Assembly (NCBI GenBank): GCA_903921365.1
Contig: CAIXPS010000011.1
Span: forward strand, 1 to 64,000
DNA: 64,000 nucleotides
Source: an uncultured bacterium
Lineage (GTDB): Bacteria; Chloroflexota; Anaerolineae; J036; Brachytrichaceae
Direction of reading: 5' to 3'
In this document: positions 1-64,000 of the stretch, one piece after another
How positions within the stretch are numbered: position 1 is the stretch's first letter
Layout of the letters: each line of letters begins with the position of its first letter
Program-made: the position numbers and the translations under genes
The notes under the pieces: model-generated
Database searches by the model: none
What the model was told of the DNA's origin: nothing
What the model saw: only the letters and a program-made list of their open reading frames with translations

Positions 1-745
1 CTTTGTTTTGCCGGAAACCCGCGTCTGCGCCTACGTCCTCTTGCGCAAACGATGCGGCCGTTACCAACACAATCAACGCAGGGAGAAACGCGCGCGTATG
101 TTTTGCGATATCTGGATGCGCGGTCGTCAGTTCGACGCGGAGGTGCTCCAACTCGGACGCAGTATCGATGTCATACCACGATGGCAACAGGCCGACTCGC
201 AAATTCATGTCGCGCGCGAGCGCGAGCGTATCACGCAACACGTTGGCCGTGCTCATCCTGACCTCGCGCAACAGGCGCGGTTGCGGTTGCTTCACCCCGA
301 TCAAATAATAGCCGCCGTCGTCGCACGGCCCAAGGACAACGTCGTCACGCCCATCCAGCAGATCAAAGGCGCGGTTGAGGTAGCTGCTGGGAAGTGTAGG
401 GCTGTCGCTGTCCATGACGACGGCCTGGCGCGCGCCAGCGCTCAAGGCATCGCACAGCACGTGATTAAGGCGCTCACCTAAATCGCTCCCGCGCTGCGCG
501 ACCAACTCCATGTCCGGAGCGAGTGCGCTGAACCAGGCGCGCGCGGCCTGTTCCTCTACTGGGCTGCCCGTAAGGTATGCGATAGTGCATCGCGCGTCAT
601 TAACCTGGCGCATCACATCGAGTGTGTCCTTTAGGAAACACTCATAGAGTCCAGCAGCCTGTGCGCCCGTCAGGGGTGGGCACAACCGAGTTTTGGAATG
701 CCCGGGTGCGGGCTGTTTGGCGACGACAAAAAGCTGGCGATCCAT
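1..745 (-). CDS. rSAM/selenodomain-associated transferase 1 (TIGR04282, CofC-like), 3' end off window
   Basis: Reading the minus strand from ATG at 745 gives 248 open codons that run off the left edge. The start shows the nucleotidyl/glycosyl-transferase pattern AKQPAPGHSKTRL (residues 9-21), then MDSDSPTLP (111-119) and LGPCDDGGYYLIG (138-150), the hallmark of the TIGR04282 family. Family members are about 200-230 residues, so little is missing. The family is known to co-occur with radical SAM genes and with transferase 2 (TIGR04283), which is present at 4253-5047 in the same cluster and orientation. Substrate unknown. No strong ribosome binding site precedes the ATG. Confidence 0.85.
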   Translation of the reverse strand, partial: MDRQLFVVAKQPAPGHSKTRLCPPLTGAQAAGLYECFLKDTLDVMRQVNDARCTIAYLTGSPVEEQAARAWFSALAPDMELVAQRGSDLGERLNHVLCDALSAGARQAVVMDSDSPTLPSSYLNRAFDLLDGRDDVVLGPCDDGGYYLIGVKQPQPRLLREVRMSTANVLRDTLALARDMNLRVGLLPSWYDIDTASELEHLRVELTTAHPDIAKHTRAFLPALIVLVTAASFAQEDVGADAGFRQNK

Positions 746-775
746 AAAGGGTTGGGAAGACAAGTTGCGATTCTT

Positions 776-816
776 ACGCAGATGTCTGACTTCTCCAAGA
801 AGTCAGACATCTGCGT
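776..816. repeat. Perfect inverted repeat, 19-bp arms, 3-base loop
   Basis: Arms 776-794 and 798-816 are exact reverse complements around the loop CCA; the core is ATGTCTGACTTCT / AGAAGTCAGACAT. Wobble and Watson-Crick pairs extend it by about three positions. It lies between the stop of the RAM-domain gene and the start of the transferase gene. A related element with the same GTCAGACATCTG core is at 44799-44846. There is no T-run next to it, so it is probably a dispersed palindromic element rather than a simple terminator. Confidence 0.8.
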
Positions 817-829
817 GAGTGGGGCTGCG

Positions 830-1072
830 CTACCAGACGACCAGGCAGGTTTCTGTGTGGCGGACGCCCACGGCGCCCGCAATTCCAGTGGTCACTCAGT
901 TGCCCAGCGACTGAAGATCAGGGCTGTCTATGTAGGCGATCAGATCGAATCGACCAGTTGTGGCATGCACTTCGCGGATGACGGAACCATCGAGGGTCAT
1001 TTCCCGGAGTTCCTTCACCAGGTCTTGAACGCGAGCAGGCTCAGCTTCTATTAAGACGTATGCGTTGATCAT
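830..1072 (-). pseudogene. Lrp/AsnC ligand-binding (RAM) domain protein interrupted by in-frame TGA
   Basis: ATG at 1072 follows AAAAGAG and opens a stand-alone RAM domain (MINAYVLIEAEPARVQDLV...). Translation meets TGA at codon 59 (896-898), right after LQSLGN. In the same frame 21 further codons complete the fold (VTTGIAGAVGVRH then ETCLVVW) before a TAG at 830-832, giving the normal ~80-residue length. So a full-length domain is split by one stop codon. Options are a recent nonsense mutation, a sequence error or read-through; other genes here use TGA as an ordinary stop. Stand-alone RAM proteins bind small molecules such as amino acids. An ATG at 1108 is possible but has no better ribosome site. 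Confidence 0.7.
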
Positions 1073-1126
1073 GATTACTCTTTTATGGGTTCTTAAAATG
1101 CCCTGCACGAGGGCAAATGACTATCC

Positions 1127-1951
1127 TCAGGTAAACGTCATCACCGGCGCAGCGCCGTTGCGCGCCATCTCATCCAGCACGGACTGAACGCGCTCCATGG
1201 CTTTGACCAGCGGGAACATCGTCTTACTCACCTGCATATCGGCATCGGTCGAGAGCGGGTGCCAGAAGATGCCGTCGATATTGACAGTGAGTTCGGGCAC
1301 AAGGTTGCCCATATTAAGTTCGAGCCCTTCCTTCGAATATCCGCGCTTTGCCAACGGACGGACGAAATGGTCTTCATCCGGGATACCGAGGGAACGATGA
1401 AAGGCGCAGACCTCGCGCAAGCGCGCGGCGTTGGCCGGCGTTTCCGTAGTGCCCAACCGGACGCGAAAGCCGTTCTGCTGCAAAAGCTGGATGCCCTCGA
1501 CTCCTTTGGCCCACGAACCGGCGCCGCGATAGGCGTCGTGGTCCGCCGCGTTACCGCCATCCAGGCTGACCTGCACCACCAGGTTGTCGTTATTGATGGC
1601 GCTTAGCTTCTCAAGGCGCGGCCCGCGCAGAAGCATGGCATTGGTCAGCACATTGGTTTTCACGCGCGCCGACGAATAGGCCAACATGTCATAGATGTCG
1701 TTTAGTAGAAACGGCTCGCCGCCTGTAAAGAACACCTGCTCGAAGTTCAATGCAGCGGCTTCATCGACCAGGCGCTTAACGTTCTGGAGCCCGATGGCGC
1801 GTCGCGCAGCGTTCGGGCTGGATTTGGCCACGCAGTACGAACAGCGCAGGTTGCAATCGTAGTTCGTGTATATCCACAGCTTCCACGCAAGGCCGGGAGG
1901 CGCGCACACCTCTTTTGCCTGGAGGCCGGTGTCCAATTGTGTCATGGACAT
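1127..1951 (-). CDS. Radical SAM protein
   Basis: The 274-residue protein has the radical SAM cluster motif CNLRCSYC (Cys 33, 37, 40), which binds a 4Fe-4S cluster, followed by FFTGGEPFL, the SAM-binding GGEP motif. It has no cysteine-rich C-terminal SPASM extension. It starts seven bases after the stop of the DsrE-like gene, so the two are probably translated from one message. The exact reaction is not evident. Its position next to TusA- and DsrE-like sulfur carriers suggests sulfur insertion or peptide/cofactor modification, but that is inference. Confidence 0.85.
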   Translation of the reverse strand: MSMTQLDTGLQAKEVCAPPGLAWKLWIYTNYDCNLRCSYCVAKSSPNAARRAIGLQNVKRLVDEAAALNFEQVFFTGGEPFLLNDIYDMLAYSSARVKTNVLTNAMLLRGPRLEKLSAINNDNLVVQVSLDGGNAADHDAYRGAGSWAKGVEGIQLLQQNGFRVRLGTTETPANAARLREVCAFHRSLGIPDEDHFVRPLAKRGYSKEGLELNMGNLVPELTVNIDGIFWHPLSTDADMQVSKTMFPLVKAMERVQSVLDEMARNGAAPVMTFT

Positions 1952-1957
1952 TAACCC

Positions 1958-2317
1958 TTAATAACTCAATGTCGCAGCGCCTTGTGACAGGAACTCCACC
2001 ACTGGCGCGCCGCCGGCGAATGTTGCGCCTGCGATCAGATTTTCCTTATCCAAACCGCGCGCATTAAAACAAGGCGGGCAAATCCACATCTTGCCGCCAT
2101 TGGCCGTAAAGGTTGCCAGCAATTCGCGCAACGGTTTGAAGCCCGGGGATTCGATATCTTCGGCGTAGCCTTTAATCGCAAGACGAACGGCTTCAACATT
2201 CAAAAAGATGACTACTTCCTGTCCAGCCGCCACGCCAGCATTAGCGATGACAAATGCTACTACGGTCTTATCCGGGTTGTCTTTTGCGGTCGTCAGGTTA
2301 ATTAATAATTTTGACAT
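1958..2317 (-). CDS. DsrE-like sulfur carrier/peroxiredoxin-family protein
   Basis: The 119-residue protein matches DsrE/DsrF-like folds: a hydrophobic first strand (SKLLINLTTA), a second strand with VVIFLNVEAV, and a C-x-x-C pair at Cys 80 and 83 in MWICPPCFNARG. The family carries sulfane sulfur on such cysteines and partners with TusA. It has a good ribosome site (AAAGGAG before ATG). It lies between the TusA-like gene and the radical SAM gene in the same operon, consistent with sulfur relay to one of the radical SAM enzymes (inference). Confidence 0.8.
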   Translation of the reverse strand: MSKLLINLTTAKDNPDKTVVAFVIANAGVAAGQEVVIFLNVEAVRLAIKGYAEDIESPGFKPLRELLATFTANGGKMWICPPCFNARGLDKENLIAGATFAGGAPVVEFLSQGAATLSY

Positions 2318-2368
2318 AACACTCCTTTGTATACCATAAAGTCGCCAGGTTAAGTTTGTAAATCCTGG

Positions 2369-2605
2369 TTAGCTTTTCTTGCGAATCACAAAGCGTTTGG
2401 GGCGCGAGCCAGAATCGCTTTCTACCAGTTCATTGCCAGTCATGCGGCACCACGCGGGAATATCGGTTTCCGCGGCGAGGTCATTGGCAGTGACTAACAG
2501 CGTTTCGCCAGGGGGCATGTGCTGCATCTGCTTGAAGATCAGCATAATCAGTTCGCCGCAGCCGGCTTCACCCGCATCAAGTTGTGAATCAATTGAAATC
2601 GTCAC
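2369..2605 (-). CDS. TusA/SirA-like protein with altered CPxP motif
   Basis: This 78-residue protein has the TusA layout: an N-terminal LDA...GC, then PPGETLLVTANDLAAETDIPAWC. The conserved first cysteine (Cys16) is present, but the usual C-P-x-P is replaced by C-G-E-L; a second cysteine is at 53. TusA proteins hand sulfur from IscS to acceptors. Translation starts at GTG immediately after the TAA of the SPASM gene, with GGAG about nine bases upstream, so the genes are coupled. The loss of the prolines suggests a specialised carrier rather than the housekeeping tRNA thiolation protein. Confidence 0.75.
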   Translation of the reverse strand: MTISIDSQLDAGEAGCGELIMLIFKQMQHMPPGETLLVTANDLAAETDIPAWCRMTGNELVESDSGSRPKRFVIRKKS

Positions 2606-3742
2606 TTATAAGCTCCACTGAACGCCACACCCTGCGCACGCGGTGTTTGGCGCATCACTCAACAGTCGCTCGCGCCACGTCTTGTAGCGTTCGGCGTTCC
2701 AAAGGTCATCAAACGGCTGTTCGAAGATATTGCCCAGCTTCAAACTCCCGTAGTCGCTGGTGGCAAACGGCGAGATGCAGCATGGCAACGCGTTGCCGTT
2801 GGCCGTAATATAAGCGGTCGTCCACGGACGCATGCAGGCTGCCCATGGGCGCGCCTGCGGTTTGGCAGTGACGCTGCTTTTTGGTGAACTGGCGCCGGAC
2901 GCGCGCAACATCACCCCAAGCGATTTTGCCAGTGTCTCGCTCTCGACCACGAGTTGGTCGACCTGTTCGTCAAATGTGGCGTACAGGCCATGGCCGCCTG
3001 CCAGCAACCCCGGCGCGCTGATGGCCTCGTCGCCGTAATAGACCATGCGTTGCAAGTACACCTCAGGGACGCCGATGCGCGCCGCAATGCGGACAACGTC
3101 GGGCAATTCGGCGATGTTCTCCTTCAAGCCCGTCATCCACAGGCTGGGCTGTGGGCGGTCGGCGCCCAGTTCTTTCTTTACTTCGACAAAGCGCTGCAGA
3201 TTCTGCAACACCTTGTGAAACAGGGGGGCGCCGCGAATCAGAGCGTATGTCTTCGGGTTGGCGCCATCGATTGACACGCGCAACTCATCCAGCCCGGCGC
3301 CGATTAACTTGCGCGACCACTCCTCTGTGAGCAGTGTGGCGTTGGTGTTAAACAGGACGTGGACGCTGCGCGCCTTTAGATGCGCGATCATCCGGGGCAG
3401 GTCCTTGTTCAACAGCGGTTCGCCGATGCCGTGCAGCACCGCGCGCTCCATCTCCGGGAATTGATCGACGAGGCGCAGGAAATCGTCCCACGACAGCGTC
3501 CTTGGCTCCTCGTAGCTCACGAACGTGCGCGGGCAGGTTTCGCACAGCAGGTTGCAATGGTTCGTAACCTCGATGAACACATTGTGCGGACGAACACTCG
3601 CTACGGCGCCGCGTGTCGCCGGGTCAATGGAGCGATAGGCGGCCGGGAGATACTCTCTCCCTTCGACATCCGGGAGGCGATAAGCTTCGGGCGGAGGACT
3701 CAAAGGCCCCTGTCCGCTTCCTGGCATCATCAAACTACTCAT
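2606..3742 (-). CDS. Radical SAM/SPASM domain protein
   Basis: From ATG at 3742 (378 residues) the protein has a radical SAM core with CNLLCETC (Cys 63, 67, 70), HGIGEPLL in the place of GGEP, and a C-terminal SPASM region with CMRPW, LPCCISPF and a final CAGC. SPASM proteins bind extra 4Fe-4S clusters and typically modify peptides or act in cofactor synthesis. A TTG at 3751 would add three residues; the ATG is preferred. It lies four bases after the DoxX-like gene and abuts the TusA-like gene, so all are probably one operon. No obvious precursor peptide was found. Confidence 0.85.
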   Translation of the reverse strand: MSSLMMPGSGQGPLSPPPEAYRLPDVEGREYLPAAYRSIDPATRGAVASVRPHNVFIEVTNHCNLLCETCPRTFVSYEEPRTLSWDDFLRLVDQFPEMERAVLHGIGEPLLNKDLPRMIAHLKARSVHVLFNTNATLLTEEWSRKLIGAGLDELRVSIDGANPKTYALIRGAPLFHKVLQNLQRFVEVKKELGADRPQPSLWMTGLKENIAELPDVVRIAARIGVPEVYLQRMVYYGDEAISAPGLLAGGHGLYATFDEQVDQLVVESETLAKSLGVMLRASGASSPKSSVTAKPQARPWAACMRPWTTAYITANGNALPCCISPFATSDYGSLKLGNIFEQPFDDLWNAERYKTWRERLLSDAPNTACAGCGVQWSL

Positions 3743-3755
3743 GATGATCAACCAC

Positions 3756-4256
3756 TCACATCAAGGCCGGCGCCGCGCGGCCAAACCAGTTTTTCCAGCC
3801 CTTCGCGCGATCCACCGACAATTGTCCCGACGCGCCCAACGCCACGAATATCAGGTTCAGCATGATGAGAAAGCCGTAATACCAGCCTTGCTCGTGGGGC
3901 ACGCCTGCCAGCCCGATCAGGAGGTTAACCGTCCACGCCGCGCCCACCAGCGCGCCAAACCGGGTAAAAAGACCCAGCACCAGGCTCAAGCCGATCAGCA
4001 CCTCGGTAATCGTGGTGATCCATCCAAAAAGATAAACGTTCGGTTGGACAATCTGACGGACGAAATCGGCATACAACTGAATGACGGGGTACTGAACTTC
4101 CATGTTCAGCCACAGACACAGGCCGGCATCGGGGCAGCCGAAAGAGGGCGGGGGTTTCCATGTAAGTTGCAACAGCCAGAAAATGCCCAGCAACACGCGC
4201 ATTCCAGTTACGAGCGCGCCTGCGAAGTCCTTTGACCAAAACTTACTCGTCTTCAT
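3756..4256 (-). CDS. DoxX-like integral membrane protein
   Basis: The 166-residue protein has four hydrophobic segments: VTGMRVLLGIFWLLQL, a stretch around YLFGWITTITEVLIGLSL, the run GALVGAAWTVNLLIGLAG, and YYGFLIMLNLIFVALG. This is the DoxX/TQO small-subunit pattern, a family of four-helix membrane proteins linked to quinone or thiosulfate redox chemistry. Its ATG overlaps the TGA of the upstream transferase gene (ATGA at 4253-4256), so translation is coupled. A role in membrane redox for the radical SAM cluster is inference. Confidence 0.75.
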   Translation of the reverse strand: MKTSKFWSKDFAGALVTGMRVLLGIFWLLQLTWKPPPSFGCPDAGLCLWLNMEVQYPVIQLYADFVRQIVQPNVYLFGWITTITEVLIGLSLVLGLFTRFGALVGAAWTVNLLIGLAGVPHEQGWYYGFLIMLNLIFVALGASGQLSVDRAKGWKNWFGRAAPALM

Positions 4257-5047
4257 CCCTTTTCCTCCACTCTATCATCTCTATCATCCGCACCCTGCGC
4301 GAGCTTGCCAGCCGTTGTCTCAACCTGCGACAGACGCTCACGCGGCAGCCATCTTCTGTACCAGTTGCGCAAAAAATTGCGTTTGACGCCGAGCCGATAC
4401 ATCAACTCAATCGATCCGGTGACACACAACGTTTTAAACACACCGTTGTGCACATGGCGCCTGGAATCCACTTGCACCGGAGCCGTGATCGTTGTGAGAG
4501 GCCCCAGCCGGCGCAACAATCCCGCAAAGTCCCAGTCCGAGGCGAACCCAGTTGTGGGATATCCGCCGCATCTTCTGAACACATCCGCGCGAATAAATGG
4601 AGCCGTATCGCCCGCGTACCAGCAGAACCGGCGCGTGCGCGCCTGCCATACGCGCTGCACCCACTCCAACATAATCCGCTCGCTGGCCGGGACAGTCCCG
4701 CTGAACACTGGCACGAACCCGCCGCCAATCACACGCGGATCGGACAGCGCCTGGTTCACTTTCTCAAACGCATTGGGCGGCAGTTGCACGTCGCAATGCA
4801 GAAAGACGAGTACTTCGCCACGCGCGCTTTCCGCACCCAGGTTGATCTGCCGGCCGATATCGGGCGTGGCGCCCGTTGGAACCTGTATGAGACGCGCCCC
4901 GCTGCGCACCGCCGCCTCGCGAGTCCCGTCGCTGCTGCCGCCATCCACCACAATTGTTTCGTGCTCGCCCGGCTGCTGGCGCACCGCTTCAACCGCCGCT
5001 GCAATGATCGCAGCCTCGTTTAATACAGGTATGATGACTGAGATCAT
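4253..5047 (-). CDS. rSAM/selenodomain-associated transferase 2 (TIGR04283), GT2-fold glycosyltransferase
   Basis: The 264-residue protein starts with the GT-A pattern ISVIIPVLNEAA and has VVDGGSSDGT (nucleotide-sugar binding), FLHCDVQLP (the place of the family's FLHAD metal motif), and a hydrophobic C-terminal region with MYRLGVKRNFLR. This architecture is that of TIGR04283. It is the first gene of the minus-strand cluster ending at the other partner transferase (1-745). A TATATA box lies 12 bases before the ATG (about 5060-5065). Confidence 0.85.
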   Translation of the reverse strand: MISVIIPVLNEAAIIAAAVEAVRQQPGEHETIVVDGGSSDGTREAAVRSGARLIQVPTGATPDIGRQINLGAESARGEVLVFLHCDVQLPPNAFEKVNQALSDPRVIGGGFVPVFSGTVPASERIMLEWVQRVWQARTRRFCWYAGDTAPFIRADVFRRCGGYPTTGFASDWDFAGLLRRLGPLTTITAPVQVDSRRHVHNGVFKTLCVTGSIELMYRLGVKRNFLRNWYRRWLPRERLSQVETTAGKLAQGADDRDDRVEEKG

Positions 5048-5200
5048 GGATGGGCGGACTATATACCCGAATTCTTACGAAAATCTTACGTCCTGCGTTG
5101 AACACTCAACCTGCGAATCTTCTGTTTGGGCGCAACTTTTGGGCATGGAAGCTCAGATCCCAGCGCGCGCCGCCAGCCAGTAATCGTGCATGCGCGCGGT

Positions 5201-5731
5201 TTAAATCGAGCGTGAGGCCGCTGCCTGGATTGTTGAGCTCATGGGTTTGCTATTATCCTCAGGCGACGCCACGACGCGCATCAACTCGATGCAGAAGCCG
5301 ATGGTGTCCTGCGTATCGAGGTAGCAGAATGAATTGCCGGTCTGGGTGTACACGCCCCCCATCTCGACCTGAACGCCGTTCTGGGCCAGATGCTCAAGGA
5401 TCGGGACGTCGTCTGACAGGGTGAACTTGATGTGATGGATGCCTTCGCCGTGCTGTGCGAGAAAATCGTGCCAGATGCTGGGCCCCTGCGCCGGTTCGAT
5501 CAACTCCAGGTCGACCGTGCCGAGGTTCGCCGACGCAATGCGGGCCGTGAACTGGCCAGGTTGTCCATGGTACTGCTTGAGCATAGGGCCGCGCTCCACC
5601 GCCGGATAGTCGATGATGTGGAACGGCCCGATGCCAAAGAGGCGCATCAGGGCCGCCACTTTGGCGTCGAGGTCGCGGACGACGACGCCCACCTGCACGC
5701 ACTGTTTGAAAAGGTTGCCCGGAATATCCAT
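5201..5731 (-). CDS. VOC (glyoxalase/methylmalonyl-CoA epimerase-like) family protein
   Basis: The 176-residue protein has a vicinal-oxygen-chelate pattern. CVQVGVVVRDLDAKVAAL gives the first beta-alpha-beta unit with Gln at the usual metal position; VDLELIEP, EGIHHIKF and FCIELM supply the remaining likely ligands (Glu, His, Glu). The arrangement resembles methylmalonyl-CoA epimerase and related lactoylglutathione-lyase-like enzymes, but the protein is longer and the substrate cannot be assigned. It is the last gene after the two beta-helix genes, ten bases from the nearer one. Confidence 0.7.
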   Translation of the reverse strand: MDIPGNLFKQCVQVGVVVRDLDAKVAALMRLFGIGPFHIIDYPAVERGPMLKQYHGQPGQFTARIASANLGTVDLELIEPAQGPSIWHDFLAQHGEGIHHIKFTLSDDVPILEHLAQNGVQVEMGGVYTQTGNSFCYLDTQDTIGFCIELMRVVASPEDNSKPMSSTIQAAASRSI

Positions 5732-5740
5732 AAGGTCTGA

Positions 5741-7552
5741 TTATCGTTGCACTATCGGCAGGAACGCGCTATGGGGGTACACATATTCCACCGCGCCGAT
5801 GTCGCAGGCGCCCGCCTGTGGCCGACTGACCCCACGCTGGTCGGACGCCGGGCAACCAGTATTTGTGCCAGCGTTGATGACCGGGCTCCCGTGTAAGGGC
5901 AGGAAAGTCAGCGTGGAACCGCCGTTATTCTGCAGCGGGCCGAGCAGCGGGTCATAACCAATGAGGTTGCTGCTGAATAAAAGGTCCAAATTGCAATAAT
6001 CGACGCCGTCTTTGACCAGGTTATTTCTGCCGGTGGCGGAGCCCTGGCAGTCACCCCCTGACGCGCTGCCGGCGATGATGATGTTAATCAGGACCAGGTT
6101 GGCGCTGGCGAAGTTCCTGATGCCGCCGCCAAAAAGCGTGGCCGTGTTGCTCATCAAGGTGCTGTTGGTCACGGTCAGCGCGCCGACGTTGGCGATGCCG
6201 CCACCGCTGTTGCCGGCGCTGTTGCTGACGAGGGTGCTGTTGACGATGGATGTCGTGTTGCCAATGTCGCTCATGATGCCGCCGCCGTTGTAGGCCGTGT
6301 TGCTCAGAAAGGTGCTGTTGGACACGCTGAGCGTGCCGTTGGCGCTTTCGATGCCGCCGCCACTTCCAGTGCCAGTGGCATGGTTGCTTGTAAAGGTGGT
6401 GTTGGTCACGCTCAATGACCCACTGTTGTAGATACCGCCGCCGTAACTGCTGGCTGTGTTGCTCATCAAGGTGCTGTCAGCCACTTGCAGCGCTCCCTCG
6501 TTGTACATGCCACCACCATTGGACGTGGTCGTGTTGCTCATCAAGGTGCTATTGTTGACTGCCAGCCTGCCCTTGTTGCTGATACCACCGCCACTGAGGG
6601 TGGCAAAGTTGCCTGTGATAGACCCGACGGTCACGGTCAGTTTGCCACCGCTGTTGTTCAAGATGCCGCCGCCGTTAGTGGCATGATTGCCTGATAAGGT
6701 GCTGGCGGTCATGGTCAGCAGATCGTTGGTGTCGTTGTATATCCCGCCGCCGTCGCCAGTGGTCACATTGCCAGTGATGGTATCGGCGGTCAAAGTCAGT
6801 GTGCCGCCGGTGCTGTTCCAGATGCCGGCGCCTCTGGTGGTGGCCTGGTTGCCAGTCAAAGAAGTGAGAATCATGGTCAGCGAGTTCCAGTTGGCAATGG
6901 CGCCGCCGTCGGTAGCTGAATTAACCTGGAAAGTGCCGTTGATAATGGTGGCCGGCCCGGCGTTCAACACGCCGCCGCCATAGACGGCCTGATTGCCCGT
7001 CAATGTAGTCAGAAACAGGTACATGCTGCCGCCGGCGTTGTAGATGCCGCCGCCGTAGATCGTGCTCGTGTTGCTGATGAAGGCGCCGAATGTCACGGTC
7101 AGCGTGCCGGTACTGTAGATGCCGCCGCCAGCAGAATCGTGGCCGTGGGCAATCGTGATGAATGTCAGAGCGAGTGCATGACCGGTGTTGACCGTCAGCA
7201 CGCGGTGCAAGTCGTTGCCGCTGATAACGATGGCATGGCCAGAGCCGTCGATGGTGATGTCGTTGTTGATGGCCGGCAGCGTGCTGGTCAACACGATGGC
7301 GCCGTTGAGACCAGGGGTAAAGACAATCGTGGTCGGCGTGCCGGCGATATTCGCGGCGTTGATCAGGTCGCGCAGCGAGCCAGCGCCGCCATCGGTCAGC
7401 GTCGTGACCGTGACCGTGGACGTGCCCGCATCAACTACCTGCGCCTGCAGCAATCCGGCGCAGACCGCTAACAAGACCGCCAGCCCGCCCGCCGCGAGCA
7501 GCCGGCTGAACTGCAATGTCCAACCTGACAATAGAAACCGTCGTATCATCAT
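5741..7552 (-). CDS. Secreted right-handed beta-helix repeat protein (choice-of-anchor Q type)
   Basis: The ~603-residue protein starts with a signal peptide (FSRLLAAGGLAVLLAVCAG) and a SLRDLINAAN segment, the CSLREA-like start of this class. The centre holds about 15 imperfect ~23-residue repeats of the form LTVTNSTLMSNTA..GGGI, each a predicted beta-helix rung. The C-terminus has DQRGVSRPQAGACDIGAVE, the choice-of-anchor Q motif, and ends AFLPIVQR. ATG 7552 follows AGGAG by eight bases; a GTG at 7555 is also possible. It is probably a cell-surface or extracellular protein. It is a close paralog of the gene at 7700-9361. Confidence 0.85.
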   Translation of the reverse strand: MMIRRFLLSGWTLQFSRLLAAGGLAVLLAVCAGLLQAQVVDAGTSTVTVTTLTDGGAGSLRDLINAANIAGTPTTIVFTPGLNGAIVLTSTLPAINNDITIDGSGHAIVISGNDLHRVLTVNTGHALALTFITIAHGHDSAGGGIYSTGTLTVTFGAFISNTSTIYGGGIYNAGGSMYLFLTTLTGNQAVYGGGVLNAGPATIINGTFQVNSATDGGAIANWNSLTMILTSLTGNQATTRGAGIWNSTGGTLTLTADTITGNVTTGDGGGIYNDTNDLLTMTASTLSGNHATNGGGILNNSGGKLTVTVGSITGNFATLSGGGISNKGRLAVNNSTLMSNTTTSNGGGMYNEGALQVADSTLMSNTASSYGGGIYNSGSLSVTNTTFTSNHATGTGSGGGIESANGTLSVSNSTFLSNTAYNGGGIMSDIGNTTSIVNSTLVSNSAGNSGGGIANVGALTVTNSTLMSNTATLFGGGIRNFASANLVLINIIIAGSASGGDCQGSATGRNNLVKDGVDYCNLDLLFSSNLIGYDPLLGPLQNNGGSTLTFLPLHGSPVINAGTNTGCPASDQRGVSRPQAGACDIGAVEYVYPHSAFLPIVQR

Positions 7553-7699
7553 CACATCATCTCCTATTCAATCCAACACCATTACATCCAATCAAAATCA
7601 GTCAATCCGTGCGCGGCGGTCCAGGCCGGCCGTCCACCGGTAGCGTCGCGGGCGATTCCAGAGCTCGACAGCACTCCGTTGAAATCCGCACAGGCCTGG

Positions 7700-9361
7700 C
7701 TAGCGCTGCAGCGTTGGCAAAAATGTCGCCCACGGCGACCACTCCACCGCGCCGATGTCGCACTTGCCGCCCAGCGGCCGCCGGAAGCCGCGCTGATCGA
7801 AGGCCGGGCACGCTGGCGCGGCGTTGGTTCCCGCGTTGATTGCCGGGCTGCCCGGCAGGGGCGCCATGCTCAGCGTCCCGAAGAGGCCGCTGTTGCCGTT
7901 CAGCTGCAGCGGGCCCAGCAGCGGGTCAGAGCCGACGATGTTGCCGTTCGCGCCATTCGTCAGTGCGCAGGCCGAATATCCGCTGTCTTTGATCAGGTTA
8001 TAGCTGCCGGTCACTGCGTAAAAAGTCCTGCAATCACCTCCCTGCATGCTATTGGCAATGATGGTGTTGGTCATGGACAACGTCCAGGCGCTGCTGAGAC
8101 CCCCACCACCGCCGCCGGTGCTGGCCGTATTATAGACAAGGGTGCTGTTGATCAAGTACAGCGTGCCGGCGTTGCTGATGCCGCCGCCGGTGTAGGCCGT
8201 ATTGCTCCTGATGGTGCTGTTGGTCAGGTTCATCATGCTGGTGAAGTCGTTGTAGATGCCGCCGCCGTTGATCGCGCTCATGTTGCTGATCAAGGTGCTG
8301 CTGTTCACGGTCGCCGTGCCCCTGTTTTCGATGCCGCCGCCACCCACTTGCGCAGTGTTGTTCATCAGGGTGCTGCCGTTCACGGTCAATAACTGATTGT
8401 TATAGTTGAAGATGCCGCCGCCATCGACAGTGGCCGTGTTGCTCATCACGTTGGTGGTGCTCACGGTCAGCGTGCCAAAGTTCATGATGCCGCCGCCGTT
8501 GCTGGACGCGTTACTCACCAGGGTGCTGTTGGTCACAGTCAGCGTGCCCTCGTTTTCGATGCCGCCGCCGTAACTGCTGGCTGTGTTGCTCAAAAAGGTG
8601 CTGCTGCTGATGGTCGCGGCCAGCGAGTTTGCGTTGCTGATGCCGCCGCCGTAATCGGCTGTATTGCTCAACAAGGTGCTGTGGGTCACGGTCAGCGTGG
8701 CATAGTTGTTGATACCGCCGCCATCGCTGGTGGACGAGTTGCTAACCAGGGTGCTGCTGATCATGGTCATTGTGTCATTGTTCCAGATGCCGCCGCCGAG
8801 GTAAGCCGTGTTTCTCACCAGGGTGCTGCTGATCACGGTCAGCGTGCCCGCGTTGAAGATAGCACCGCCGGTGCTGGCTGTATTACTCACCAGCGTGCTG
8901 TTGGTCACGGTCAGCGTGGCGTTGGCGCTGACAAAGATGCCGCCGCCAGGCGACCCATTGCCGTTTGCGATGGAAATGGACTGTATCCGCAGAGCACTAT
9001 TCGGATTCACAAACAGCACCTGGAACTGGTTTGCCCCACTGACGGTGATAGCGTGACCGCTGCCGTCGATGCTGACTGTATTGGTGATCACCGGCAGCGC
9101 CGACGTCAGGGTGATGACGCCGTCGATGCCGAAGGTGATGGCCGTAGGGCCGCTGGCGTTGGCGGTGTTGATCGCCTCACGCAGCGAGCCTGGACCAGTG
9201 TCCAGCGTGGTGGTGACCACGGACGTGCTTGCCTCAGCCACCCCGGCCACAAGAACGGCCATCAGCCCCACTCCAGCTGCGGCTGCATGTCGCGCCAGCC
9301 GAACCGAAAGGACACGCTGCGTAAAGCCAATTTGAGACAACACGACATTGAAATCAAACAT
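7700..9361 (-). CDS. Secreted right-handed beta-helix repeat protein, paralog of 5741-7552
   Basis: The 553-residue protein has an N-terminal hydrophobic export segment (AAAAGVGLMAVLVAGVAEAS), GSLREAINTANASG, then roughly 14 tandem ~23-residue rungs (STLVSNTA..GGGI.N.G), DQRGFRRPLGGKCDIGAVE, and the tail TFLPTLQR. A strong ribosome site (GAGGAG) precedes ATG 9361. With the next gene it forms a tandem duplication that has diverged in rung number. Because the rungs repeat at DNA level as ~69-base units, rung number may change by recombination. Function is unknown; such proteins are usually surface adhesins or polysaccharide-binding. Confidence 0.85.
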   Translation of the reverse strand: MFDFNVVLSQIGFTQRVLSVRLARHAAAAGVGLMAVLVAGVAEASTSVVTTTLDTGPGSLREAINTANASGPTAITFGIDGVITLTSALPVITNTVSIDGSGHAITVSGANQFQVLFVNPNSALRIQSISIANGNGSPGGGIFVSANATLTVTNSTLVSNTASTGGAIFNAGTLTVISSTLVRNTAYLGGGIWNNDTMTMISSTLVSNSSTSDGGGINNYATLTVTHSTLLSNTADYGGGISNANSLAATISSSTFLSNTASSYGGGIENEGTLTVTNSTLVSNASSNGGGIMNFGTLTVSTTNVMSNTATVDGGGIFNYNNQLLTVNGSTLMNNTAQVGGGGIENRGTATVNSSTLISNMSAINGGGIYNDFTSMMNLTNSTIRSNTAYTGGGISNAGTLYLINSTLVYNTASTGGGGGGLSSAWTLSMTNTIIANSMQGGDCRTFYAVTGSYNLIKDSGYSACALTNGANGNIVGSDPLLGPLQLNGNSGLFGTLSMAPLPGSPAINAGTNAAPACPAFDQRGFRRPLGGKCDIGAVEWSPWATFLPTLQR

Positions 9362-9604
9362 TACATCTCCTCTTGAGTTTCAACTCTCCGTTTGCGCAGT
9401 GCGATAGCGACAGGCAACAAGAGCGGCAGTGGCAATGCGAGCAACTTTCGTGCGGGGGGAGACTGCTCGTGAATCGCTCAGGAGACAGCCGCGCCAGGAA
9501 CGACGAGGGATTATAAGCCCACTAAGGTTTGCCATATACTTGGCCTGTTTCCATACACATGGGCAATCGCTGCTCGTGTTTAATGATTGATAAGGTGGCG
9601 AAAA

Positions 9605-9895
9605 ATGTCGGCATACGTGCTAAATCAGGTGGAGGTTACCGATCCGGTAGCCATGCAGGTATATATCAGAGGCGTCGCAGCCACGGTTGCTGCATATGGT
9701 GGCGAATATCTGGTGCGCAATGGCACAATTGAAACGGTGGAAGGCGACTGGGCGCCCAAAGGATTGATCATCCTAAGGTTTGCCAGTGTCGCCCGTGCCA
9801 GAGAATGGTTGAATTCGCCGGAATATGCGCCGCTCAAGCAGATACGCCTTACTGCCACGCGCAGCCAGATGATTATTGTCGAGGGTGTCCAGTAA
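9605..9895 (+). CDS. DUF1330 family protein
   Basis: The 96-residue protein (start ATG 9605, preceded by AAGGTGG) has the DUF1330 pattern: SAYVLNQVEVTDP, a middle GGEYLVRNG, VEGDWAPKGLIILRF, and a C-terminal RLTATRSQMIIVEGV. These are small dimeric alpha-beta barrel proteins of no established function. An upstream ATG at 9587 has no better ribosome site. It stands alone; the next gene starts 320 bases downstream. Confidence 0.85.
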   Translation: MSAYVLNQVEVTDPVAMQVYIRGVAATVAAYGGEYLVRNGTIETVEGDWAPKGLIILRFASVARAREWLNSPEYAPLKQIRLTATRSQMIIVEGVQ

Positions 9896-10072
9896 TTGAC
9901 TTGGCAGATACTTCTCATGCATATCGTGCCACCAACATGCAATACACCACCGCAGTTCCCGGCACGAGCCACGGCTATGCTACCGAATAGCCTGCGCTCA
10001 ATATCGATGTGCACCGGCGTGCCCCGGATTTCCAATCATCGCACGCAAGCGACCCTTCGGAAATGCGCCGAG

Positions 10073-10106
10073 GCGCGTTAAGAATCCCATTCCGTTCTTA
10101 ACGCGC
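10073..10106 (+). promoter_or_regulatory. Hairpin 1 upstream of serA (possible antiterminator)
   Basis: Arms GCGCGTTAAGAA (10073-10084) and TTCTTAACGCGC (10095-10106) pair perfectly over 12 bp around a 10-base loop. The 3' arm shares bases 10100-10106 with the next hairpin, so the two cannot form together. The rest of the 320-base gap 9896-10215 holds no supported gene; a third perfect stem is at 10134-10152 (CCCGGATT/AATCCGGG). Confidence 0.55.
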
Positions 10107-10120
10107 TTGAAGCGCGTTTT
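10100..10120 (+). terminator. Hairpin 2 upstream of serA, terminator-like
   Basis: AACGCGC (10100-10106), loop TTGAA, GCGCGTT (10112-10118) followed by a short T-run (10117-10120) looks like a weak intrinsic terminator. It may simply end DUF1330 transcription. Because it overlaps hairpin 1, it could also be the terminator of a serA attenuator. No leader peptide was identified. Confidence 0.5.
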
Positions 10121-10215
10121 GGCTTGTGTCAGACCCGGATTTCGAATCCGGGGCATCTGCGCATTACGTAATTCTTTCGCGCACCCGGCGATAATAACGC
10201 GCAGAGGAGTTGTTC

Positions 10216-11409
10216 ATGAAAGCATTGTTGCTCGAAGGGATTCATCGCGATGCGGCGGCGGCGCTGCTCGACGCCGGCTTTGACATCACACAGGTGCGCC
10301 ATAGCCCGGCGCTGGAGGAACTGACGGCCAAGGTCGCCGATGCGGATGTGTTGTGCATCCGCTCGCGCACGCGCATCAACGCCGACGTGCTCAACGCGGC
10401 CAAAGACCTGCTCGTGATCGGCGCATACTGCATCGGCACGGAACACATCGACCTTGACCTGTGCCGGAAACACGCCGTCGCCGTGTTCAACGCGCCCTAC
10501 AGTAATACGCGCAGCGTCGTCGAACTGGCGATTGGTGAGATCATCATGCTCATGCGCGGCGTGGTCGACCGCAGCGCCGACCTGCACACGGGCAAATGGA
10601 CAAAGTCCGCCGAAGGCAGCCGCGAGATTCGTGGGAAGCGGTTGGGCATTCTGGGCTATGGCAATATTGGTTCGCAACTGTCGGTGCTGGCCGAATCGCT
10701 CGGCATGGAAGTCGTCTATCACGATGTCGCCGAGAAACTGTCGCTGGGCAACGCGCGCAAAGTGACATTGCAGGAGTTGCTCGCGACAGCGGACGTGGTC
10801 ACGCTGCACGTGGACGGGCGCGCGGCCAACCGAGGATTTTTCGGTGAACGCGAGATATCGCTGATGAAGCCAGGCGCCATCCTGCTCAATCTGTCGCGCG
10901 GGTACGTGATCGACCTGGAGGCGCTGGCGAAGGCGTTGTCCTCTAAGAAGATCGCCGGCGCGGCAGTGGATGTGTTCCCAAAGGAGCCATCGAGCAACTC
11001 CGAGCGTTTTCACTCGCCGTTGCAGGGGCTGGGAAATGTCATCCTCACACCCCACATCGGCGGTTCCACTGAGGAGGCGCAACAGAATATCGGGCGCTTC
11101 GTCGCGGCGCGCACGCTCGAATATCTGCAAACCGGGAGCACCGGCGCATGCGTGAACCTGCCTGCAATCAACGCGACCGAGAAAAAAGGGTTGCACCGTT
11201 TTGCGCACATCCACGACAACATGCCCGGCATGCTGGCGAAAATTAACGACTTGTTCGCGGTCAACAGCGTAAACATCACCGGTCAGCACCTCGAGACGCG
11301 CGGCGACATCGGCTACGCCATCATCGACGTGGATGACGAGCAGGGGCCGGCGCTGGCGAGCAAGATCGCGGCGCTTCCAGGCACGATCCGCTCCCGCCTG
11401 GTTTACTAA
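10216..11409 (+). CDS. serA: D-3-phosphoglycerate dehydrogenase with C-terminal ACT domain
   Basis: The 397-residue enzyme would oxidise 3-phosphoglycerate in the first step of serine synthesis. It shows the D-2-hydroxyacid dehydrogenase layout: an N-terminal substrate domain, the NAD motif LGILGYGNIGSQLSV, LNLSRGYVIDLEAL, the catalytic-region TPHIGGSTEEAQ, and a C-terminal ACT domain (HDNMPGMLAKINDLFAVNSVNI). The short form with one ACT domain resembles E. coli SerA, which is inhibited by serine. ATG 10216 follows GAGGAG (10204-10209) by six bases; the TTG two codons earlier is less likely. Confidence 0.92.
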   Translation: MKALLLEGIHRDAAAALLDAGFDITQVRHSPALEELTAKVADADVLCIRSRTRINADVLNAAKDLLVIGAYCIGTEHIDLDLCRKHAVAVFNAPYSNTRSVVELAIGEIIMLMRGVVDRSADLHTGKWTKSAEGSREIRGKRLGILGYGNIGSQLSVLAESLGMEVVYHDVAEKLSLGNARKVTLQELLATADVVTLHVDGRAANRGFFGEREISLMKPGAILLNLSRGYVIDLEALAKALSSKKIAGAAVDVFPKEPSSNSERFHSPLQGLGNVILTPHIGGSTEEAQQNIGRFVAARTLEYLQTGSTGACVNLPAINATEKKGLHRFAHIHDNMPGMLAKINDLFAVNSVNITGQHLETRGDIGYAIIDVDDEQGPALASKIAALPGTIRSRLVY

Positions 11410-11425
11410 CGGCAAGGTCGATCCC

Positions 11426-12655
11426 ATGGCACACGACGCCGACGCGCGCTATATCATCTCGGACGTCCAGACAGAGCAGGATGCGACGGACTTCATTGCG
11501 CTCAATCAGGAAGTCACCGGCGAAGGAGCGATCTGTGATCGTCTCTTGCGCCACCGCCCTGGCAGCATTCCGAGCGACTACACCATTGTGCGCGAGGCTG
11601 GCAGCGGCAAGGTGGTTTCCACCACCTGCATTCTGCCCTGGCGGATGACATTCGACGGCGTGAGGTTGAAGGTCGCGATGCTGGAGATGGTGGTCACGCA
11701 TCCGGACTTTCGCCGGTATGGGTTGATCCGCCGGCAGATTGAGCGCTTTCAGCAGCGTGTGCGCGAACGAGGCGATCATCTGAGCATCATTCAAGGCATC
11801 CCCTACTACTATCGCCAGTTTGGCTATGGGTATGCACTCGACCACAGCCGGCGCATACGCCTGCCGGTGGCACGCATCCCGCAGAATGAACGCGCGGCTG
11901 AGTATCGGATCCGACCCGCTACATCGGATGACTACGCGGTCGTTACTGCTCTGTACAAGGTCGCAATGGCGCAGCAGGTCATTCATGTTGAACGCAACGA
12001 GGCTGCTTGGGCATACCTGCATCAGCACGCTGGTATGCCGCCGGTGATGATCGAACATGTGTCGACCGGCGTCGTTGCAGGTTATGCGCGCTGCACAATG
12101 GACGAAGGAGTGCTGAACGTCAGGGAAAGCGGATTGCATGAACCTGCTGTCGCATCGGAAGTTCTGTCGCTCCTTGCGCGGGATCAAGCTGGCGAATTCG
12201 CTGTGTATGGCAATCCGGCCGATTCGCTGTATCGGGCGGCAACGGCATTGGGCGGATCAGAAGCAATACCGGATCAATGGCTGCTCAACCTGCCCGACCC
12301 ACGCATGTTCTTATCCGCGATCATTCCGACTCTTGAGCGACGCCTGGCACAAAGCGACTTTGACGATGCGTCTGCGAACTTGATCCTCAACTTTTACCAT
12401 CGCGCGGTGCGCCTCCGTATTGAGAAGGGACGCGTCATGGGAATTGACGATATCGGTTTTGTCGACGCTTCGATGGGCGCGGATGGCGGCGACCTGTGCA
12501 TCCCGCCGGACGCCTTTGTCCGCCTGGTATTCGGGTATCGCAGCCTGGATGAGTTGCGGGACGCGTGGCCCGACATTGTCGCGCGGAAGCACAGCAGAGC
12601 TTTACTGGATGCGCTATTCCCGCTCATGTCGTCATGGATTTTGATGCCGTACTGA
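11426..12655 (+). CDS. GNAT family N-acetyltransferase (Eis-like)
   Basis: The 409-residue protein begins with a GNAT domain: LEMVVTHPDFRRYGLIRRQI is the acetyl-CoA binding V-x-P-x-x-R-R-x-G signature, and QGIPYYYRQFGYGYAL is a typical GNAT C-terminal strand region. A second region after about residue 150 (RIRPATSDDYAVVTAL) suggests a tandem GNAT domain followed by a sterol-carrier-like tail, as in Eis-type enzymes. ATG 11426 starts 16 bases after serA. Substrate unknown. Confidence 0.75.
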   Translation: MAHDADARYIISDVQTEQDATDFIALNQEVTGEGAICDRLLRHRPGSIPSDYTIVREAGSGKVVSTTCILPWRMTFDGVRLKVAMLEMVVTHPDFRRYGLIRRQIERFQQRVRERGDHLSIIQGIPYYYRQFGYGYALDHSRRIRLPVARIPQNERAAEYRIRPATSDDYAVVTALYKVAMAQQVIHVERNEAAWAYLHQHAGMPPVMIEHVSTGVVAGYARCTMDEGVLNVRESGLHEPAVASEVLSLLARDQAGEFAVYGNPADSLYRAATALGGSEAIPDQWLLNLPDPRMFLSAIIPTLERRLAQSDFDDASANLILNFYHRAVRLRIEKGRVMGIDDIGFVDASMGADGGDLCIPPDAFVRLVFGYRSLDELRDAWPDIVARKHSRALLDALFPLMSSWILMPY

Positions 12656-12690
12656 TGCCACACTAATAACTTTATCACGGAGCATTTTGT

Positions 12691-13860
12691 ATGAAAATCA
12701 CAAACGTTGAAGCCATCGTCCTCGACACGGGCAAGAACTACCCGGATCCATCGCAGGCCGCCGAGGCGCACGGCGTCCGGTTTGTGGCGCTGATCAAGAT
12801 CGATACCGACGCCGGCATTACGGGCTGGGCCGATATCGAGACGCAACCGCACGTCGGCAAGGCGATCGTCGATGCGCCATCGGGCGGGCAGATTGGCTTT
12901 GAGTCGGTGCGCGCCGCGCTGATCGGTGAAAATCCGCTGGAACGCGAACGGCTGTGGCAGAAGCTGTATCGCTTCATGGCCTACTATGGCCGGCAAGGCG
13001 CAGGGATGCAGATGATGTCGGGCGTGGACATTGCGCTATGGGACATCGCCGGCAAGGCGTGCGGTCAGCCAGTGTGGGCGTTGCTGGGCGCAAAGTACCG
13101 CGACCATGTCAAAGCCTATGCATCAACGCTGTTCCGCCCGACCCCCGACGACATGAAGCGCGCCGTGACCGGGTATCTGCAGCAGGGCTTTCGCGCGATC
13201 AAGTTCGGCTGGGGCGCGTTCGGTGTTGACCTGGCGCTTGATGTGCAGTTGGTGAAGGCAGCCCGTGAGGAAGCCGGGCCGGATATCGATTTGATGGTCG
13301 ATGGCGGCTGGTATGGGACAGGATATAACAACCCGTATCGCGCCCGACCAGTGAAGGATTGGATCAAGCTGGCGCTGCAACTCGAAGAGTTGGACGTGTT
13401 CTGGCTGGAGGATTTTCTGCATCCGGAGAACTTCAGCGGGTACGCCGAAGTTGCGCGCGCCACCCGCGGGCTGCGGATCGCGGCGGGCGAGCAACTGGCC
13501 GGCTACCCCGACTTCGAGCGGTTAGCGGTCGAAGGCCACGCCCACACGCTACAGCCCGACCTGTCGCGTTGCGGCGGCCTAACCGTGGGAAGGCAGATTG
13601 CGGACCTGGCGCAGCGCCGCGGCATCGACTGCGTGCCGCATGCGTGGCTGACCGACCTGCTCAAGGCGGCGTCGCTGCACCTCAACGCCTATCTGATGAA
13701 CTCGCTGTATCTGGAGTACAACGTGTCGTCCGCGTCGTTGTTGAACACTTTGTGCCGCCAGCCCTTGCGGATGGTCGATGGGGTGATCGCGATCCCCAAT
13801 GGCCCCGGGCTGGGCGTCGATGTCGATGAGGAGATCGTCGCGCGCTACCGCGTGGCGTGA
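12691..13860 (+). CDS. Mandelate racemase/muconate lactonizing enzyme (enolase superfamily) protein, likely sugar-acid dehydratase
   Basis: The 389-residue protein has an N-terminal capping domain and a TIM barrel with the enolase-superfamily ligands Asp204 (LMVDGG), Glu240 (WLEDF) and Glu267 (AAGEQ). Lys171 (IKFGWG) and the dyad Asp290-His317 (QPDLSRCGG, PHAW) are the acid/base groups. The D-H spacing of 27 is that of mandelate racemase subgroup enzymes, which abstract a proton alpha to a carboxylate. Acid-sugar dehydratase is the most likely activity; the substrate is open. An RBS-like GGAG precedes the ATG. The PIG-L gene follows 30 bases downstream. Confidence 0.85.
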   Translation: MKITNVEAIVLDTGKNYPDPSQAAEAHGVRFVALIKIDTDAGITGWADIETQPHVGKAIVDAPSGGQIGFESVRAALIGENPLERERLWQKLYRFMAYYGRQGAGMQMMSGVDIALWDIAGKACGQPVWALLGAKYRDHVKAYASTLFRPTPDDMKRAVTGYLQQGFRAIKFGWGAFGVDLALDVQLVKAAREEAGPDIDLMVDGGWYGTGYNNPYRARPVKDWIKLALQLEELDVFWLEDFLHPENFSGYAEVARATRGLRIAAGEQLAGYPDFERLAVEGHAHTLQPDLSRCGGLTVGRQIADLAQRRGIDCVPHAWLTDLLKAASLHLNAYLMNSLYLEYNVSSASLLNTLCRQPLRMVDGVIAIPNGPGLGVDVDEEIVARYRVA

Positions 13861-13890
13861 GAATTTCGTGTAAACAGGAGGTTGCAGGTT

Positions 13891-14598
13891 ATGAATGTTG
13901 TTTCGATCATGGCGCACCAGGACGATGAGATGCGCTGTCTGGGGGCAATGCTGAAGTGCCGCGCGCGCGGCGATCATCTCTTCTTCGTCACGCTCACCGA
14001 TGGCGCGAAGGGCATGGTGCAGACGCCCGCTATGCCCGCGAGCGAGGCCGGCGCGATCCGCCACGCCGAGATGGCGGCGCTGGTTGAAGCCGCCGGAGCC
14101 ACATTTTTGAACTTGCGCGAGCCGGATGAGTTTCTGTTCGATACACCCGCTGTTCGAATGAAACTGATCGACGCTATCCGCGCCACCGGGGCCGGCCTGA
14201 TCTTCACCCATTCGCCGCGCGACTACAACCTCGACCACGTCATGGTCAACCGGCTCGTGCGTCACTGCGCGATGCAATCGTGTCTGCCCGTCCTGCCCAC
14301 GCAATCGCCTGTGCTGGCGCAACATCCTGCTGTCTTCGAGTGCGAGCCGTTCGGGACGTTTGACTTCGACCCCAGCCATTACGTGGACATCACGCCGTTC
14401 TTTGCCGAAAAGGTGCGGCTGCTCAAGTTTCACCGCTCGCAGGAGGAGGCGATGCAACAGGCCACCGGGTCGGGGTTGGAGGTGATCTGTTCGCGACTCG
14501 ACTCTTATCGCGGCGACCTCGTGGGATGCCAATGGGCGGAAGGGTTTGTGCCGATGCCAGGGCGCGGAACGATCAAGCCGTATCCGGTGCTACCGTAG
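13891..14598 (+). CDS. PIG-L family (LmbE-like) deacetylase
   Basis: The 235-residue protein has the zinc motif AHQDDE near the N-terminus (AHPDDE in most relatives) and TDGAKG, then THSPRDYNLDHVMV, which carries the H-x-x-H-like second half of the site. The family removes N-acetyl groups from glucosamine-type substrates such as mycothiol precursors or GlcNAc-PI. ATG 13891 lies nine bases after GGAGG (13877-13881). It is close behind the enolase-superfamily gene, which suggests a shared carbohydrate pathway. Confidence 0.85.
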   Translation: MNVVSIMAHQDDEMRCLGAMLKCRARGDHLFFVTLTDGAKGMVQTPAMPASEAGAIRHAEMAALVEAAGATFLNLREPDEFLFDTPAVRMKLIDAIRATGAGLIFTHSPRDYNLDHVMVNRLVRHCAMQSCLPVLPTQSPVLAQHPAVFECEPFGTFDFDPSHYVDITPFFAEKVRLLKFHRSQEEAMQQATGSGLEVICSRLDSYRGDLVGCQWAEGFVPMPGRGTIKPYPVLP

Positions 14599-14614
14599 CA
14601 CCCTCAATGGTCGA

Positions 14615-15028
14615 TCAATCCCAGCTACCGCCTTCGTGACCGTGCAGCACCGATAGTGCGGCCAGTTGACCATGGTGGTGCATGGTGTGTTTGAGCGCGT
14701 ACACGTGATGGCCCATCACAGTCGTCTGCGACTCGGCGCCTTGTGGTCGGTGTTTGAGCAGGTCTGCATCGTTTAACGGCGCCAGTTGCGCGATGATGCG
14801 TTGCTCCAATTCGCGCGCATAAGCGACCACGACTTCTTTGCCGGGCATTCGCTCGATGGTCAGTTCCCACCAACCGCCGCCGAAGCGATGTCCCCACGCA
14901 TAAGGCCGGCCTTCGGCTTCAGATGCTGAAGAATACCGCGTGCTCCCTGCGTGCGCTTGCATACAGTTCCCATCATCGCGGATCAAACCCTCGGTTGCGA
15001 CGATGAATCCCCAATCTCCTATCTCCAA
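14615..15028 (-). pseudogene. DinB/YfiT-like metal-dependent protein, probably 5'-truncated
   Basis: The last ~75 residues fit the C-terminal half of a DinB-fold four-helix bundle: VVAYARELEQRIIAQLAPL, then HVYALKHTMHHHGQLAAL, with the metal-binding His pattern. The normal first helix is not visible. The first residues (MEIGDWG) come from translation of the GAGATTG-type intergenic repeat at 15009-15035, so the present start is probably artificial. Full DinB proteins are about 150-170 residues. It is best read as a remnant, though an unusual short form cannot be excluded. Confidence 0.5.
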
Positions 15029-15035
15029 TCTCTCT
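15009..15035. repeat. GAGATTG-type heptamer microsatellite
   Basis: On the minus strand this reads as imperfect repeats of GAGATTG/GAGATAG. The same degenerate 7-mer runs occur at 31651-31689, 37111-37140, 37271-37307 and 45773-45804, always at gene ends. Confidence 0.7.
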
Positions 15036-15036
15036 T

Positions 15037-17418
15037 CTACAAGTTCTGCAACATCAATCCCGCGTAATCGATCAGCGAGTCGACCAGCTTGAGATCGGCG
15101 CGACCGTTCGCCAGTGTGAAGCGCGGGGCGGACGGGCTGAGCCGCGCCAGCATGGCGTTGGCCTTGTCCATCTGCAGGCGTATCGGGGCAATCCGATCGG
15201 GCTGACCCTTTGCGTCGTCGGCATGGGCGCCGCGACCCGACTGGATGGCGTCGTCGATCTGCTTGCGCATGGACGCCGCGTGTTCCTCGACGCGCTTCTG
15301 CTCCGCGAGGAACCCGTCGCGATCCTGCTTCAGCCGCAGGAGGTAGTTGCGCGTCTCGGCCATCAAGCGGTTGCCGGCATCGAGCCGCGACTGCGCTTCG
15401 CGCAGTGGCGCATCAGTCGCCTGATCCATGAAGACGCTGATCCACGCCTGCATGTCGTTGTGGAAACGCCCATCCACCTGCAGGTCGAGCGTCCCGGTCG
15501 CGGCCAGTTCCTTCAACTCTGTCTTGACGCCATCGAATGACTGTCGCAGTGCGCCCATTTGCTTCAACAGGTCGGCGCGTTGATCCTTGTAGCCGGTGAC
15601 GAAACCGCGCATCTGATCCAGCGCGCCCCCGGCTTCGCTCTTTAGCGCAGCGTAGTTCACCCGGTCGCCTTCAGGCCGGGCTAGCTCGCGCGCCAGTCCA
15701 TCGCGGCGCGCCTGGAAACCGGCCACAGTGGCGAGCATGGACGCGTCCCAACCCTCTGCGGCGCTCACACACGCGGACATCAGGTCGTCGATCTGACTCA
15801 GCGTCGCCTGCGCCACCTGCCGGTCGGCATCCTTCTGCGCCAGTGCGCCGGCCACTTTGTCACAATATTGAATCAACAGAGTCTGTGATTGCAGCGAGTG
15901 CTCCATCAGCCCGGCCAGCGCTCCCAACTGGCTTTGCTTTGGCCGGGTGAGTTGCACGGCAAACAAACGCCATTCGGCCAGCACGCCGGCGCGTTGTGTG
16001 CTGATCACATCGGGTGAGATGGGCTGGCTATAAGAGGGGTGGATCGTTGCCAGCGCCACCGCCAAGTCGACCGCCCGTTTGCTCGCGCCATCTACGCTGA
16101 CCGGATTGATCTTTGCCTGCAGTGCGGCAAAGGCCGCGGCGCGTGCCGTGAAAGAGTTGCGCGCAGCTTCGACTTCGATAAGCTTGACGTCAAAGTCGCG
16201 TTTGATCTGGTTCGCCTCGGTCAACTCCATCAAGTCCTCGGACAGCCGCAGGTCGTCAAGCTTGCGAAGCAACTTCCGCGCCGACTCCATCAGCGAATCG
16301 CTGACGTCCATCTCGTATGTCTGGCGCGCCGCAGCCAACTCGGTTTCGTAGCTGACGAGGATGCCGTAAGCCTGCGCGTATATATCGCTCGCTTTCCCGC
16401 GCCACAACTTGATCTGCTCCAGCGTGTTGTGCTGCGCCTGAATCTCGATCGGGAGTAGCTGCGCCTGATCGAGCGCGGGCTGAACCTTCCGCGCCTTCAG
16501 CATTTTTTCGATCTGGTTCAGTTGTTTCTTCAGCGCCAGCGCCTTCGTCGACAGTTGCGGGAATGCGCCGTGCTTCTTTGAATCGGCCGCCAGTGCCTGT
16601 TCGAATCGCGTGTACAGACGCAGCGCGACCTGCAACGCGTAGTTGGCGTCCTGCGCGGGCGACGGACGCTGTTGCATCTTTTTATCGACTTCGTCCAGAA
16701 TCCCCTTTAACTCGATATACCAGCGATGCGCATCCACCACGTTCTGGCGTGACGGATCATCGGCTGCCAGTAGGACATCCATCACCATTTCGAGCGATGT
16801 GATCGCGTCCGCCAGCGATGTGCCTTCGGTGATCAACGGGTTTCTCGGAGAAGTCTGGCTCTTGCGGCGCGCTTCCAGTTCGGAAGCCCGTGTGCGCATT
16901 TCCTCGATCAGGCGCTTCTGCTGGCGACCGAGCACGGCGATCTCGGAGTTGATGACCAAAATCTTCTGGTTTGCCGTGCTCACTTCATCTAAGTTGTTGG
17001 CAACGCGTTTGATCTCGATCGCGTGACGAATCCAGCCAATAATCTCCAGTAGCGGCGGGACGATAAAATAACGATTCCTTGCTGGTTTTTTCTGGATGTC
17101 GCGCCGGCTGCACTGATCGGCGGTTTTGGCGGTTTTCCCAGCAAGATCGCAGGCGTGCTTCACGATCCTGCGCGCTCGGTCTATCGGATTTTTATAGGGA
17201 GGTTCGCCGGCCAGTTCAGTGCGGTCGTAGTAGCGCTTCATGCTTGCCACGGTCTGTTGCCAAGTTACTGCTGTCTCGGCCAGCTCACGCGCTTCCTTAC
17301 GCCAGGCGGCAACATACTTGTGTGCATACTGCAACGCGAAGTACATCACCAGTGTCCACAGGCCGTAGATCGCCAGAATACCAACGACAATGATGATGAT
17401 TTTTTCCAGCTCAGTCAT
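15037..17418 (-). CDS. Large membrane-anchored coiled-coil protein, function unknown
   Basis: From ATG 17418 the protein has 793 residues. Residues ~5-30 form one transmembrane segment (EKIIIIVVGILAIYGLWTL). The rest is highly charged, alanine/leucine/glutamine-rich helix with heptad-like patterns, for example LDEVSTANQKILVINSEIAV and QQKRLIEEMRTRASELEARR, so it should form long coiled coils. No catalytic motif was recognised. The open frame continues upstream to 17835 but that part lies over the divergent protease promoter and lacks a ribosome site. It is head-to-head with the M16 protease gene, 130 bases apart. Confidence 0.7.
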   Translation of the reverse strand: MTELEKIIIIVVGILAIYGLWTLVMYFALQYAHKYVAAWRKEARELAETAVTWQQTVASMKRYYDRTELAGEPPYKNPIDRARRIVKHACDLAGKTAKTADQCSRRDIQKKPARNRYFIVPPLLEIIGWIRHAIEIKRVANNLDEVSTANQKILVINSEIAVLGRQQKRLIEEMRTRASELEARRKSQTSPRNPLITEGTSLADAITSLEMVMDVLLAADDPSRQNVVDAHRWYIELKGILDEVDKKMQQRPSPAQDANYALQVALRLYTRFEQALAADSKKHGAFPQLSTKALALKKQLNQIEKMLKARKVQPALDQAQLLPIEIQAQHNTLEQIKLWRGKASDIYAQAYGILVSYETELAAARQTYEMDVSDSLMESARKLLRKLDDLRLSEDLMELTEANQIKRDFDVKLIEVEAARNSFTARAAAFAALQAKINPVSVDGASKRAVDLAVALATIHPSYSQPISPDVISTQRAGVLAEWRLFAVQLTRPKQSQLGALAGLMEHSLQSQTLLIQYCDKVAGALAQKDADRQVAQATLSQIDDLMSACVSAAEGWDASMLATVAGFQARRDGLARELARPEGDRVNYAALKSEAGGALDQMRGFVTGYKDQRADLLKQMGALRQSFDGVKTELKELAATGTLDLQVDGRFHNDMQAWISVFMDQATDAPLREAQSRLDAGNRLMAETRNYLLRLKQDRDGFLAEQKRVEEHAASMRKQIDDAIQSGRGAHADDAKGQPDRIAPIRLQMDKANAMLARLSPSAPRFTLANGRADLKLVDSLIDYAGLMLQNL

Positions 17419-17548
17419 GATGCGCAACCCGGTTTGTGTATCCAGAACGCGAAGGCTTGATATCAGTATTGTACTCACTTCAGCGTTCTTTGTGGCTCGT
17501 CGTCCGCGCGGTTCTTTGCCGCGCGTCGTGATGATAAGATACGCATCA

Positions 17549-20464
17549 ATGTCTATTAATGATTTTGAACTGATTACTGAACGCCAGATTCCGGAGATCA
17601 ACACCCGCGCCAAGCTGTATCGACACATCATAACCGGCGCCCAGTTACTCTCAATGGAAAATGACGATGAGAACAAGGTCTTCGGCGTCACCTTCGCCAC
17701 GCCCCCGGCTGACTCCACCGGCATTTCGCACATCATGGAACACTCGGTGCTGTGCGGTTCGCGCAAGTACCCGGTGAAAGAGCCATTCGTCGAACTCATC
17801 AAAGGGTCGCTCAATACCTTCCTCAACGCTTTCACCTATCCCGACAAGACCTGCTATCCGGTGGCAAGCCAGAACCTGCAGGACTTCTACAACCTGATCG
17901 ACGTATACCTGGATGCAGTGCTTTACCCGCGCATCACGCCGGAGACGCTGATGCAGGAAGGCTGGCATTACGAACTTGAGAGCCCCGCTGGCGTGATGAC
18001 GTACAAGGGCGTGGTGTTCAACGAGATGAAAGGCGCATACAGTTCGCCCGACAGCCTGCTGGGCCGCTACATCCAGCACTCGCTATTCCCCAACAACGCC
18101 TACGGCGTCGACTCGGGCGGCGACCCGCGCCACATCCCCGATCTGACGTATGCGCAATTCAAGCAGTTCCATGAGACGTACTATCACCCTTCAAACTCAT
18201 TCATCTACTTCTATGGCAACGACGACCCGGCCCATCGCTTCGAGGCGGTGCAGACCTACTTGAAGGACTTCGCCCGCATCGAAGTTGACTCGCGCGTTGG
18301 ACTGCAGGCGCCCTTCACGGAGCCGCGCCGTCTGGTCATCGGTTACGATGCCGGTGAAGAAGCCGGGGACGGCAACAAGAAAGGCATGGTGTCGGTCAAT
18401 TGGCTGCTCGCCGAGAACCGTGACGTGGAGGCGGCGCTTGCACAGAGCATTCTGGCGCACATCCTCGTCGGCACGTCGGCCTCGCCATTGCGCAAGACGT
18501 TGATCGATTCTGGTCTGGGCGAGGATGTCACCGGCGGCGCCGAAGATGAGCTGCGCCAGTTGACCTTCTCGGCCGGGTTGAAGGGCATCGCGCCGGATGA
18601 CGCGAGCAAGGTCGAAGGCTTGATCCTGGACACGTTGGCGCAAATCGCGCGCGACGGCATCGACCGCGAGATGGTCGAAGCGTCGCTCAACACGATCGAG
18701 TTCCGTCTGCGCGAGTACAACACCGGCGGTTTCCCGCGCGGGCTCGCGATGATGCTCGGCGCACTCGCCACCTGGCTGCACGGCAATGACCCGACGCTCA
18801 CCCTCGCCTTCGAGGCGCCACTGGCATCAATCAAGCAGAAGCTCGCCGCTGATAGCCGCTTCTTCGAGAAGCTGATCGAGGCTTCCTTCCTGAACAATAC
18901 GCACCGGACAACCGTGCTGCTGAAGCCTGACCCGGAAGTGCGCCCGCAAACTGAAGCCGCGGAACGCGCGCGGCTCGATCAGGCGCGCGCCAGCATGACC
19001 GACATGGACATCCAGCGCGTGATCGAAGAGACGCGCGTGCTCAAAGAGAAGCAAGCCGCGCCGGATTCGCCCGAAGCGCTGGCGACCATCCCGCGGTTGA
19101 AGCTGGCCGACCTGGATAAACAGAACAAGCGCATCCCGCTGGACGCCTCAGAGACACAGGGCGTCAAGGTGCTGTATCACGACCTATTCACCAACGGTAT
19201 TACCTACCTGGACGTGGGCTTTAACCTGCGCCAGTTGCCGCAAGAGTTCCTGCCCTATGTGACCCTGTTCGGGCGCGCATTAATCGGACTGGGCACCGCG
19301 ACCGAAGACTTCGTCAAGCTGTCGCGGCGCATTGGACGCAAGACCGGCGGCATCCGCAGTGCCAACTTCACCTCGGCGGTTCAGAAGTCCGACGATGCCG
19401 CAGCGTGGCTATTCCTGCGCGGCAAAGCCACCGTCGCGCAAACCGGCGATATGCTCGCGATCCTGAAGGACGTGCTGCTCACCGCCAAACTTGACAACCG
19501 CGAGCGCTTCCGTCAGATCGTGCTGGAGGAGAAGGCGGGACAGGAGGCCGGGCTGGCGCCGGGCGGCCATCGCGTGGTGAATACGCGGTTGAAGGCGCGC
19601 TTCAGCCAGTCCGACTGGGCGAGTGAGCAGATGGGCGGGTTGACCTATCTGTTCTTCCTGCGCAAGCTGGCTGAGCAGATCGATCAGGACTGGGGCGGCG
19701 TGCTGGCGAAACTCGAAGCAATCCGCGGTTATCTGGTCAACCGCTCAAACGCGCTGGTCAATCTCACGCTTGACAGCGCCAACTACCAGACTATCCAGCC
19801 GCTGTTGGCTGACTTCCTGCTGCAGTTGCCCGCGCAGCCAATATCGCCCGCCACATGGACGCCGGACGCAACCTCTGCGCCAGAAGGACTCACCATCCCC
19901 ACGCAGGTCAACTATGTCGCCAAGGGCACGAACCTGTACAAGCTGGGCTACAAACTGCACGGATCGGCGCTCGTGATACAGAATCTGTTGCGAACCACGT
20001 GGTTGTGGGAGCGCGTGCGCGTGCAGGGCGGCGCTTATGGCGGGTTCTGCACATTTGACCATCGATCGGGCACGTTTACGTTTGTGTCGTATCGCGACCC
20101 GAACCTGCTCGCGACACTTGACATCTACGACAAGACCGCGGACTTCCTGCGCGAACTGGACTTGAGCGAGGACGAGGTGACGAAGGCCATCATCGGCGTC
20201 ATCGGCGAACTGGACGATTATCAGTTGCCGGATGCGAAGGGCTTCACGTCGCTGGCGCGCGCGCTGGCTGGCGACACCGAGGAAGGCCGCCAGAAGCTGC
20301 GCGACGAGGTGCTGGCGACGACGGTCGCCGATGTCAAAGCCTTTGCCAACGTGCTCGACCTGGTCAAACAGAATGGTCAGGTCGTCGTGCTCGGCTCCGA
20401 TCAGGCGATTACCGCCGCCAACGCGGAACGCCAGTTGGGCATGCAGGTCATCCGCGCGCTGTAG
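17549..20464 (+). CDS. M16 family metallopeptidase, PreP-like (M16C)
   Basis: The 971-residue protein carries the inverted zinc motif H-x-x-E-H (His61, Glu64, His65 in SHIMEHSVLCG) and the distal ligand Glu159 in FNEMKGAYSSPDSLL. Its length, the M16C-associated middle region and the inactive C-terminal half match the presequence protease/falcilysin group, which degrades short peptides inside a closed chamber. ATG 17549 gives SINDFELITERQ, the normal family start; upstream codons are shadow. A TAAGAT box at 17535-17540 lies eight bases before the ATG, so the transcript may be leaderless. Confidence 0.9.
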   Translation: MSINDFELITERQIPEINTRAKLYRHIITGAQLLSMENDDENKVFGVTFATPPADSTGISHIMEHSVLCGSRKYPVKEPFVELIKGSLNTFLNAFTYPDKTCYPVASQNLQDFYNLIDVYLDAVLYPRITPETLMQEGWHYELESPAGVMTYKGVVFNEMKGAYSSPDSLLGRYIQHSLFPNNAYGVDSGGDPRHIPDLTYAQFKQFHETYYHPSNSFIYFYGNDDPAHRFEAVQTYLKDFARIEVDSRVGLQAPFTEPRRLVIGYDAGEEAGDGNKKGMVSVNWLLAENRDVEAALAQSILAHILVGTSASPLRKTLIDSGLGEDVTGGAEDELRQLTFSAGLKGIAPDDASKVEGLILDTLAQIARDGIDREMVEASLNTIEFRLREYNTGGFPRGLAMMLGALATWLHGNDPTLTLAFEAPLASIKQKLAADSRFFEKLIEASFLNNTHRTTVLLKPDPEVRPQTEAAERARLDQARASMTDMDIQRVIEETRVLKEKQAAPDSPEALATIPRLKLADLDKQNKRIPLDASETQGVKVLYHDLFTNGITYLDVGFNLRQLPQEFLPYVTLFGRALIGLGTATEDFVKLSRRIGRKTGGIRSANFTSAVQKSDDAAAWLFLRGKATVAQTGDMLAILKDVLLTAKLDNRERFRQIVLEEKAGQEAGLAPGGHRVVNTRLKARFSQSDWASEQMGGLTYLFFLRKLAEQIDQDWGGVLAKLEAIRGYLVNRSNALVNLTLDSANYQTIQPLLADFLLQLPAQPISPATWTPDATSAPEGLTIPTQVNYVAKGTNLYKLGYKLHGSALVIQNLLRTTWLWERVRVQGGAYGGFCTFDHRSGTFTFVSYRDPNLLATLDIYDKTADFLRELDLSEDEVTKAIIGVIGELDDYQLPDAKGFTSLARALAGDTEEGRQKLRDEVLATTVADVKAFANVLDLVKQNGQVVVLGSDQAITAANAERQLGMQVIRAL

Positions 20465-20482
20465 CGCACAAATTTCGCGTTT

Positions 20483-20620
20483 CCCTGCGAAGGCCGTAGG
20501 TGCACACGAAACTTTACCGTCCAGACATCCTTCGCAGGGTTAGCGTCACGAGCAACCCTGCGACCTGCGCAGGCCGTAGGTGTGCCGGTTCCGTTGTCGT
20601 CAAGCCCAACCTTCGCAGGG
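20483..20620. repeat. Intergenic inverted-repeat element (CCCTGCGAAGG family)
   Basis: The 172-base gap 20465-20636 is filled by CCCTGCGAAGG (20483-20493) with its inverse CCTTCGCAGGG (20529-20539), and by a second unit ending in CCTTCGCAGGG (20610-20620). The string GGCCGTAGGTG is present twice (from 20492 and from 20572). A related pair with arms CCTTGCGAAGG/CCTTCGCAAGG occurs twice at 37147-37271. No gene is supported here. Confidence 0.7.
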
Positions 20621-20636
20621 TGCGATTGCTACCGAA

Positions 20637-21356
20637 TCACCGGATTTCCACGCTGAGCGTGTAGTTGACCGTGCTTGTGATACTGGGCACGACATCGATT
20701 ACATAGTACTGGCTGGAAGCGAGTTTGCCGTTCCATGTCACGGCGCCGCTCACCGCGCGCACCATCGGAACGCCGTCGGTCAGGCCATACACGGTAATAC
20801 CCACCTCGGTCGGCGAGACCAACGTGGCAGTCAGCGTCTGGTTAGCGCGTCCCCAGGCCATGTAACTGTTGATGCGATTGTCGGTAGTGTGGCCGGTGAC
20901 GGTCGTGGCATAGGCGCCGCGCTTAAACCGGAGGATGGCCGGCATTTCCACGTTTAACGAGAACACCGTGCTGATCGGGCCGGACACGCGAATGATATAG
21001 TCGCCTGATGCCGGCAAGGCGCGTTGCCACGTGGTCTTGCCGTCGCCGCGCCCCCACAACTGCGCCCGGTAATAGCGACGGAATACATGGAAGCTGGCGC
21101 TTGTGTTGTTGGCGGTGAGTGACGCCAGCATCGTGTAGCCGGCCGACCCACGCACCACAAAGTCCTGCCAGGCGCGCGTGGTCAGTTCGCCATCCACGAC
21201 TGCCGAAGTCGCCCCGGGCGCAAAGCTGACCCGCACAAGGTAGGGCATGGGAGCCTTTGCCTCGCTGGCGGCGCGAGAGGCATACACCGGCGACGCCCCC
21301 GCGGTGCTCAGAAGCATCACGACTGCTACGACACTGGAAACAATTCTTGCGAACAT
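20637..21356 (-). CDS. Secreted protein of unknown function with two PPC-like repeats
   Basis: The 239-residue protein starts with a clear signal peptide (IVSSVVAVVMLLSTAGASPVYA). The mature part appears to have two similar beta-rich halves, each with a W-x-x-x-L or N-G-K-L turn and a final DYIIRVSGP / YYVIDVVPS strand, the pattern of bacterial pre-peptidase C-terminal (PPC) domains. No enzyme motif is visible. It is a single gene, convergent with the M16 peptidase and downstream of the RNA-binding protein gene. Confidence 0.65.
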   Translation of the reverse strand: MFARIVSSVVAVVMLLSTAGASPVYASRAASEAKAPMPYLVRVSFAPGATSAVVDGELTTRAWQDFVVRGSAGYTMLASLTANNTSASFHVFRRYYRAQLWGRGDGKTTWQRALPASGDYIIRVSGPISTVFSLNVEMPAILRFKRGAYATTVTGHTTDNRINSYMAWGRANQTLTATLVSPTEVGITVYGLTDGVPMVRAVSGAVTWNGKLASSQYYVIDVVPSITSTVNYTLSVEIR

Positions 21357-21461
21357 TTAATACCCTCCAATCACTGAATTCATCGCCAGAAATGGGTTAA
21401 TCTGGCGCTCTAATGAAGTAGACGAAACTAAACACAGAAAAGTTCCATCGCTTGGGAAAAA

Positions 21462-21512
21462 GAACTCCAGGCACATCGCCTGACAAATGTCGGGCGCCTA
21501 TGCCTGGAGTTC
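21462..21512 (-). terminator. Intrinsic terminator of the RNA-binding protein gene
   Basis: On the minus strand GAACTCCAGGCA pairs with TGCCTGGAGTTC (12 bp, + arms 21462-21473 and 21501-21512), with extra pairs in the loop, followed by CTTTTTC. It starts about 30 bases after the stop of the RRM gene. Confidence 0.85.
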
Positions 21513-21540
21513 CGGAGTGCTTGAAAGGAAGGAAATTTCT

Positions 21541-21990
21541 CTAATAGCGCTGATCGCTGTTGCGGTTTCCGCCGCCGCGCCGATCGCCACGGTCGCGGTT
21601 GCCGCCACGGCTGTTGCCGCCGCCACTGCTGCGTTCACCGCCGCCAAATCCGCCGCCGCTGCTGCGTTCGCCACCACCGCCGAATCCACCGCTGCTGCGT
21701 TCACCGCCGCCGCTGAACCCACCACCGCCGCCGGTGCGTTGCTCCGGTGGCCGGGCTTCGTTGACGTTAAGTTGACGCCCGCCAAGCATCTGGCCGTTGC
21801 ACAGGGTGATGGCTTTCTGCGCATCCGCAGGGCTATCCATCTCCACAAAAGCGAAACCGCGCGGGCGCTCAGTAGCTCGATCCATCGGGATCGTTACCGC
21901 GCGAATGGCGCCTGCTTTACCAAAGAACTCGCGCAGATCTTCCTCGGTGACGCTATACGCCAGATTGCCAACGAACAACTTACTATTCAT
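21541..21990 (-). CDS. RNA-binding protein with RRM domain and RGG-rich tail
   Basis: The 149-residue protein is one RRM (residues 1-80) plus a Gly/Arg/Ser-rich tail. RNP2 is KLFVGNL and RNP1 is RGFAFVEM, both with the expected aromatics. The tail has about three copies of GGGERSSGG, then RGGNRDRGDRRGG. Bacterial RRM-RGG proteins of this size are RNA chaperones, often cold-induced, and common in cyanobacteria and Chloroflexota. The ATG has a strong AGGAGG site five bases upstream. Promoter (22077-22104) and terminator (21462-21512) show it is a single transcription unit. Confidence 0.92.
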   Translation of the reverse strand: MNSKLFVGNLAYSVTEEDLREFFGKAGAIRAVTIPMDRATERPRGFAFVEMDSPADAQKAITLCNGQMLGGRQLNVNEARPPEQRTGGGGGFSGGGERSSGGFGGGGERSSGGGFGGGERSSGGGNSRGGNRDRGDRRGGGNRNSDQRY

Positions 21991-22076
21991 CGATCCTCCT
22001 ACGATCGAAAGTGCCGCTGTCCGGGCCTATCCGGCGCGAGCGGTCAAAAAATGATACACCGTCTACAGACGGACAC

Positions 22077-22104
22077 ATTGTACACAGCCAGTTCAAATTG
22101 TCTA
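22077..22104 (-). promoter_or_regulatory. Promoter of the RRM protein gene
   Basis: Minus strand: -35 TAGACA (22099-22104), 16-base spacer, -10 TACAAT (22077-22082). The roughly 80-base leader contains a short palindrome, CCGTCTACAGACGG (22060-22073), near the transcript start, and an AGGAGG site next to the ATG. A structured leader is usual for cold-shock-type genes, but thermal control is inference. Confidence 0.6.
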
Positions 22105-22129
22105 TAGGTTTTTTGGAGATTTCGGCGCA

Positions 22130-22516
22130 TCACGATCGCGTCAGGTGTCCTGTGCGCTCGTCGCCCGAAAGGACGCTCGAGAACTGGTAATACACCAGTT
22201 CATGGTCAGCCCACAGGGTGTGTTCGATACCCCGAACGCACGCCACCATGTCACCCTGCTCCAGGCGCGCTACCTTGGTGACCCCGCCCGGCGTTCGCAA
22301 CGTGACGCGCGGCGTGCCGCTGACGAACCACCAGTACTCATCAAAGTCATGGTAGTGCAACTCCACCTCCGCGTTGGCGGGCAACCGGTATTGGTGGAAG
22401 GTTGACGCATCGACCAGATTGAGCATCTGTGCCAGTGCGCCGGTAATCCGTTGTCCCACACTCGTGTGAACCACGCAGAGGGTCGGATCGTCGATCTGGG
22501 TTGCTGGACTGAACAT
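22130..22516 (-). CDS. Cupin domain protein
   Basis: The 128-residue protein has a single cupin barrel: motif 1 is ELHYHDFDEYWWFVSGTPRV (metal-type histidines and Glu), motif 2 is LEQGDMVACVRGIEHTLWA with the conserved G-D-x-x-x...P/G-x-x-H pattern. It probably binds a metal and a small polar ligand; enzyme activity cannot be told. GAGGTG precedes the ATG. It follows the M14 carboxypeptidase gene by 21 bases, so it may share its message. Confidence 0.75.
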   Translation of the reverse strand: MFSPATQIDDPTLCVVHTSVGQRITGALAQMLNLVDASTFHQYRLPANAEVELHYHDFDEYWWFVSGTPRVTLRTPGGVTKVARLEQGDMVACVRGIEHTLWADHELVYYQFSSVLSGDERTGHLTRS

Positions 22517-22537
22517 AATTTACACCTCGCAATAACG

Positions 22538-24346
22538 CTAACGATAGACGAGTGGCAGGATGTACTGATGTGCAGGCATCAGCCAAATAGCTGTGACTGG
22601 CCCCCAGTAGCCGCCGGCACTGCGACCGTGGATGTACACCAGATGTCGCCCTATACTTAGTGCGCTCGTGTTCACTGTCGCGCTCACGGTCACGCTGTTC
22701 GATCCAAACGCGCCCGATTGCGCGCTTTGCGCGCTCATTGATATCGGAACAGTGCCGGTGACCCACGGCGGCGCGTCGATGGTATATTCTGCCGCGCTCA
22801 CCGGTTGTGGTGTGGGACGGTCATAACCGCTGTTGCCTAGCAGGTCGCTGGCAATCGTTGCTGTGATCACCACCGTATTTCCGGCGAGTGTGACCACCGT
22901 CGTCACCGGTGTCGCGACAGTCGGGCCAAGCCCCATGCTATAGGGTTGCCGCGCCGTCTTGGCCTCATACAAAAACGCCGGCCAGTTGAGCGGCCAGAAC
23001 GTGCCGTCCTGGCACGAGTAGGCAGGTGAGAAATCGCTGCACGCTCCGTTGACTGGCCCAATCTCAAAGGTGAAACCCGGGATGCCCAGCACGCCATAGG
23101 CCCAGTCATCTGTCGTGCCACTAGCAGCGTAGAGTGCTTCACTTGCCTGACCGGTGAGGTAGCCGTTGAAGTAACTCATATGGAAGGCCATCGCGCGCAA
23201 CGCGGCATCGTTGGGCGCGCGCAGGCCAGCTGGACATGCTATCCCTGAGCATTCTGTCCAGCCCCACGGTAACAACACCAGGTCGCTGTAACTGTGCAGT
23301 GTCAGCATCGCGCCGGTGGTAGTGATGGGCGCGGCATCTGTGTCCAGCGGCCCGCGTTGATCGCGGAACAGGGCTTGCATCAATGCTTCGAGCGCGGATT
23401 CTTCCGGTTCGGATGCGGGGCTTGGCCCCATGTAGATTTCATCACAGGGAGTGCCGGTTGAGCCCGACACACCCCATTTGAAGCCGGCGTTGCGGTTCAA
23501 ATCGGCGCCAAAGACGCTGTATGGACAGTAAGTCATGTTGGCATTCTTGCGCTGAAAGGAATTCGTTGTTTCAACGATAGCCCGGCCATCAGGGTTCGTA
23601 ACCGGCACGACCCACATCTCGCTCGTGTTCAACAACGCGGTGATGTCGGGATCGACGCCATATTGGTTCACCAGCAGGTCAATCCAGCGCCACGCCATTT
23701 CAGCGGTCGTCAACTCGCGCGCGTGAATTGCGGCCATCATGAAGAATCGTGGTTTCGAGCCGCCGGGTTGCAGTTCACAATCGCCCGGTTGCAGCTTCGT
23801 GATGCAGATCGCGCGCAGGTCATAACCGCTGGACGCCGATTGCGCGCGTTGCCATGTCACGCCATAGGTCGTTGTGATTGCCAGATTCGGGTGCAGCGCG
23901 ACGATGTCGTCCATGTGCTGATAGTGCTCAACAATCGTGTGGTAGCCGCCATTGTAGGTCTGCGGAGCGAACGGCGACGCCAGCGTCGTGACATGATCCA
24001 CTTCGACGGTGAACCCGCTGGATCGCAACTGTGCGGCAGTGGCATCGTTGCCCTGTGCGAGTATGTAATCCATTCCATTGGCGTGTCCGCGTGCTTCGAG
24101 CACGTCCCACCCGCCTGAAATCAGGCGAGTCACATCAGCCGGCGAAGCGACGTACACACGCCATGTGGTGATTGGTGGTATTGATGGTGTTAAAGGTGTT
24201 AAAGGTGTTGAAGTTAAGGGGCGTGACACGGTCGCGCTCGCAGTCATCGTGCCGCTGGTCGCGCCAGACAGGGCGCATGTCAGACTGATCGCGCAGGCGA
24301 ATGCGACTGCGCGCCTAAAGAGGTGAAGAAATGGTTGATGGCTCAT
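22538..24346 (-). CDS. Secreted zinc carboxypeptidase (peptidase M14)
   Basis: The 602-residue protein has a signal peptide (AVAFACAISLTCALSGA). The M14 ligands are His208 and Glu211 (IHARELTTAE) and His351 (TLHSYSDL); Glu428 (FTFEIGP) is the catalytic base. GADLNRNAGFKWG supplies the substrate-binding Asn-Arg. A C-terminal beta-domain follows and the protein ends HQYILPLVYR, a tail shared with other secreted proteins here. It should trim C-terminal residues from peptides outside the cell. Its ATG overlaps the stop of the isopentenyl phosphate kinase gene (ATGA at 24343-24346). Confidence 0.88.
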   Translation of the reverse strand: MSHQPFLHLFRRAVAFACAISLTCALSGATSGTMTASATVSRPLTSTPLTPLTPSIPPITTWRVYVASPADVTRLISGGWDVLEARGHANGMDYILAQGNDATAAQLRSSGFTVEVDHVTTLASPFAPQTYNGGYHTIVEHYQHMDDIVALHPNLAITTTYGVTWQRAQSASSGYDLRAICITKLQPGDCELQPGGSKPRFFMMAAIHARELTTAEMAWRWIDLLVNQYGVDPDITALLNTSEMWVVPVTNPDGRAIVETTNSFQRKNANMTYCPYSVFGADLNRNAGFKWGVSGSTGTPCDEIYMGPSPASEPEESALEALMQALFRDQRGPLDTDAAPITTTGAMLTLHSYSDLVLLPWGWTECSGIACPAGLRAPNDAALRAMAFHMSYFNGYLTGQASEALYAASGTTDDWAYGVLGIPGFTFEIGPVNGACSDFSPAYSCQDGTFWPLNWPAFLYEAKTARQPYSMGLGPTVATPVTTVVTLAGNTVVITATIASDLLGNSGYDRPTPQPVSAAEYTIDAPPWVTGTVPISMSAQSAQSGAFGSNSVTVSATVNTSALSIGRHLVYIHGRSAGGYWGPVTAIWLMPAHQYILPLVYR

Positions 24347-25152
24347 GCTTTACTCACTTTGCCTGCGTCGCTTGCTAGTATCAGGGTGCCAACCGACTCG
24401 CCGTTCAGCGCGCGCAACAAGTTGCCGTCGACCAACCCGGAAAAAACGCGGATGCGCATGTGCGGGTGCGCCGTCGCCAGCGCAAGCATGTCGCGCGCTT
24501 TGCCAGCCATCCCGCCTGTAACATCCGTCCCATGGGATGCGCCGATGCCGCCCTGCACCTCGGCCCATGTCGCCGGCGTGATTACGGGAATTACATCGGG
24601 CTGCGCCATGCTGCGATACACGCCGGCAGTTTCCCCCGCGAGCAGGATGCGGGAGACCGGCAGCTGATCCGCGAGATAGGCAAACACCTCTTCCGTCGAC
24701 ACGATTGTCGCGCCACGGATGCTGTCGATCGCCACATCGCCCATTACCAACGGCGTCAGGCCATGCGCCAGCGCGGTTTGGATCAAACGAGTGTCAAGCG
24801 CGACCAGTTTGCCGTCTTCACACTGGGCTGACGCGGAGGGCGCTGCGCTTACAACTGGCACACCCGCCTCGTGCAAGGCATCTGCGACGATGCGGTTAAG
24901 CCGCGCCGCCGCCACCGCTACCTCGGCGAAGCCGCGCCATTCTTCCGCGCTGTGCGCGCCCGAGCGCGTGCCATACTTCCTGGCAGCGACGTGCCCGAAA
25001 GACCCGCTGCCGTGGCCGATCACCAGCGGCTCCGCGCTATGGCTCAAAAAGGCGTGAATCTCGCGCGCCAGCCGATTGATGACATCGGGGCGGGCCGCGC
25101 TATCGCGCGTCTTATCAGTGATGAGCGATCCGCCCAGCTTCAGAAACAACAT
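24343..25152 (-). CDS. Isopentenyl phosphate kinase
   Basis: The 269-residue protein belongs to the amino-acid-kinase fold: LFLKLGGSLITDK at the N-terminus, GHGSGSFGHVAA (with the diagnostic His that contacts isopentenyl phosphate), and DVTGGMAGKARDML near the C-terminus. The enzyme phosphorylates isopentenyl phosphate to IPP, the last step of the alternative mevalonate route described in archaea and some Chloroflexota such as Roseiflexus. ATG 25152 is preferred over GTG 25176: a TACAAT box lies exactly six bases before it, which points to a leaderless transcript. The M14 gene is co-transcribed. Confidence 0.85.
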   Translation of the reverse strand: MLFLKLGGSLITDKTRDSAARPDVINRLAREIHAFLSHSAEPLVIGHGSGSFGHVAARKYGTRSGAHSAEEWRGFAEVAVAAARLNRIVADALHEAGVPVVSAAPSASAQCEDGKLVALDTRLIQTALAHGLTPLVMGDVAIDSIRGATIVSTEEVFAYLADQLPVSRILLAGETAGVYRSMAQPDVIPVITPATWAEVQGGIGASHGTDVTGGMAGKARDMLALATAHPHMRIRVFSGLVDGNLLRALNGESVGTLILASDAGKVSKA

Positions 25153-25158
25153 GCGGAC

Positions 25159-25164
25159 ATTGTA
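25159..25164 (-). promoter_or_regulatory. -10 box TACAAT, six bases before the IPK start
   Basis: TACAAT-N6-ATG arrangement on the minus strand; no good -35. One of a series of such sites in this window. Confidence 0.55.
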
Positions 25165-25224
25165 TCCGCAAGACACAGTTTAAAGGCAGTTGGTCTGCGC
25201 ATGGGGCATCGCCGCCTACCCGGT

Positions 25225-26136
25225 TTACCCCGCCAGCACCAGAAACACATCGTCTAGCGTCGGCTCCGCCGGATCGATGCGCACTGTGTGAGCGGCGATG
25301 CCTTGCGTGACCAGGGCTGCGCGCAGAGCGTCTGCATCCGTGGCGCGGTTGGTGATGGCGCGCAAGTGATCGCCCGACAGCCCGGCGCGCAGCACGCCCG
25401 GCGCGTGCTCCAGCACCGCCAGCGCCTGCAGCAGCGGCTCGGCAGATATGTCCCAGGCCAGTCCCGGCAGCGCCTGCGTTTTCAGTGCCGTGGGCGTATC
25501 CATCGCCAGCAGCTTGCCGGCGCGCATGATGCCCACTCGCCCGCAGTATTCAGCCTCGTCCATGTAATGCGTGGTCACCAGAATCGTCACCCCATCCTCG
25601 GCGAGAGTGTAGATCAAATCCCAGAACGCGCGCCGCGCGGAGGGATCGACGCCGCTGGTCGGCTCGTCCAGGAACAGCAGGCGCGGGCGGTGAATCAACG
25701 CCACGGCCAGCGCCAGGCGCTGCCGCCAGCCGCTGGACAGCGAACTGGTGCGCAGCTTCTCCTGCCCGATCAGGCCGACCAGATCGAGCACTTCGTCGAT
25801 CTGCTTGCGCTTGTTCACGCCATATACGCCGGCGTAAAAGGTCAGGTTCTCCAGCACGGTTAACTCGTCGTACAGGGAGAACTTCTGCGACATGTAACCG
25901 CATAGCGCGCGCAGTCGTTCGGCATCGCGGCGGATGTCGTAACCCAGCACCTGCGCCTGTCCCTCGCTGGGGCGGATCAGACCGAGCAGCATGCGGATGG
26001 TGGTCGTCTTGCCTGAGCCGTTTGGCCCCAGGTAGCCCACCACCTCGCCAGCCTGCACCTCGAACGAAACGTGATCGACGGCAGTAAAGGCGCCGAAGCG
26101 GCGGGTGAGATTCTCCGCGTGGATGACGGTCGTCAT
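25225..26136 (-). CDS. ABC transporter ATP-binding protein (YbhF-like, second half)
   Basis: The 303-residue protein has Walker A GPNGSGKTTT, a Q-loop (YMSQKFSLYDELT), a signature LSSGWRQRL (altered from LSGGQ), Walker B LLFLDEPTSG and the H-loop ILVTTHYMDEAEY. This matches drug/Na-exporter type ATPases. The ATG overlaps the stop of the adjacent ATPase gene. In E. coli YbhF the two ATPase domains are fused; here they are two genes. It is the last gene of the TetR-controlled export operon. Confidence 0.88.
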   Translation of the reverse strand: MTTVIHAENLTRRFGAFTAVDHVSFEVQAGEVVGYLGPNGSGKTTTIRMLLGLIRPSEGQAQVLGYDIRRDAERLRALCGYMSQKFSLYDELTVLENLTFYAGVYGVNKRKQIDEVLDLVGLIGQEKLRTSSLSSGWRQRLALAVALIHRPRLLFLDEPTSGVDPSARRAFWDLIYTLAEDGVTILVTTHYMDEAEYCGRVGIMRAGKLLAMDTPTALKTQALPGLAWDISAEPLLQALAVLEHAPGVLRAGLSGDHLRAITNRATDADALRAALVTQGIAAHTVRIDPAEPTLDDVFLVLAG

Positions 26137-27116
26137 GCTTGTGGCGCCTCCGCTGCTTGCGCCTGGCTGGCTGTGGGAACATCTTCCGACAGCGCGATGA
26201 ACACGTCTTCGAGCTGGGCCGGCGCCTCACGCAGGCGCGTGATGGTGCAGCCCGCGTCGCGCGGCGCATTGGCCAGCCGCGCCATCACGTTATCTGCCTG
26301 ACCAGCGGCTACGCGCAGGTGCAGCCGGTCGCCGAACATCTGCACATTCTCAACGCCCGGATCGGTCTGGGCGATGCGGCGCAGCTGGCGCAGCGGCTGG
26401 CCGGCCAGTTCGAGCACCCGCCCCTGCAAGCGCGCGCGCAGTTCGGCGGGTTTGCCCTCGGTCAGCAGCCGCCCGTGGTGTAGAAAGCCCACCCGCCCAC
26501 AGCGCGTGGCTTCGTCCATGTAGGGCGTGCTCACCAGCACCGCGACGCCTCGCTCGGCGTCGCCCACCAGGCGGATGATCAACTGCCAGAAGTCCTGGCG
26601 CGTCAGTGGGTCGACGCCGGTGGTGGGCTCATCCAGCAGCAGGATGCGCGGGCGATGTACGAGCGCTGCTGCCAGCCCCAGCTTCTGGCGCATGCCGCCG
26701 GAGAGTTGCCCGGCCCGCCTCGCGCCAAACTCGTCCAGGCCGACGAACTGCAGGATGGCGTGGCAGCGCGGTTTCCACTCGCGGGCCGGGATGCCGCGCA
26801 CCTCGGCGAAGAAGCGGATGTTCTCCAGCACGGTCAGCTCTTGATACAGTGAGAAGCGCTGCGACAGGTAACCGATCTGACCGCGCGCCTGTTCGGGCTG
26901 GCGCGCGGCGTTGACGCCGGCGATCAGCGCTTCACCCGCATCGGCGCGGATGGCGTTGCATAATAAGCGCATGAAGGTGGTCTTGCCCGCGCCGTCCGGG
27001 CCGACCAGGCCGTAGATCTCGCCGGCATCGACGCGCAGGCTGACATCGTCCACCGCGCGCGCGCGGCCGAAGGAACGAGAGAGATGCACTGCCTGAATTA
27101 AAGTCGTTGCCGCCAT
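26133..27116 (-). CDS. ABC transporter ATP-binding protein (YbhF-like, first half)
   Basis: The 327-residue protein has Walker A GPDGAGKTTF, signature LSGGMRQKL, Walker B ILLLDEPTTG and VLVSTPYMDEATRC, where the usual switch His is Pro-containing (STPY rather than TTHY). That may lower hydrolysis at one site of the heterodimer it would form with the neighbouring ATPase. A C-terminal ~90-residue extension follows. It starts 14 bases after the membrane-fusion gene. Confidence 0.88.
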   Translation of the reverse strand: MAATTLIQAVHLSRSFGRARAVDDVSLRVDAGEIYGLVGPDGAGKTTFMRLLCNAIRADAGEALIAGVNAARQPEQARGQIGYLSQRFSLYQELTVLENIRFFAEVRGIPAREWKPRCHAILQFVGLDEFGARRAGQLSGGMRQKLGLAAALVHRPRILLLDEPTTGVDPLTRQDFWQLIIRLVGDAERGVAVLVSTPYMDEATRCGRVGFLHHGRLLTEGKPAELRARLQGRVLELAGQPLRQLRRIAQTDPGVENVQMFGDRLHLRVAAGQADNVMARLANAPRDAGCTITRLREAPAQLEDVFIALSEDVPTASQAQAAEAPQA

Positions 27117-27130
27117 ATTTTCACGAATCT

Positions 27131-28576
27131 CTACTTTCTCTCAAACACCACATCCGCCGGCATGCCCGGCTTGAGCCGGCCGGACGCATCGCTGATGGTC
27201 AGTTTGATCGCGAACACGGTGGTGCTACGACCTTCGACCGTCTGAACGTTGCGCGGGGTGAACTCGGCCTTGTCGGCGATGGTGGCCACCCTGGCGTTGA
27301 AGCTGACGCCGGGGAAGGAGTCGACCGTCACCTGCGTCGCCTGGCCGATCTTGACCTGGCCGTAGCGATCCTCGGGCACGTACACAGTCAAGGTCAGGTC
27401 GTCGAGGCGCACCATGGTCAACAGCGGCGCGCCAGCGCTGGCCATCTCGCCTGGCTCGACTGAGCGCGTCAGCAGGCGGCCGTCGGCAGGGGCGACGAGG
27501 ACCATCCTGGCGATTTGCAGCTGCAGCGTGTCGACGCTGGCCTGGGCCGCGTCGACCTGGGCTTTGGCCGCGTCCAGTTGCTGCGAACGCGCGCCCGCCT
27601 TCAACTGGTCCAACTGCGCCTGGGCTTGGGCGACCTGGGCCTGGGCGGCAGCGCGCTGTTGCGGGCGGGCGCCGGTGATGACCGCGTCCAGCGCTGCCCG
27701 GGCCTGATCGACCTGAGCCTGGGCCTGGGTCATATCGAAACTGCGCGCCGGGTTGGCGGCCAGGTCCAGCGCGGCGCGGGCGCTCTGCACCTGTTCGGAC
27801 GCAGCTGACAATTTGGCGGCGTCCGGCTGTTCGGCGGCCTTGTCATACACCGCTTTGGCGGCGTTGATGTTGTTGGTGGCCTGCTCCAGCGCCAGCGATG
27901 CGGGACTGGCGCCAATGGCCGCGGGGTTGAACTGGTTGGCGCTGTCATATGCGGTCTGCGCCTTCTTCACCGCCGCCTCAGCGTTGCGGTAGTTTGCCTC
28001 GGCCTGGGCGTAATCCAGTTCCTGCGGGCCGGCTTTCAACTTGTTGTACGCCTCCGTAGCTGCGTTCAAAGCCGCGGCAGCAGCCGAGACGGTGGATGGG
28101 CGAGCGCCATCCACCGTGCGGCTGTAATTCGCGCTCGCGGCGACGAGGCCCGCCCGCGCCTGGCGCACCTGCTCGTCGGTCGAACCAGCCTGGAGCAGGT
28201 CGTAGTTGGCCTGGGCCGCGTCCACGGCTGCCTGGGACTGCCGCACCTGCTCGGCCGTTGGACCGGCCTTGAGCAGGTCGTAGTTGGCCTGGGCAGCCTT
28301 CAAAGCTGCCTGGGATTGGCGCAGTTGCGACTGCAGCACGCTGTCGTCCAGGCGCACCAGCACCTGGCTGGCCTTCACCGCATCACCTTCCCTGGCCGTC
28401 ACTTCCAGTACGCGCCCGCCGGCTTCGGGGGCAATCCTGATCTCGGTCGATTCGACCGTGCCGGTGGCAGTGAGCGGGCCACCGGCGCCGCCGGTCTGCC
28501 CAGGCAGGGTGCAGCCGGCCAGCATGCCCAGCAGCGCCGCACCCAACAGTATTCGTATTCCTGGTGATCTCTTCAT
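27131..28576 (-). CDS. HlyD/EmrA-family membrane fusion lipoprotein of ABC exporter
   Basis: The 481-residue protein starts at ATG 28576 with a lipoprotein signal (ILLGAALLGMLAGC). A split biotinyl-lipoyl domain (ILIAPEAGGRV-like start, APADGRLLTRSVEPGE later) brackets a very long alpha-hairpin of Ala/Gln/Asp-rich heptads. Parts of the hairpin are tandem copies (two copies of AAQANYDLL in 35-residue units), so it was lengthened by duplication. It would bridge the transporter to the cell envelope. The longer hairpin than E. coli YbhG is unusual. TTG 28591 is a weaker start. Confidence 0.85.
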   Translation of the reverse strand: MKRSPGIRILLGAALLGMLAGCTLPGQTGGAGGPLTATGTVESTEIRIAPEAGGRVLEVTAREGDAVKASQVLVRLDDSVLQSQLRQSQAALKAAQANYDLLKAGPTAEQVRQSQAAVDAAQANYDLLQAGSTDEQVRQARAGLVAASANYSRTVDGARPSTVSAAAAALNAATEAYNKLKAGPQELDYAQAEANYRNAEAAVKKAQTAYDSANQFNPAAIGASPASLALEQATNNINAAKAVYDKAAEQPDAAKLSAASEQVQSARAALDLAANPARSFDMTQAQAQVDQARAALDAVITGARPQQRAAAQAQVAQAQAQLDQLKAGARSQQLDAAKAQVDAAQASVDTLQLQIARMVLVAPADGRLLTRSVEPGEMASAGAPLLTMVRLDDLTLTVYVPEDRYGQVKIGQATQVTVDSFPGVSFNARVATIADKAEFTPRNVQTVEGRSTTVFAIKLTISDASGRLKPGMPADVVFERK

Positions 28577-28716
28577 TCTGCACCTCAGCAATGTGTTAAT
28601 AGCAACCTTCAGTGTGTATAGGTTTTTGCATTCGCTCTGCGTCTACGCCTCTACACCCATGGCAACGGCATGGCATGCAGTGCGCACACGCAGGTGCGCC
28701 TCTACGAATGTCAATC

Positions 28717-29850
28717 TCAATCCAATCTCTTGCGCACCCGCAGCGCCGCCACGGTCATGATGACCGTGCCAAAGATGGCCAGAGCGATCAGTTCGCCTTG
28801 TATCGCCTCGATGCCCACGCCTTTCAGCATCAAGGCGCGAATGACCACCAGGTAGTACCTGAGCGGCACCAGGTAGGAGGCCGCCTGCAGGAAGCCGGGC
28901 ATGGCCTCCAGCGGAAAGAAAAAGCCAGACAGGAAGATGGAGGGCAGGATAGTCATGAACACGGTCAGGATCGCCTCCTGCTGGGTATTGGCCAGCGTCG
29001 ACGCCAGCAGCCCGATGCCCAGCCCCGATACCAGGAACAGGCACGAGGCGCCAGCAATCAGTAACAGGTCCCCGCGCACCGGCACATTGAACCACCACGT
29101 GCCGAGCGCCAGCACCTCAACCGTGTTGACCAAGGCCAGGATCACAAACGGCATCAGTTTGCCTACCACCAGCTCCCAGGGGCGGATGGGGGTGACGATA
29201 AGCTGCTCGATAGTGCCGCGCTCGTACTCGCGCACCACCGCGCCGGAGGTCAAAATCGATGTCAACAACTGCAAGATCATACCCACCAGGGCCGGCACCA
29301 TGAAATAGGCGCTGTTCAAGTCCGGGTTGTACCAGACCTGCGTGCGCACGTCGACCGGCAGGGTCAGCGAAGCCGGCTGCCCGCGTTGCGCCTGGCGGTC
29401 GGCCAGGATGGTGGTGGCATACGACTGGGCGATCTGCTGCGCAGCCGCCAGCGCGGTCGAGGCGACGGTGGGGTCGGAGCCGTCGAGAACGAACGCCACA
29501 TGACCCACGCCTGTCCCCTTCAACTGCTGGCCGTAATCGGGCGGAATCACCAGCCCAGCCCTGGCGTCGCCGCGGTCGATGAGCGTCCGCATCTCAGCCT
29601 CCGAGTTGACGTCGTAGGTCAGGCGGAAGTAATCCGCCGCGCGATAGGCGTCCAGCAGGGCGCGCGCGGCCGGTCCGCGGTCCTGGTCGAACACCGCCAG
29701 CGGCACATTGCGCACGTCGTTGGTGGCGGCATAGCTCAACAGGAACAATTGCAGCACCGGGAAAACCAGCGCCAGTACCAGGGTGCGTTTGTCGCGCATG
29801 ATCTGGATGAATTCCTTGCGGATGATGGAGAGCAGGCGGGTGTTGAACAT
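28717..29850 (-). CDS. ABC-2 type transporter permease (YbhS/YbhR-like)
   Basis: The 377-residue protein has one N-terminal transmembrane helix (RTLVLALVFPVLQLFLLSYA), a ~140-residue external domain, and five C-terminal helices. YERGTIEQLIVTPIRPWELV is the conserved cytosolic ABC-2 motif. YbhGFSR-type systems normally have two permeases; only one is present, so it presumably works as a homodimer. It follows the regulator gene by three bases. The 140-base gap to the fusion-protein gene holds no supported ORF. Confidence 0.85.
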   Translation of the reverse strand: MFNTRLLSIIRKEFIQIMRDKRTLVLALVFPVLQLFLLSYAATNDVRNVPLAVFDQDRGPAARALLDAYRAADYFRLTYDVNSEAEMRTLIDRGDARAGLVIPPDYGQQLKGTGVGHVAFVLDGSDPTVASTALAAAQQIAQSYATTILADRQAQRGQPASLTLPVDVRTQVWYNPDLNSAYFMVPALVGMILQLLTSILTSGAVVREYERGTIEQLIVTPIRPWELVVGKLMPFVILALVNTVEVLALGTWWFNVPVRGDLLLIAGASCLFLVSGLGIGLLASTLANTQQEAILTVFMTILPSIFLSGFFFPLEAMPGFLQAASYLVPLRYYLVVIRALMLKGVGIEAIQGELIALAIFGTVIMTVAALRVRKRLD

Positions 29851-29853
29851 GGG

Positions 29854-30567
29854 TTATTCCGCGCGGGCGTCAGAAACAGGCTGATCAATGGATTTGACAC
29901 GCGCACCATGACCGGCCTGTTTATGAGCAGCGTGTCCAAGGGGGATGGCTTCGTTGCCGTGCGCCGTCATCAGCACGCCGTGCAAGAAGATATCGATGGA
30001 GTAGTTCAAGCTTTCGCTCCTGGCCTCCGCCGGCAGGCTGCCGATGATCTGCTCGGAGATGGCGTACGAGACAAACATACCCAGGAAGGCGCGCACGATC
30101 ATGAACACCGGAACGGGACGCAGGCGCTCGCGCGCCTGGGCAACTTCTAAGCGAGCCACGAAGTTCTGCAGGCGCGGCAGCATCTTGTCCACAAACGCCG
30201 GCAGATGGCAGGCCTTGAACTCAATCATCTCGATGAACATCAAGTTGAGGAAGTCCGGGCGCTCGGCAAGCACGGCCACCATGCGGCGGATAAGGTCGCG
30301 AAGGAGATCCTCCAGGCTGTCGCCTTGTGCCTCCTCCAGGAGAGGGACGATCTGCAGGTAGGGGTGGCGCTCGGCGAAGATGGCGGCGAAGATGTCCTCC
30401 TTGCCGTCGAAATGGTTGTAAATCCCGCCCAAGGCGATGCCAGCCCGGCTGGCGATCTGGCGCATGGAGGTGGCGCTGTAACCCTTTTCGAGAAACAGGG
30501 CGTGGGCCGCCTGTATGATCTGGGCGCGGGTGGTCTCACCGCGGGTTAAGGTTGATTCGGATTCCAT
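29854..30567 (-). CDS. TetR/AcrR family transcriptional regulator
   Basis: The 237-residue protein has an N-terminal TetR helix-turn-helix: ETTRAQIIQAAHALFLEKGY, SMRQIASRAGIALGGIYNHF, then the family's DGKEDIFAAI. The rest is the variable ligand-binding domain with a polar C-terminal tail longer than usual. It is the first gene of the exporter operon and its own start codon lies inside a TetR-type palindrome (30566-30589). It therefore likely represses itself and the exporter until an exported compound binds. Confidence 0.9.
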   Translation of the reverse strand: MESESTLTRGETTRAQIIQAAHALFLEKGYSATSMRQIASRAGIALGGIYNHFDGKEDIFAAIFAERHPYLQIVPLLEEAQGDSLEDLLRDLIRRMVAVLAERPDFLNLMFIEMIEFKACHLPAFVDKMLPRLQNFVARLEVAQARERLRPVPVFMIVRAFLGMFVSYAISEQIIGSLPAEARSESLNYSIDIFLHGVLMTAHGNEAIPLGHAAHKQAGHGARVKSIDQPVSDARAE

Positions 30568-30615
30568 ATGAACGAACGTCCATTCATATTATAGTAAGGA
30601 GAAAAGAAAAGTCAA
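30566..30615 (-). promoter_or_regulatory. TetR promoter and 24-bp operator of the ABC exporter operon
   Basis: Minus strand: -35 TTGACT (30610-30615), 16-base spacer, -10 TATAAT (30588-30593). An imperfect 24-bp palindrome at 30566-30589 (20 of 24 positions symmetric; half-site ATATGAA with ACGT at the centre) covers the likely transcription start and the start codon. GAACGT/TTCATTC-type palindromes are typical TetR operators. A perfect palindrome GCAGCATGCTGC lies just upstream at 30616-30627. Confidence 0.75.
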
Positions 30616-30805
30616 GCAGCATGCTGCGCATGGAACATCGAGACCGTTATTTACCGATTGTGACAGGGAAACTGAGCGTTACGGCGTCTGCGTCGCCGGC
30701 CAACAACATCCAGAGGGCGTGGCGTGGCGCGTTTATATCACGCATGGACACGGCACATGGTCCCAGAGTGTAACATCCAAGTTCGCGTCGGTAAAATCCA
30801 GACGT

Positions 30806-30811
30806 TATAAT
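30806..30811 (+). promoter_or_regulatory. -10 box TATAAT, seven bases before the methyltransferase start
   Basis: TATAAT at 30806-30811 with ATG at 30819, so transcription should begin at or next to the A of the start codon. The -35 region is weak. Confidence 0.55.
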
Positions 30812-30818
30812 CGCCGCA

Positions 30819-31661
30819 ATGACTGAAAACAACGTGCTTACCGTTCATCGCGAGCGAGACTTCCTGGCCGATTTCCTGCAACGGTACTGGTTTGCTCCGC
30901 CTGTGGCATTGTGGCGTTCCATCGAGGCAAAAGCGCTAACCACGGTCGACTTTCCCGCGCCGATGCTGGACTTTGGCTGCGGCGATGGCCTGTTCACCGA
31001 ATCCGTGTTTGGCAAGCAGCCCGGCATCTATGGCTGTGACATTGCAACGGGCGAACTGCCTGACGCGCGCGCGAGCGGCGTGTACTGGCGCGGGGTGCAG
31101 TTCAGTGATGGGCACGCCCTGCCATACCCAAATGGCATGTTTGGCTCCGTGTACTCCAACTCGGTCGTCGAGCACATTCCCGATCCGCACAACGTGTTGC
31201 CCGAACTGGGGCGCGTGCTGCGCAAAGGGGGCATCCTGGTGCTGACCGTGCCCAGCGACCGCTTTCGAAGCCTGCTCGATGGCGTCAGAACCGCGCCGAC
31301 AAAGGCAGCCGCACAGGCATACGCGACGAGCGTGGACAAGTTGTTCGCACACCACCACTATCACACCGCCGACGAGTGGCGCGTGCTGCTGCAGGCCGCC
31401 GGGATGAAACTCGTGAAGGCGACCTATTACGTCTCGCCCGCTGCCACGGCGACGTGGGATCGCATGAACCGCGCGTATGGCATCGGCGGCCGGTCGCTCT
31501 TTAACATGGCCGCATCGCCGCGCCTGAAGTTCCTCGGCTATCAAAAGTTGATGGCAAAGCAGGTTTACGCCAGCCTGCTCCCACGTCTGCGCCCACTGTA
31601 TGACGAAAACAACCCCAACGAAGGCGGGGGCTTGCTGGTCGTGGGTGAAAAGAGAGATTAG
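30819..31661 (+). CDS. Class I SAM-dependent methyltransferase (Methyltransf_11)
   Basis: The 280-residue protein has motif I LDFGCGDGLF, an acidic residue in GCDIATG after strand 2, NSVVEHIPDP (the Methyltransf_11 motif IV) and LRKGGILVLTVPSD (motif V/VI). The long C-terminal part resembles methyltransferases of sugar or lipid assembly clusters. The GT-C glycosyltransferase gene follows 63 bases downstream, so a role in surface glycan or lipid modification is plausible. Its stop codon lies inside a GAGATTA-type microsatellite. Confidence 0.82.
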   Translation: MTENNVLTVHRERDFLADFLQRYWFAPPVALWRSIEAKALTTVDFPAPMLDFGCGDGLFTESVFGKQPGIYGCDIATGELPDARASGVYWRGVQFSDGHALPYPNGMFGSVYSNSVVEHIPDPHNVLPELGRVLRKGGILVLTVPSDRFRSLLDGVRTAPTKAAAQAYATSVDKLFAHHHYHTADEWRVLLQAAGMKLVKATYYVSPAATATWDRMNRAYGIGGRSLFNMAASPRLKFLGYQKLMAKQVYASLLPRLRPLYDENNPNEGGGLLVVGEKRD

Positions 31662-31689
31662 AGATTAGAAACTAGAGATTGGAGACTGG
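31651..31689. repeat. GAGATTA/GAGATTG heptamer microsatellite
   Basis: Imperfect runs of AGAGATT; the methyltransferase stop codon (31659-31661) is within it. Confidence 0.7.
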
Positions 31690-31724
31690 ACGCCTGATGA
31701 ACAGTCATCAATGTCGAACTTGTT

Positions 31725-33860
31725 ATGAAGCGCGGTCTTTCTCTGATTTTAGCTTTGTTCTTCGTATTATGCGTTGCGTTTAACTTTGCCGTGCCGCTGT
31801 TTGAGGGCGCCGACGAAGGCGCTCACTTTAAGGTCGTTGATTACATCGCAACCAACCTGAGGCTGCCCGATATGAATCAAGCTGACGCGATATCGCACGA
31901 GGTCAGCCAGCCGCCGTTGTATTACGTCGCGAGCGCATTCGTGGTGAAGTGGATCGATCGCAGCGATCTGTGGCATGTGTTTCGGGTGAACAAGGATCAA
32001 GGCGCAATCATTCATGATCACACGAACGCCGAAACCGTGTTTCCCCCATACGGCGCCACACTTGCGGTAAGGCTTAACCGCCTGTTCTCCTCACTCCTCG
32101 GCGCAATCACACTGGCATCGCTCTTTGGCTGCGCGCGCCTGCTCTTCGGTCGTGACGACCTCGCCCTGTTCGTTACCGGGCTGACGGCTTTTAACCCGAA
32201 GTTCGCGCACATGAGCAGTATTGTGAGTAATGACATCGCGACAGTGTGCATGGGCGCGCTGGCATTCTACTGGATGGCGCGCCTGTTAAGGCAAGCGCGC
32301 GCGCCGAACATGCGTGAGTTCATGATCCTCGGCGGATTGATTGGGCTGGCGTATCTGTGCAAGCCGAATGGGTTGGCGCTCGGCCTGCCGGCTGCTGTCA
32401 TGATCGCCTGGCTTGCGCGGCGGAACCGCCAGGGATGGATTAAGGCGTTTGTCAGCGCCGGGTTATGCTGTCTCGGCGGGTTCTTGCTTACGTCAGGATG
32501 GTATCTGGGTTATTGCTGGATAATGTACGGCAATCCGCTGGCATGGGATCAGGTGCAACAGACGAATGCCGCGCTGGCTCGTGTGACGCCGCTCGATCTG
32601 GGCGCCATGATCGCCAGTATTCCGGCTATCCTGTCAACACTATGGGGAGACTTCGGTCAGGGAATTCGTTGGAGCAATGCGCTTGATGTGCTGTTCATCG
32701 GGATTGATGTGCTCGCGTTGTGCGGGCTCGTATTGCGCGTTCTGCGGCGTGACAGATGGCGCGAAATCGGGCTGGCCGGGCTGGTAGTGCTGGCCGCAGT
32801 CCTTGCCTACATCCCGTGGTTGCGCGGCTACGCAAAGACTGAGAACATCCGCTTGATCGCGCCAGCGCTGCCGGCGTTCTACCTGCTGATTGCCGTTGGA
32901 TTATTCGAGTGGATACCGGCGCGGGTATGGTCGCGCGCCAATCGCATCGCGGCGGCTGCCGCCTTCATCGGTTCGTTTGCCGTGATCCCACTGTTTCTTG
33001 TTCCCGCCTACGACGTGCCGAGGTATCTATCGCTGGCTGAGGAACAGGCGCTGCCGGCAGGCGGTCGCGTAGCATTTGACAACGGCATCGAGCTGGTTCA
33101 CGCGTCAATCAATGCCACCCGCGTTAACCCAGGCGAAACGCTGACAATCACCGCCTACTGGCGCGCAACCAGACTGATCGACCATATGAACCTGGTGTGG
33201 ATCGATGTGCGCGATAGTGACGGCCAATCGCTCGCGCGGACGAATGTCACGCCGATGCGCGGTCGCATCAACACCTCGCAGTGGGGCAGCGGTGTGCTGC
33301 GCGACGACTACGAGGTGCGCATACCCGAAGTCGCGCTTGGCGCGCCTGGCGCGCTACAGACAATCGCGCGCATTTACTTCGGCTGGTATGAATACGACGA
33401 CCCAACGCTAGTGGCGCATGTCCTGAACTCGACTGCGGTGAGCGCACAGGTGGCGGAAGTCAAGATTTCAGGGCGCCGCGTTCCGGATAGTTCGCCTGGC
33501 CATCGGATCGATGCCACATTTGCATCAGCCATCGCGCTTGAGGGCTATGACATCGAAGGGGATCGCGTCCGACTCTACTGGCGCGACGTCGGCGCGCCAG
33601 ACCGCGACTACACCGTCTTCGTTCACGCATTGGACGCCGCCGGCGCCATTATCGGGCAATCGGATCACATGCCGACGCCGCCTATCCGATTCTGGGACGC
33701 AGGCGAGCAAATCATCGATATGCACGATGTCTCCGGGGCGCCCAACGCAGTCCGGCTCGAAATCGGTTTATACGACCCCGCGACAGGCCTGCGATTAAGC
33801 GCCGCGAAACAAGACAAGACTGCGTGGCCAGACGATATCGTGGTGATCCCATTGAAGTGA
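31725..33860 (+). CDS. GT-C fold membrane glycosyltransferase (PMT/ArnT-like)
   Basis: The 711-residue protein starts with a membrane helix, then FEGADEGAHFKVVDY, the D-E of the GT-C first loop that binds the lipid-linked sugar. About ten further helices follow to residue ~430. The last ~270 residues are a soluble beta-rich region with two sub-domains (AFDNGIELVHASINATRVNPG; ASAIALEGYDIEGDRVRLYW), a layout common in Chloroflexota membrane transferases. The substrate is unknown; glycosylation of exported proteins or lipids is likely. Confidence 0.75.
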   Translation: MKRGLSLILALFFVLCVAFNFAVPLFEGADEGAHFKVVDYIATNLRLPDMNQADAISHEVSQPPLYYVASAFVVKWIDRSDLWHVFRVNKDQGAIIHDHTNAETVFPPYGATLAVRLNRLFSSLLGAITLASLFGCARLLFGRDDLALFVTGLTAFNPKFAHMSSIVSNDIATVCMGALAFYWMARLLRQARAPNMREFMILGGLIGLAYLCKPNGLALGLPAAVMIAWLARRNRQGWIKAFVSAGLCCLGGFLLTSGWYLGYCWIMYGNPLAWDQVQQTNAALARVTPLDLGAMIASIPAILSTLWGDFGQGIRWSNALDVLFIGIDVLALCGLVLRVLRRDRWREIGLAGLVVLAAVLAYIPWLRGYAKTENIRLIAPALPAFYLLIAVGLFEWIPARVWSRANRIAAAAAFIGSFAVIPLFLVPAYDVPRYLSLAEEQALPAGGRVAFDNGIELVHASINATRVNPGETLTITAYWRATRLIDHMNLVWIDVRDSDGQSLARTNVTPMRGRINTSQWGSGVLRDDYEVRIPEVALGAPGALQTIARIYFGWYEYDDPTLVAHVLNSTAVSAQVAEVKISGRRVPDSSPGHRIDATFASAIALEGYDIEGDRVRLYWRDVGAPDRDYTVFVHALDAAGAIIGQSDHMPTPPIRFWDAGEQIIDMHDVSGAPNAVRLEIGLYDPATGLRLSAAKQDKTAWPDDIVVIPLK

Positions 33861-33879
33861 CGGCGTCCGGTTTCCCGCT

Positions 33880-33912
33880 TTGACGAGTTAACGTGTTGAC
33901 GAGTTGACGAAA
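33880..33912. repeat. Short GACGAGTT-type tandem repeat
   Basis: Three imperfect copies of (T)GACGAGTT separated by AACGTGT lie in the 211-base gap 33861-34071. The rest of this gap shows no gene; it presumably holds the promoter of the downstream catabolic run. Confidence 0.5.
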
Positions 33913-34071
33913 TCGCGCGCTTGTTTTCTGTGAAACCTACTATACTCCGCGACGGAGCATTCTACGGCGAAATATCTCGCCCTGAAGCGGCTGGATAAAC
34001 AATAATAAGCAGGCTGCTGCGATAAGTGATATGTGTCGTGGCAGCGTTGTGTCTGCACTCTGGAGGCAAAC

Positions 34072-34833
34072 GTGTTGCGTTTTGCATACAGCACAATCAA
34101 CTGGGGTGATACGTGTGATCTGCCGGCGGCATTCGCCGAGATACAGCAGGCCGGGTGGAAAGCGGCCGAATTGTTCGCGCACTCGCTCGACTGGCTCGGC
34201 ACTCCCAGCCATCTGAAGACCACGCTCAACGGGTTGATCCCCGCCACACTCTTTGGCTCAGTCGACATTCCGTCCAGCGATCGCCAGCGCGCGCTGCACA
34301 AGCGCCGCATCGAGTACGCGTCCGAGATCGGCGCCGAAGCCTATGGGCTGGTGGGCGGCGGACGGATGCGCACTCGCCCGCCAAATGCGGCAGAGATCAA
34401 GGACCTGGCCGGCTTGTGCGAGGACCTGGCGGTGTACGGGTCGGGACTCGGCGTCACCGTGGCCTATCATCCGCACACCGGTTGCACGGTGGAGACCGAG
34501 GCCGAAATCGACGCGTTGATGAACGAGTCGCAGGCGCTCACGCTGTGCCTGGACGCCTCGCACATCGCGCTCGTTGGCGAAGACCCTGTGTCGCACCTGC
34601 GCAAGTATCGCGCGCGCACCGGCTATATTCACCTGAAGGACTGGGCCGACGGCGCATTCACCGAAATGGGGCGCGGCAAGATCGGCATCGACTTCCCCGC
34701 CGTTCTGCGCGAACTTGAAGCGCAACAGTTTGCGCACTGGGTCGTGATCGAACAAAGCCGCAGCGATGTGTCACCCCTGCGCAGTGCGCAGGTCAACGCC
34801 GATTATCTGCGCAGTATTGGTTATCCTATTTAA
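34072..34833 (+). CDS. Sugar phosphate isomerase/epimerase (xylose isomerase-like TIM barrel)
   Basis: With GTG 34072 as start (GGAGG at 34062-34066, five bases upstream) the protein has 253 residues. It shows the AP_endonuc_2 pattern: LRFAYSTINWGD, VAYHPHTGCTVETEAEI (Glu/His metal ligands), LCLDASHIALVGEDP (Asp/His) and YIHLKDW (His). It is a metal-dependent isomerase or epimerase of the inosose dehydratase/hydroxypyruvate isomerase type. It starts a tight plus-strand run with the Gfo/Idh/MocA and D-2-hydroxyacid dehydrogenases, pointing to inositol- or sugar-acid-like catabolism. Confidence 0.8.
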   Translation: MLRFAYSTINWGDTCDLPAAFAEIQQAGWKAAELFAHSLDWLGTPSHLKTTLNGLIPATLFGSVDIPSSDRQRALHKRRIEYASEIGAEAYGLVGGGRMRTRPPNAAEIKDLAGLCEDLAVYGSGLGVTVAYHPHTGCTVETEAEIDALMNESQALTLCLDASHIALVGEDPVSHLRKYRARTGYIHLKDWADGAFTEMGRGKIGIDFPAVLRELEAQQFAHWVVIEQSRSDVSPLRSAQVNADYLRSIGYPI

Positions 34834-34851
34834 GTTGGGTTGGCGACAAAA

Positions 34852-36048
34852 ATGACATTAACACTGGGTATCTTTGGCACGGGCGTGATGGGGCAGCGCC
34901 ACATCCGTGGGCTGGGCCGGTTGAAGCAGATTGGGCGATTGCGCTACGACGTGGCAGCTATCTGCGACATATTGCCCGATAACGCGAATAAGGCCGTGGC
35001 GCTTTCACAGGAGTTGCTCGGCGCGACGCCACGCCTTTTCGAGTCGTTCGATGCGATGAAACGCGGGCTGGCACAACTGGACGCCATCCTGATCACTACC
35101 TCGCCAGGCACGCATGCCGACCTGGGCGTCACCGCAATGCAGGCGGGCGTGCATGTGTTGGTGGAGAAGCCGATCGGGTTGACAGTAAAACAAGGCTGGC
35201 GTCTGGTCGACGCCGCCGACGCGAACAATGTCAAGCTGGCCGTGGCGGAGAACTACCGTCGCGACCCGATCAACCGGCTGGCGCGCGCGCTGCTGGATGC
35301 CGGCGTGATTGGCAAGCCGTTCCTCGCGGTTCAGTCGTCGTCCGGCTCCGGCGAGAGCGTCATCATCACTCCGTGGCGGCACCTGCGCAAATCATGCGGC
35401 ATCAGCATCGACATGGGCGTGCATTACACCGACATGCTCGAATACTTCATGGGCCCCATCGAGAGCGTCGTCGGCATGGGCGCGGTCGTGGACAAACAGC
35501 GCGTTGGTAACGATGGCAAGCTGTATCCCGCCGACGCCGAGGACCTGACGGCGGGCACGATCCGTTTCCAGAGCGGCGCAATCGGCAACTGGTTGCTGAA
35601 CATGGCCGGGCGCGGCGAAGGTCACTTCAGCCGCACCCTCTACGGCACTGCGGGCTCACTAGGCATACCGGGCGACCGGAGCGGGCATCCGTTGCGCCTG
35701 GTGCAACGCATCAATGGCAAGGACGTGGAAGTGCCCCAGGACGAACTGCTTAAGCTTGTGCCAGATTTCAAGCTCGAACCGACGACTGCCGCGTTGTTTG
35801 GCGGCGACCGGCTGACCTCCTACAGCATGCCATGGACCGACATCGACGCCGGGCTGCTCGCCATCGAGCACGACGACTTTGTCTCAGCCATCCTGGAGGA
35901 TCATCAGCCCGAAGTGTCCGGCGAAGGTGGGTTGCGCGACCTGGCGCTGATGTTCGGGTTCCTCGAATCCGAGCGCGCGGGACGCATCGTGCACGTCGAG
36001 GACCTGATCAGCGGCGCGGTATCGGCCTATCAAAACGAGTTGGATTAA
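34852..36048 (+). CDS. Gfo/Idh/MocA family oxidoreductase
   Basis: The 398-residue protein has the N-terminal NAD(P) motif LGIFGTGVMGQRHIRGL, then VHVLVEKPIGLTVKQGW (the EKP motif with catalytic-region Lys) and VAENYRRDPINRL. The C-terminal half is the open beta-sheet with GISIDMGVHYTDML. Family members oxidise sugars, inositols and their derivatives. ATG 34852 is used; the TTG at 34840 is poorer. Only 18 bases separate it from the isomerase gene and two from the next gene. Confidence 0.88.
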   Translation: MTLTLGIFGTGVMGQRHIRGLGRLKQIGRLRYDVAAICDILPDNANKAVALSQELLGATPRLFESFDAMKRGLAQLDAILITTSPGTHADLGVTAMQAGVHVLVEKPIGLTVKQGWRLVDAADANNVKLAVAENYRRDPINRLARALLDAGVIGKPFLAVQSSSGSGESVIITPWRHLRKSCGISIDMGVHYTDMLEYFMGPIESVVGMGAVVDKQRVGNDGKLYPADAEDLTAGTIRFQSGAIGNWLLNMAGRGEGHFSRTLYGTAGSLGIPGDRSGHPLRLVQRINGKDVEVPQDELLKLVPDFKLEPTTAALFGGDRLTSYSMPWTDIDAGLLAIEHDDFVSAILEDHQPEVSGEGGLRDLALMFGFLESERAGRIVHVEDLISGAVSAYQNELD

Positions 36049-36050
36049 CC

Positions 36051-37106
36051 ATGGAAAAACTCTCTATCGTCGTGTGGGATTCGGTCGGCAATGTGATGTG
36101 GGGCGTGCGCCCATGGGAGGAATGGGGACCCGAGGGGCAGAAGGCGCTTCTGGTCGACGATCCGCATGCGAAGGCGCATGCGCCGAGTTTCCAGGAGCTT
36201 TTCGCCGACTATGACGTCACACTGCATCGCGTCCATGACCTGGATGAGTTGAGCGCGCTCATCGAAGAGGCGGACTTCCTTGTCATCCACAAGGTGATCG
36301 TTCCAGCCGAGGTGTTGCTGCGCGGGAAGAAACTGCGGCTGGTGGAGCACCTTGGGTTGGATTATCGCGGCATCCCGATGGACGCGGTGCATCAGCTGGG
36401 TATCCCGGCGGCGGCCACGCCGCTGGTGAACTACCTCGCCGTGGCCGAGCACACCATGGCGTTGATTTTTAATCATCTGCGCATCATGCCGCAGCAACGC
36501 GCCTGGATGCAGTCGCGTGATTACGCGAAGCATCAGTGGGGGCTCATCCCAGGCAACCAGATGGTGCGCGATCAGACACTCGGGTTGGTGGGCTTCGGTG
36601 AGATCGCGCGCCCAGTGGCCCGCATCGCGCGCGCCATTGGCATGCCGGTGATCTACTGGGACGGTATCCGGTTCCAAAACCTCGAGGCGCAGTATGACGT
36701 GAAGTACGTTGGCTGGGAGGAACTGTGGCGCACATCGGATGTGGTCAGCATGCACCTTCCGATCAACAACCGCACGCAGGAGATTGTGGGCGAGCGTGAG
36801 ATCGGCTGGATGAAACGCAATGCGCTGTTCGTGAACACCGCGCGCGGCAAGCTGGTCAACCAGCCGGCGCTGGTGGCCGCGTTGCGCGAGCGGCGCATCG
36901 GCGGCGCGGGGCTGGATGTGTTCTACAACGAACCGCTGCCGGTTGACGACCCACTGCACGAACTGCATGAGGACCTGAGCTATCACGTCACCCTCACCCC
37001 GCACACCTCGTGGCAGAGCCACTGGACGCACATCCGCGACTCGCTGGAAATCTGGAACAACGTGTTGCACGTGTTGCATGGTGAACCGATTACGTACGCA
37101 GTGTAA
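36051..37106 (+). CDS. D-isomer specific 2-hydroxyacid dehydrogenase
   Basis: The 351-residue enzyme (ATG 36051; earlier codons overlap the neighbour) has an NAD motif TLGLVGFGEIARPVARIA, SMHLPINNRTQEIVG, NTARGKLVNQPALVAAL and GGAGLDVFYNEPL, the family's NAD-pocket motifs. The catalytic His region is TPHTSWQSH in place of TPHIGGxT. It would interconvert a 2-keto and a D-2-hydroxy acid. Position directly after the Gfo/Idh/MocA gene supports a joint pathway. A GAGATTG microsatellite follows the stop codon. Confidence 0.85.
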   Translation: MEKLSIVVWDSVGNVMWGVRPWEEWGPEGQKALLVDDPHAKAHAPSFQELFADYDVTLHRVHDLDELSALIEEADFLVIHKVIVPAEVLLRGKKLRLVEHLGLDYRGIPMDAVHQLGIPAAATPLVNYLAVAEHTMALIFNHLRIMPQQRAWMQSRDYAKHQWGLIPGNQMVRDQTLGLVGFGEIARPVARIARAIGMPVIYWDGIRFQNLEAQYDVKYVGWEELWRTSDVVSMHLPINNRTQEIVGEREIGWMKRNALFVNTARGKLVNQPALVAALRERRIGGAGLDVFYNEPLPVDDPLHELHEDLSYHVTLTPHTSWQSHWTHIRDSLEIWNNVLHVLHGEPITYAV

Positions 37107-37110
37107 CGAA

Positions 37111-37307
37111 GAGGGATTGGAGATTTGAGATTAGGGATTGCAGGCTCCTTGCGAAGGTTATTTACGGGTATCGCAACCATTGGAATATCCTTCGCAAGGT
37201 TGACTCACTCGATCGCAACCTTGCGAAGGGTCATATGTAGGTAATGACTCGTGATACCAACCTTCGCAAGGAATCTCGCATCTCCAATCTCCAATCTCGT
37301 ATCTCCA
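37111..37307. repeat. Composite intergenic repeat region
   Basis: GAGATTG-type microsatellites at 37111-37140 and 37271-37307 flank four alternating 11-mers described separately. No gene is supported. Confidence 0.65.
37147..37271. repeat. Two tandem inverted-repeat units, CCTTGCGAAGG/CCTTCGCAAGG
   Basis: CCTTGCGAAGG starts at 37147 and 37219; its inverse CCTTCGCAAGG starts at 37189 and 37261. Each pair spans 53 bases, and the two units are 72 bases apart. The design repeats that of 20483-20620, with arms differing at one or two bases. Confidence 0.75.
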
Positions 37308-37315
37308 TCAAGAAA

Positions 37316-38347
37316 ATGACAAACGTTAAATTTGGCTTCTGTCTGCCGATTTTCGCGTCGCCAAGTGCGCGCATGTTCCGAACGCCGGGATTCGAGACTG
37401 TTGACCCTGCGGCCGCGATGCGACTGGGCAAGCTCGCCGACGACCTCGGCTACGACTCGTTGTGGGTGGCCGACCACCTGATGCTGGGCCGCGACCAGGC
37501 GATCATGGAGGGCTGGACGACGCTTGCAGCGCTGGCGGGAATGACGCAACGCGCCCGACTGGGCATCATCCATTACAACAACGCCTTGCGGCATCCAGCG
37601 CTCACCGCGAAGATGGTCGCAACGCTCGACCACATCAGCGCGGGGCGCATGATCCATTTCGTGGATTATGGCAACCGCCCATATGAATACCTCGCCTACG
37701 GGCTGCACACCGACAACACGCGCGAGGAACGCATCGCCGAGATGTGTGAAGGGTTGGATGTGACACTGGCCTTATGGACGTCCGATCAGCCCGTCAGCCA
37801 TTATGGGCGGTACTATGTGACGCGCGAGGCTATTTGCGCGCCGGCGCCGGTTCAACGTCCCCATCCGCCAATCTGGATCGGCGAAGCGCACCCCGACATC
37901 CTCGCTGCAACAGCTAAGTATGCACAAGGCTGGAACACCACGCCGGTGTCGCTGGCCGAGCTGGACGTCCGGCTCACCGCATTGCGTGCTGCATGCTCAC
38001 AAGCTGGGCGCAACTTCAACGAGCTTGAGTTAAGCCTGGAGATCCAGGTGCTGATCGCGCCGGACCACGCCGCGTTGCGCGAGAAACTGCGCGCCATCCT
38101 GAGCCACGCGCCCGCCGGTGAAGAACCCGAAACGGGCATGGCCGCCTATCTAAACGGCGCCACCGACCAACTCCCGGCAAGCATGGCCGAAACGTGGATC
38201 GCCGGGACGCCCGATCAGGCGCGCGCGCGCGTGCAGGCCTATGTCGCCGCAGGCATCCGCCACTTCATGCTGTGGTTCGTGGATGCGCCAGACGAGAGCG
38301 GGATGCGGCTGTTTGCGGACAAAGTCTCGAATCCATTCAAGGTGTAA
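37316..38347 (+). CDS. LLM class flavin-dependent oxidoreductase
   Basis: The 343-residue protein belongs to the luciferase-like monooxygenase group: KFGFCLPIFASP at the start, SLWVADHLMLGRDQAIMEGW, GIIHYNNALRHPALTAKMVATLDHISAGR and PPIWIGEAHPDIL are all family strands. Members use FMN or F420. ATG 37316 is chosen because the 24 codons before it are read from the repeat region. F420 use would fit the deazaflavin-type nitroreductase at 44167-44760, but this is inference. Confidence 0.85.
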   Translation: MTNVKFGFCLPIFASPSARMFRTPGFETVDPAAAMRLGKLADDLGYDSLWVADHLMLGRDQAIMEGWTTLAALAGMTQRARLGIIHYNNALRHPALTAKMVATLDHISAGRMIHFVDYGNRPYEYLAYGLHTDNTREERIAEMCEGLDVTLALWTSDQPVSHYGRYYVTREAICAPAPVQRPHPPIWIGEAHPDILAATAKYAQGWNTTPVSLAELDVRLTALRAACSQAGRNFNELELSLEIQVLIAPDHAALREKLRAILSHAPAGEEPETGMAAYLNGATDQLPASMAETWIAGTPDQARARVQAYVAAGIRHFMLWFVDAPDESGMRLFADKVSNPFKV

Positions 38348-38355
38348 CGCTGTCA

Positions 38356-38430
38356 TTTCGTAACCTCGCTTTGTCATTCCATACCGTCACCCGGTCATTC
38401 CAAGGCTTTGCGAGGAATCTCTACGTAACA
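38356..38430. repeat. GTCATTCC-type dispersed repeat
   Basis: The 84-base gap has three spaced copies of TCATTCC/TCATTTC and the string AAGGCTTTGCGAGGAATCTC. On the minus strand this reads GAGATTCCTCGC...GGAATGAC, a common intergenic element of GC-rich bacteria. Confidence 0.5.
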
Positions 38431-38431
38431 T

Positions 38432-39031
38432 TCACGCAAGACTGCGTAACGCCGCGCGAACCCCGGCGATCATGGTCTCCAACCCCATCGACGGCCCCGG
38501 ACGATCGACAACCTGCTCAGGTAAAGAAGGCACATGCATGAAACCTACCCGTATCGGCAAGGCATTCACGGCGACGTGATGCAACGCCGTGTAGAGCACC
38601 TGATTGCACAGGTAGGCGCCAGCCGTCAAAGATAGTTCCGCCGGCACGCCGGCTTTGCGTATCGCCGTGAGGAGCAGTCGCACCGGGAGCGTAGCGAAAT
38701 AGGCCGCTGGCCCGTCGGCGATGATCGGCTCATCGGTCATATTCTTGCCCGCGTTATCTGGCATCGAGAAATCCAGCAGGTTGATTGCGACGCGTTCAAG
38801 CGACAATGTGCTTCGCCCACCGGCCTGACCCAGGCAGAGCACTATATCTGGCTTTACAGACTCGATTGCCTGCAAGAGCATCGCCGGCCCACCGTCGCTG
38901 GTGACCGGCAGCAGGGCTGTGTGAAGGTCGACATGATCGATGCGTTGACCAGCCAACGCCCGGACCAATTCGGCGGATGGATTGACAAGACTCCCGCCAA
39001 ACGGCTCGAAACCGGTGAGTAGAATCTTCAT
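38432..39031 (-). CDS. pcp: Pyroglutamyl-peptidase I (peptidase C15)
   Basis: The 199-residue protein starts ILLTGFEPFGGSLVNPS, the exact C15 signature. The catalytic triad is visible as the Glu in LERVAINLLDF, the Cys in SLTAGAYLCNQVLY and the His in VGFMHVPSLPEQ. It removes N-terminal pyroglutamate from peptides in the cytoplasm. A TAAGAT box at 39038-39043 lies six bases before the ATG. It is divergent from the enolase-superfamily gene. Confidence 0.9.
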   Translation of the reverse strand: MKILLTGFEPFGGSLVNPSAELVRALAGQRIDHVDLHTALLPVTSDGGPAMLLQAIESVKPDIVLCLGQAGGRSTLSLERVAINLLDFSMPDNAGKNMTDEPIIADGPAAYFATLPVRLLLTAIRKAGVPAELSLTAGAYLCNQVLYTALHHVAVNALPIRVGFMHVPSLPEQVVDRPGPSMGLETMIAGVRAALRSLA

Positions 39032-39037
39032 GCGATT

Positions 39038-39043
39038 ATCTTA
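39038..39043 (-). promoter_or_regulatory. -10 box TAAGAT, six bases before pcp
   Basis: TAAGAT-N6-ATG on the minus strand. Confidence 0.5.
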
Positions 39044-39065
39044 ATCCATTGTCCTGCAGCAACTA

Positions 39066-39071
39066 TATAAT
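39066..39071 (+). promoter_or_regulatory. -10 box TATAAT, six bases before the 23-codon leader ORF
   Basis: TATAAT-N6-ATG; divergent from the pcp -10 box 22 bases away. Confidence 0.6.
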
Positions 39072-39077
39072 GGCCCA

Positions 39078-39149
39078 ATGACAGTGGCGCCATTTCATTC
39101 ACCAGCGGATCTCATCATCGAGAACCCCGTGCACTCCGATATTACATGA
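39078..39149 (+). CDS. 23-residue leader ORF overlapping the enolase-superfamily gene
   Basis: ATG 39078 to TGA 39147-39149 encodes 23 residues (MTVAPFHSPADL, then IIENPVHSDIT). Its stop overlaps the downstream start as ATGA (39146-39149), and no ribosome site precedes that start. A TATAAT box lies six bases before the leader ATG. This supports a leaderless leader ORF that feeds ribosomes to the next gene. No protein family is recognised; it may only serve coupling. Confidence 0.45.
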   Translation: MTVAPFHSPADLIIENPVHSDIT

Positions 39150-40336
39150 ACATTGAATCCGTCGACTTCTTTTATCTCTCGATCCCCGAAGTGCTCGATA
39201 TCGGCGACGGCAGCCAGGACGCCTTGCTGGTGCGGGTGCGCGCCGGCGGGTATGAGGGCTGGGGCGAATGTGAAGCCGCGCCGCTGCCCTCGATCGCGGC
39301 GTATGTCTGCCCGATGTCGCATAGCGCGTGCAAACCGGTCATGGCGTCTGTGCTGGGACAACGACTAGACGACATCGCCGACATCGCGCGCATCAACCAG
39401 CTGGTGCGGCGCAACAGCTTCGACCTGTTGCAGGCCGATCACACGCTGTCTGGCATTGATGTCGCACTGTGGGATTTACTCGGCAAGCGCCTCGGCGAAC
39501 CGGTGTATCGCCTGCTGGGTTATGAGCGCGCCTATCCTAAAACCGCCTATGCCTCGGTGCTCTTTGGCGACACGCCGTCTGAGACCGGCGCAAAAGCCCG
39601 CGCCATTAGCGCAGCGGGGTATCGCGCCGCGAAGTTCGGCTGGGGGCCATTCGGACTTGGCGATGTCCTCACCGACGAAGAACATGTGCGCCAAGCCCGC
39701 GCCGGTCTTGGCGACGACATCACACTGCTGATCGACGCCGGGACGGTGTGGGGCGACGATGTGGCTGCAGCGGTGGCGCGGCTGCCCGTTTTGGCCGAGT
39801 GCAAGGCTGGCTGGCTGGAAGAGCCGTTTGTCAGCGGGGCATTGGACGCCTATGCGTCACTGGCACAGGCCGCGAATGGGCGCCCTGACTTTCGCGTCCG
39901 GCTGGCCGCCGGCGAAGGCGCGCACGACGCTCACATGGCGCGCCACCTGATCGACCACGGCGGCATCAGCTTTGTGCAGATCGACACCGGACGCATCGGC
40001 GGGATCACTACCGCGCATGAGGTTGCGCAATACGCGCGTCCGCGCGGCGTGACCTATGTCAACCACACCTTCACCACCCCGCTGGCGTTGAGCGCATCGC
40101 TTCAACCGTTCGCCGGCATTGAGGGCGATGTCATCTGCGAATATCCGATTGACGCAAGCGCACTGGCGCGCAACTTCGCAAACGAAACGCTTGCGGTGGA
40201 TGCGGCGGGGCAGGTGCGCGTGCCGGATCGCCCCGGCATCGGGATGACGCCGAACGTCGAGGCCATCCGGCAGTATCTTGTGCCAGTGGAAATAAAGGCG
40301 CGAGGGCGGGTTATTTATCAGACGCCGGAACTATAA
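39146..40336 (+). CDS. Mandelate racemase/muconate lactonizing enzyme (enolase superfamily) protein
   Basis: The 396-residue protein has the metal ligands Asp197 (LLIDAG), Glu225 (WLEEPF) and Glu257 (AAGEG), Lys163 (AKFGWGPF), and the dyad Asp280-His307 (QIDTGRIGG; VNHTFTTPL) with the same 27-residue spacing as the paralog at 12691-13860. It should act on a carboxylic acid sugar. The two enzymes are distant paralogs and probably have different substrates. The 3' end overlaps the convergent membrane gene by 19 bases. Confidence 0.85.
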   Translation: MNIESVDFFYLSIPEVLDIGDGSQDALLVRVRAGGYEGWGECEAAPLPSIAAYVCPMSHSACKPVMASVLGQRLDDIADIARINQLVRRNSFDLLQADHTLSGIDVALWDLLGKRLGEPVYRLLGYERAYPKTAYASVLFGDTPSETGAKARAISAAGYRAAKFGWGPFGLGDVLTDEEHVRQARAGLGDDITLLIDAGTVWGDDVAAAVARLPVLAECKAGWLEEPFVSGALDAYASLAQAANGRPDFRVRLAAGEGAHDAHMARHLIDHGGISFVQIDTGRIGGITTAHEVAQYARPRGVTYVNHTFTTPLALSASLQPFAGIEGDVICEYPIDASALARNFANETLAVDAAGQVRVPDRPGIGMTPNVEAIRQYLVPVEIKARGRVIYQTPEL

Positions 40337-40683
40337 GCCCGCAGCGATACCCACGTCCATGCTGCACCGGCAAGATCGATCAGACCGAACAGAATCAGCA
40401 ACGGGCTCGCCAACCCTAGCAACGCGAACAGCGTCATACCCGTGAAAAAGGCAACGCGCGCATACACTGTTGCTTGGAAGAAACGGAGATCGTCATAGCG
40501 GACGGCATACAGGAAATAGCCGCCGAGGATGGCGGCCAGCAACCCGACCACCCGTATCCACACCTCGGTGGTCGGCTGAAACCCCAGCAGCGCTAACACG
40601 ATGTTCGGGATGAAGATGAACGATAGGCCTGTTATGGCGAGATAGACGCCGAATACCATGATCGAGCGCGCGGGGTTGGACAT
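40318..40683 (-). CDS. Small four-helix membrane protein, unknown function
   Basis: The 121-residue protein has four hydrophobic segments: SIMVFGVYLAITGLSFIFI, IRVVGLLAAILGGYFLYAV, ARVAFFTGMTLFALLGLA and LLILFGLIDLAGAAWTWV. It has no catalytic motif. A TAGAAT box (40690-40695) lies six bases before the ATG, inside the last codons of the upstream dehydrogenase gene. Confidence 0.65.
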   Translation of the reverse strand: MSNPARSIMVFGVYLAITGLSFIFIPNIVLALLGFQPTTEVWIRVVGLLAAILGGYFLYAVRYDDLRFFQATVYARVAFFTGMTLFALLGLASPLLILFGLIDLAGAAWTWVSLRAYSSGV

Positions 40684-40689
40684 AGTTCG

Positions 40690-40695
40690 ATTCTA
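40690..40695 (-). promoter_or_regulatory. -10 box TAGAAT, six bases before the membrane gene
   Basis: TAGAAT-N6-ATG on the minus strand, overlapping the 3' end of the neighbouring gene. Confidence 0.5.
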
Positions 40696-41652
40696 CCTGG
40701 GACTGCTTTTCTGCTTTCGCTTCGCCGCCCGTTCCATCAACTCGTTATCGCGCGCGCGCAGAACATCGGCCGCGCTCTTGGTCGACCAGTCGTAGAACCC
40801 GCGACCGGTCTTCACGCCCAGGTCGCCACGCGCCACTCGCGCGGATAGCTCAGGGTTCGGGCCGGGCAGGGTGTCCAGGTCTGCCAGCAGGTAGCTGTGG
40901 ATGTTCTGAACCAGGTCAAGCCCGACCAGGTCCATGTGCTCGAAGATGCCAAGCACTGGCGTGCGCGCGCCGAAGCTGGTTTTCAGCGCTTCATCGACAT
41001 CGCCGGGCGACGCGATGCCCTGTTGCACAATCGCGAGCGCCTCGCGCCACAGCGCGTGCTGCAGGCGATTGGCGATAAATCCCAGCGCGTCCTTGTGCAC
41101 AAGCGCGGGTGAATGGCCGGTGGATTTCAGGAACGCGCTGATCACTTCAATCACCCACGGCGCGGTGTGCTCACTCGGCGCGACCTCGACCAGCGGCAAC
41201 AGGTGCGGCGGATTCCAGTAGTGCGCCACGACGACGCGCTCCGGATGCGCGGTGAGGGCCCCAATATCAGCGGCGCGCAACCCGCTCGTTGTGCTGGCGA
41301 GGATCGTGTCCTCGCGCACGATGGCCTCGATATCGACGAAAAGTTGCTGTTTGAGCGGCAACTCCTCAACAGCCGCTTCCACGACCAGATCGGCATTGGC
41401 CACACCGGCCAGCCCATCGTTGCGGAAGGTGATGCGACCGAGAATCGTGGCGAACTCATCGGCGCGCACCAGGTCGTATCGGCTCATGGCCTGAAGATTC
41501 GCGATGATCTTTGCGCGACCCTTGTCGAGGCCGGATTGCGAACGGGTGATCAGGACGGTTGTATAACCGGCCTGGGCGCTGGTCTGAGCGATGCCGGGGC
41601 CCATTTGCCCGGCGCCGATGACCGCGACGGTCTGGATAGTTGTAAGAGGCAT
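40693..41652 (-). CDS. 3-hydroxyacyl-CoA dehydrogenase family protein
   Basis: The 319-residue protein has the NAD motif VAVIGAGQMGPGIAQTSAQAG, DLVVEAAVEELPLKQ, ASTTSGLRAADI and VVAHYWNPPHLLPLVEV, where the His-Asn-Pro pattern is the catalytic region, then GFIANRLQHALWREAL and GLKTGRGFYDW-like VKTGRGFYDW. The HYWNPPHLLPL form is closer to lambda-crystallin/L-gulonate and carnitine dehydrogenases than to beta-oxidation enzymes, so a sugar- or hydroxy-acid substrate is possible. A TATAAT box six bases before the ATG suggests a leaderless transcript. Confidence 0.85.
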   Translation of the reverse strand: MPLTTIQTVAVIGAGQMGPGIAQTSAQAGYTTVLITRSQSGLDKGRAKIIANLQAMSRYDLVRADEFATILGRITFRNDGLAGVANADLVVEAAVEELPLKQQLFVDIEAIVREDTILASTTSGLRAADIGALTAHPERVVVAHYWNPPHLLPLVEVAPSEHTAPWVIEVISAFLKSTGHSPALVHKDALGFIANRLQHALWREALAIVQQGIASPGDVDEALKTSFGARTPVLGIFEHMDLVGLDLVQNIHSYLLADLDTLPGPNPELSARVARGDLGVKTGRGFYDWSTKSAADVLRARDNELMERAAKRKQKSSPR

Positions 41653-41658
41653 GCGCCG

Positions 41659-41664
41659 ATTATA
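41659..41664 (-). promoter_or_regulatory. -10 box TATAAT, six bases before the hydroxyacyl-CoA dehydrogenase
   Basis: TATAAT-N6-ATG on the minus strand; no matching -35. Confidence 0.6.
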
Positions 41665-41674
41665 GCCAGCAATC

Positions 41675-41703
41675 CCGCGTCTCGCGTCTCGCGTCTCGCG
41701 TCC
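41675..41703. repeat. CTCGCGT heptamer tandem repeat
   Basis: Nearly perfect ~4 copies of the 7-mer CTCGCGT just upstream of the dehydrogenase promoter. Same period as the GAGATTG microsatellites but a different unit. Confidence 0.75.
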
Positions 41704-41785
41704 AACTCACCGACATAGTTACGCGGGTTCTAGCCCAGTTTATCCTTGAAGATTTCGATGTTTCCACCCCATTCTGATATAGCTT

Positions 41786-42430
41786 CTAGCCATACGTTGC
41801 AGCCACCCAGGCTTTTACGTCAGCATCCAATGCCTGGAAAGCGCTTAATTGCAGCAAGGGTCTGTAGTCAGTGATACGTCTGGCCACCTGTCGCCGGCCC
41901 TCGTAAACATCGAAGGCTCTGCGTCGCTGTGCCGGCAGTTCGCTTGCCGATCTCAGTAGATCAAACAAACGTGTCTTAGGGTCAGGGAGATTTTCCAATC
42001 GACGCAGCGATGGCATTGCCAGCGCATTACGCCCGTTCAGGTTGTTCGCGGCTTGGCGAATGGCTGCTTCGTCAAATAGCAGCCACGCCTCGGTCATTCG
42101 CACTGGGATCACACAGATGTATGGATGCATAATACCCTTGGCCGCCAGCTCAGTGATTGTTGCAGTGATCTCAGCAATGCGGTTGCTGCGTGGTTCTTTT
42201 TCGGCATCACGGTGGACAAACAGCACCTCGCAAGGATAGATGTCGATAGCGCGTTCTATCCGCTCCGCCAAATTGCGCGGTCGGGGGAGCAATCTATCTG
42301 GATTGGCAAACACGCTGTTGATAGCCACATCGGGCAGACAGGTCTGTAATACCAGTGTCAATAGCGGTATCAAGACGCTATCTGAAGTGCCATCAGCAAG
42401 CAATGTGAAGGTCAGGGATTGGTCAGGCAT
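41786..42430 (-). CDS. DUF4276/RloB-like (TOPRIM-type) protein
   Basis: Starting at ATG 42430 (earlier codons overlap the ATPase end) the protein has 214 residues. LTFTLLADGTSDSVLIP stands in the place of the TOPRIM EGxTE motif (here D-G-T-S-D), VLFVHRDAEKEPR in the place of the D-x-D, and VIPVRMTEAWLLFD matches the conserved (P)xRxxEAWLL of DUF4276. RloB/AbiLii-like proteins of this type sit behind an AAA ATPase in restriction-linked or abortive-infection modules. It follows the ATPase by 23 bases. Confidence 0.7.
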   Translation of the reverse strand: MPDQSLTFTLLADGTSDSVLIPLLTLVLQTCLPDVAINSVFANPDRLLPRPRNLAERIERAIDIYPCEVLFVHRDAEKEPRSNRIAEITATITELAAKGIMHPYICVIPVRMTEAWLLFDEAAIRQAANNLNGRNALAMPSLRRLENLPDPKTRLFDLLRSASELPAQRRRAFDVYEGRRQVARRITDYRPLLQLSAFQALDADVKAWVAATYG

Positions 42431-42453
42431 CTCATTATGGTTCCGATATCTCG

Positions 42454-43935
42454 CTAAGATGGGTTGAACAATGACTGTATATCGGGACGATCTACAACGC
42501 GTCTGGCAGTGTTGTCCGGTGTTGCATCCGCCTCGTTTTGTCCAAATGGATATGCGCTCATCAGATACCCCAGCAGTTCGCCTTTGGTCGCCACTGCTGC
42601 ATTGGCGTTTGTCACGCGCCACGTATCTGATAATCCGCAGAACTGTGGGCTCTTGAAGCGATGGCCTGAATCAACTCGTTCGGTTAATCGCGCCAGCAAC
42701 AGGCTGTCCTCAGGCACATCAGCCACTACCGCTGGAGAATGTGTGTTGATAATGACTTGCCGCAACGGGTTAAATCGATTCACCGGCTCCTGTGTATCGC
42801 ATGCGATATTCTGAAGCAACTTCAACATGGCCGGGATGCGGCTGGGGTGGATGCCGTTTTCGGGCTCTTCCAGGCAAAGCAATCCCTGCATATCCGGGTC
42901 TGCTTCAATGATCGCCAACGCAAGAAAGCGCAACGTTCCATCGGACAGAGATCGAGCCGGATAGTCGGCGCCATCCTTTCCTGTAGCGTACAACGTCAAC
43001 AAATTGCGCTGCTGATCCCGATCGATGCGAACGCCATACACGTCATCAATCAGTTCGCTCAACCGGTTCGCCACCGTGGTGTATATCCGATCCGGGTCCT
43101 GGCCGGATGTTCCATTGCCAAGCTTCACCTGAGCCTGAGCCAGATAATAAAGCGCAGCTGCGAGATGCTGACCGTTGGCCGCAAGGTGTTTTGGCGCATT
43201 CAGGTCATCGGGTTGGCGCAGCGCTGTTGTTTCCAATTGCAGCACTTGCCACGCTTGTAGTTCGCGTCTGACCGCCAGTATGGTTGGATTCTCTGCATCA
43301 TTGCGTGAGGACAAGATCGTTTTGGGGAGTCCGGCAGCCGGCCAGCCCTGTGTGCGATTCTGCCGCACTCCTTCCTGGTGGAGAGTTATTGTCGTTCCAT
43401 TATTGCCCTGTCCAGTTGAAATCAGAAGCGCTTTGCGTTTTCCCGCCAGAACCGACTCGCGCCAGGCTGTGGAATGTGAGAAATGCAGCGGTGCATCATC
43501 CGCGCCCGCGTCCGGGCTGAGAGGCCGTAATTCCTCCCGTTCAATCTCCAGTGCCCTGTAGCCGCCGCTTTGAGACATGGACAGTTCCAGGGAATAACGC
43601 AGGTAGGCTGAAGCTGCCTTCGCTTTTTTACCCAGGTCATCGGTAACATCTCGCGGTACGATCATGTCCGCTTCGAAAGTCATGCGGGGTGCGTATGTGC
43701 TGCCGTAATGATGGAACAGGTTCTGCACACCGCTACTGGCCCGTCCGCCTTCCTCACGCACCGACAGCGCTGCATCCATGAGAGGCTTGTCCGCTAACTG
43801 GCTCAGGAAATGCAACGCATCGAACAGATTTGACTTTCCAGAGCCGTTGGCGCCCGCGATGCACGTAAACGCGCCGAAGTGAATGTCCACATCCACCAGG
43901 TTCTTGAAGCCGTTGACTCGTAAACGGGTTAGCAT
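42454..43935 (-). CDS. AAA_21-type (OLD/RecF-like) ATPase of a putative defence pair
   Basis: The 493-residue protein has an ABC/SMC-like ATPase split by an insertion. Walker A is GANGSGKSNLFDAL, the signature is RSLSDGTLRFLALAI, Walker B is LLCLEEPENGIHP, and the switch is VIINTHSPAV. The start LTRLRVNGFKNL is typical of the AAA_15/AAA_21 group found with nucleases in defence systems. Base composition looks lower in GC than neighbours, hinting at transfer. A GATAAT box lies six bases before the ATG. With the DUF4276 gene it forms a two-gene unit. Function is inferred only. Confidence 0.82.
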   Translation of the reverse strand: MLTRLRVNGFKNLVDVDIHFGAFTCIAGANGSGKSNLFDALHFLSQLADKPLMDAALSVREEGGRASSGVQNLFHHYGSTYAPRMTFEADMIVPRDVTDDLGKKAKAASAYLRYSLELSMSQSGGYRALEIEREELRPLSPDAGADDAPLHFSHSTAWRESVLAGKRKALLISTGQGNNGTTITLHQEGVRQNRTQGWPAAGLPKTILSSRNDAENPTILAVRRELQAWQVLQLETTALRQPDDLNAPKHLAANGQHLAAALYYLAQAQVKLGNGTSGQDPDRIYTTVANRLSELIDDVYGVRIDRDQQRNLLTLYATGKDGADYPARSLSDGTLRFLALAIIEADPDMQGLLCLEEPENGIHPSRIPAMLKLLQNIACDTQEPVNRFNPLRQVIINTHSPAVVADVPEDSLLLARLTERVDSGHRFKSPQFCGLSDTWRVTNANAAVATKGELLGYLMSAYPFGQNEADATPDNTARRVVDRPDIQSLFNPS

Positions 43936-43941
43936 GTGTTT

Positions 43942-43947
43942 ATTATC
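43942..43947 (-). promoter_or_regulatory. -10 box GATAAT, six bases before the ATPase
   Basis: GATAAT-N6-ATG on the minus strand. The 231-base gap 43936-44166 also has a near palindrome GTAACGGTTAC (43997-44007) that could be an operator; no gene is supported. Confidence 0.45.
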
Positions 43948-44166
43948 TTACCGAGCTTGTGCTATCTATCGGGGTGTTGACGATTTCACTTATGCGGTAA
44001 CGGTTACTTTTACAATACCTTCGCCAAAACCAGGCACATGAAACAGGGCTTATCGAGTAAAGTTGTAGCTTCTCAAAACCGAACCTCACTCGATCCCAAA
44101 GGGACTCAAAGCAGTAAAACCCATAACAGAGATTTTAGCGCCATTAGGAAGCATCGCGCGTCTCTC

Positions 44167-44760
44167 CTATCTGCGCCGTGGCCGCATCAACAGCAGCACC
44201 AGCGGGAAAAGGATAAAGGTTGCCAGTGGCCACACCCACGCCAGGTCGCCCGGTCCATCGGGGCCGGTGCGCTCCGCGGTGCGGCGGATGTGCATCAGGC
44301 GATAGTCGGTTGTCGCCCCATCCAAGGCTTCATCCGTGATCATGGCAGCCTCGATACCCGCGGCGCGCGCGGCAAACCCGCTGGCGATCAGCACCTGACG
44401 CAACAACGGCAGACGCTTCTTCGCATCGGTCACTTCCGAAGCGACGCCCGCATACCAGCCATCGGGCAGCCACACCTCGACTTTCGGGTTGGCCGTGATA
44501 TTGCGGTACCAGTCCGAGCCTTTGCCAAACCCGGCGGCGCAATACACCTCGCCATCGACGATTGCGTAATTCACCGGCGACTGGCGTTTCAACCCGCTCT
44601 TCCGCCCGGTGTGCGTGATCACCATGATCTGCCCGCCTACCTCAGGTGAGGCATTCACCCACTTGCCCAACCCCAGCCGCCACATCAGCAGCATGAAGCG
44701 GTTGAAGTACTTGAATCCCTGACGAAGCTTTTCTTCGGTCTGTTTGTCCATGATATTCAT
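44167..44760 (-). CDS. Nitroreductase family deazaflavin-dependent oxidoreductase (DDN-like)
   Basis: The 197-residue protein has the DDN/DUF385 pattern: IMVITHTGRKSGLKRQSPVNY, the GEVYCAAGFGKGSDWYRNITANP loop that holds F420, and VEVWLPDGWY. A C-terminal segment (AWVWPLATFILFPLVLLL) should anchor it to the membrane, an unusual addition. It would reduce quinones or nitro compounds using F420H2. An ATG at 44751 is a possible internal start. It is head-to-head with the CPBP gene. Confidence 0.82.
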   Translation of the reverse strand: MNIMDKQTEEKLRQGFKYFNRFMLLMWRLGLGKWVNASPEVGGQIMVITHTGRKSGLKRQSPVNYAIVDGEVYCAAGFGKGSDWYRNITANPKVEVWLPDGWYAGVASEVTDAKKRLPLLRQVLIASGFAARAAGIEAAMITDEALDGATTDYRLMHIRRTAERTGPDGPGDLAWVWPLATFILFPLVLLLMRPRRR

Positions 44761-44798
44761 AATGATCTGAATGTCCTCCTCTTGAATTATGGCACATA

Positions 44799-44846
44799 GC
44801 GGCAGATGTCTCGCGAAGCGTCTCGGAGAAGTCAGACATCTGCCGC
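44799..44846. repeat. Inverted repeat related to the 776-816 palindrome
   Basis: GCGGCAGATGTCT (44799-44811) and AGACATCTGCCGC (44834-44846) are exact inverse arms of 13 bp. The interior holds GAGAAGTC, as in the first copy. The element sits between divergent genes. Confidence 0.7.
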
Positions 44847-44872
44847 GGCAAACGGGAGTAAAACAATACTAT

Positions 44873-45880
44873 ATGAACAACGTCATCGATCGCAACCGGA
44901 TTGTCGTTTATCTCATTTTTGCATTTGGCATCGCATGGTTCGGTGCATTGGTAATTTACGCAACTGGCGGCCTGGCAAACAACCCGCTGGCGTTGCCGAT
45001 CCTGGCTATTGTCGTGATGGGCGCGCCGGCATATGCCCACGTCATCACGCGCCTGATCACGCGTGAAGGGTGGAAGAATCTTTACTTGCGCCCAAAGTTC
45101 AAGCAGGGCTGGCGCTACTGGCTGTTGTGTTGGATCGCGCCCGCGCTACTGACGATCGTCGGGATGGTTGTGTTCTTCGTGCTGTTCCCGCAATATTTTG
45201 ACCCGAATCTGACATTCACGCGCAACCTGTTGAAAACGTCCGCAGAACAGGCAGGGCAGTCAGCCGCGACGCTTGAGGGTATCAACCCCTGGATAATAGT
45301 CGGCGCGCAGTTGTTGCAAGGCATCTTATTAGCCCCGCTGATCAACGGGCTATTCACCTTGGGCGAGGAGTTCGGCTGGCGCGCATACTTGCAACCCAGA
45401 CTGCTCCCGCTGGGTGAGCGCAAGGCGATCCTCGTCACAGGCGTGATCTGGGGCGTGTGGCACTGGCCGATCATCGCGATGGGTCACAACTACGGCCTCG
45501 GATATCCCGGCGCCCCATGGCTTGGCATGCTGATGATGGTGTGGTTCACCGTCATCCTTGGGATCTTGCTTGGCTGGGCGACGCTCCGTTCCGGCAGCGT
45601 GTGGCCGGCGGTGATTGGACACGCGGCAATTAATGGCATCGCGGCGCTCAGTGTATTGATGACACAGGGCCAACCCAGCACATTACTCGGCCCGACGCCG
45701 GTCGGCTTGATCGGTTCGGCAGGCTTCGCCATCGTCGCCCTCATCCTCTTCGCGCGCCTGAAATCCCAACCTGCCAATCTCCAGTCTCCAATCTCTAATC
45801 TCTCCCCAACACCGCCAGCGCCGGATGATCCAGTTTCTTCCGAAACGCCAGCCACGCCTCGCGGTCGCGCGGGGGTGTGA
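44873..45880 (+). CDS. CPBP family intramembrane glutamic endopeptidase
   Basis: The 335-residue protein is mostly membrane helices (IVVYLIFAFGIAWFGALVIY at the start). The Abi/CAAX catalytic motif is EEFGWRAYLQPRL (Glu165, Glu166, Arg170), followed by GVWHWPIIAMGHNYG with the second-motif His and PAVIGHAAINGI with the third. ATG 44873 is chosen since upstream codons come from the palindromic repeat. The C-terminal ~30 residues are read from a GAGATTG microsatellite and overlap the convergent GH2-GNAT gene by 86 bases. Confidence 0.85.
   Translation: MNNVIDRNRIVVYLIFAFGIAWFGALVIYATGGLANNPLALPILAIVVMGAPAYAHVITRLITREGWKNLYLRPKFKQGWRYWLLCWIAPALLTIVGMVVFFVLFPQYFDPNLTFTRNLLKTSAEQAGQSAATLEGINPWIIVGAQLLQGILLAPLINGLFTLGEEFGWRAYLQPRLLPLGERKAILVTGVIWGVWHWPIIAMGHNYGLGYPGAPWLGMLMMVWFTVILGILLGWATLRSGSVWPAVIGHAAINGIAALSVLMTQGQPSTLLGPTPVGLIGSAGFAIVALILFARLKSQPANLQSPISNLSPTPPAPDDPVSSETPATPRGRAGV
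45773..45804. repeat. GAGATTG heptamer microsatellite
   Basis: Runs CCAATCTC/CCAGTCTC/CTAATCTC; encodes part of the CPBP tail and touches the end of the GH2-GNAT gene. Confidence 0.65.
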
Positions 45881-48098
45881 GGTCTGGCACAAAACCGAAG
45901 TTGAGATAGAGCTTGATGGCCGCAATACGCCCGGTGCTGGTGCCGAGGATGGCGCGCTCGTGCCATTGCGCCATCTGCCCCAGCGCATAGCTCAGGCCGG
46001 CGCGCATGATGCCGCGACCCTGATACGCCTTGCGCGTCGCGACCCAGTGGATGCGCCCGTAGTCAAGCCCGGCGATATCGCGCGAGTACCAGGAGCTGAT
46101 CGTCGCGGCGGCCACGCCGTCGGGCGCGGTGATGATGTAACAGCGCCGCTCGATCCCGGCGGGGTCGTCGCCGAATTCACGATCGAACAGCCCGTTCTCA
46201 ATCTTAAAGAACTCCTCGGCGTCGCGCCAGATGTCCTCCCACAACCCGCCCTCATTGCGGCGCAGCGAGCGGACAGTGTAACCGCCCGGGAAGGGAACAA
46301 CCGGGATGTCGTGCAGGTGCGGGCGGATCATCGTGACAGGCCAATTGTCGAGCGGGTCGGTTGCAGTGCGGATGGGCGACGGTACGTTGAACAACCCGCG
46401 CACGACGTCATACGCCTTCTTCTTGCGCCTGTCGCGCGTGACCACGCCAAATGGGCTGTTGGTCACGCTATTAATGAAGGGCTCCTCCGGCCACGGATGA
46501 TCGGCGTAACACCAGAGGGTCATGCCGCACACGTAGGGTTTGGCAAACGCTTTGGCTTCGGCCTGTAATGCTGTGGCCTGCATGTCCTCGCCCAGCCCGT
46601 TGGCGAATACGCCGTAGAGTGCGGGGTAGCCGAACTCGGTGATCAGGATCGGGCGGTCGGGATAGGCGGCATGTAGTTTCGCGAGCGCCTGATCCCACCA
46701 GCGGGTCGAGTCGTTGACATCATATTGCGGGTTTGACTTCCAGCCGCGCCCGTCCCAGCTCGGGTAGGCATTGACGCACAAAACGTCGTCCTGCTCGAAG
46801 TGCGGCTCGCGCTGCCAGTGATCGGACACATGCACAGCCAGCCGCGTCGGGTCAAGCCGGCGCGCATACTCGATGAGCGCGCCGTTGCCTGCGCTGACCT
46901 CCGGGCGCTGCTCGTGCGTCTCGTTGCTGACGCTCCAGAAAATGATCGAGGGATGGTTGCTGTCGCGGTGAATCATCTCGCTCAATTGCTGCTTTGCCGC
47001 GGCGAGTTTGACGGTTGCGGGCTGGTCGCCATCGCCATCTCCATTCCACCAGTACAGTGGAATCTCGCCCATCACGAGCAGCCCGAGTTGGTCGCACAGG
47101 TCGAGTTCGCCGGGATGATGGGGATAATGGCACAGCCGCACAAAGTTTGCGCCGAGCGACTTCATCTGGCGCAGGTCGCCTTCAGCAGTGGCGAGGTCGG
47201 CGACCATGCCCTTTGTTGGTGAGTCTTCATGCCGGTTGAAGCCGCGCAACATCAGCGGCTGGCCGTTGAGCAACAACTCCGCCCCACGTCGTTCGATCGT
47301 GCGAAACCCGCATGGGATGCGCAGACTGTCGTCGCCCGCGCTGAATACGGCGGTATACAGGGCAGGCTGTTCGGGCGACCACGGCGTGACGGGCTGGACG
47401 ATGCCGTCGAACTCGAACACGCCTTCGGATCCGCCCAGGATATGATGTTCATCGCCATCGCCGCGCGCTACGACGTTGCCGCTGACATCCAGAATGCTGA
47501 ACGCGACCGAACCGGGAACCGTAGCGGCGCTTTCGTTGCTCAACGCAATCTGCGCGTGATACGAGCCATCTGCGCGCGCAACGATGACCGGCTGGCGCAG
47601 ATAAGGCGACGCGCGCCGAACGAGCATTACCTCGCGCAATATGCCGCCATAAGGCCGCCAGCCGCGCTCCTTCCCCGGCGCCTGTCCGTGCCGGCGCGTG
47701 TTGTCAACGCGCACAGCGATCGTATTGCGCCCGGCAGTGAGTAACCCGCCGACGGGCAGTTCAAACCTTAAAAAGCCGCCTTCGTGCGACCCGGCCAGCC
47801 GGCCATTGACCCACACGATCGCGTTGTAATTCACGCCCTCGAAGCGCAGCACAGCATAGTCGCCCGGCCAACCCGCCGGGAGTTCAATGTCGCGCCGAAA
47901 CCAACCCATGCCCTCATACGCGGCCAGTTGCGGCAGGCAGTCATCAAACGAACACGGCACAGACGCCTCGCGCCATAACCGCGTGTCGCAATCGACGCCC
48001 TGGTATCCCATGCGGTCTCCCTCGTTAAATGCATCCGGTTGGAAACGCCATACACCGGTCAGATCGATCTCATTGACGGCGGGGTGTGCCTGTGTCAT
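45795..48098 (-). CDS. Glycoside hydrolase family 2 (beta-glucuronidase-like) fused to a GNAT acetyltransferase
   Basis: Residues 1-~590 are a GH2 enzyme: a jelly-roll sugar-binding domain (GMGWFRRDIELPAGWPGDYAV with the RFEGVNYNAIVWVNG strand), an Ig-like domain, then a TIM barrel with RGFNRHEDSP, acid/base Glu393 in SVSNETH and nucleophile Glu488 in ITEFGYP. Beta-glucuronidase fits best. Residues ~605-767 form a complete GNAT domain (ATRKAYQGRGIMRAGLSYAL binds acetyl-CoA). The frame is unbroken. GH2-GNAT fusion is unusual; a lost stop codon between two genes is the main alternative. AGGAG lies before the ATG. Confidence 0.85.
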   Translation of the reverse strand: MTQAHPAVNEIDLTGVWRFQPDAFNEGDRMGYQGVDCDTRLWREASVPCSFDDCLPQLAAYEGMGWFRRDIELPAGWPGDYAVLRFEGVNYNAIVWVNGRLAGSHEGGFLRFELPVGGLLTAGRNTIAVRVDNTRRHGQAPGKERGWRPYGGILREVMLVRRASPYLRQPVIVARADGSYHAQIALSNESAATVPGSVAFSILDVSGNVVARGDGDEHHILGGSEGVFEFDGIVQPVTPWSPEQPALYTAVFSAGDDSLRIPCGFRTIERRGAELLLNGQPLMLRGFNRHEDSPTKGMVADLATAEGDLRQMKSLGANFVRLCHYPHHPGELDLCDQLGLLVMGEIPLYWWNGDGDGDQPATVKLAAAKQQLSEMIHRDSNHPSIIFWSVSNETHEQRPEVSAGNGALIEYARRLDPTRLAVHVSDHWQREPHFEQDDVLCVNAYPSWDGRGWKSNPQYDVNDSTRWWDQALAKLHAAYPDRPILITEFGYPALYGVFANGLGEDMQATALQAEAKAFAKPYVCGMTLWCYADHPWPEEPFINSVTNSPFGVVTRDRRKKKAYDVVRGLFNVPSPIRTATDPLDNWPVTMIRPHLHDIPVVPFPGGYTVRSLRRNEGGLWEDIWRDAEEFFKIENGLFDREFGDDPAGIERRCYIITAPDGVAAATISSWYSRDIAGLDYGRIHWVATRKAYQGRGIMRAGLSYALGQMAQWHERAILGTSTGRIAAIKLYLNFGFVPDLTPPRDREAWLAFRKKLDHPALAVLGRD

Positions 48099-48162
48099 TT
48101 GTTTGTGCTCCTGCGCATCATATTACTAAACAATTGCGTTTCATGTAATCCCGCGAATCAGT

Positions 48163-48168
48163 TACGAT
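48163..48168 (+). promoter_or_regulatory. -10 box TACGAT, six bases before the acetylesterase gene
   Basis: TACGAT-N6-ATG; weak -35 TTCATG at 48140-48145 with a 17-base spacer. Confidence 0.45.
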
Positions 48169-48174
48169 AAGCGC

Positions 48175-49338
48175 ATGTCAAACTCGATTTCACCTGATAC
48201 AGACGTCTGGGTACTCGCCGGCCAATCCAACATGCAGGGCTGCGGCTGGCTCGAAGGCGCGCTTGAGCCCGATGAGCGCGTGTGGTCATTCAGCAGCGCG
48301 GGCGCATGGGGCATCGCTCAAGACCCGCTGCACTGGTTCTGGGAGAGCATCACGCTGGTGCACCAGCAACTGATCCGTGCCGGCTTGACCGAGACCGATC
48401 GGCAGATCGATGACGCCGAGTGGGCGCACCGCGAGCGCGCAAGTCGCACAACCGGATCAGGCCTCGGCATCTCGTTTGGCAAGGCGATGGCCGACGCGAC
48501 CGGCAAGCGCATTGGGTTGATCGCCGCTGCGCACGGGGGCACCAGCCTCGAACAATGGAATCCGCGCTACAAGTCGATGGGCGGGCGCAGCCTGTACGGC
48601 GCGATGCTCGAACGCATTCGCATGGCCGGCGGCAATTTGCGCGGCATTTTATGGTATCAGGGCGAGAGTGACACGACGCTGATCGATCTTGCCAACAGCT
48701 ATGGGCGACGCTTCGACGAGTGGATCGCCGCCGTTCGAGCCGACACCGATATCCCCACCCTGCCCGTGATCACCGTTCAGATCGGGCGCGTCGTCGAGCC
48801 GCCCTCGCGCGAAGGTTTGTGGCTGGGCTGGGACATCGTGCGCGAGGCGCAACGCACCCTGCCTGAACGCGCGACGAACGCGACCGTCACCTCAGCAGTC
48901 GACCTCCCGCTGGTGGATCTGATCCACATCGACACTGGCGGGTTGATCCGGTTGGGCAAGCGCATGGCTCGACTGGCGCTCGCGGGCAAGCAGATCGGCC
49001 CACAAGTGGCTGGCATCCAGCGATTTATCTCGCCAGCCGGCATGTGCAACGCCATCCGCGCGCGGTTCAACGGCGTAGCGGGCGGCTGGGTGTGCGGTGA
49101 TCCATCACGCGTGCGCGGATTCGAAGTCTGCATCCCTGATGCCGAAAAACGCGCGCCGCTGTATGTGGTGAACGCTTTCGTTGATCGCGCCGCTGGCAGC
49201 GACATCATCGTGGTGCTCAATCGCGAGATGGACCCCGACACGCGCCTTGGCTATGGCCTGGGGCCAAACCCGACCTGCGAGCTTGTGGATGCGGACGACA
49301 CGCCGCTGCTTTCGTTCCTGCCACAGCCGGTGGTGTGA
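48175..49338 (+). CDS. Sialate O-acetylesterase-like (SGNH, DUF303/CE6) protein
   Basis: The 387-residue protein has the SGNH blocks VWVLAGQSNMQG (nucleophile Ser), HGGTSLEQWN and ILWYQGESDTT, with DLIHIDTGG providing the Asp-x-x-His. These residues belong to sialate O-acetylesterase/carbohydrate esterase 6 enzymes that remove acetyl groups from sugars. No signal peptide is seen, so it acts in the cytoplasm. It lies divergent from the GH2-GNAT gene, 76 bases apart, and the two may degrade one acetylated glycan. Confidence 0.82.
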   Translation: MSNSISPDTDVWVLAGQSNMQGCGWLEGALEPDERVWSFSSAGAWGIAQDPLHWFWESITLVHQQLIRAGLTETDRQIDDAEWAHRERASRTTGSGLGISFGKAMADATGKRIGLIAAAHGGTSLEQWNPRYKSMGGRSLYGAMLERIRMAGGNLRGILWYQGESDTTLIDLANSYGRRFDEWIAAVRADTDIPTLPVITVQIGRVVEPPSREGLWLGWDIVREAQRTLPERATNATVTSAVDLPLVDLIHIDTGGLIRLGKRMARLALAGKQIGPQVAGIQRFISPAGMCNAIRARFNGVAGGWVCGDPSRVRGFEVCIPDAEKRAPLYVVNAFVDRAAGSDIIVVLNREMDPDTRLGYGLGPNPTCELVDADDTPLLSFLPQPVV

Positions 49339-49414
49339 CGCGCATCGATGCGTTGCAAGGCACACCCGAAGGGTTTTGGCGGTGGCAGCGAATCGCGGCG
49401 GGAATTACACCTTT

Positions 49415-49987
49415 CTAAACCCTTAGCGAGCCGCGGAACGCTCTACCGCCATAATAACTGTCCGCACCGTTATGGTACACAAAGACATGGTTGTAGCGGC
49501 GATCGGCAAAGATGGCGCCACCTAGTTTTCTAATCTCAGGAGGTGTTGTCAGCCAGCTCGAGGTTTTCGTGTCAAATTTTCCAAGTTTCTGCAACTCTTG
49601 ATATTGTTCTTCGGTTAAAAGCTCAATGCCCATGGCAGTTGCCATATCGATAGCCGTGTCTGCTGGTCTATTTGCCTTCCTCGATTCCCATGCTTCACGG
49701 TCGTAACAGATGCTTCTGCGACCTTCAGGGCTTTCCGATGAACAATCGTTAAAAACGTATTCGCCCGTCTTCTTATCATAACCAACGACATCCGGTTCGC
49801 CGCCAGTCCTTTCCATTTCATTGAGCGACCACAGCTTTCCAGGTTCAGCTTCGAGCTTTGCCTGTACTTTGGCCCAGTCAAGACCTTCATGGCGGTTCAT
49901 GTTTTTCTCAAAACGGGCTTTCAATGCGGTGAGTAGTTCATCAAGTTGTACCGCTGACAACTCCTTTTGGGTCATTTTCTTGGTCAT
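49415..49987 (-). CDS. DUF4256 family protein
   Basis: The 190-residue protein (ATG 49987) matches DUF4256: LLTALKARFEKNMNRHEGLDW, ERTGGEPDVVGYDKKTGEYVF, DCSSESPEGRRSICYDREAW, and the conserved end GGAIFADRRYNHVFVYHNGADSYYGGRAFRG. Function is unknown. Its codon use is visibly more AT-rich than the neighbours, which hints at transfer. It is an isolated single gene. Confidence 0.88.
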   Translation of the reverse strand: MTKKMTQKELSAVQLDELLTALKARFEKNMNRHEGLDWAKVQAKLEAEPGKLWSLNEMERTGGEPDVVGYDKKTGEYVFNDCSSESPEGRRSICYDREAWESRKANRPADTAIDMATAMGIELLTEEQYQELQKLGKFDTKTSSWLTTPPEIRKLGGAIFADRRYNHVFVYHNGADSYYGGRAFRGSLRV

Positions 49988-50001
49988 AATGATATTATTA
50001 T

Positions 50002-50145
50002 ATGTGGCAACGCACCATTGGTAACCGTGCCGTTGCCCAGATGATTTACCGCCGGCAAATCCAGGCAAAACTAACTGTTAGCGCCGCAGTCGATCCATAC
50101 GAGCGCGAAATCCTTGGGCTGGTGGCTCAGGGGCTGGGCAAATGA
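50002..50145 (+). pseudogene. 47-codon ORF with a LuxR-type helix-turn-helix fragment
   Basis: The ORF ends in DPYEREILGLVAQGLGK, which matches the first helix of LuxR-family domains (xxREREILxLVAQGLSN) but stops before the recognition helix. The upstream 30 residues match nothing. It looks like a remnant of a regulator gene, though a short functional peptide cannot be excluded. It is divergent from DUF4256. Confidence 0.35.
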
Positions 50146-50205
50146 CCAGGCGCCCCTTGTATACCGTTACAATACCTGTATCGCAGCCGTTCGAGGAGAA
50201 GTGTG

Positions 50206-50529
50206 ATGACAAAAGACAAGCGCGAGCCCCACAACGCAGCCGCCAAGCGTGAACTGCGTGACATCGAGCGCCAGTTGCGCGCGCACCCGGCCAACGGATC
50301 GAGTGACGTGCTGGCGCTGCTGGCCTGCATCTTCATCATCGTCGCGTCCGCCGCCGGGTTGCCTCTCGGTATCCTCGGCGTGGTCGCCGTCGCGCGCCAG
50401 TCCGCCGCCCGTCGCAAGCTCCTGAAAAGAGCCGCGGAACTCGAACGCCAGCAAGCGTCTGCTCCGCCGGGATCGAGCTCCGCCCCGATCCGCTCCATTC
50501 CAAACCCTGACAAAGTGACGGCTTTGTGA
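50206..50529 (+). CDS. Small membrane protein, unknown function
   Basis: The 107-residue protein has a charged N-terminus (KREPHNAAAKRELRDIERQL), one long hydrophobic region (VLALLACIFIIVASAAGLPLGILGVVAVA) that could form one or two helices, and a basic, proline-rich tail. GAGGAG (50193-50198) is seven bases before ATG 50206. No family recognised. DUF1963 follows 52 bases downstream. Confidence 0.55.
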   Translation: MTKDKREPHNAAAKRELRDIERQLRAHPANGSSDVLALLACIFIIVASAAGLPLGILGVVAVARQSAARRKLLKRAAELERQQASAPPGSSSAPIRSIPNPDKVTAL

Positions 50530-50581
50530 GATGATTCCCGCATTCGCAGGTTGAACTGCACACAGGGAGAGGCACCGACAT

Positions 50582-51436
50582 ATGGATACGAAGACCATTG
50601 CTTCCGCATTTGCCGCGGCCGGATTGGCGCAAATAGCTCGCGCAGCGGACAAGCTCATTTTGCCCTCGATTCGCGCCACGGCGACGCTGCTGGACGAAGA
50701 CAGCATCCCGGTCGGCGCGTCGAAACTGGGCGGTTTGCCCGACCTGCCCGCGATGATCGAATGGCCGGAGATGAATAGTGTGCCGATGTCATTTGTCGCC
50801 CAGATCCGCCTGGAGAACTTGAAGGGCGTCGATGGCGCACAAACGCTTCCGCCAGCCGGCATGCTGTGGTTCTTCTACGATGCGGCGCAGGAAACGTATG
50901 GCGCCGATCCTGCCGATCGCGCCGGCAGGCAGGTGTTCTTCATCGACCATCTGACCGAGGGACAGTTAAGCCGCCGTCCTGCGCCGGAGGAACTTTCATC
51001 CGCAGCATGCTTCAATGCGTGCGCGATGGTATTCAGCAGCGAGGCCACGCTGCCGACGAGTCCGAACGTCGAGATGCCAACGCTGATGTGGTCGCGCGAA
51101 GACCAGCAGCGCTACGAGGCCTTTTACGCCGCTTTCCCCAGTCACCAGGCGCGCGCGTCGGCCCAGCACCGCCTGCTCGGTCATCCCGACACGATCCAGG
51201 ATGACATGCGCGGGCAGTGCCAGTTGATGACCCATGGCGTCAGCGGTTTGGACGATCCGCGCGCCGCTGCATTACTGGCGGATGCGCACGACTGGCAATT
51301 GTTATTGCAGGTGGACTCGGACGACGGCGCCGGGATGGAGTGGGCAAACACTGGCATGTTATATTTCTGGATCAAGCGCGCTGACCTGGCGTCGCGCAAC
51401 TTCGATAACGTCTGGGTTGTTTTGCAATCGGAATGA
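50582..51436 (+). CDS. DUF1963 (YwqG-like) protein
   Basis: The 284-residue protein matches DUF1963/YwqG: KLGGLPDLPAMIEWPEMN with the conserved GG-x-P-x-L, SFVAQIRLENL, MLWFFYDA, the middle HRLLGHPDTIQDDM (family HxLLGYPxxxQ), and a C-terminal WQLLLQVDSDDGAGMEWANTGML-like segment. Function in bacteria is unknown, though it has been seen in toxin-immunity contexts. Downstream is a nuclease-like lipoprotein, which may or may not be linked. Confidence 0.85.
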   Translation: MDTKTIASAFAAAGLAQIARAADKLILPSIRATATLLDEDSIPVGASKLGGLPDLPAMIEWPEMNSVPMSFVAQIRLENLKGVDGAQTLPPAGMLWFFYDAAQETYGADPADRAGRQVFFIDHLTEGQLSRRPAPEELSSAACFNACAMVFSSEATLPTSPNVEMPTLMWSREDQQRYEAFYAAFPSHQARASAQHRLLGHPDTIQDDMRGQCQLMTHGVSGLDDPRAAALLADAHDWQLLLQVDSDDGAGMEWANTGMLYFWIKRADLASRNFDNVWVVLQSE

Positions 51437-51484
51437 TCGGAATGGTAAGTCGGACTGGTAAGAATGATCAGAATCAGGTGTAAT

Positions 51485-52084
51485 GTGAAAAAACTTCTAT
51501 CGATACTGGCAAGTGTGGGTCTGATCGCGACCATCACTGGATGCTCGATCGTTGTCCCCAACAACGATCCGTCCTCCAGCGGGGCATCGGCAGACACAAG
51601 CAGCGGGCAAACGACGCCGCGCGCAACAAAGGCGCCGGACTCATCCACGACTGCGTCGCACAAATGGGGCGCGCGCGCCAAGACCAGCGGTTGCAAGGCC
51701 GCCAACGGCGTGCAGGATGCAGCCTGTACGCCCGGCGACATCCTCCCTGAGGCGACGAAGGACAAGATCTGCGTGCCGGGCTATTCAAAGTCGGTGCGCA
51801 ACGTGCCTGACAGTGTGAAGAACGACGTGTATGACTCGTACGGCATTACCACCCGCGCCACCGGCCAGTATGAGGTGGATCACCTCGTCAGCCTCGAACT
51901 CGGCGGATCGAATGACATCTCAAACCTGTGGCCGGAGGATGCCAGCCCAAAGCCGGGATTCCACGAGAAGGACAAGGTGGAGAACTTTCTCCACGACCAG
52001 GTGTGTGCGGGCGCGATGACGCTGACGGATGCGCAGGTCATGATCGCGACGGACTGGCATAAGGCGCTGGATATGATGAAATAA
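51485..52084 (+). CDS. Lipoprotein with HNH endonuclease-like domain
   Basis: From GTG 51485 (199 residues) the protein starts with a textbook lipoprotein signal (VKKLLSILASVGLIATITGC), then a Ser/Thr-rich linker, a cysteine-bearing region, and an HNH-like core with YEVDHLVSLELGGSNDISNL (Asp-His and Asn) and FHEKDKVENFLHDQVCAG. HNH folds bind a metal and cut DNA, but activity here is not certain. ATG 51464 is an alternative start. It abuts the cystathionine beta-synthase gene with no gap. Confidence 0.7.
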   Translation: MKKLLSILASVGLIATITGCSIVVPNNDPSSSGASADTSSGQTTPRATKAPDSSTTASHKWGARAKTSGCKAANGVQDAACTPGDILPEATKDKICVPGYSKSVRNVPDSVKNDVYDSYGITTRATGQYEVDHLVSLELGGSNDISNLWPEDASPKPGFHEKDKVENFLHDQVCAGAMTLTDAQVMIATDWHKALDMMK

Positions 52085-53482
52085 ATGACAGGCAATACAG
52101 ACATACGCAACTCGGTTCTCGACACCATCGGCCGCACGCCGCTGGTGCGATTGAACAAAATCACGCGCGGCGTCGCGCCAGCAGTGCTCGCAAAGCTGGA
52201 ATTCTTTAACCCGGGCGGATCAGTCAAGGATCGCATCGGCATTGCGATTATCGAAGAAGCCGAGAAGTCGGGCCGGCTCAAGCCCGGCGGGACTATCGTC
52301 GAGTCGACCAGCGGCAATACCGGGATCGGGTTGGCCATTGCTGCAGCGATCAAGGGTTATAAGTGCATCTTCGTCATGCCCGACAAAATGTCGGACGAGA
52401 AGATTCGCACCCTGCGCGCATTCGGCGCCAAAGTGATCATCACGCCCACTGCTGTCGATAAGGACGACCCGCGCAGTTACTACAAAGTCGCGGAGCGGCT
52501 GGTGCGTGAGACGCCCAATGCGATCCTCGGCAACCAGTATCACAACCCCGCCAACCCTGCTATCCACTACGCCACCACTGGCCCGGAGATATGGCAACAG
52601 ACCGGCGGAAAGATCGATGTGTTCGTTGCGGGCATGGGCACGGGCGGGACGATTACCGGCGTGGCGCGCTACCTGAAGGAACAGAAGCCGGACATCAAGA
52701 TCGTCGGCGTGGACATCGCTGGCTCGTTGCTGTTTGACACATGGAAGAATGGGCGCGTGCCAGCCGAGCCGATCCTGAAGACCTATAAACTCGAAGGCAT
52801 CGGTGAGGACTTCATCCCCAGCACGCTTGATCTCAAGCTGTGTGATCTGGTCGTGCAGGTGAGCGACCGCGAGTCATTCCTGATGACGCGCCGGCTGGTG
52901 CGCGAGGAGGGACTCTTCTGCGGCGGGTCGTGTGGCGCAGCAGTGGCTGGAACGTTGCGCGCTATTCCGCAGCTTGGCCTCAACAAGGACAGTGTGGTAG
53001 TCACCCTTTTGCCAGACGGCGGTTCGCGTTACCTGAGCAAAATATTCGACGACAACTGGATGCGCGACAACGGCTTCCTCAACACGGACTGGTCACAGGG
53101 CGCCGTGGCCGATTTCTCACAGGCGCTCAAGTTGCGCCCCGTAACGACGGCGCGCGGGGATGAAACCGTGCAGATTGTGATCCAGCGCATGAAGCAGCAT
53201 AGCTTCTCGCAGTTGCCGGTGGTGGATGACGGCGGCCGGCTCATCGGCATGATCAGCGAGACCAACGTGCTCGACTATATGCTGAACAACACGCACGCCT
53301 CTGTGCACGAGACGCCGATTGAGTCGCTTGTGCAGCCGGCGGTCACTGTCAACGAGGATACCCCGCTGAATACGCTCAGCGATGTGCTGCAAAAAGCCAA
53401 GGCAGCGGTGCTCGTCGACGCCGACGACCATGTCCACGGCATCATCACTATGATCGACGTTATCGACTTCTTGGCAGCCTGA
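52085..53482 (+). CDS. Cystathionine beta-synthase with C-terminal CBS domain pair
   Basis: The 465-residue protein is a PLP-dependent beta-replacing enzyme. GGSVKDRIG has the PLP lysine (Lys48), STSGNTGIGLA binds the substrate and GMGTGGTITGVA binds phosphate. Residues ~345-465 form two CBS domains that sense adenosyl ligands (QIVIQRMKQHSFSQLPVVDD; HGIITMIDVIDFL). It joins serine and homocysteine to cystathionine. The ATG directly follows the upstream TAA. Confidence 0.9.
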   Translation: MTGNTDIRNSVLDTIGRTPLVRLNKITRGVAPAVLAKLEFFNPGGSVKDRIGIAIIEEAEKSGRLKPGGTIVESTSGNTGIGLAIAAAIKGYKCIFVMPDKMSDEKIRTLRAFGAKVIITPTAVDKDDPRSYYKVAERLVRETPNAILGNQYHNPANPAIHYATTGPEIWQQTGGKIDVFVAGMGTGGTITGVARYLKEQKPDIKIVGVDIAGSLLFDTWKNGRVPAEPILKTYKLEGIGEDFIPSTLDLKLCDLVVQVSDRESFLMTRRLVREEGLFCGGSCGAAVAGTLRAIPQLGLNKDSVVVTLLPDGGSRYLSKIFDDNWMRDNGFLNTDWSQGAVADFSQALKLRPVTTARGDETVQIVIQRMKQHSFSQLPVVDDGGRLIGMISETNVLDYMLNNTHASVHETPIESLVQPAVTVNEDTPLNTLSDVLQKAKAAVLVDADDHVHGIITMIDVIDFLAA

Positions 53483-53492
53483 GGGTAACCCA

Positions 53493-54011
53493 ATGGACTT
53501 CACACCCAACACCGCCGTCCTGCAGGCGAAAATGCAGGCTTGGTGCGTCAATTTGCTCAGCATCCCGGTCGACGCATATAAACTAGGCGCCATCATCGGC
53601 AAAGGCGCCGTCATCCAGATGGTCGGAGGCGACGCGCTTGCACCCGACGTCATGTTTGTGTCGGGCGACGACCGCAAGATCGTCACGCCGGGCGCGATCC
53701 GAGGCGCCCCACTCCTGGCGATCGACATGATCCACAGCCAAACGCCCGCGCCGCTGGCGGCTGCATTGCGCACACGCTACGCCGCCGCGCATGTCCTCGA
53801 ATACTGGCAGATTGAGGTTGACAAGGGCCGGGCCGGGCTCTATCAGGCCAATGCCGCATGGGACTATGACCTGATCGAAGCCGACAAAGCCGGCATGCAC
53901 TTCTCCACCGCGATTGTCGAACTCAGCTTCCCCGTGCAATGGTTTCTCCATCAGCCCGATATCTGGACAATGATGGCTTATTGGGGAATGATCGAGGACT
54001 TGAGCGAGTGA
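53493..54011 (+). CDS. Uma2-like (DUF820) PD-(D/E)XK family protein, degenerate
   Basis: The 172-residue protein recalls Uma2 proteins: APDVMFVSGDD (motif PDvxFV), LLAIDMIHSQTP in the place of LxIEIxSPS, and HVLEYWQIEVDKGRAGLY in the place of EYWIVDP. The Glu of the second motif is Asp here and the Q-x-K step is not seen, so the nuclease fold may be inactive. The family is a widespread putative endonuclease of unclear role. It follows cystathionine beta-synthase by ten bases. Confidence 0.6.
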   Translation: MDFTPNTAVLQAKMQAWCVNLLSIPVDAYKLGAIIGKGAVIQMVGGDALAPDVMFVSGDDRKIVTPGAIRGAPLLAIDMIHSQTPAPLAAALRTRYAAAHVLEYWQIEVDKGRAGLYQANAAWDYDLIEADKAGMHFSTAIVELSFPVQWFLHQPDIWTMMAYWGMIEDLSE

Positions 54012-54020
54012 AGTCTGTAT

Positions 54021-54911
<891 letters not shown>

Positions 54912-54929
54912 ATGCCTCGCTCGCTTCAC

Positions 54930-55230
54930 GGCTCGCTATCGCTATGGCTGCTATGGCTAATGACGATGCAGGTATCAGAGCCCTGAAGCAACAGGCGCAA
55001 TTCGGCCAGGACAGGTGTTATCCGGGTTGTGAGCCATGCGGCCTGGCGACCGCGCCGTCGATGGGACGACTATTCAAAAACTATTGGAATGCTATGGGGC
55101 GGAAGTGTTCTCTATTGCTACCTCTTGCGCATCCGCCGTCATGCACAAAATGCACGGCGGTTGACTGGTTCCTCTTGCGGGTCAACCGGAAGCGCATCCG
55201 GTTGACCCGTGGGTGGGTAACCCGGAACGA
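54930..55230. other. 301-base gap without supported gene
   Basis: Between GH16 and the ferric-reductase-like gene. Apart from the hairpin at 55177-55210 nothing convincing was seen; the open frame on the plus strand has no family match and runs over both genes. Confidence 0.6.
55177..55210 (-). terminator. Strong hairpin after the ferric-reductase-like gene
   Basis: CGGGTCAACCGG (55178-55189) and CCGGTTGACCCG (55198-55209) pair over 12 bp plus an A-T, with a wobble outside. It starts 20 bases past the stop of the minus-strand gene. No T-run follows, so it may be a protective or Rho-assisted end. Confidence 0.55.
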
Positions 55231-56046
55231 TTATTGTTTGGTCATGCGTTCAGGTGACGGGCTTTTGACCAGTGCTGGTTTGGGCGCATGCGCGGCATTC
55301 TGCCGAGCGGGCTTTGCCAGTTTTGCCGTCAGAATACGCATGATCGTCAGAAACAGGACAGTTGCGAGCGATGCGATGTACACAATCTGCATCACGGGAG
55401 TATTCGAATCAGTGCCGGCCTGCACACCATGGAGCGTCAGCATCAGGAAGGTGATAAAGCTGACATAGTGGATCAGACGCCATGTCTTGTGCCCGATGAG
55501 TTTCTTCGCGTAGAAGCTGGCGAGCACCAGTGCGGAAATGTAGAAAGCGATTTGACCGATACCCACCCATATCGGGCGGTACTCGGAGTTAAATGGCACC
55601 AGAATGTTGGCCGGGCCATAGTTGATATAGCCATCCCACATCAGCGCCACCGCGTGGGCGAACCCAAGCACTAATCCCAGCCATGAAATAAATTCGTGCA
55701 TGCTGAAGGTGACCGGCGCAGGCACTGCGCCATTCGCGGTCTTGGTCGTGATCATCAGGCCGTAGATCATCGAACTGGTGATGAGCAGGTACGCCGCGAT
55801 GCCCGTGCCGCGCGAGATAAACCATGCCATCGTCAGGTCGGCGGTGGCTGCGCGAATGAGCGATACCACGGCGAGAGCGAGCATCACAAAGATGACGGCC
55901 AGAGCGCCAATCAGCCACCACGCGATATCGGCCAACGCAGTGGGCGTAGCGGTTGCTGGCGCGCCAGAGGAATTTCGAGGCGCCGGGGAGTTTACCATGC
56001 GGGTTACCGGCTGCGGTCTGGAAGGAGTGGTGTCTGTAAGTGCCAT
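55231..56046 (-). CDS. Ferric reductase-like transmembrane heme protein
   Basis: The 271-residue protein has about seven membrane helices. Heme-binding histidines are likely those in SMHEFISWLGLVLGFAHAVAL and in RLIHYVSFITFLMLTLHGV, the paired-His pattern of ferric reductase-like (PF01794) domains. It lacks FAD/NAD domains, so it passes electrons to another partner. A Pro/Lys tail ends the protein. It is the last gene of a run with two secreted low-complexity proteins. A hairpin (56064-56093) lies before it. Confidence 0.8.
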   Translation of the reverse strand: MALTDTTPSRPQPVTRMVNSPAPRNSSGAPATATPTALADIAWWLIGALAVIFVMLALAVVSLIRAATADLTMAWFISRGTGIAAYLLITSSMIYGLMITTKTANGAVPAPVTFSMHEFISWLGLVLGFAHAVALMWDGYINYGPANILVPFNSEYRPIWVGIGQIAFYISALVLASFYAKKLIGHKTWRLIHYVSFITFLMLTLHGVQAGTDSNTPVMQIVYIASLATVLFLTIMRILTAKLAKPARQNAAHAPKPALVKSPSPERMTKQ

Positions 56047-56110
56047 AGTTTCGCTGAGTTGAGCCCGCCGGAATAAAGTCGCTCAGCGGCGGGTGCGTTT
56101 ATTCTCTAAA

Positions 56111-56758
56111 TTAGCTTGTCTTGGTCTTAACGGGCGGCGGCGCAGGCTTCGGCGCTGGCGCTGGTTTTGGCGCGGGCGCGGGTGCAGGAGCGGGTTTCGG
56201 TGCGGGCGCAGGCGCTGGTTTCGGCGCCGAAGTCTGTCCGCCACTGTTATTCTGCGCAGGCGCCGCAGCGGGCGCCGCCACCCCCGCTGCGGGTGCAGCG
56301 GGGGCTGCTGCCGGAGCAGCCACAACAGGGGCATTAACATCACTCACCACAGGGGCAGCGGGGAGATCACTGCTGCCCGTCCAGGCAGCTGCCGCACTGG
56401 TGTCTTGTGCCGCCGCCTCTGCAACGGGCTGATCGCCCGTTGGAATCGCACTGCGTCCCTGCATCGCCAGGCGCAACGCGTTCGTCGCAGCGCTGGTATC
56501 TGGCGTCGCCGTGACCGCAATGACGCGCATGATCACCAGTCTGGTTCTCGGCGTCACCGGCGGCGGCGCAGTGTCTATAATCGGCGCTGCCTCAACCGGG
56601 GCAATGTCGCTGATAACTTCCTGTGGTTTGGCAAGGTCGCTGTTCTGCTTCGCTACAGCATTGCTGGTGAGCAACATGATGACCAGCACCACGGCACTGA
56701 CGCTCATCAACAGCGTCGATATCTTCATCGCAAGAATCGTATTCTGATGCGCTCGCAT
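56111..56758 (-). CDS. Secreted or anchored Pro/Ala-rich protein, unknown function
   Basis: The 215-residue protein (ATG 56758 with GGGGAG ten bases upstream; ATG 56728 is possible) starts with a hydrophobic export segment (LLMSVSAVVLVIMLLTSNAVA). The middle has RTRLVIMRVIAVTATPDT. The last 90 residues are almost only Ala/Pro, ending in repeated KPAPAPAPKPAP, a wall-spanning or flexible linker-like sequence. It lies between another low-complexity protein and the heme protein, and may hold or space a redox partner (inference). Confidence 0.6.
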   Translation of the reverse strand: MRAHQNTILAMKISTLLMSVSAVVLVIMLLTSNAVAKQNSDLAKPQEVISDIAPVEAAPIIDTAPPPVTPRTRLVIMRVIAVTATPDTSAATNALRLAMQGRSAIPTGDQPVAEAAAQDTSAAAAWTGSSDLPAAPVVSDVNAPVVAAPAAAPAAPAAGVAAPAAAPAQNNSGGQTSAPKPAPAPAPKPAPAPAPAPKPAPAPKPAPPPVKTKTS

Positions 56759-56837
56759 AATATACACACTCCCCATCAATCTAGTCACACAACCGTCTTT
56801 CCGCTCAGAATGCGCGTGGTCTTAGCGCCAGGCGCCT

Positions 56838-57458
56838 TTATGGCTTCTGGTGATCCTCAGGTTTGTGGACTTCGGGTTTGTGATCTTCCTGTTGATGGTC
56901 TTCCTGATGTGCGGGCTGTGCAGTTGGCGCTGGATCAACAGCAGGCGCCGCAGCAGGCGCCGCCACGGGAGCTGAATTCTGCGCGTTATCCGCCTGCGCG
57001 GGCGCGGAAGCGGCAACAGGATCAGGAGCAGACGCGGCAGCCTGGACAGCCTGGGCAGCCGCGAGTTGATTGTAGGCATCCTGCAACTTGGCCTGATAGG
57101 CCGCATCGCGATCCTTTATCTGTTTGTACGCTTCATTCAGCTTGGCAAGCAGCGCGTTTTCGCGGGAAGTATCGCGCTTCTCCACTACCACCGTCTTGGT
57201 GATGTACTGGATCGGCATCACTTCTGTCTTGGTGATGATCTCGACATCGGGCGTATCGGTCGCCGCTGCGGTTGCCGTAACTTCCGGTTCGCGCGCAACC
57301 GTCTGCGGCGTCGTCTTTGGCACGTTAATCTCGCCATTTGCTTGAATCGTCGTGGTGGATGTGGAGAGCACCCCGCTTTGGGCCGCTGCCACCGTTCCAC
57401 CAATCACTGCCAATGTTGTTACAAACCCCGCCACTACCATCGCAATTTGTCTATTCAT
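56838..57458 (-). CDS. Secreted low-complexity protein with His/Glu-rich tail
   Basis: The 206-residue protein (ATG 57458, GGAG six bases upstream) has a signal/anchor segment (IAMVVAGFVTTLAVIGGTVAAAQ), a helical middle (ENALLAKLNEAYKQIKDRDA), an Ala/Pro linker, and a tail EDHQQEDHKPEVHKPEDHQ that could bind metal ions such as Fe, Cu or Zn. Together with the downstream heme protein this suggests metal capture or electron transfer at the cell surface. The link is inference. Confidence 0.55.
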   Translation of the reverse strand: MNRQIAMVVAGFVTTLAVIGGTVAAAQSGVLSTSTTTIQANGEINVPKTTPQTVAREPEVTATAAATDTPDVEIITKTEVMPIQYITKTVVVEKRDTSRENALLAKLNEAYKQIKDRDAAYQAKLQDAYNQLAAAQAVQAAASAPDPVAASAPAQADNAQNSAPVAAPAAAPAVDPAPTAQPAHQEDHQQEDHKPEVHKPEDHQKP

Positions 57459-57589
57459 TGTCATTCTCCATCTCGTTGGGCTAACCCAGACGACTTATTT
57501 TCATCACTGGCATGATCATAGCGATCAGTTATTCTCTTGTCATGAAAATCGATTAAGAATCTCTTCATGCGCCCAACCATGCAGAAAAT

Positions 57590-58372
57590 TCACTGTCCCA
57601 GCCACTGAATGATCGAGTCGGCGATCTCCTGCCAGCCCTGCTGGCGGAGCAAATAGTGGGTGCGGCCAGGGAATTCGATCAGGTCCGTTTGCGAGGACGA
57701 CGCGCGATAGCGGGTGTAGTTAGCGCGGTTTAGCGATGGCGGGATGATGTGGTCGGCGCCGCCCGCAATGAACAGCAACGGCGCGTGTGGCAAGCCAAAA
57801 TCCACTTTCGCCGCAGCGCTGAGCGTGCCGCGCGCCACACGGCGACTTTCAGGCGCCACGCTATTCTCGTATGACTCGCGCTGTATGTCCGCTGGCAGGC
57901 CATTCGTAAAGGCGTATTGCCATTCCGGCAGCGACATCCTGTATGGCTCGGATGCCGCGATGGTGGGGTTGATCAACGGCCAGTTGCAGCGCAGGAACGA
58001 CCAGGCCGTGGTGAAGACGCCCTGCGGCGGCGCCGAGTCAATGGCAACGCCGGCCGCGCCCAAGCCGCGATTGAGCAAAATTTGCACGATCAGCCCGCCA
58101 AGCGAATGCCCGATCAGAATGGGGGGTTCCGGCATGTTGTGGATAACATCGACGTGCGCCTCGATGACTTCTGAAAGCGTCAGGCGGCCGAGGAATGCGT
58201 CGTCCCGTCCACGGCGCAGTTCGGCAATAGTCTTGTCGCGTCCTGGCCATGGCTGCGCAGTCGGCAAATAGCCCTTGGCCATAAAGTGCGCGACCCAATC
58301 GTCCCAGCATTGGTAATTGACAAACAAGCCATGAATAAACAACACACTCTGAGTAAACTGCTTAACGGCCAT
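57590..58372 (-). CDS. Alpha/beta hydrolase
   Basis: The 260-residue protein has the oxyanion HG (FIHGLFVNYQCW), nucleophile elbow LIGHSLGGLI, acid in FIAGGADHIIPP and base in FPGRTHYLL, so the Ser-Asp-His triad is complete. ATG 58372 is chosen because GGAGG lies six bases upstream; codons before it are weak. Substrate unknown (ester or amide). It is a single gene. Confidence 0.85.
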   Translation of the reverse strand: MAVKQFTQSVLFIHGLFVNYQCWDDWVAHFMAKGYLPTAQPWPGRDKTIAELRRGRDDAFLGRLTLSEVIEAHVDVIHNMPEPPILIGHSLGGLIVQILLNRGLGAAGVAIDSAPPQGVFTTAWSFLRCNWPLINPTIAASEPYRMSLPEWQYAFTNGLPADIQRESYENSVAPESRRVARGTLSAAAKVDFGLPHAPLLFIAGGADHIIPPSLNRANYTRYRASSSQTDLIEFPGRTHYLLRQQGWQEIADSIIQWLGQ

Positions 58373-58468
58373 CCTGCGCCTCCAATGACACACTTCCTGT
58401 TCCGCTGCGGCGGATTGTAACCGCAACACCCCCGGCTGGTAATTCGCCCAATAGTGGAAACCGCCAGT

Positions 58469-58828
58469 TCACGTCAATAGAATAAAAACCATCCCCAATG
58501 ACAGCGCAATCACCGCGACGGCAAAAAGGATCAAACCCAGAGGCGAAGAGGGCAGCGCAAGGCCTATCGCGCCAATTGCGCCAGTCACAATGACGAGGGC
58601 GACGGTCAAGAGCGCGCGCGCGGCCAATGTGCGCAACACCGACTTCAGGCGGTTGTCTTCGGCGTGATCGAGATCATACTTGCGCATCAAATCGCCTATG
58701 TAGTGTTGCGCAATATCGATCCGCCAGCCGCGCACAACCAGTTGTTCGACGACCTCACCGGGAGGTTTGCCTTCCGCGATTTGTCGCGCGATCGGATTGC
58801 TCAGTTCCTGCAGAGGAGGTTTGCTCAT
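58469..58828 (-). CDS. Small two-helix membrane protein
   Basis: The 119-residue protein (ATG 58828, GGAG six bases upstream) has a soluble N-terminal helix-turn region (IARQIAEGKPPGEVVEQLVVRGW) of the kind seen in membrane-proximal DUF-type proteins, and two C-terminal helices (LTVALVIVTGAIGAIGLAL; GLILFAVAVIALSLGMVFIL). No enzyme motif. Possibly linked to the downstream alpha/beta hydrolase. Confidence 0.6.
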   Translation of the reverse strand: MSKPPLQELSNPIARQIAEGKPPGEVVEQLVVRGWRIDIAQHYIGDLMRKYDLDHAEDNRLKSVLRTLAARALLTVALVIVTGAIGAIGLALPSSPLGLILFAVAVIALSLGMVFILLT

Positions 58829-58910
58829 ATAGATCTCCATAGGCTTGGCTGCTTTCGATCCTGCCTGTGCGCCTGCTGCGCGTAAGAACATCACATGCGG
58901 AAAACGGTAA

Positions 58911-58935
58911 CGCCCGACACGGCATGTGTCAGGCG
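58911..58935 (-). terminator. Hairpin after the EB_dh-type gene
   Basis: CGCCCGACAC (58911-58920) and GTGTCAGGCG (58926-58935) pair over ten positions with one mismatch, loop GGCAT. On the minus strand TTACCGTTTTCC follows. It likely ends the Rieske-cytochrome b operon. Confidence 0.55.
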
Positions 58936-58986
58936 CTACGATACCATAGATGCCGCGCCGTTACACGTCACAGCATCCGCGATCAG

Positions 58987-59955
58987 TTATTTCCAGGCCA
59001 GTGTTAATACATCCGGGCTGATAGTGTGGTCAATGTCGCCCGCGTTGTTAAACAGGCCGATGCCGAAGGGCACTGGCTTGGATGGCGTGAACACCGCGTC
59101 GTCTTCGTTGCCGGTGTTAAGCTTGCGCACCATGACGAGCACCCACTTACCATCAGCATAGACACCCTTGGCAGCGACATCGCCGCGTGAGCCTGTGTAT
59201 GGCGCAAGGATGCTGCCGGGGATGACCGCGCCGGAAGCAATCTTGCTCATGTCGAGCGCCACTTCCTCGCCTGCCAGAATGTAGTGCGCATCCAAACCAC
59301 TCTTGTTCACAAACGCCGGGCCCTTGCCGTCCGCTGCGTTGTTGGCCTTCGCGCCACCGCCTGTATTCGCGTCACTGCGCCGACCGGTGGTCGAAGTGAT
59401 CGTAGGCTTGGTTCCCCACCAGGCGTCGTCAGCATAGGCTACCGGGTTGGTCGCAGCCGATTGCCACTGCCACAGGTCAATCTTTGTGTCGGCATTGTCT
59501 GTGCCCATCCACCACTTGGTATCGTCGGTCTCCTGGTTGTGGCAGATCGCGCCGCAGCCCTTGCTGGCAAACTCGGCGTTGTTCGACATCGGGAAGGCCA
59601 TGGAGAAGCGGTCCTGATCGCCGCCGCGTTTCCAGGCGGCCCCGTCGTACTTCCACACATTGCGTTGCCAGCTATCGGTGCTGTCAGCCCACTCGGCGCG
59701 AATCGCAATACTCGTGCCATCGTAGACGGCCTGCAGTGTCACGGTTGAACCATCGGCAGCGCCCTTCTTGGCGGCTTTGGTGACGGTGGTCGTCTTGGGG
59801 GCGTTGGCCCAGATGGACGCTGCGGCGTCAGTCGAGACTGCATCGACCTTGACGGCGGTGAGCGTATTGGGCGGGCTGGTGGCCGGACCACTGGCGCATG
59901 CGGCCAGCATGATCGATCCTGCGACAAACAAAAACGGCATTTGACTGAGTTTCAT
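58987..59955 (-). CDS. Ethylbenzene dehydrogenase-type heme-binding lipoprotein
   Basis: The 322-residue protein starts at ATG 59955 (GGAG six bases upstream) with a lipobox (SIMLAACASG). The fold is the EB_dh/DMSO-reductase gamma-type cytochrome: VTLQAVYDGTSIAIRAEWADST, DRFSMAFPMS, and an inserted CGAICH, a C-x3-C-H group rather than the common C-x2-C-H, which might bind a covalent heme in place of a simple b-type heme. It sits directly after cytochrome b, so it may be the electron partner of that complex. Confidence 0.8.
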   Translation of the reverse strand: MKLSQMPFLFVAGSIMLAACASGPATSPPNTLTAVKVDAVSTDAAASIWANAPKTTTVTKAAKKGAADGSTVTLQAVYDGTSIAIRAEWADSTDSWQRNVWKYDGAAWKRGGDQDRFSMAFPMSNNAEFASKGCGAICHNQETDDTKWWMGTDNADTKIDLWQWQSAATNPVAYADDAWWGTKPTITSTTGRRSDANTGGGAKANNAADGKGPAFVNKSGLDAHYILAGEEVALDMSKIASGAVIPGSILAPYTGSRGDVAAKGVYADGKWVLVMVRKLNTGNEDDAVFTPSKPVPFGIGLFNNAGDIDHTISPDVLTLAWK

Positions 59956-60010
59956 GATCTTCTCCTGTAACATAATGGATCACTCATAAGATGTATCAAC
60001 AGCACGCGCG

Positions 60011-61060
60011 TCAGAGCGCCAGAGCCGTGAACACAACAATGACGACGATATAGAACACTGCGGCGATGGTGGTAACCGGCTTTTTCCATGGGCGGCGCTC
60101 CTCGCCCTTATCAATGAAGGGCAACAACACCATGCTGCCAAAGATGAACAACGGGATGAGCACCGTTGCAACCGGCTCCAACCCGCCCGGAAAGTACTTC
60201 AGCATCTGGTAATAAAAGAGGAAGTACCATTCGGGGCGCGGGACGAAGTTACTGCTGGCGGGGTCGGCCGGGAACTCCAGCGGCGCGCGTTGTGTGGCGC
60301 TGAGGAAGATGAGGATGGCCAGCATCCCCAATCCGGCGATCGCGTCGTTGACCACCCAGTAGGGGAAGAACGGCACAAACTTGCCGCCCTCTTTCTTGCC
60401 TTTTTCGGTGATCGCGGGCGACATGCCATGGTAGCGCAGTTGGAAGATATGCACTGCTATCAAGAGCGCCAGAGTGGCGGGCAACAGCAGGACGTGCGTG
60501 GCAAAGAAGCGCGTCAGCGTAGCCTGCCCGAGGTTGGCGCCGCCGCGCATCAACTGCATAAGCGCGTCGCCAATCAATGGCACGGAGCCAGCGATACGCG
60601 TGCCAACGTTGGTTGCCCAATAGCCTTTCTGATCCCACGGCAATAGATAACCGGTGAAGCCGAATGCCAGCGTGAGGAACAGCAGCAGCACGCCCGTCAA
60701 CCAGTTAATCTCGCGCGGCTTCTTGTAGGCGCTGAAGAAATAGGTGCGCAACATGTGCAGCGCGGTCAGGATGACCATCGCACTGGCGCCGTAGTGGTGA
60801 ATCCCTCGGATCAGCCAGCCCAGCGGCAAGGTATAGGTGATGAAGTCGACGCTGTTGTACGCGCCTTCGGTGCTGGGGTCATAGAAGAACGCGAGCAGTA
60901 TCCCCGTGAACGCCTGCAGCGCGAAGATAATCAGCGTGAGGCCGCCCAGCATATACAGTGCGTTTTTATGCACATAGCCGGGGACTGCGTAGTTTAAGAA
61001 GCTGCGCACTGGCCCGCCTAAGCCGGTGCGCTCATCAATCCAACGTCCTACTTTGCTCAT
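60011..61060 (-). CDS. Cytochrome b (b6f-like, fused N- and C-terminal parts)
   Basis: The 349-residue protein has eight membrane helices. Heme ligands are His88/His102 and His189/His204, with 14- and 15-residue spacing typical of b6-type cytochromes. PEWYFLFYYQMLK carries the Qo-site PEWY motif. The gene joins what are b6 and subunit IV in plants. It starts 35 bases after the Rieske gene, with which it forms the quinol-oxidising core. Confidence 0.93.
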   Translation of the reverse strand: MSKVGRWIDERTGLGGPVRSFLNYAVPGYVHKNALYMLGGLTLIIFALQAFTGILLAFFYDPSTEGAYNSVDFITYTLPLGWLIRGIHHYGASAMVILTALHMLRTYFFSAYKKPREINWLTGVLLLFLTLAFGFTGYLLPWDQKGYWATNVGTRIAGSVPLIGDALMQLMRGGANLGQATLTRFFATHVLLLPATLALLIAVHIFQLRYHGMSPAITEKGKKEGGKFVPFFPYWVVNDAIAGLGMLAILIFLSATQRAPLEFPADPASSNFVPRPEWYFLFYYQMLKYFPGGLEPVATVLIPLFIFGSMVLLPFIDKGEERRPWKKPVTTIAAVFYIVVIVVFTALAL

Positions 61061-61095
61061 TTGTTATGTTCCTTGATAGTGATTGCGATAGTCGA

Positions 61096-61614
61096 TCAGA
61101 TCTGCGCCATCAGAATGCCGTCCTGGATCTTGGCGTCCAGCTTGCGCAACGGGCGCGGCGGTGGTCCGCTGACGACCTTGCCCTCCCGTGTAAACACGGC
61201 TTGATGGCACGGACACTGGTAGTTGTTGTCCCCGCCCTGCCATTGCACGATGCAGCCCAGATGGGTGCAGGTGCCATCGAGAACGGTGTAGGTCGCGCCT
61301 GCGTCGTCGCTGAATGTATATAGCGCGCCTTTCTGTTCAACCATGCGCCAGGCGTCCTTGGCTTTGAACGAATAGTTGACGCGATGCACTTCACCGGCAG
61401 TAAGCTCGGCCACAGGCCCGAGCGTCACCCAGCTCGTTGTGCTTGGCTCAAACGAGTTGCCCGCAATGAAACGCGAACCGGCGCCTAACAAACCCACCGT
61501 CACCACGCTGGTGACGCTCCAGAAAGTGATCTCAAGAAACTTCCGGCGGGTCAATTCATGCTCATCCCAGACGCCCTTGGCAGGATCAAGCGGCGCGAGT
61601 TCAGACTGGCTCAT
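61096..61614 (-). CDS. Rieske iron-sulfur protein
   Basis: The 172-residue protein (ATG 61614, GGAGG upstream) has a twin-arginine type N-terminus (TRRKFLEITFW), one membrane helix, and the 2Fe-2S motifs CTHLGC and CPCH. Cys116/His118 and Cys134/His137 are ligands; Cys121/Cys136 form the disulfide. It takes electrons from quinol via cytochrome b and passes them to an outside carrier. No cytochrome c gene is in the operon; the EB_dh-type lipoprotein may replace it. Confidence 0.93.
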   Translation of the reverse strand: MSQSELAPLDPAKGVWDEHELTRRKFLEITFWSVTSVVTVGLLGAGSRFIAGNSFEPSTTSWVTLGPVAELTAGEVHRVNYSFKAKDAWRMVEQKGALYTFSDDAGATYTVLDGTCTHLGCIVQWQGGDNNYQCPCHQAVFTREGKVVSGPPPRPLRKLDAKIQDGILMAQI

Positions 61615-61763
61615 GCAATATCCTCCGTGCAATACTAAACAGCCGACTGATTGGCGGACGTGTCGCCTGTTCGTGCCTGTATGTATACCGAACCGTGGGG
61701 CGAATGTGAATGTTTATTTGTGTGCCGAAGTGTCTCAATTGTGTCCACATCGGCGTTATGCGC

Positions 61764-61792
61764 TTCACGCAGCGTTACCGGGTGGCTATAAT
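61764..61792 (+). promoter_or_regulatory. Promoter of the two-component system
   Basis: -35 TTCACG (61764-61769), 17-base spacer, -10 TATAAT (61787-61792). The start codon at 61810 is 17 bases further with GGAG in between. Confidence 0.65.
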
Positions 61793-61809
61793 CTTCGATG
61801 GAGATCAAC

Positions 61810-62898
61810 ATGAGCGCCGCGCCATTAGTAGAAAGTGTGTCCGCAGCCTTGACAAAAGCACGCCGCATTCTGGCCGTCGTGCAATGGGCGCTGCCTGTGT
61901 CATTGTCCGCGCTTTCCACAGGTTACGAGTTTACCGAGCACCAGATAATGCGTGGGCAACCACTTTCCCCCAACCTGAGCATGGAAATATTGCTCTTTGG
62001 CCTGATCGGCCCGAGCGTGGTGGCGGCGGTCATCTTCTATATACGACAGTTACTGGTGGCGCAGGCGCGCACGCAGGCTGAACTGGTGGAAATGAACCGG
62101 CAGTTGGAAGAAAAGGTGCTGAGCAGAACCGAGGCGTTGGAACAACGCAATCGTGATCTGGCCAGCGCTAACGCTGAACTGCTCAAACTCGATCAGTTGA
62201 AATCGGAGTTCGTCGCACTGGTCAGCCATGAGCTGCGCGCGCCGTTGACCACCTTGAACGGCGCGCTCGAACTGGCGTTGCAAGCCGAAAATGCAATGCC
62301 AGGCAACGCGCGCAACACGCTGCACATCATGGCCGCCGAGAGTAAGCGCCTGACCGACTTTATCCAGACCATTCTGGATCTATCGAGGATTGAGGCAGGC
62401 AAACTCACCATCAACCCCGGTCCGGTGGCGGTGCGACCACTGCTGCAGCAGGCTGTCGATGTAGTGCTGGCGCAATCGGGGCGTCAGATCGAGTGGGCCA
62501 TTTGCGGCGACCTTCCACCCGTATGGGCGGACGAGTTGCTGCTCGAACAAGTGGTGCGCAACCTGCTGCGCAACGCCGACAAATACTCGCCACCCGGAAG
62601 ACCCATCACGCTGAGCGCCTGCCAGGTTGAGGCTGACAAAATACGCATCAGCGTGCGCGACCATGGCCCAGGCATTAGCCTGGAATTGCGCGAGCGCCTT
62701 TTCGAACGTTTCGTGCGCGGGCTGAACGGCGAGAACGCCCCGCCCGGTTGGGGGTTGGGACTCTTTCTGGGGCGCAAACTGATGGAAGCCCAGAACGGCA
62801 CGATCGGCGTCGAGTCGCCAGCCTGGCCGGCGCGAGATGCGCCGGGCGCCGACTTCTTCGTGTTGACGCCGATCGCCGACATGCCGGAGGATGTATAG
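61810..62898 (+). CDS. Sensor histidine kinase
   Basis: The 362-residue protein (ATG 61810; GGAG six bases upstream) has two N-terminal membrane helices, a coiled-coil linker (QLEEKVLSRTEALEQRNRDL), a HisKA domain with phospho-acceptor His140 in VSHELRAPL, and an ATPase with NLLRNADKYSPPG (N box), DHGPGIS (G1) and GWGLGLFL (G2). No separate external sensor domain exists, so the signal may be in the membrane. It is divergent from the Rieske operon. Confidence 0.9.
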   Translation: MSAAPLVESVSAALTKARRILAVVQWALPVSLSALSTGYEFTEHQIMRGQPLSPNLSMEILLFGLIGPSVVAAVIFYIRQLLVAQARTQAELVEMNRQLEEKVLSRTEALEQRNRDLASANAELLKLDQLKSEFVALVSHELRAPLTTLNGALELALQAENAMPGNARNTLHIMAAESKRLTDFIQTILDLSRIEAGKLTINPGPVAVRPLLQQAVDVVLAQSGRQIEWAICGDLPPVWADELLLEQVVRNLLRNADKYSPPGRPITLSACQVEADKIRISVRDHGPGISLELRERLFERFVRGLNGENAPPGWGLGLFLGRKLMEAQNGTIGVESPAWPARDAPGADFFVLTPIADMPEDV

Positions 62899-62899
62899 C

Positions 62900-63586
62900 A
62901 TGGCGGTGCTGCTCCTGATCGACGACGACCGTGGGCTGTTGCAGTTGCTCGCCGAGTTTCTAACCCGGCAAGGCTATGCCATGCACACCGCCGACGGTGG
63001 GCGCGAGGGGCTGCGCGCGTTTTATACCCATCACCCTGACCTGATCGTGATGGACGTGAGCATGCCCGAGAAGGATGGCTGGGAGACGCTCAAGGCCATC
63101 CGCGACATGAGCAACGTGCCGGTGATCATGTTGACGGCGCGCACGGACGAAGCGGATGTGCTCCACGGATTCTCGCTTGGCGCGGATGACTATGTGAACA
63201 AGCCGTTCTCGTTTGCGCAGTTGCTGGCGCGCATCAATGCGGTGCTGAACCGGTTGGGGCAGAGCCCCTCGGACGAAGGCAAGCTGTGCGCTGGCGCACT
63301 GGAAGTGAACCTGTCACAGCGGCGCGTCACGCTGAACGGCGCCGTTGTCGCGCTGACGCCGACTGAGTTCAAACTGCTCGTCGCGCTGATGCAGCGCGCC
63401 GGCGAAGTGCTCACACCCGAAGAACTGGTGCGCGACGTGTGGGGGCCGCAGTACGCTAACGAGATTGGCTACGTGCGGCGGTACATCTGGCACCTGCGCC
63501 AGAAACTCGAACCCGACCTGGAACACCCGCAATACATCCACAACGACCGGGGATTCGGATATCGGTTTTCTGCCAGTGGGGAGTAG
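62900..63586 (+). CDS. OmpR-family response regulator
   Basis: The 228-residue protein has a receiver with LLIDDD, phospho-acceptor Asp52 in VMDVSMPEK, LTARTDE and the switch Lys in YVNKPFSF. The C-terminal winged helix has VALTPTEFKLLVALMQRAG and ending VRRYIWHLRQKLEP...GFGYRF. It is the partner of the kinase (one base apart, GGAGG nine bases before ATG 62900). Target genes are not shown; the divergent redox operon is a candidate. Confidence 0.92.
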   Translation: MAVLLLIDDDRGLLQLLAEFLTRQGYAMHTADGGREGLRAFYTHHPDLIVMDVSMPEKDGWETLKAIRDMSNVPVIMLTARTDEADVLHGFSLGADDYVNKPFSFAQLLARINAVLNRLGQSPSDEGKLCAGALEVNLSQRRVTLNGAVVALTPTEFKLLVALMQRAGEVLTPEELVRDVWGPQYANEIGYVRRYIWHLRQKLEPDLEHPQYIHNDRGFGYRFSASGE

Positions 63587-63633
63587 ACTTCCCATTACAA
63601 TCCACCCATCACAACCTTACGGAGACCAAGACC

Positions 63634-64000
63634 ATGCTCGCAAAAACCTACTTGCAGAATATGCAGGCGCTTCTGGGCGAACTGATTGACAAACAAACCG
63701 GCAATATAGAACGCGCGGCGGAAGCCATCGCGTCCGCCATCGCCGCCGGCCACTCGCTGTTCGGCTTCGGCTGTAACCACTCGCTGCTGCCCATCCTTGA
63801 CATCTATTACCGCGCCGGCGGACTGATGCTGTTGAACCCGATCATCGCCCCCGGGCTGTTGCTCGAACTGCACCCACCCACCCTCACCTCAAAGATGGAA
63901 CAGTTGGAGGGCTATGGCGCCATCGCATTAGCGAGCGCGCCGATCAAGCCCGGCGACGTGTTGATCCTGATCTCGGTGTCGGGGCGCAACGCAGTGCCGG
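63634..64000 (+). CDS. UPF0309-type SIS domain protein, 3' end off window
   Basis: The first 122 codons are in the window. The pattern LFGFGCNHSLLPI, YYRAGGLMLLNPII and VLILISVSGRNAVP is that of UPF0309/SIS sugar-isomerase-like proteins, which bind phosphosugars. GGAG precedes the ATG at 63634. The gene starts 47 bases after the response regulator. Confidence 0.8.
   Translation, partial: MLAKTYLQNMQALLGELIDKQTGNIERAAEAIASAIAAGHSLFGFGCNHSLLPILDIYYRAGGLMLLNPIIAPGLLLELHPPTLTSKMEQLEGYGAIALASAPIKPGDVLILISVSGRNAVP

Follow-up and report, generated by a model that had tools for sequence, protein, structure and literature searches.

A conserved Chloroflexota radical SAM gene cluster with two predicted selenoproteins

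Results

Gene content of the locus

The window, the whole 64,000-nucleotide stretch that we analysed, starts at the first base of its contig, and within positions 1-5047 every gene named in a preliminary description of this DNA is found where that description had placed it, on the minus strand. In the direction of transcription, a TIGR04283-like family 2 glycosyltransferase gene (4253-5047) comes first and overlaps by 4 bases the gene of a DoxX/DoxD-like membrane protein (3756-4256; PF04173, 30.8 bits; PF07681, 29 bits). The gene of a radical SAM/SPASM enzyme, here rSAM2 (2606-3742), abuts that of a TusA-like protein (2369-2605; PF01206, 45.2 bits, above the Pfam gathering threshold). Next come a DsrE-family protein with a CPPC motif (1958-2317; PF02635, 56.5 bits) and, after a gap of 6 bases, the hub radical SAM enzyme, rSAM1 (1121-1951; 276 residues). 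Beyond a small gene treated below, a TIGR04282/DUF2064 transferase gene (2-763) reaches the contig end, so that the operon's 3' end lies out of view. The gene spacing is compatible with the operon that had been proposed.

Most family assignments of the preliminary description hold. Its two radical SAM enzymes, one with a SPASM region, are both present; the upstream enzyme, rSAM2, matches PF04055 and PF13186 (57 bits), has eight Cys conserved among 20 homologs and has TIGR04317 as its nearest NCBIfam model (136 bits, cut-off 380). The DsrE-like, TusA-like and DoxX-like calls are confirmed by the Pfam scores given above. The claimed transferase pair stands in part: the TIGR04282 member exceeds its cut-off (173.6 bits against 134), and the TIGR04283 member lies just under (169 against 182). 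As described, the TusA-like protein has its Cys followed by G-E-L in place of the CPxP prolines; in the alignment of free TusA proteins from related loci, every row has the Cys and none a full CPxP. The protein is recognised by the Pfam TusA model and falls below the cut-off of NF001423 (60.6 bits against 78). It also matches positions 2-52 of NF049973 (22.3 bits), the TusA-like N-terminus of Rv1681-family proteins.

A predicted C-terminal selenocysteine in rSAM1

The end of rSAM1 lies two codons beyond an in-frame UGA (1127-1129), a point overlooked in the preliminary description. Next come a GGA codon (Gly) and TAG (1123-1121), the real stop, giving a predicted C-terminus of ...MTFT-Sec-Gly. 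In 47 homologous loci the tail reads UGA-Gly/Ala-stop in 39, UGA-Gly-Lys-stop in one and Cys-Gly/Ala-stop in seven. From this conservation, the UGA almost certainly encodes selenocysteine as the penultimate residue (predicted Sec275). Several relatives retain Cys despite a tRNA-Sec in the genome, and UGA is also a genuine terminator, the true stop of rSAM1 being UGA in 12 of 39 loci. Against NF049973, rSAM1 scores 295.7 bits with the tail read through and 291.7 bits without it; Sec275 aligns to model position 325/326. The CxxxCxxC motif is invariant in 49 homologs, among which no other conserved Cys for an auxiliary cluster was found. The nearest folds to an AF2 model built without the tail include SkfB, SuiB and EpeE.

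A predicted SECIS hairpin (1099-1115; GCCCTC GTG CAGGGC) lies in the rSAM1 3' UTR, its loop 18 nt past the UGA. Published bSECIS criteria include a hairpin 16-37 nt past the UGA and a G within the first two positions of the loop (PMC13188914). The window's rSAM1 hairpin conforms to them, with a spacing of 17-18 nt and an energy of -8.1 kcal/mol; the bSECIS energy threshold is reached by only 23 of the 39 rSAM1 hairpins. Since the single hairpins of the window have weak energy z-scores (-1.2 and -0.8), our assignment of SECIS elements is based on conservation and covariation. Across the 39 Sec loci, 97.9% of cells are paired and all 5 pairs show double changes. The alignment holds 42 compensatory cells against 9.3 in shuffles, with 0 of 500 shuffles as high and at most 10 such cells in slid controls. 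For this alignment (A4) the loop anchor was set by eye in six rows, and locus L078, with a 4-nt loop, was excluded. Cys-type rSAM1 loci have hairpin scores no better than shuffled sequence. An Rfam search of window positions 1-12000 found no SECIS.

A predicted RAM-domain selenoprotein

An extra gene at 830-1072, likewise overlooked before, encodes a predicted selenoprotein of 80 residues, a stand-alone Lrp/AsnC ligand-binding domain (RAM protein). The single UGA inside its frame (896-898) falls at codon 59; UGA stands there in 20 loci and Cys in two (L061 and L062), and the corresponding column of alignment A2 has Sec or Cys in every row. Judged from this pattern, the codon very probably specifies selenocysteine (predicted Sec59). 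With read-through the protein scores 33.2 bits against PF01037 (gathering threshold 25), and 20.9 bits if truncated at the UGA. Comparison of structures with its AF2 model (pLDDT 94.3; a fully folded domain with no leader) indicates that the fold is whole only if the UGA is read through. The frame past the UGA runs for 21 codons with a common endpoint in 14 loci; outside the hairpin, third-position variability is equal before and after the UGA, and the hairpin codons are nearly frozen. This predicted SECIS hairpin (860-880; GCGGGCGCC GTG GGCGTCCGC), with its loop 24 nt past the UGA, passes the bSECIS criteria in 20 of 20 loci and shows GC/AU covariation at columns 22 and 36. The 63 nt after the RAM UGA are on average 72% identical, compared with 35% after the rSAM1 UGA. 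The RAM gene lies close downstream of rSAM1 in 22 loci; about half of the rSAM1 loci are without it. We dropped the reading of this ORF as a decayed fragment because the cut recurs at the identical codon in 20 loci.

Selenocysteine machinery and genetic code

The window's genome has SelA (500 bits), SelB (331 bits) and SelD (375 bits). tRNA-Sec was not found in its draft assembly (603 contigs) or in the L040 genome, and matches of 47-49 bits in these two turned out to be tRNA-Ser; it was found in all the remaining UGA genomes tested. Overall, tRNA-Sec is present in 15 of 15 sampled rSAM1 genomes against 280 of 385 (p 0.009). In the L061 and L062 genomes, which have Cys in both genes, SelA, SelD and tRNA-Sec were not found. 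The Sec-type cluster of Miltoncostaea adjoins selD-selA-selB. An altered genetic code was ruled out because UGA also terminates genes of the same operons; several cluster genes use it more often than any other stop. No hidden UGA was found in the other cluster genes, whose stop codons are mixed and have no conserved extension.

Neighbourhood variants

The preliminary description had named scattering of the genes in relatives as a test of the cluster. No such scattering is seen, because the genes recur together, with conserved order, in dozens of Chloroflexota loci. We are confident that the cluster is one conserved functional system. TusA with DsrE is one optional input module, with FadE16 plus SBP or FadE16 plus DinB as alternatives in related loci; the FadE16 plus SBP arrangement is the mycobacterial Rv1679-Rv1680-Rv1681 order. 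In the close relatives L042, L046, L060 and L062, TusA and DsrE are absent or replaced. A strict mutual exclusion of DsrE and FadE16 did not hold up beyond a trend (both in 4 genomes, one of them in 10 and 6, neither in 3; p 0.086). A linked sugar module is made up of TIGR04282, TIGR04283, NUDIX and GT87-like genes. As far as predictions from sequence go, the constant features are a Sec-containing radical SAM enzyme and, in one clade, a Sec-containing RAM partner. The earlier idea of an uncharacterised biosynthetic-looking system is thus upheld by conservation, and its sulfur-transfer core is not: close relatives use FadE16 with SBP or DinB instead of TusA with DsrE, which occur in only some related loci, and the TusA-like domains fused to the radical SAM enzyme are without the sulfur-carrying Cys. 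A decayed Rhodococcus copy is located among metal-resistance genes.

Discussion

Based on these findings, we propose that the locus is an operon built around radical SAM enzymes and encoding two selenoproteins, in which the Sec tail of rSAM1 serves as an arm recharged by RAM and an input module; we regard this explanation as a whole as likely. rSAM1 would make 5'-deoxyadenosyl radicals at a single [4Fe-4S] site, as its invariant CxxxCxxC suggests. Its C-terminal tail would be flexible and carry the penultimate Sec, followed by Gly or Ala; some relatives, among them the mycobacterial Rv1681 type, have Cys instead. The other Sec would belong to the RAM protein, whose Lrp-type ligand-binding fold would hold it in helix 2. 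The tail selenol may work as a mobile arm, either redox-active or donating a hydrogen atom, and move into the active site of rSAM1 as each turnover ends; this assignment of a redox or H-donor role is tentative. Recharging of this selenol could then come both from the selenol of RAM and from an input module for electrons or sulfur. This module would be exchangeable: TusA and DsrE, the latter with its CPPC pair, in the window, and in relatives a FadE16-type flavoprotein together with either an SBP-like protein or DinB. Glycosylation of the product is the probable role of the TIGR04282/TIGR04283/GT87/NUDIX module. It is possible, if doubtful, that the locus represents a radical SAM family (with Cys versions in mycobacteria) that uses a penultimate Sec on a mobile tail as H-atom donor or redox relay, is partnered by the first selenoprotein of Lrp/AsnC fold and makes a glycosylated metabolite.

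Other readings of the locus can be weighed against this proposal. Persulfide sulfur might travel through DsrE and TusA to a radical SAM enzyme, which would use it to thiolate a small molecule for later glycosylation by the TIGR04282/TIGR04283 pair, as the preliminary description had supposed. The Cys present in all free TusA copies, the CPPC/CGVC pair retained by DsrE, the direct adjacency of both genes to rSAM1 in many loci and the fusion of a TusA-like domain to the radical SAM enzyme in the Rv1681 family are consistent with such a route. We nevertheless consider it unlikely: both carriers are missing or swapped in the four close relatives named above, the fused TusA-like domains are without Cys, rSAM1 shows no additional conserved Cys that could hold an auxiliary cluster, and the two selenoproteins are left unexplained. 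An improbable alternative is metalloid or organometal chemistry on an arsenosugar-like or Se-containing sugar, with the selenols binding or transferring As, Hg or Se and TIGR04282/TIGR04283 building the sugar part. The NCBI names of both transferase families refer to arsenosugar biosynthesis, selenoproteins are known from other radical SAM and metal systems (PMC13188914), and the setting of the Rhodococcus copy could be read in the same way. But the TIGR04283 match is below cut-off, none of the conserved neighbours was recognised as an arsenite methyltransferase, and rSAM1 is far from ArsS, as its TIGR04167 score (below) indicates.

Instead of being a redox partner, the RAM protein could serve the radical SAM enzymes as substrate or carrier in the maturation of a peptide or protein. 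It is small and close downstream of rSAM1 in 22 loci, SPASM enzymes like rSAM2 commonly act on peptides, and SkfB, SuiB and EpeE are among the nearest folds to rSAM1. However, RAM is modelled as a fully folded domain with no leader, and about half of the loci have rSAM1 but no RAM gene, making this role quite improbable. Finally, both UGA codons might be ordinary stops, with the conserved downstream sequence due to chance or an overlapping element. The lack of a tRNA-Sec match in the window's own assembly and the frequency of UGA as a stop in the cluster would suit this reading. Against it, Cys replaces UGA in exactly those genomes without Sec machinery, the hairpins covary, the frame past the UGA is conserved, and identity past the RAM UGA is twofold that past the rSAM1 UGA (72% vs 35% over 63 nt). 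We give it very little credence.

The closest known relative of rSAM1 is the Rv1681 family (NF049973), to which it aligns along the full length of the radical SAM region and as far as the Cys at the C-terminus; genes like Rv1679 (FadE16), Rv1680 (SBP-like) and DoxX/Rv1678 adjoin rSAM1 in Chloroflexota too. It stays outside that family at 295.7 bits against a cut-off of 380, with the TusA-like part encoded by its own gene and Sec predicted in place of the tail Cys. The present locus differs further in having rSAM2, DsrE and the predicted RAM selenoprotein. ArsS (TIGR04167) and TrsS (NF045646) are known Sec-containing radical SAM enzymes. rSAM1 belongs to neither: a profile check proposed in the preliminary description gave 48.8 bits against the TIGR04167 cut-off of 300, TrsS is not in the best 25 matches, and the rSAM1 Sec is penultimate. 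Thioredoxin reductase ends in -Gly-Cys-Sec-Gly. It resembles the predicted rSAM1 C-terminus in having a penultimate Sec followed by Gly; rSAM1 has no adjacent Cys and is an unrelated enzyme, so the likeness is one of tails only. The stand-alone RAM proteins TTHA0845 (2djw) and FFRP-DM1 (2e1a) have the same fold as our RAM protein (TM-score 0.86-0.88) but are without Sec, the 2djw residue aligned to the RAM Sec being Asp.

Neither family appears in a 2026 catalogue of 119 prokaryotic selenoprotein families, and NCBIfam was found to hold no selenoprotein family for rSAM1 or RAM. Our literature search on Rv1678-Rv1681 function, AsnC selenoproteins and related topics found nothing relevant. The predictions would thus add two selenoprotein families, one with a fold not in that catalogue. 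When the UGA is taken as a stop, RAM is truncated to 58 residues and rSAM1 loses its final two residues, including the probable active residue. Since rSAM1 is related to the Rv1681 family, whose model ends in a matching Cys, its tail offers a direct test of the role of the Rv1678-Rv1681 cluster. If the proposal is true, the use of a selenol by a radical SAM enzyme would be a new way of ending a radical reaction. In YedF-type proteins, TusA-like and DsrE-like parts lie side by side. The two are separate genes here and CPxP is lost, and the comparison is one of domain make-up only; for YedF, too, a link to selenium has been described (PMC9312934).

Two in-frame UGA codons in the operon

The operon is transcribed from the minus strand in the order TIGR04283-like glycosyltransferase (5047-4253), DoxX (4256-3756), the radical SAM/SPASM enzyme rSAM2 (3742-2606), a TusA-like protein (2605-2369), DsrE (2317-1958), the radical SAM enzyme rSAM1 (1951-1121), a small gene for a stand-alone RAM domain (1072-830) and TIGR04282, which runs from 763 to the contig end. 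The preliminary description had the named genes on the right strand and had omitted the small gene. By profile match, the NCBI family nearest to rSAM1 is Rv1681 (NF049973), and the window's TusA-like protein matches the N-terminal, TusA-like part of the same family; an Rv1681-type protein is therefore split in two here.

Among 47 loci, rSAM1 ends in UGA-Gly/Ala-stop in 39, in UGA-Gly-Lys-stop in one and in Cys-Gly/Ala-stop in seven; the Cys set takes in the related loci L061 and L062 as well as L090 (...FPCA), which is of the mycobacterial type. In the RAM set, all 20 rSAM1 genes have the UGA end, which reads ...TFT-UGA-GGN-stop, that is, UGA, a Gly codon and a stop. Read-through adds 4 bits to the score against the 326-position Rv1681 model, with residue 275 falling on model position 325. 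A hairpin follows immediately 3' of the stop (consensus GGCUCC-CGUGn-GGAGCC): across the 39 Sec loci, in an alignment whose loop anchor was placed by eye in six rows, 97.9% of cells in its five core pairs remain paired, and compensatory cells number 42, versus 9.3 in shuffles and at most 10 in slid alignments. Because this hairpin lies outside the coding sequence, protein conservation cannot explain its own. Pairing in the Cys loci was no better than in shuffled sequence, and a check of the remaining cluster genes for a hidden UGA end or extension like that of rSAM1 found none.

Up to its UGA, the RAM open frame (...SLGN-TGA) encodes a truncated Lrp/AsnC ligand-binding (RAM) domain; the same codon is a UGA frame break in 20 loci and Cys in two (L061 and L062). 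Read-through leads into a conserved tail up to Trp80 and lifts the Pfam score from 20.9 to 33.2 bits, above the gathering limit, and third codon positions are equally variable before and after the UGA, apart from seven hairpin-forming codons. All 20 hairpins pass the published bSECIS criteria (PMC13188914); the loop, about 24 nt past the UGA, carries GUG in nearly all loci, and columns 22/36 exchange G-C for A-U in 8 sequences. AlphaFold predicts a complete RAM fold for the read-through protein (pLDDT 94.3; nearest structure 2djw) with Sec59 in helix 2, so that in this model a product terminating at the UGA would end mid-helix. In a 400-genome sample, only two RAM matches had an in-frame UGA, both inside rSAM1 clusters. 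Of additional note, other Chloroflexota genomes encode stand-alone RAM proteins in which Cys occupies the Sec position (L148, about 8034-8261; L149, about 7990-8217), close to a MoeA-like gene recognised by eye and with no rSAM1 nearby.

Selenocysteine machinery

The window's genome encodes SelA (500 bits), SelB (331 bits) and SelD (375 bits), and its SelD gene also has an in-frame UGA. Of the other UGA loci whose genomes were tested, all but L040 have tRNA-Sec in the genome. The best matches in the window's own assembly and that of L040 were tRNA-Ser, and these two drafts therefore probably lack the gene. Within Chloroflexota, tRNA-Sec occurs in 15/15 sampled rSAM1 genomes (own genome excluded) versus 280/385 others (p 0.009). 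The genomes with Cys in both rSAM1 and RAM, those of L061 and L062, yielded no SelA, no SelD above cut-off and no tRNA-Sec. Since the two are sisters nested in the Sec clade of the tree, Cys probably took the place of Sec there when the machinery was lost.

Possible roles of the two proteins

Sec coding, the hairpins, the Cys exchange and the conserved neighbourhood are what can be read at the sequence level. The only conserved Cys residues of rSAM1 are the three of the radical SAM cluster, and the C-terminal part also has a conserved WHP motif that may stand in for the auxiliary-cluster Cys of related enzymes. The nearest folds are SkfB, BlsE, SuiB, DesII and EpeE, whose substrates are peptides or sugars. 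Our best reading, offered tentatively, is that the penultimate Sec of rSAM1, on a flexible tail, could serve as a redox or hydrogen-donor arm, partnered by the Sec-containing RAM protein.

The RAM family is not represented by a model in NCBIfam, where the description of the Rv1681 model makes no mention of a selenoprotein. Among the 119 families of the 2026 catalogue (PMC13188914) there is no selenoprotein of the Lrp/AsnC type; radical SAM enzymes are represented there by TIGR04167 and TrsS. A search of largely open-access literature turned up no article on what Rv1678-Rv1681 do.

Neighbourhood and modules

Neighbourhood comparison found the cluster widely across Chloroflexota, with alternative modules upstream of rSAM1: TusA and DsrE (as in the window), FadE16 and SBP-like, or FadE16 and DinB. 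Matches of the FadE16 and SBP-like proteins to the NCBI Rv1679 and Rv1680 families fall under the cut-offs; the FadE16-SBP-rSAM1 order also occurs on an M. vanbaalenii plasmid and in a Myxococcota genome. Even sister genes can carry different modules (L061 TusA and DsrE, L062 FadE16 and SBP), and exclusion between modules at the genome level is a trend only. In fused TusA-rSAM1 forms, the TusA Cys is lost. A second module comprises NUDIX, TIGR04282, TIGR04283 and GT87-like genes and is tied together by the Miltoncostaea fusions GT87-GT2 and DUF2064-NUDIX; the Miltoncostaea cluster, whose rSAM1 is of the Sec form, adjoins selD, selA and selB.

One genome (G432) has two rSAM1 copies, one with TusA, DsrE and RAM and the other with FadE16 and DinB and without RAM (L051, L069). 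A contig labelled Candidatus Gracilibacteria (L041, JAAUTF010000215.1), whose rSAM1 is 79% identical to the window's, is probably mis-binned or mislabelled. On the M. vanbaalenii plasmid (L090, 12439-14807), a longer second radical SAM gene and a methyltransferase follow the Rv1681-type cluster, and deiodinase-like and AhpD-like genes lie upstream.

In the window, a perfect 18-bp inverted repeat (777-794 / 798-815) between the RAM gene and TIGR04282 has a third copy with one mismatch at 44827-44844 (chance expectation 0.04); it may be a small mobile or repeat element. The gene immediately upstream of the operon (5201-5731, minus strand) is glyoxalase/methylmalonyl-CoA epimerase-like. At 5741-9361, also on the minus strand, are two adjacent large proteins built from repeated SNTAS..GGGI-type motifs, which by motif look like candidate secreted beta-helix repeat proteins.
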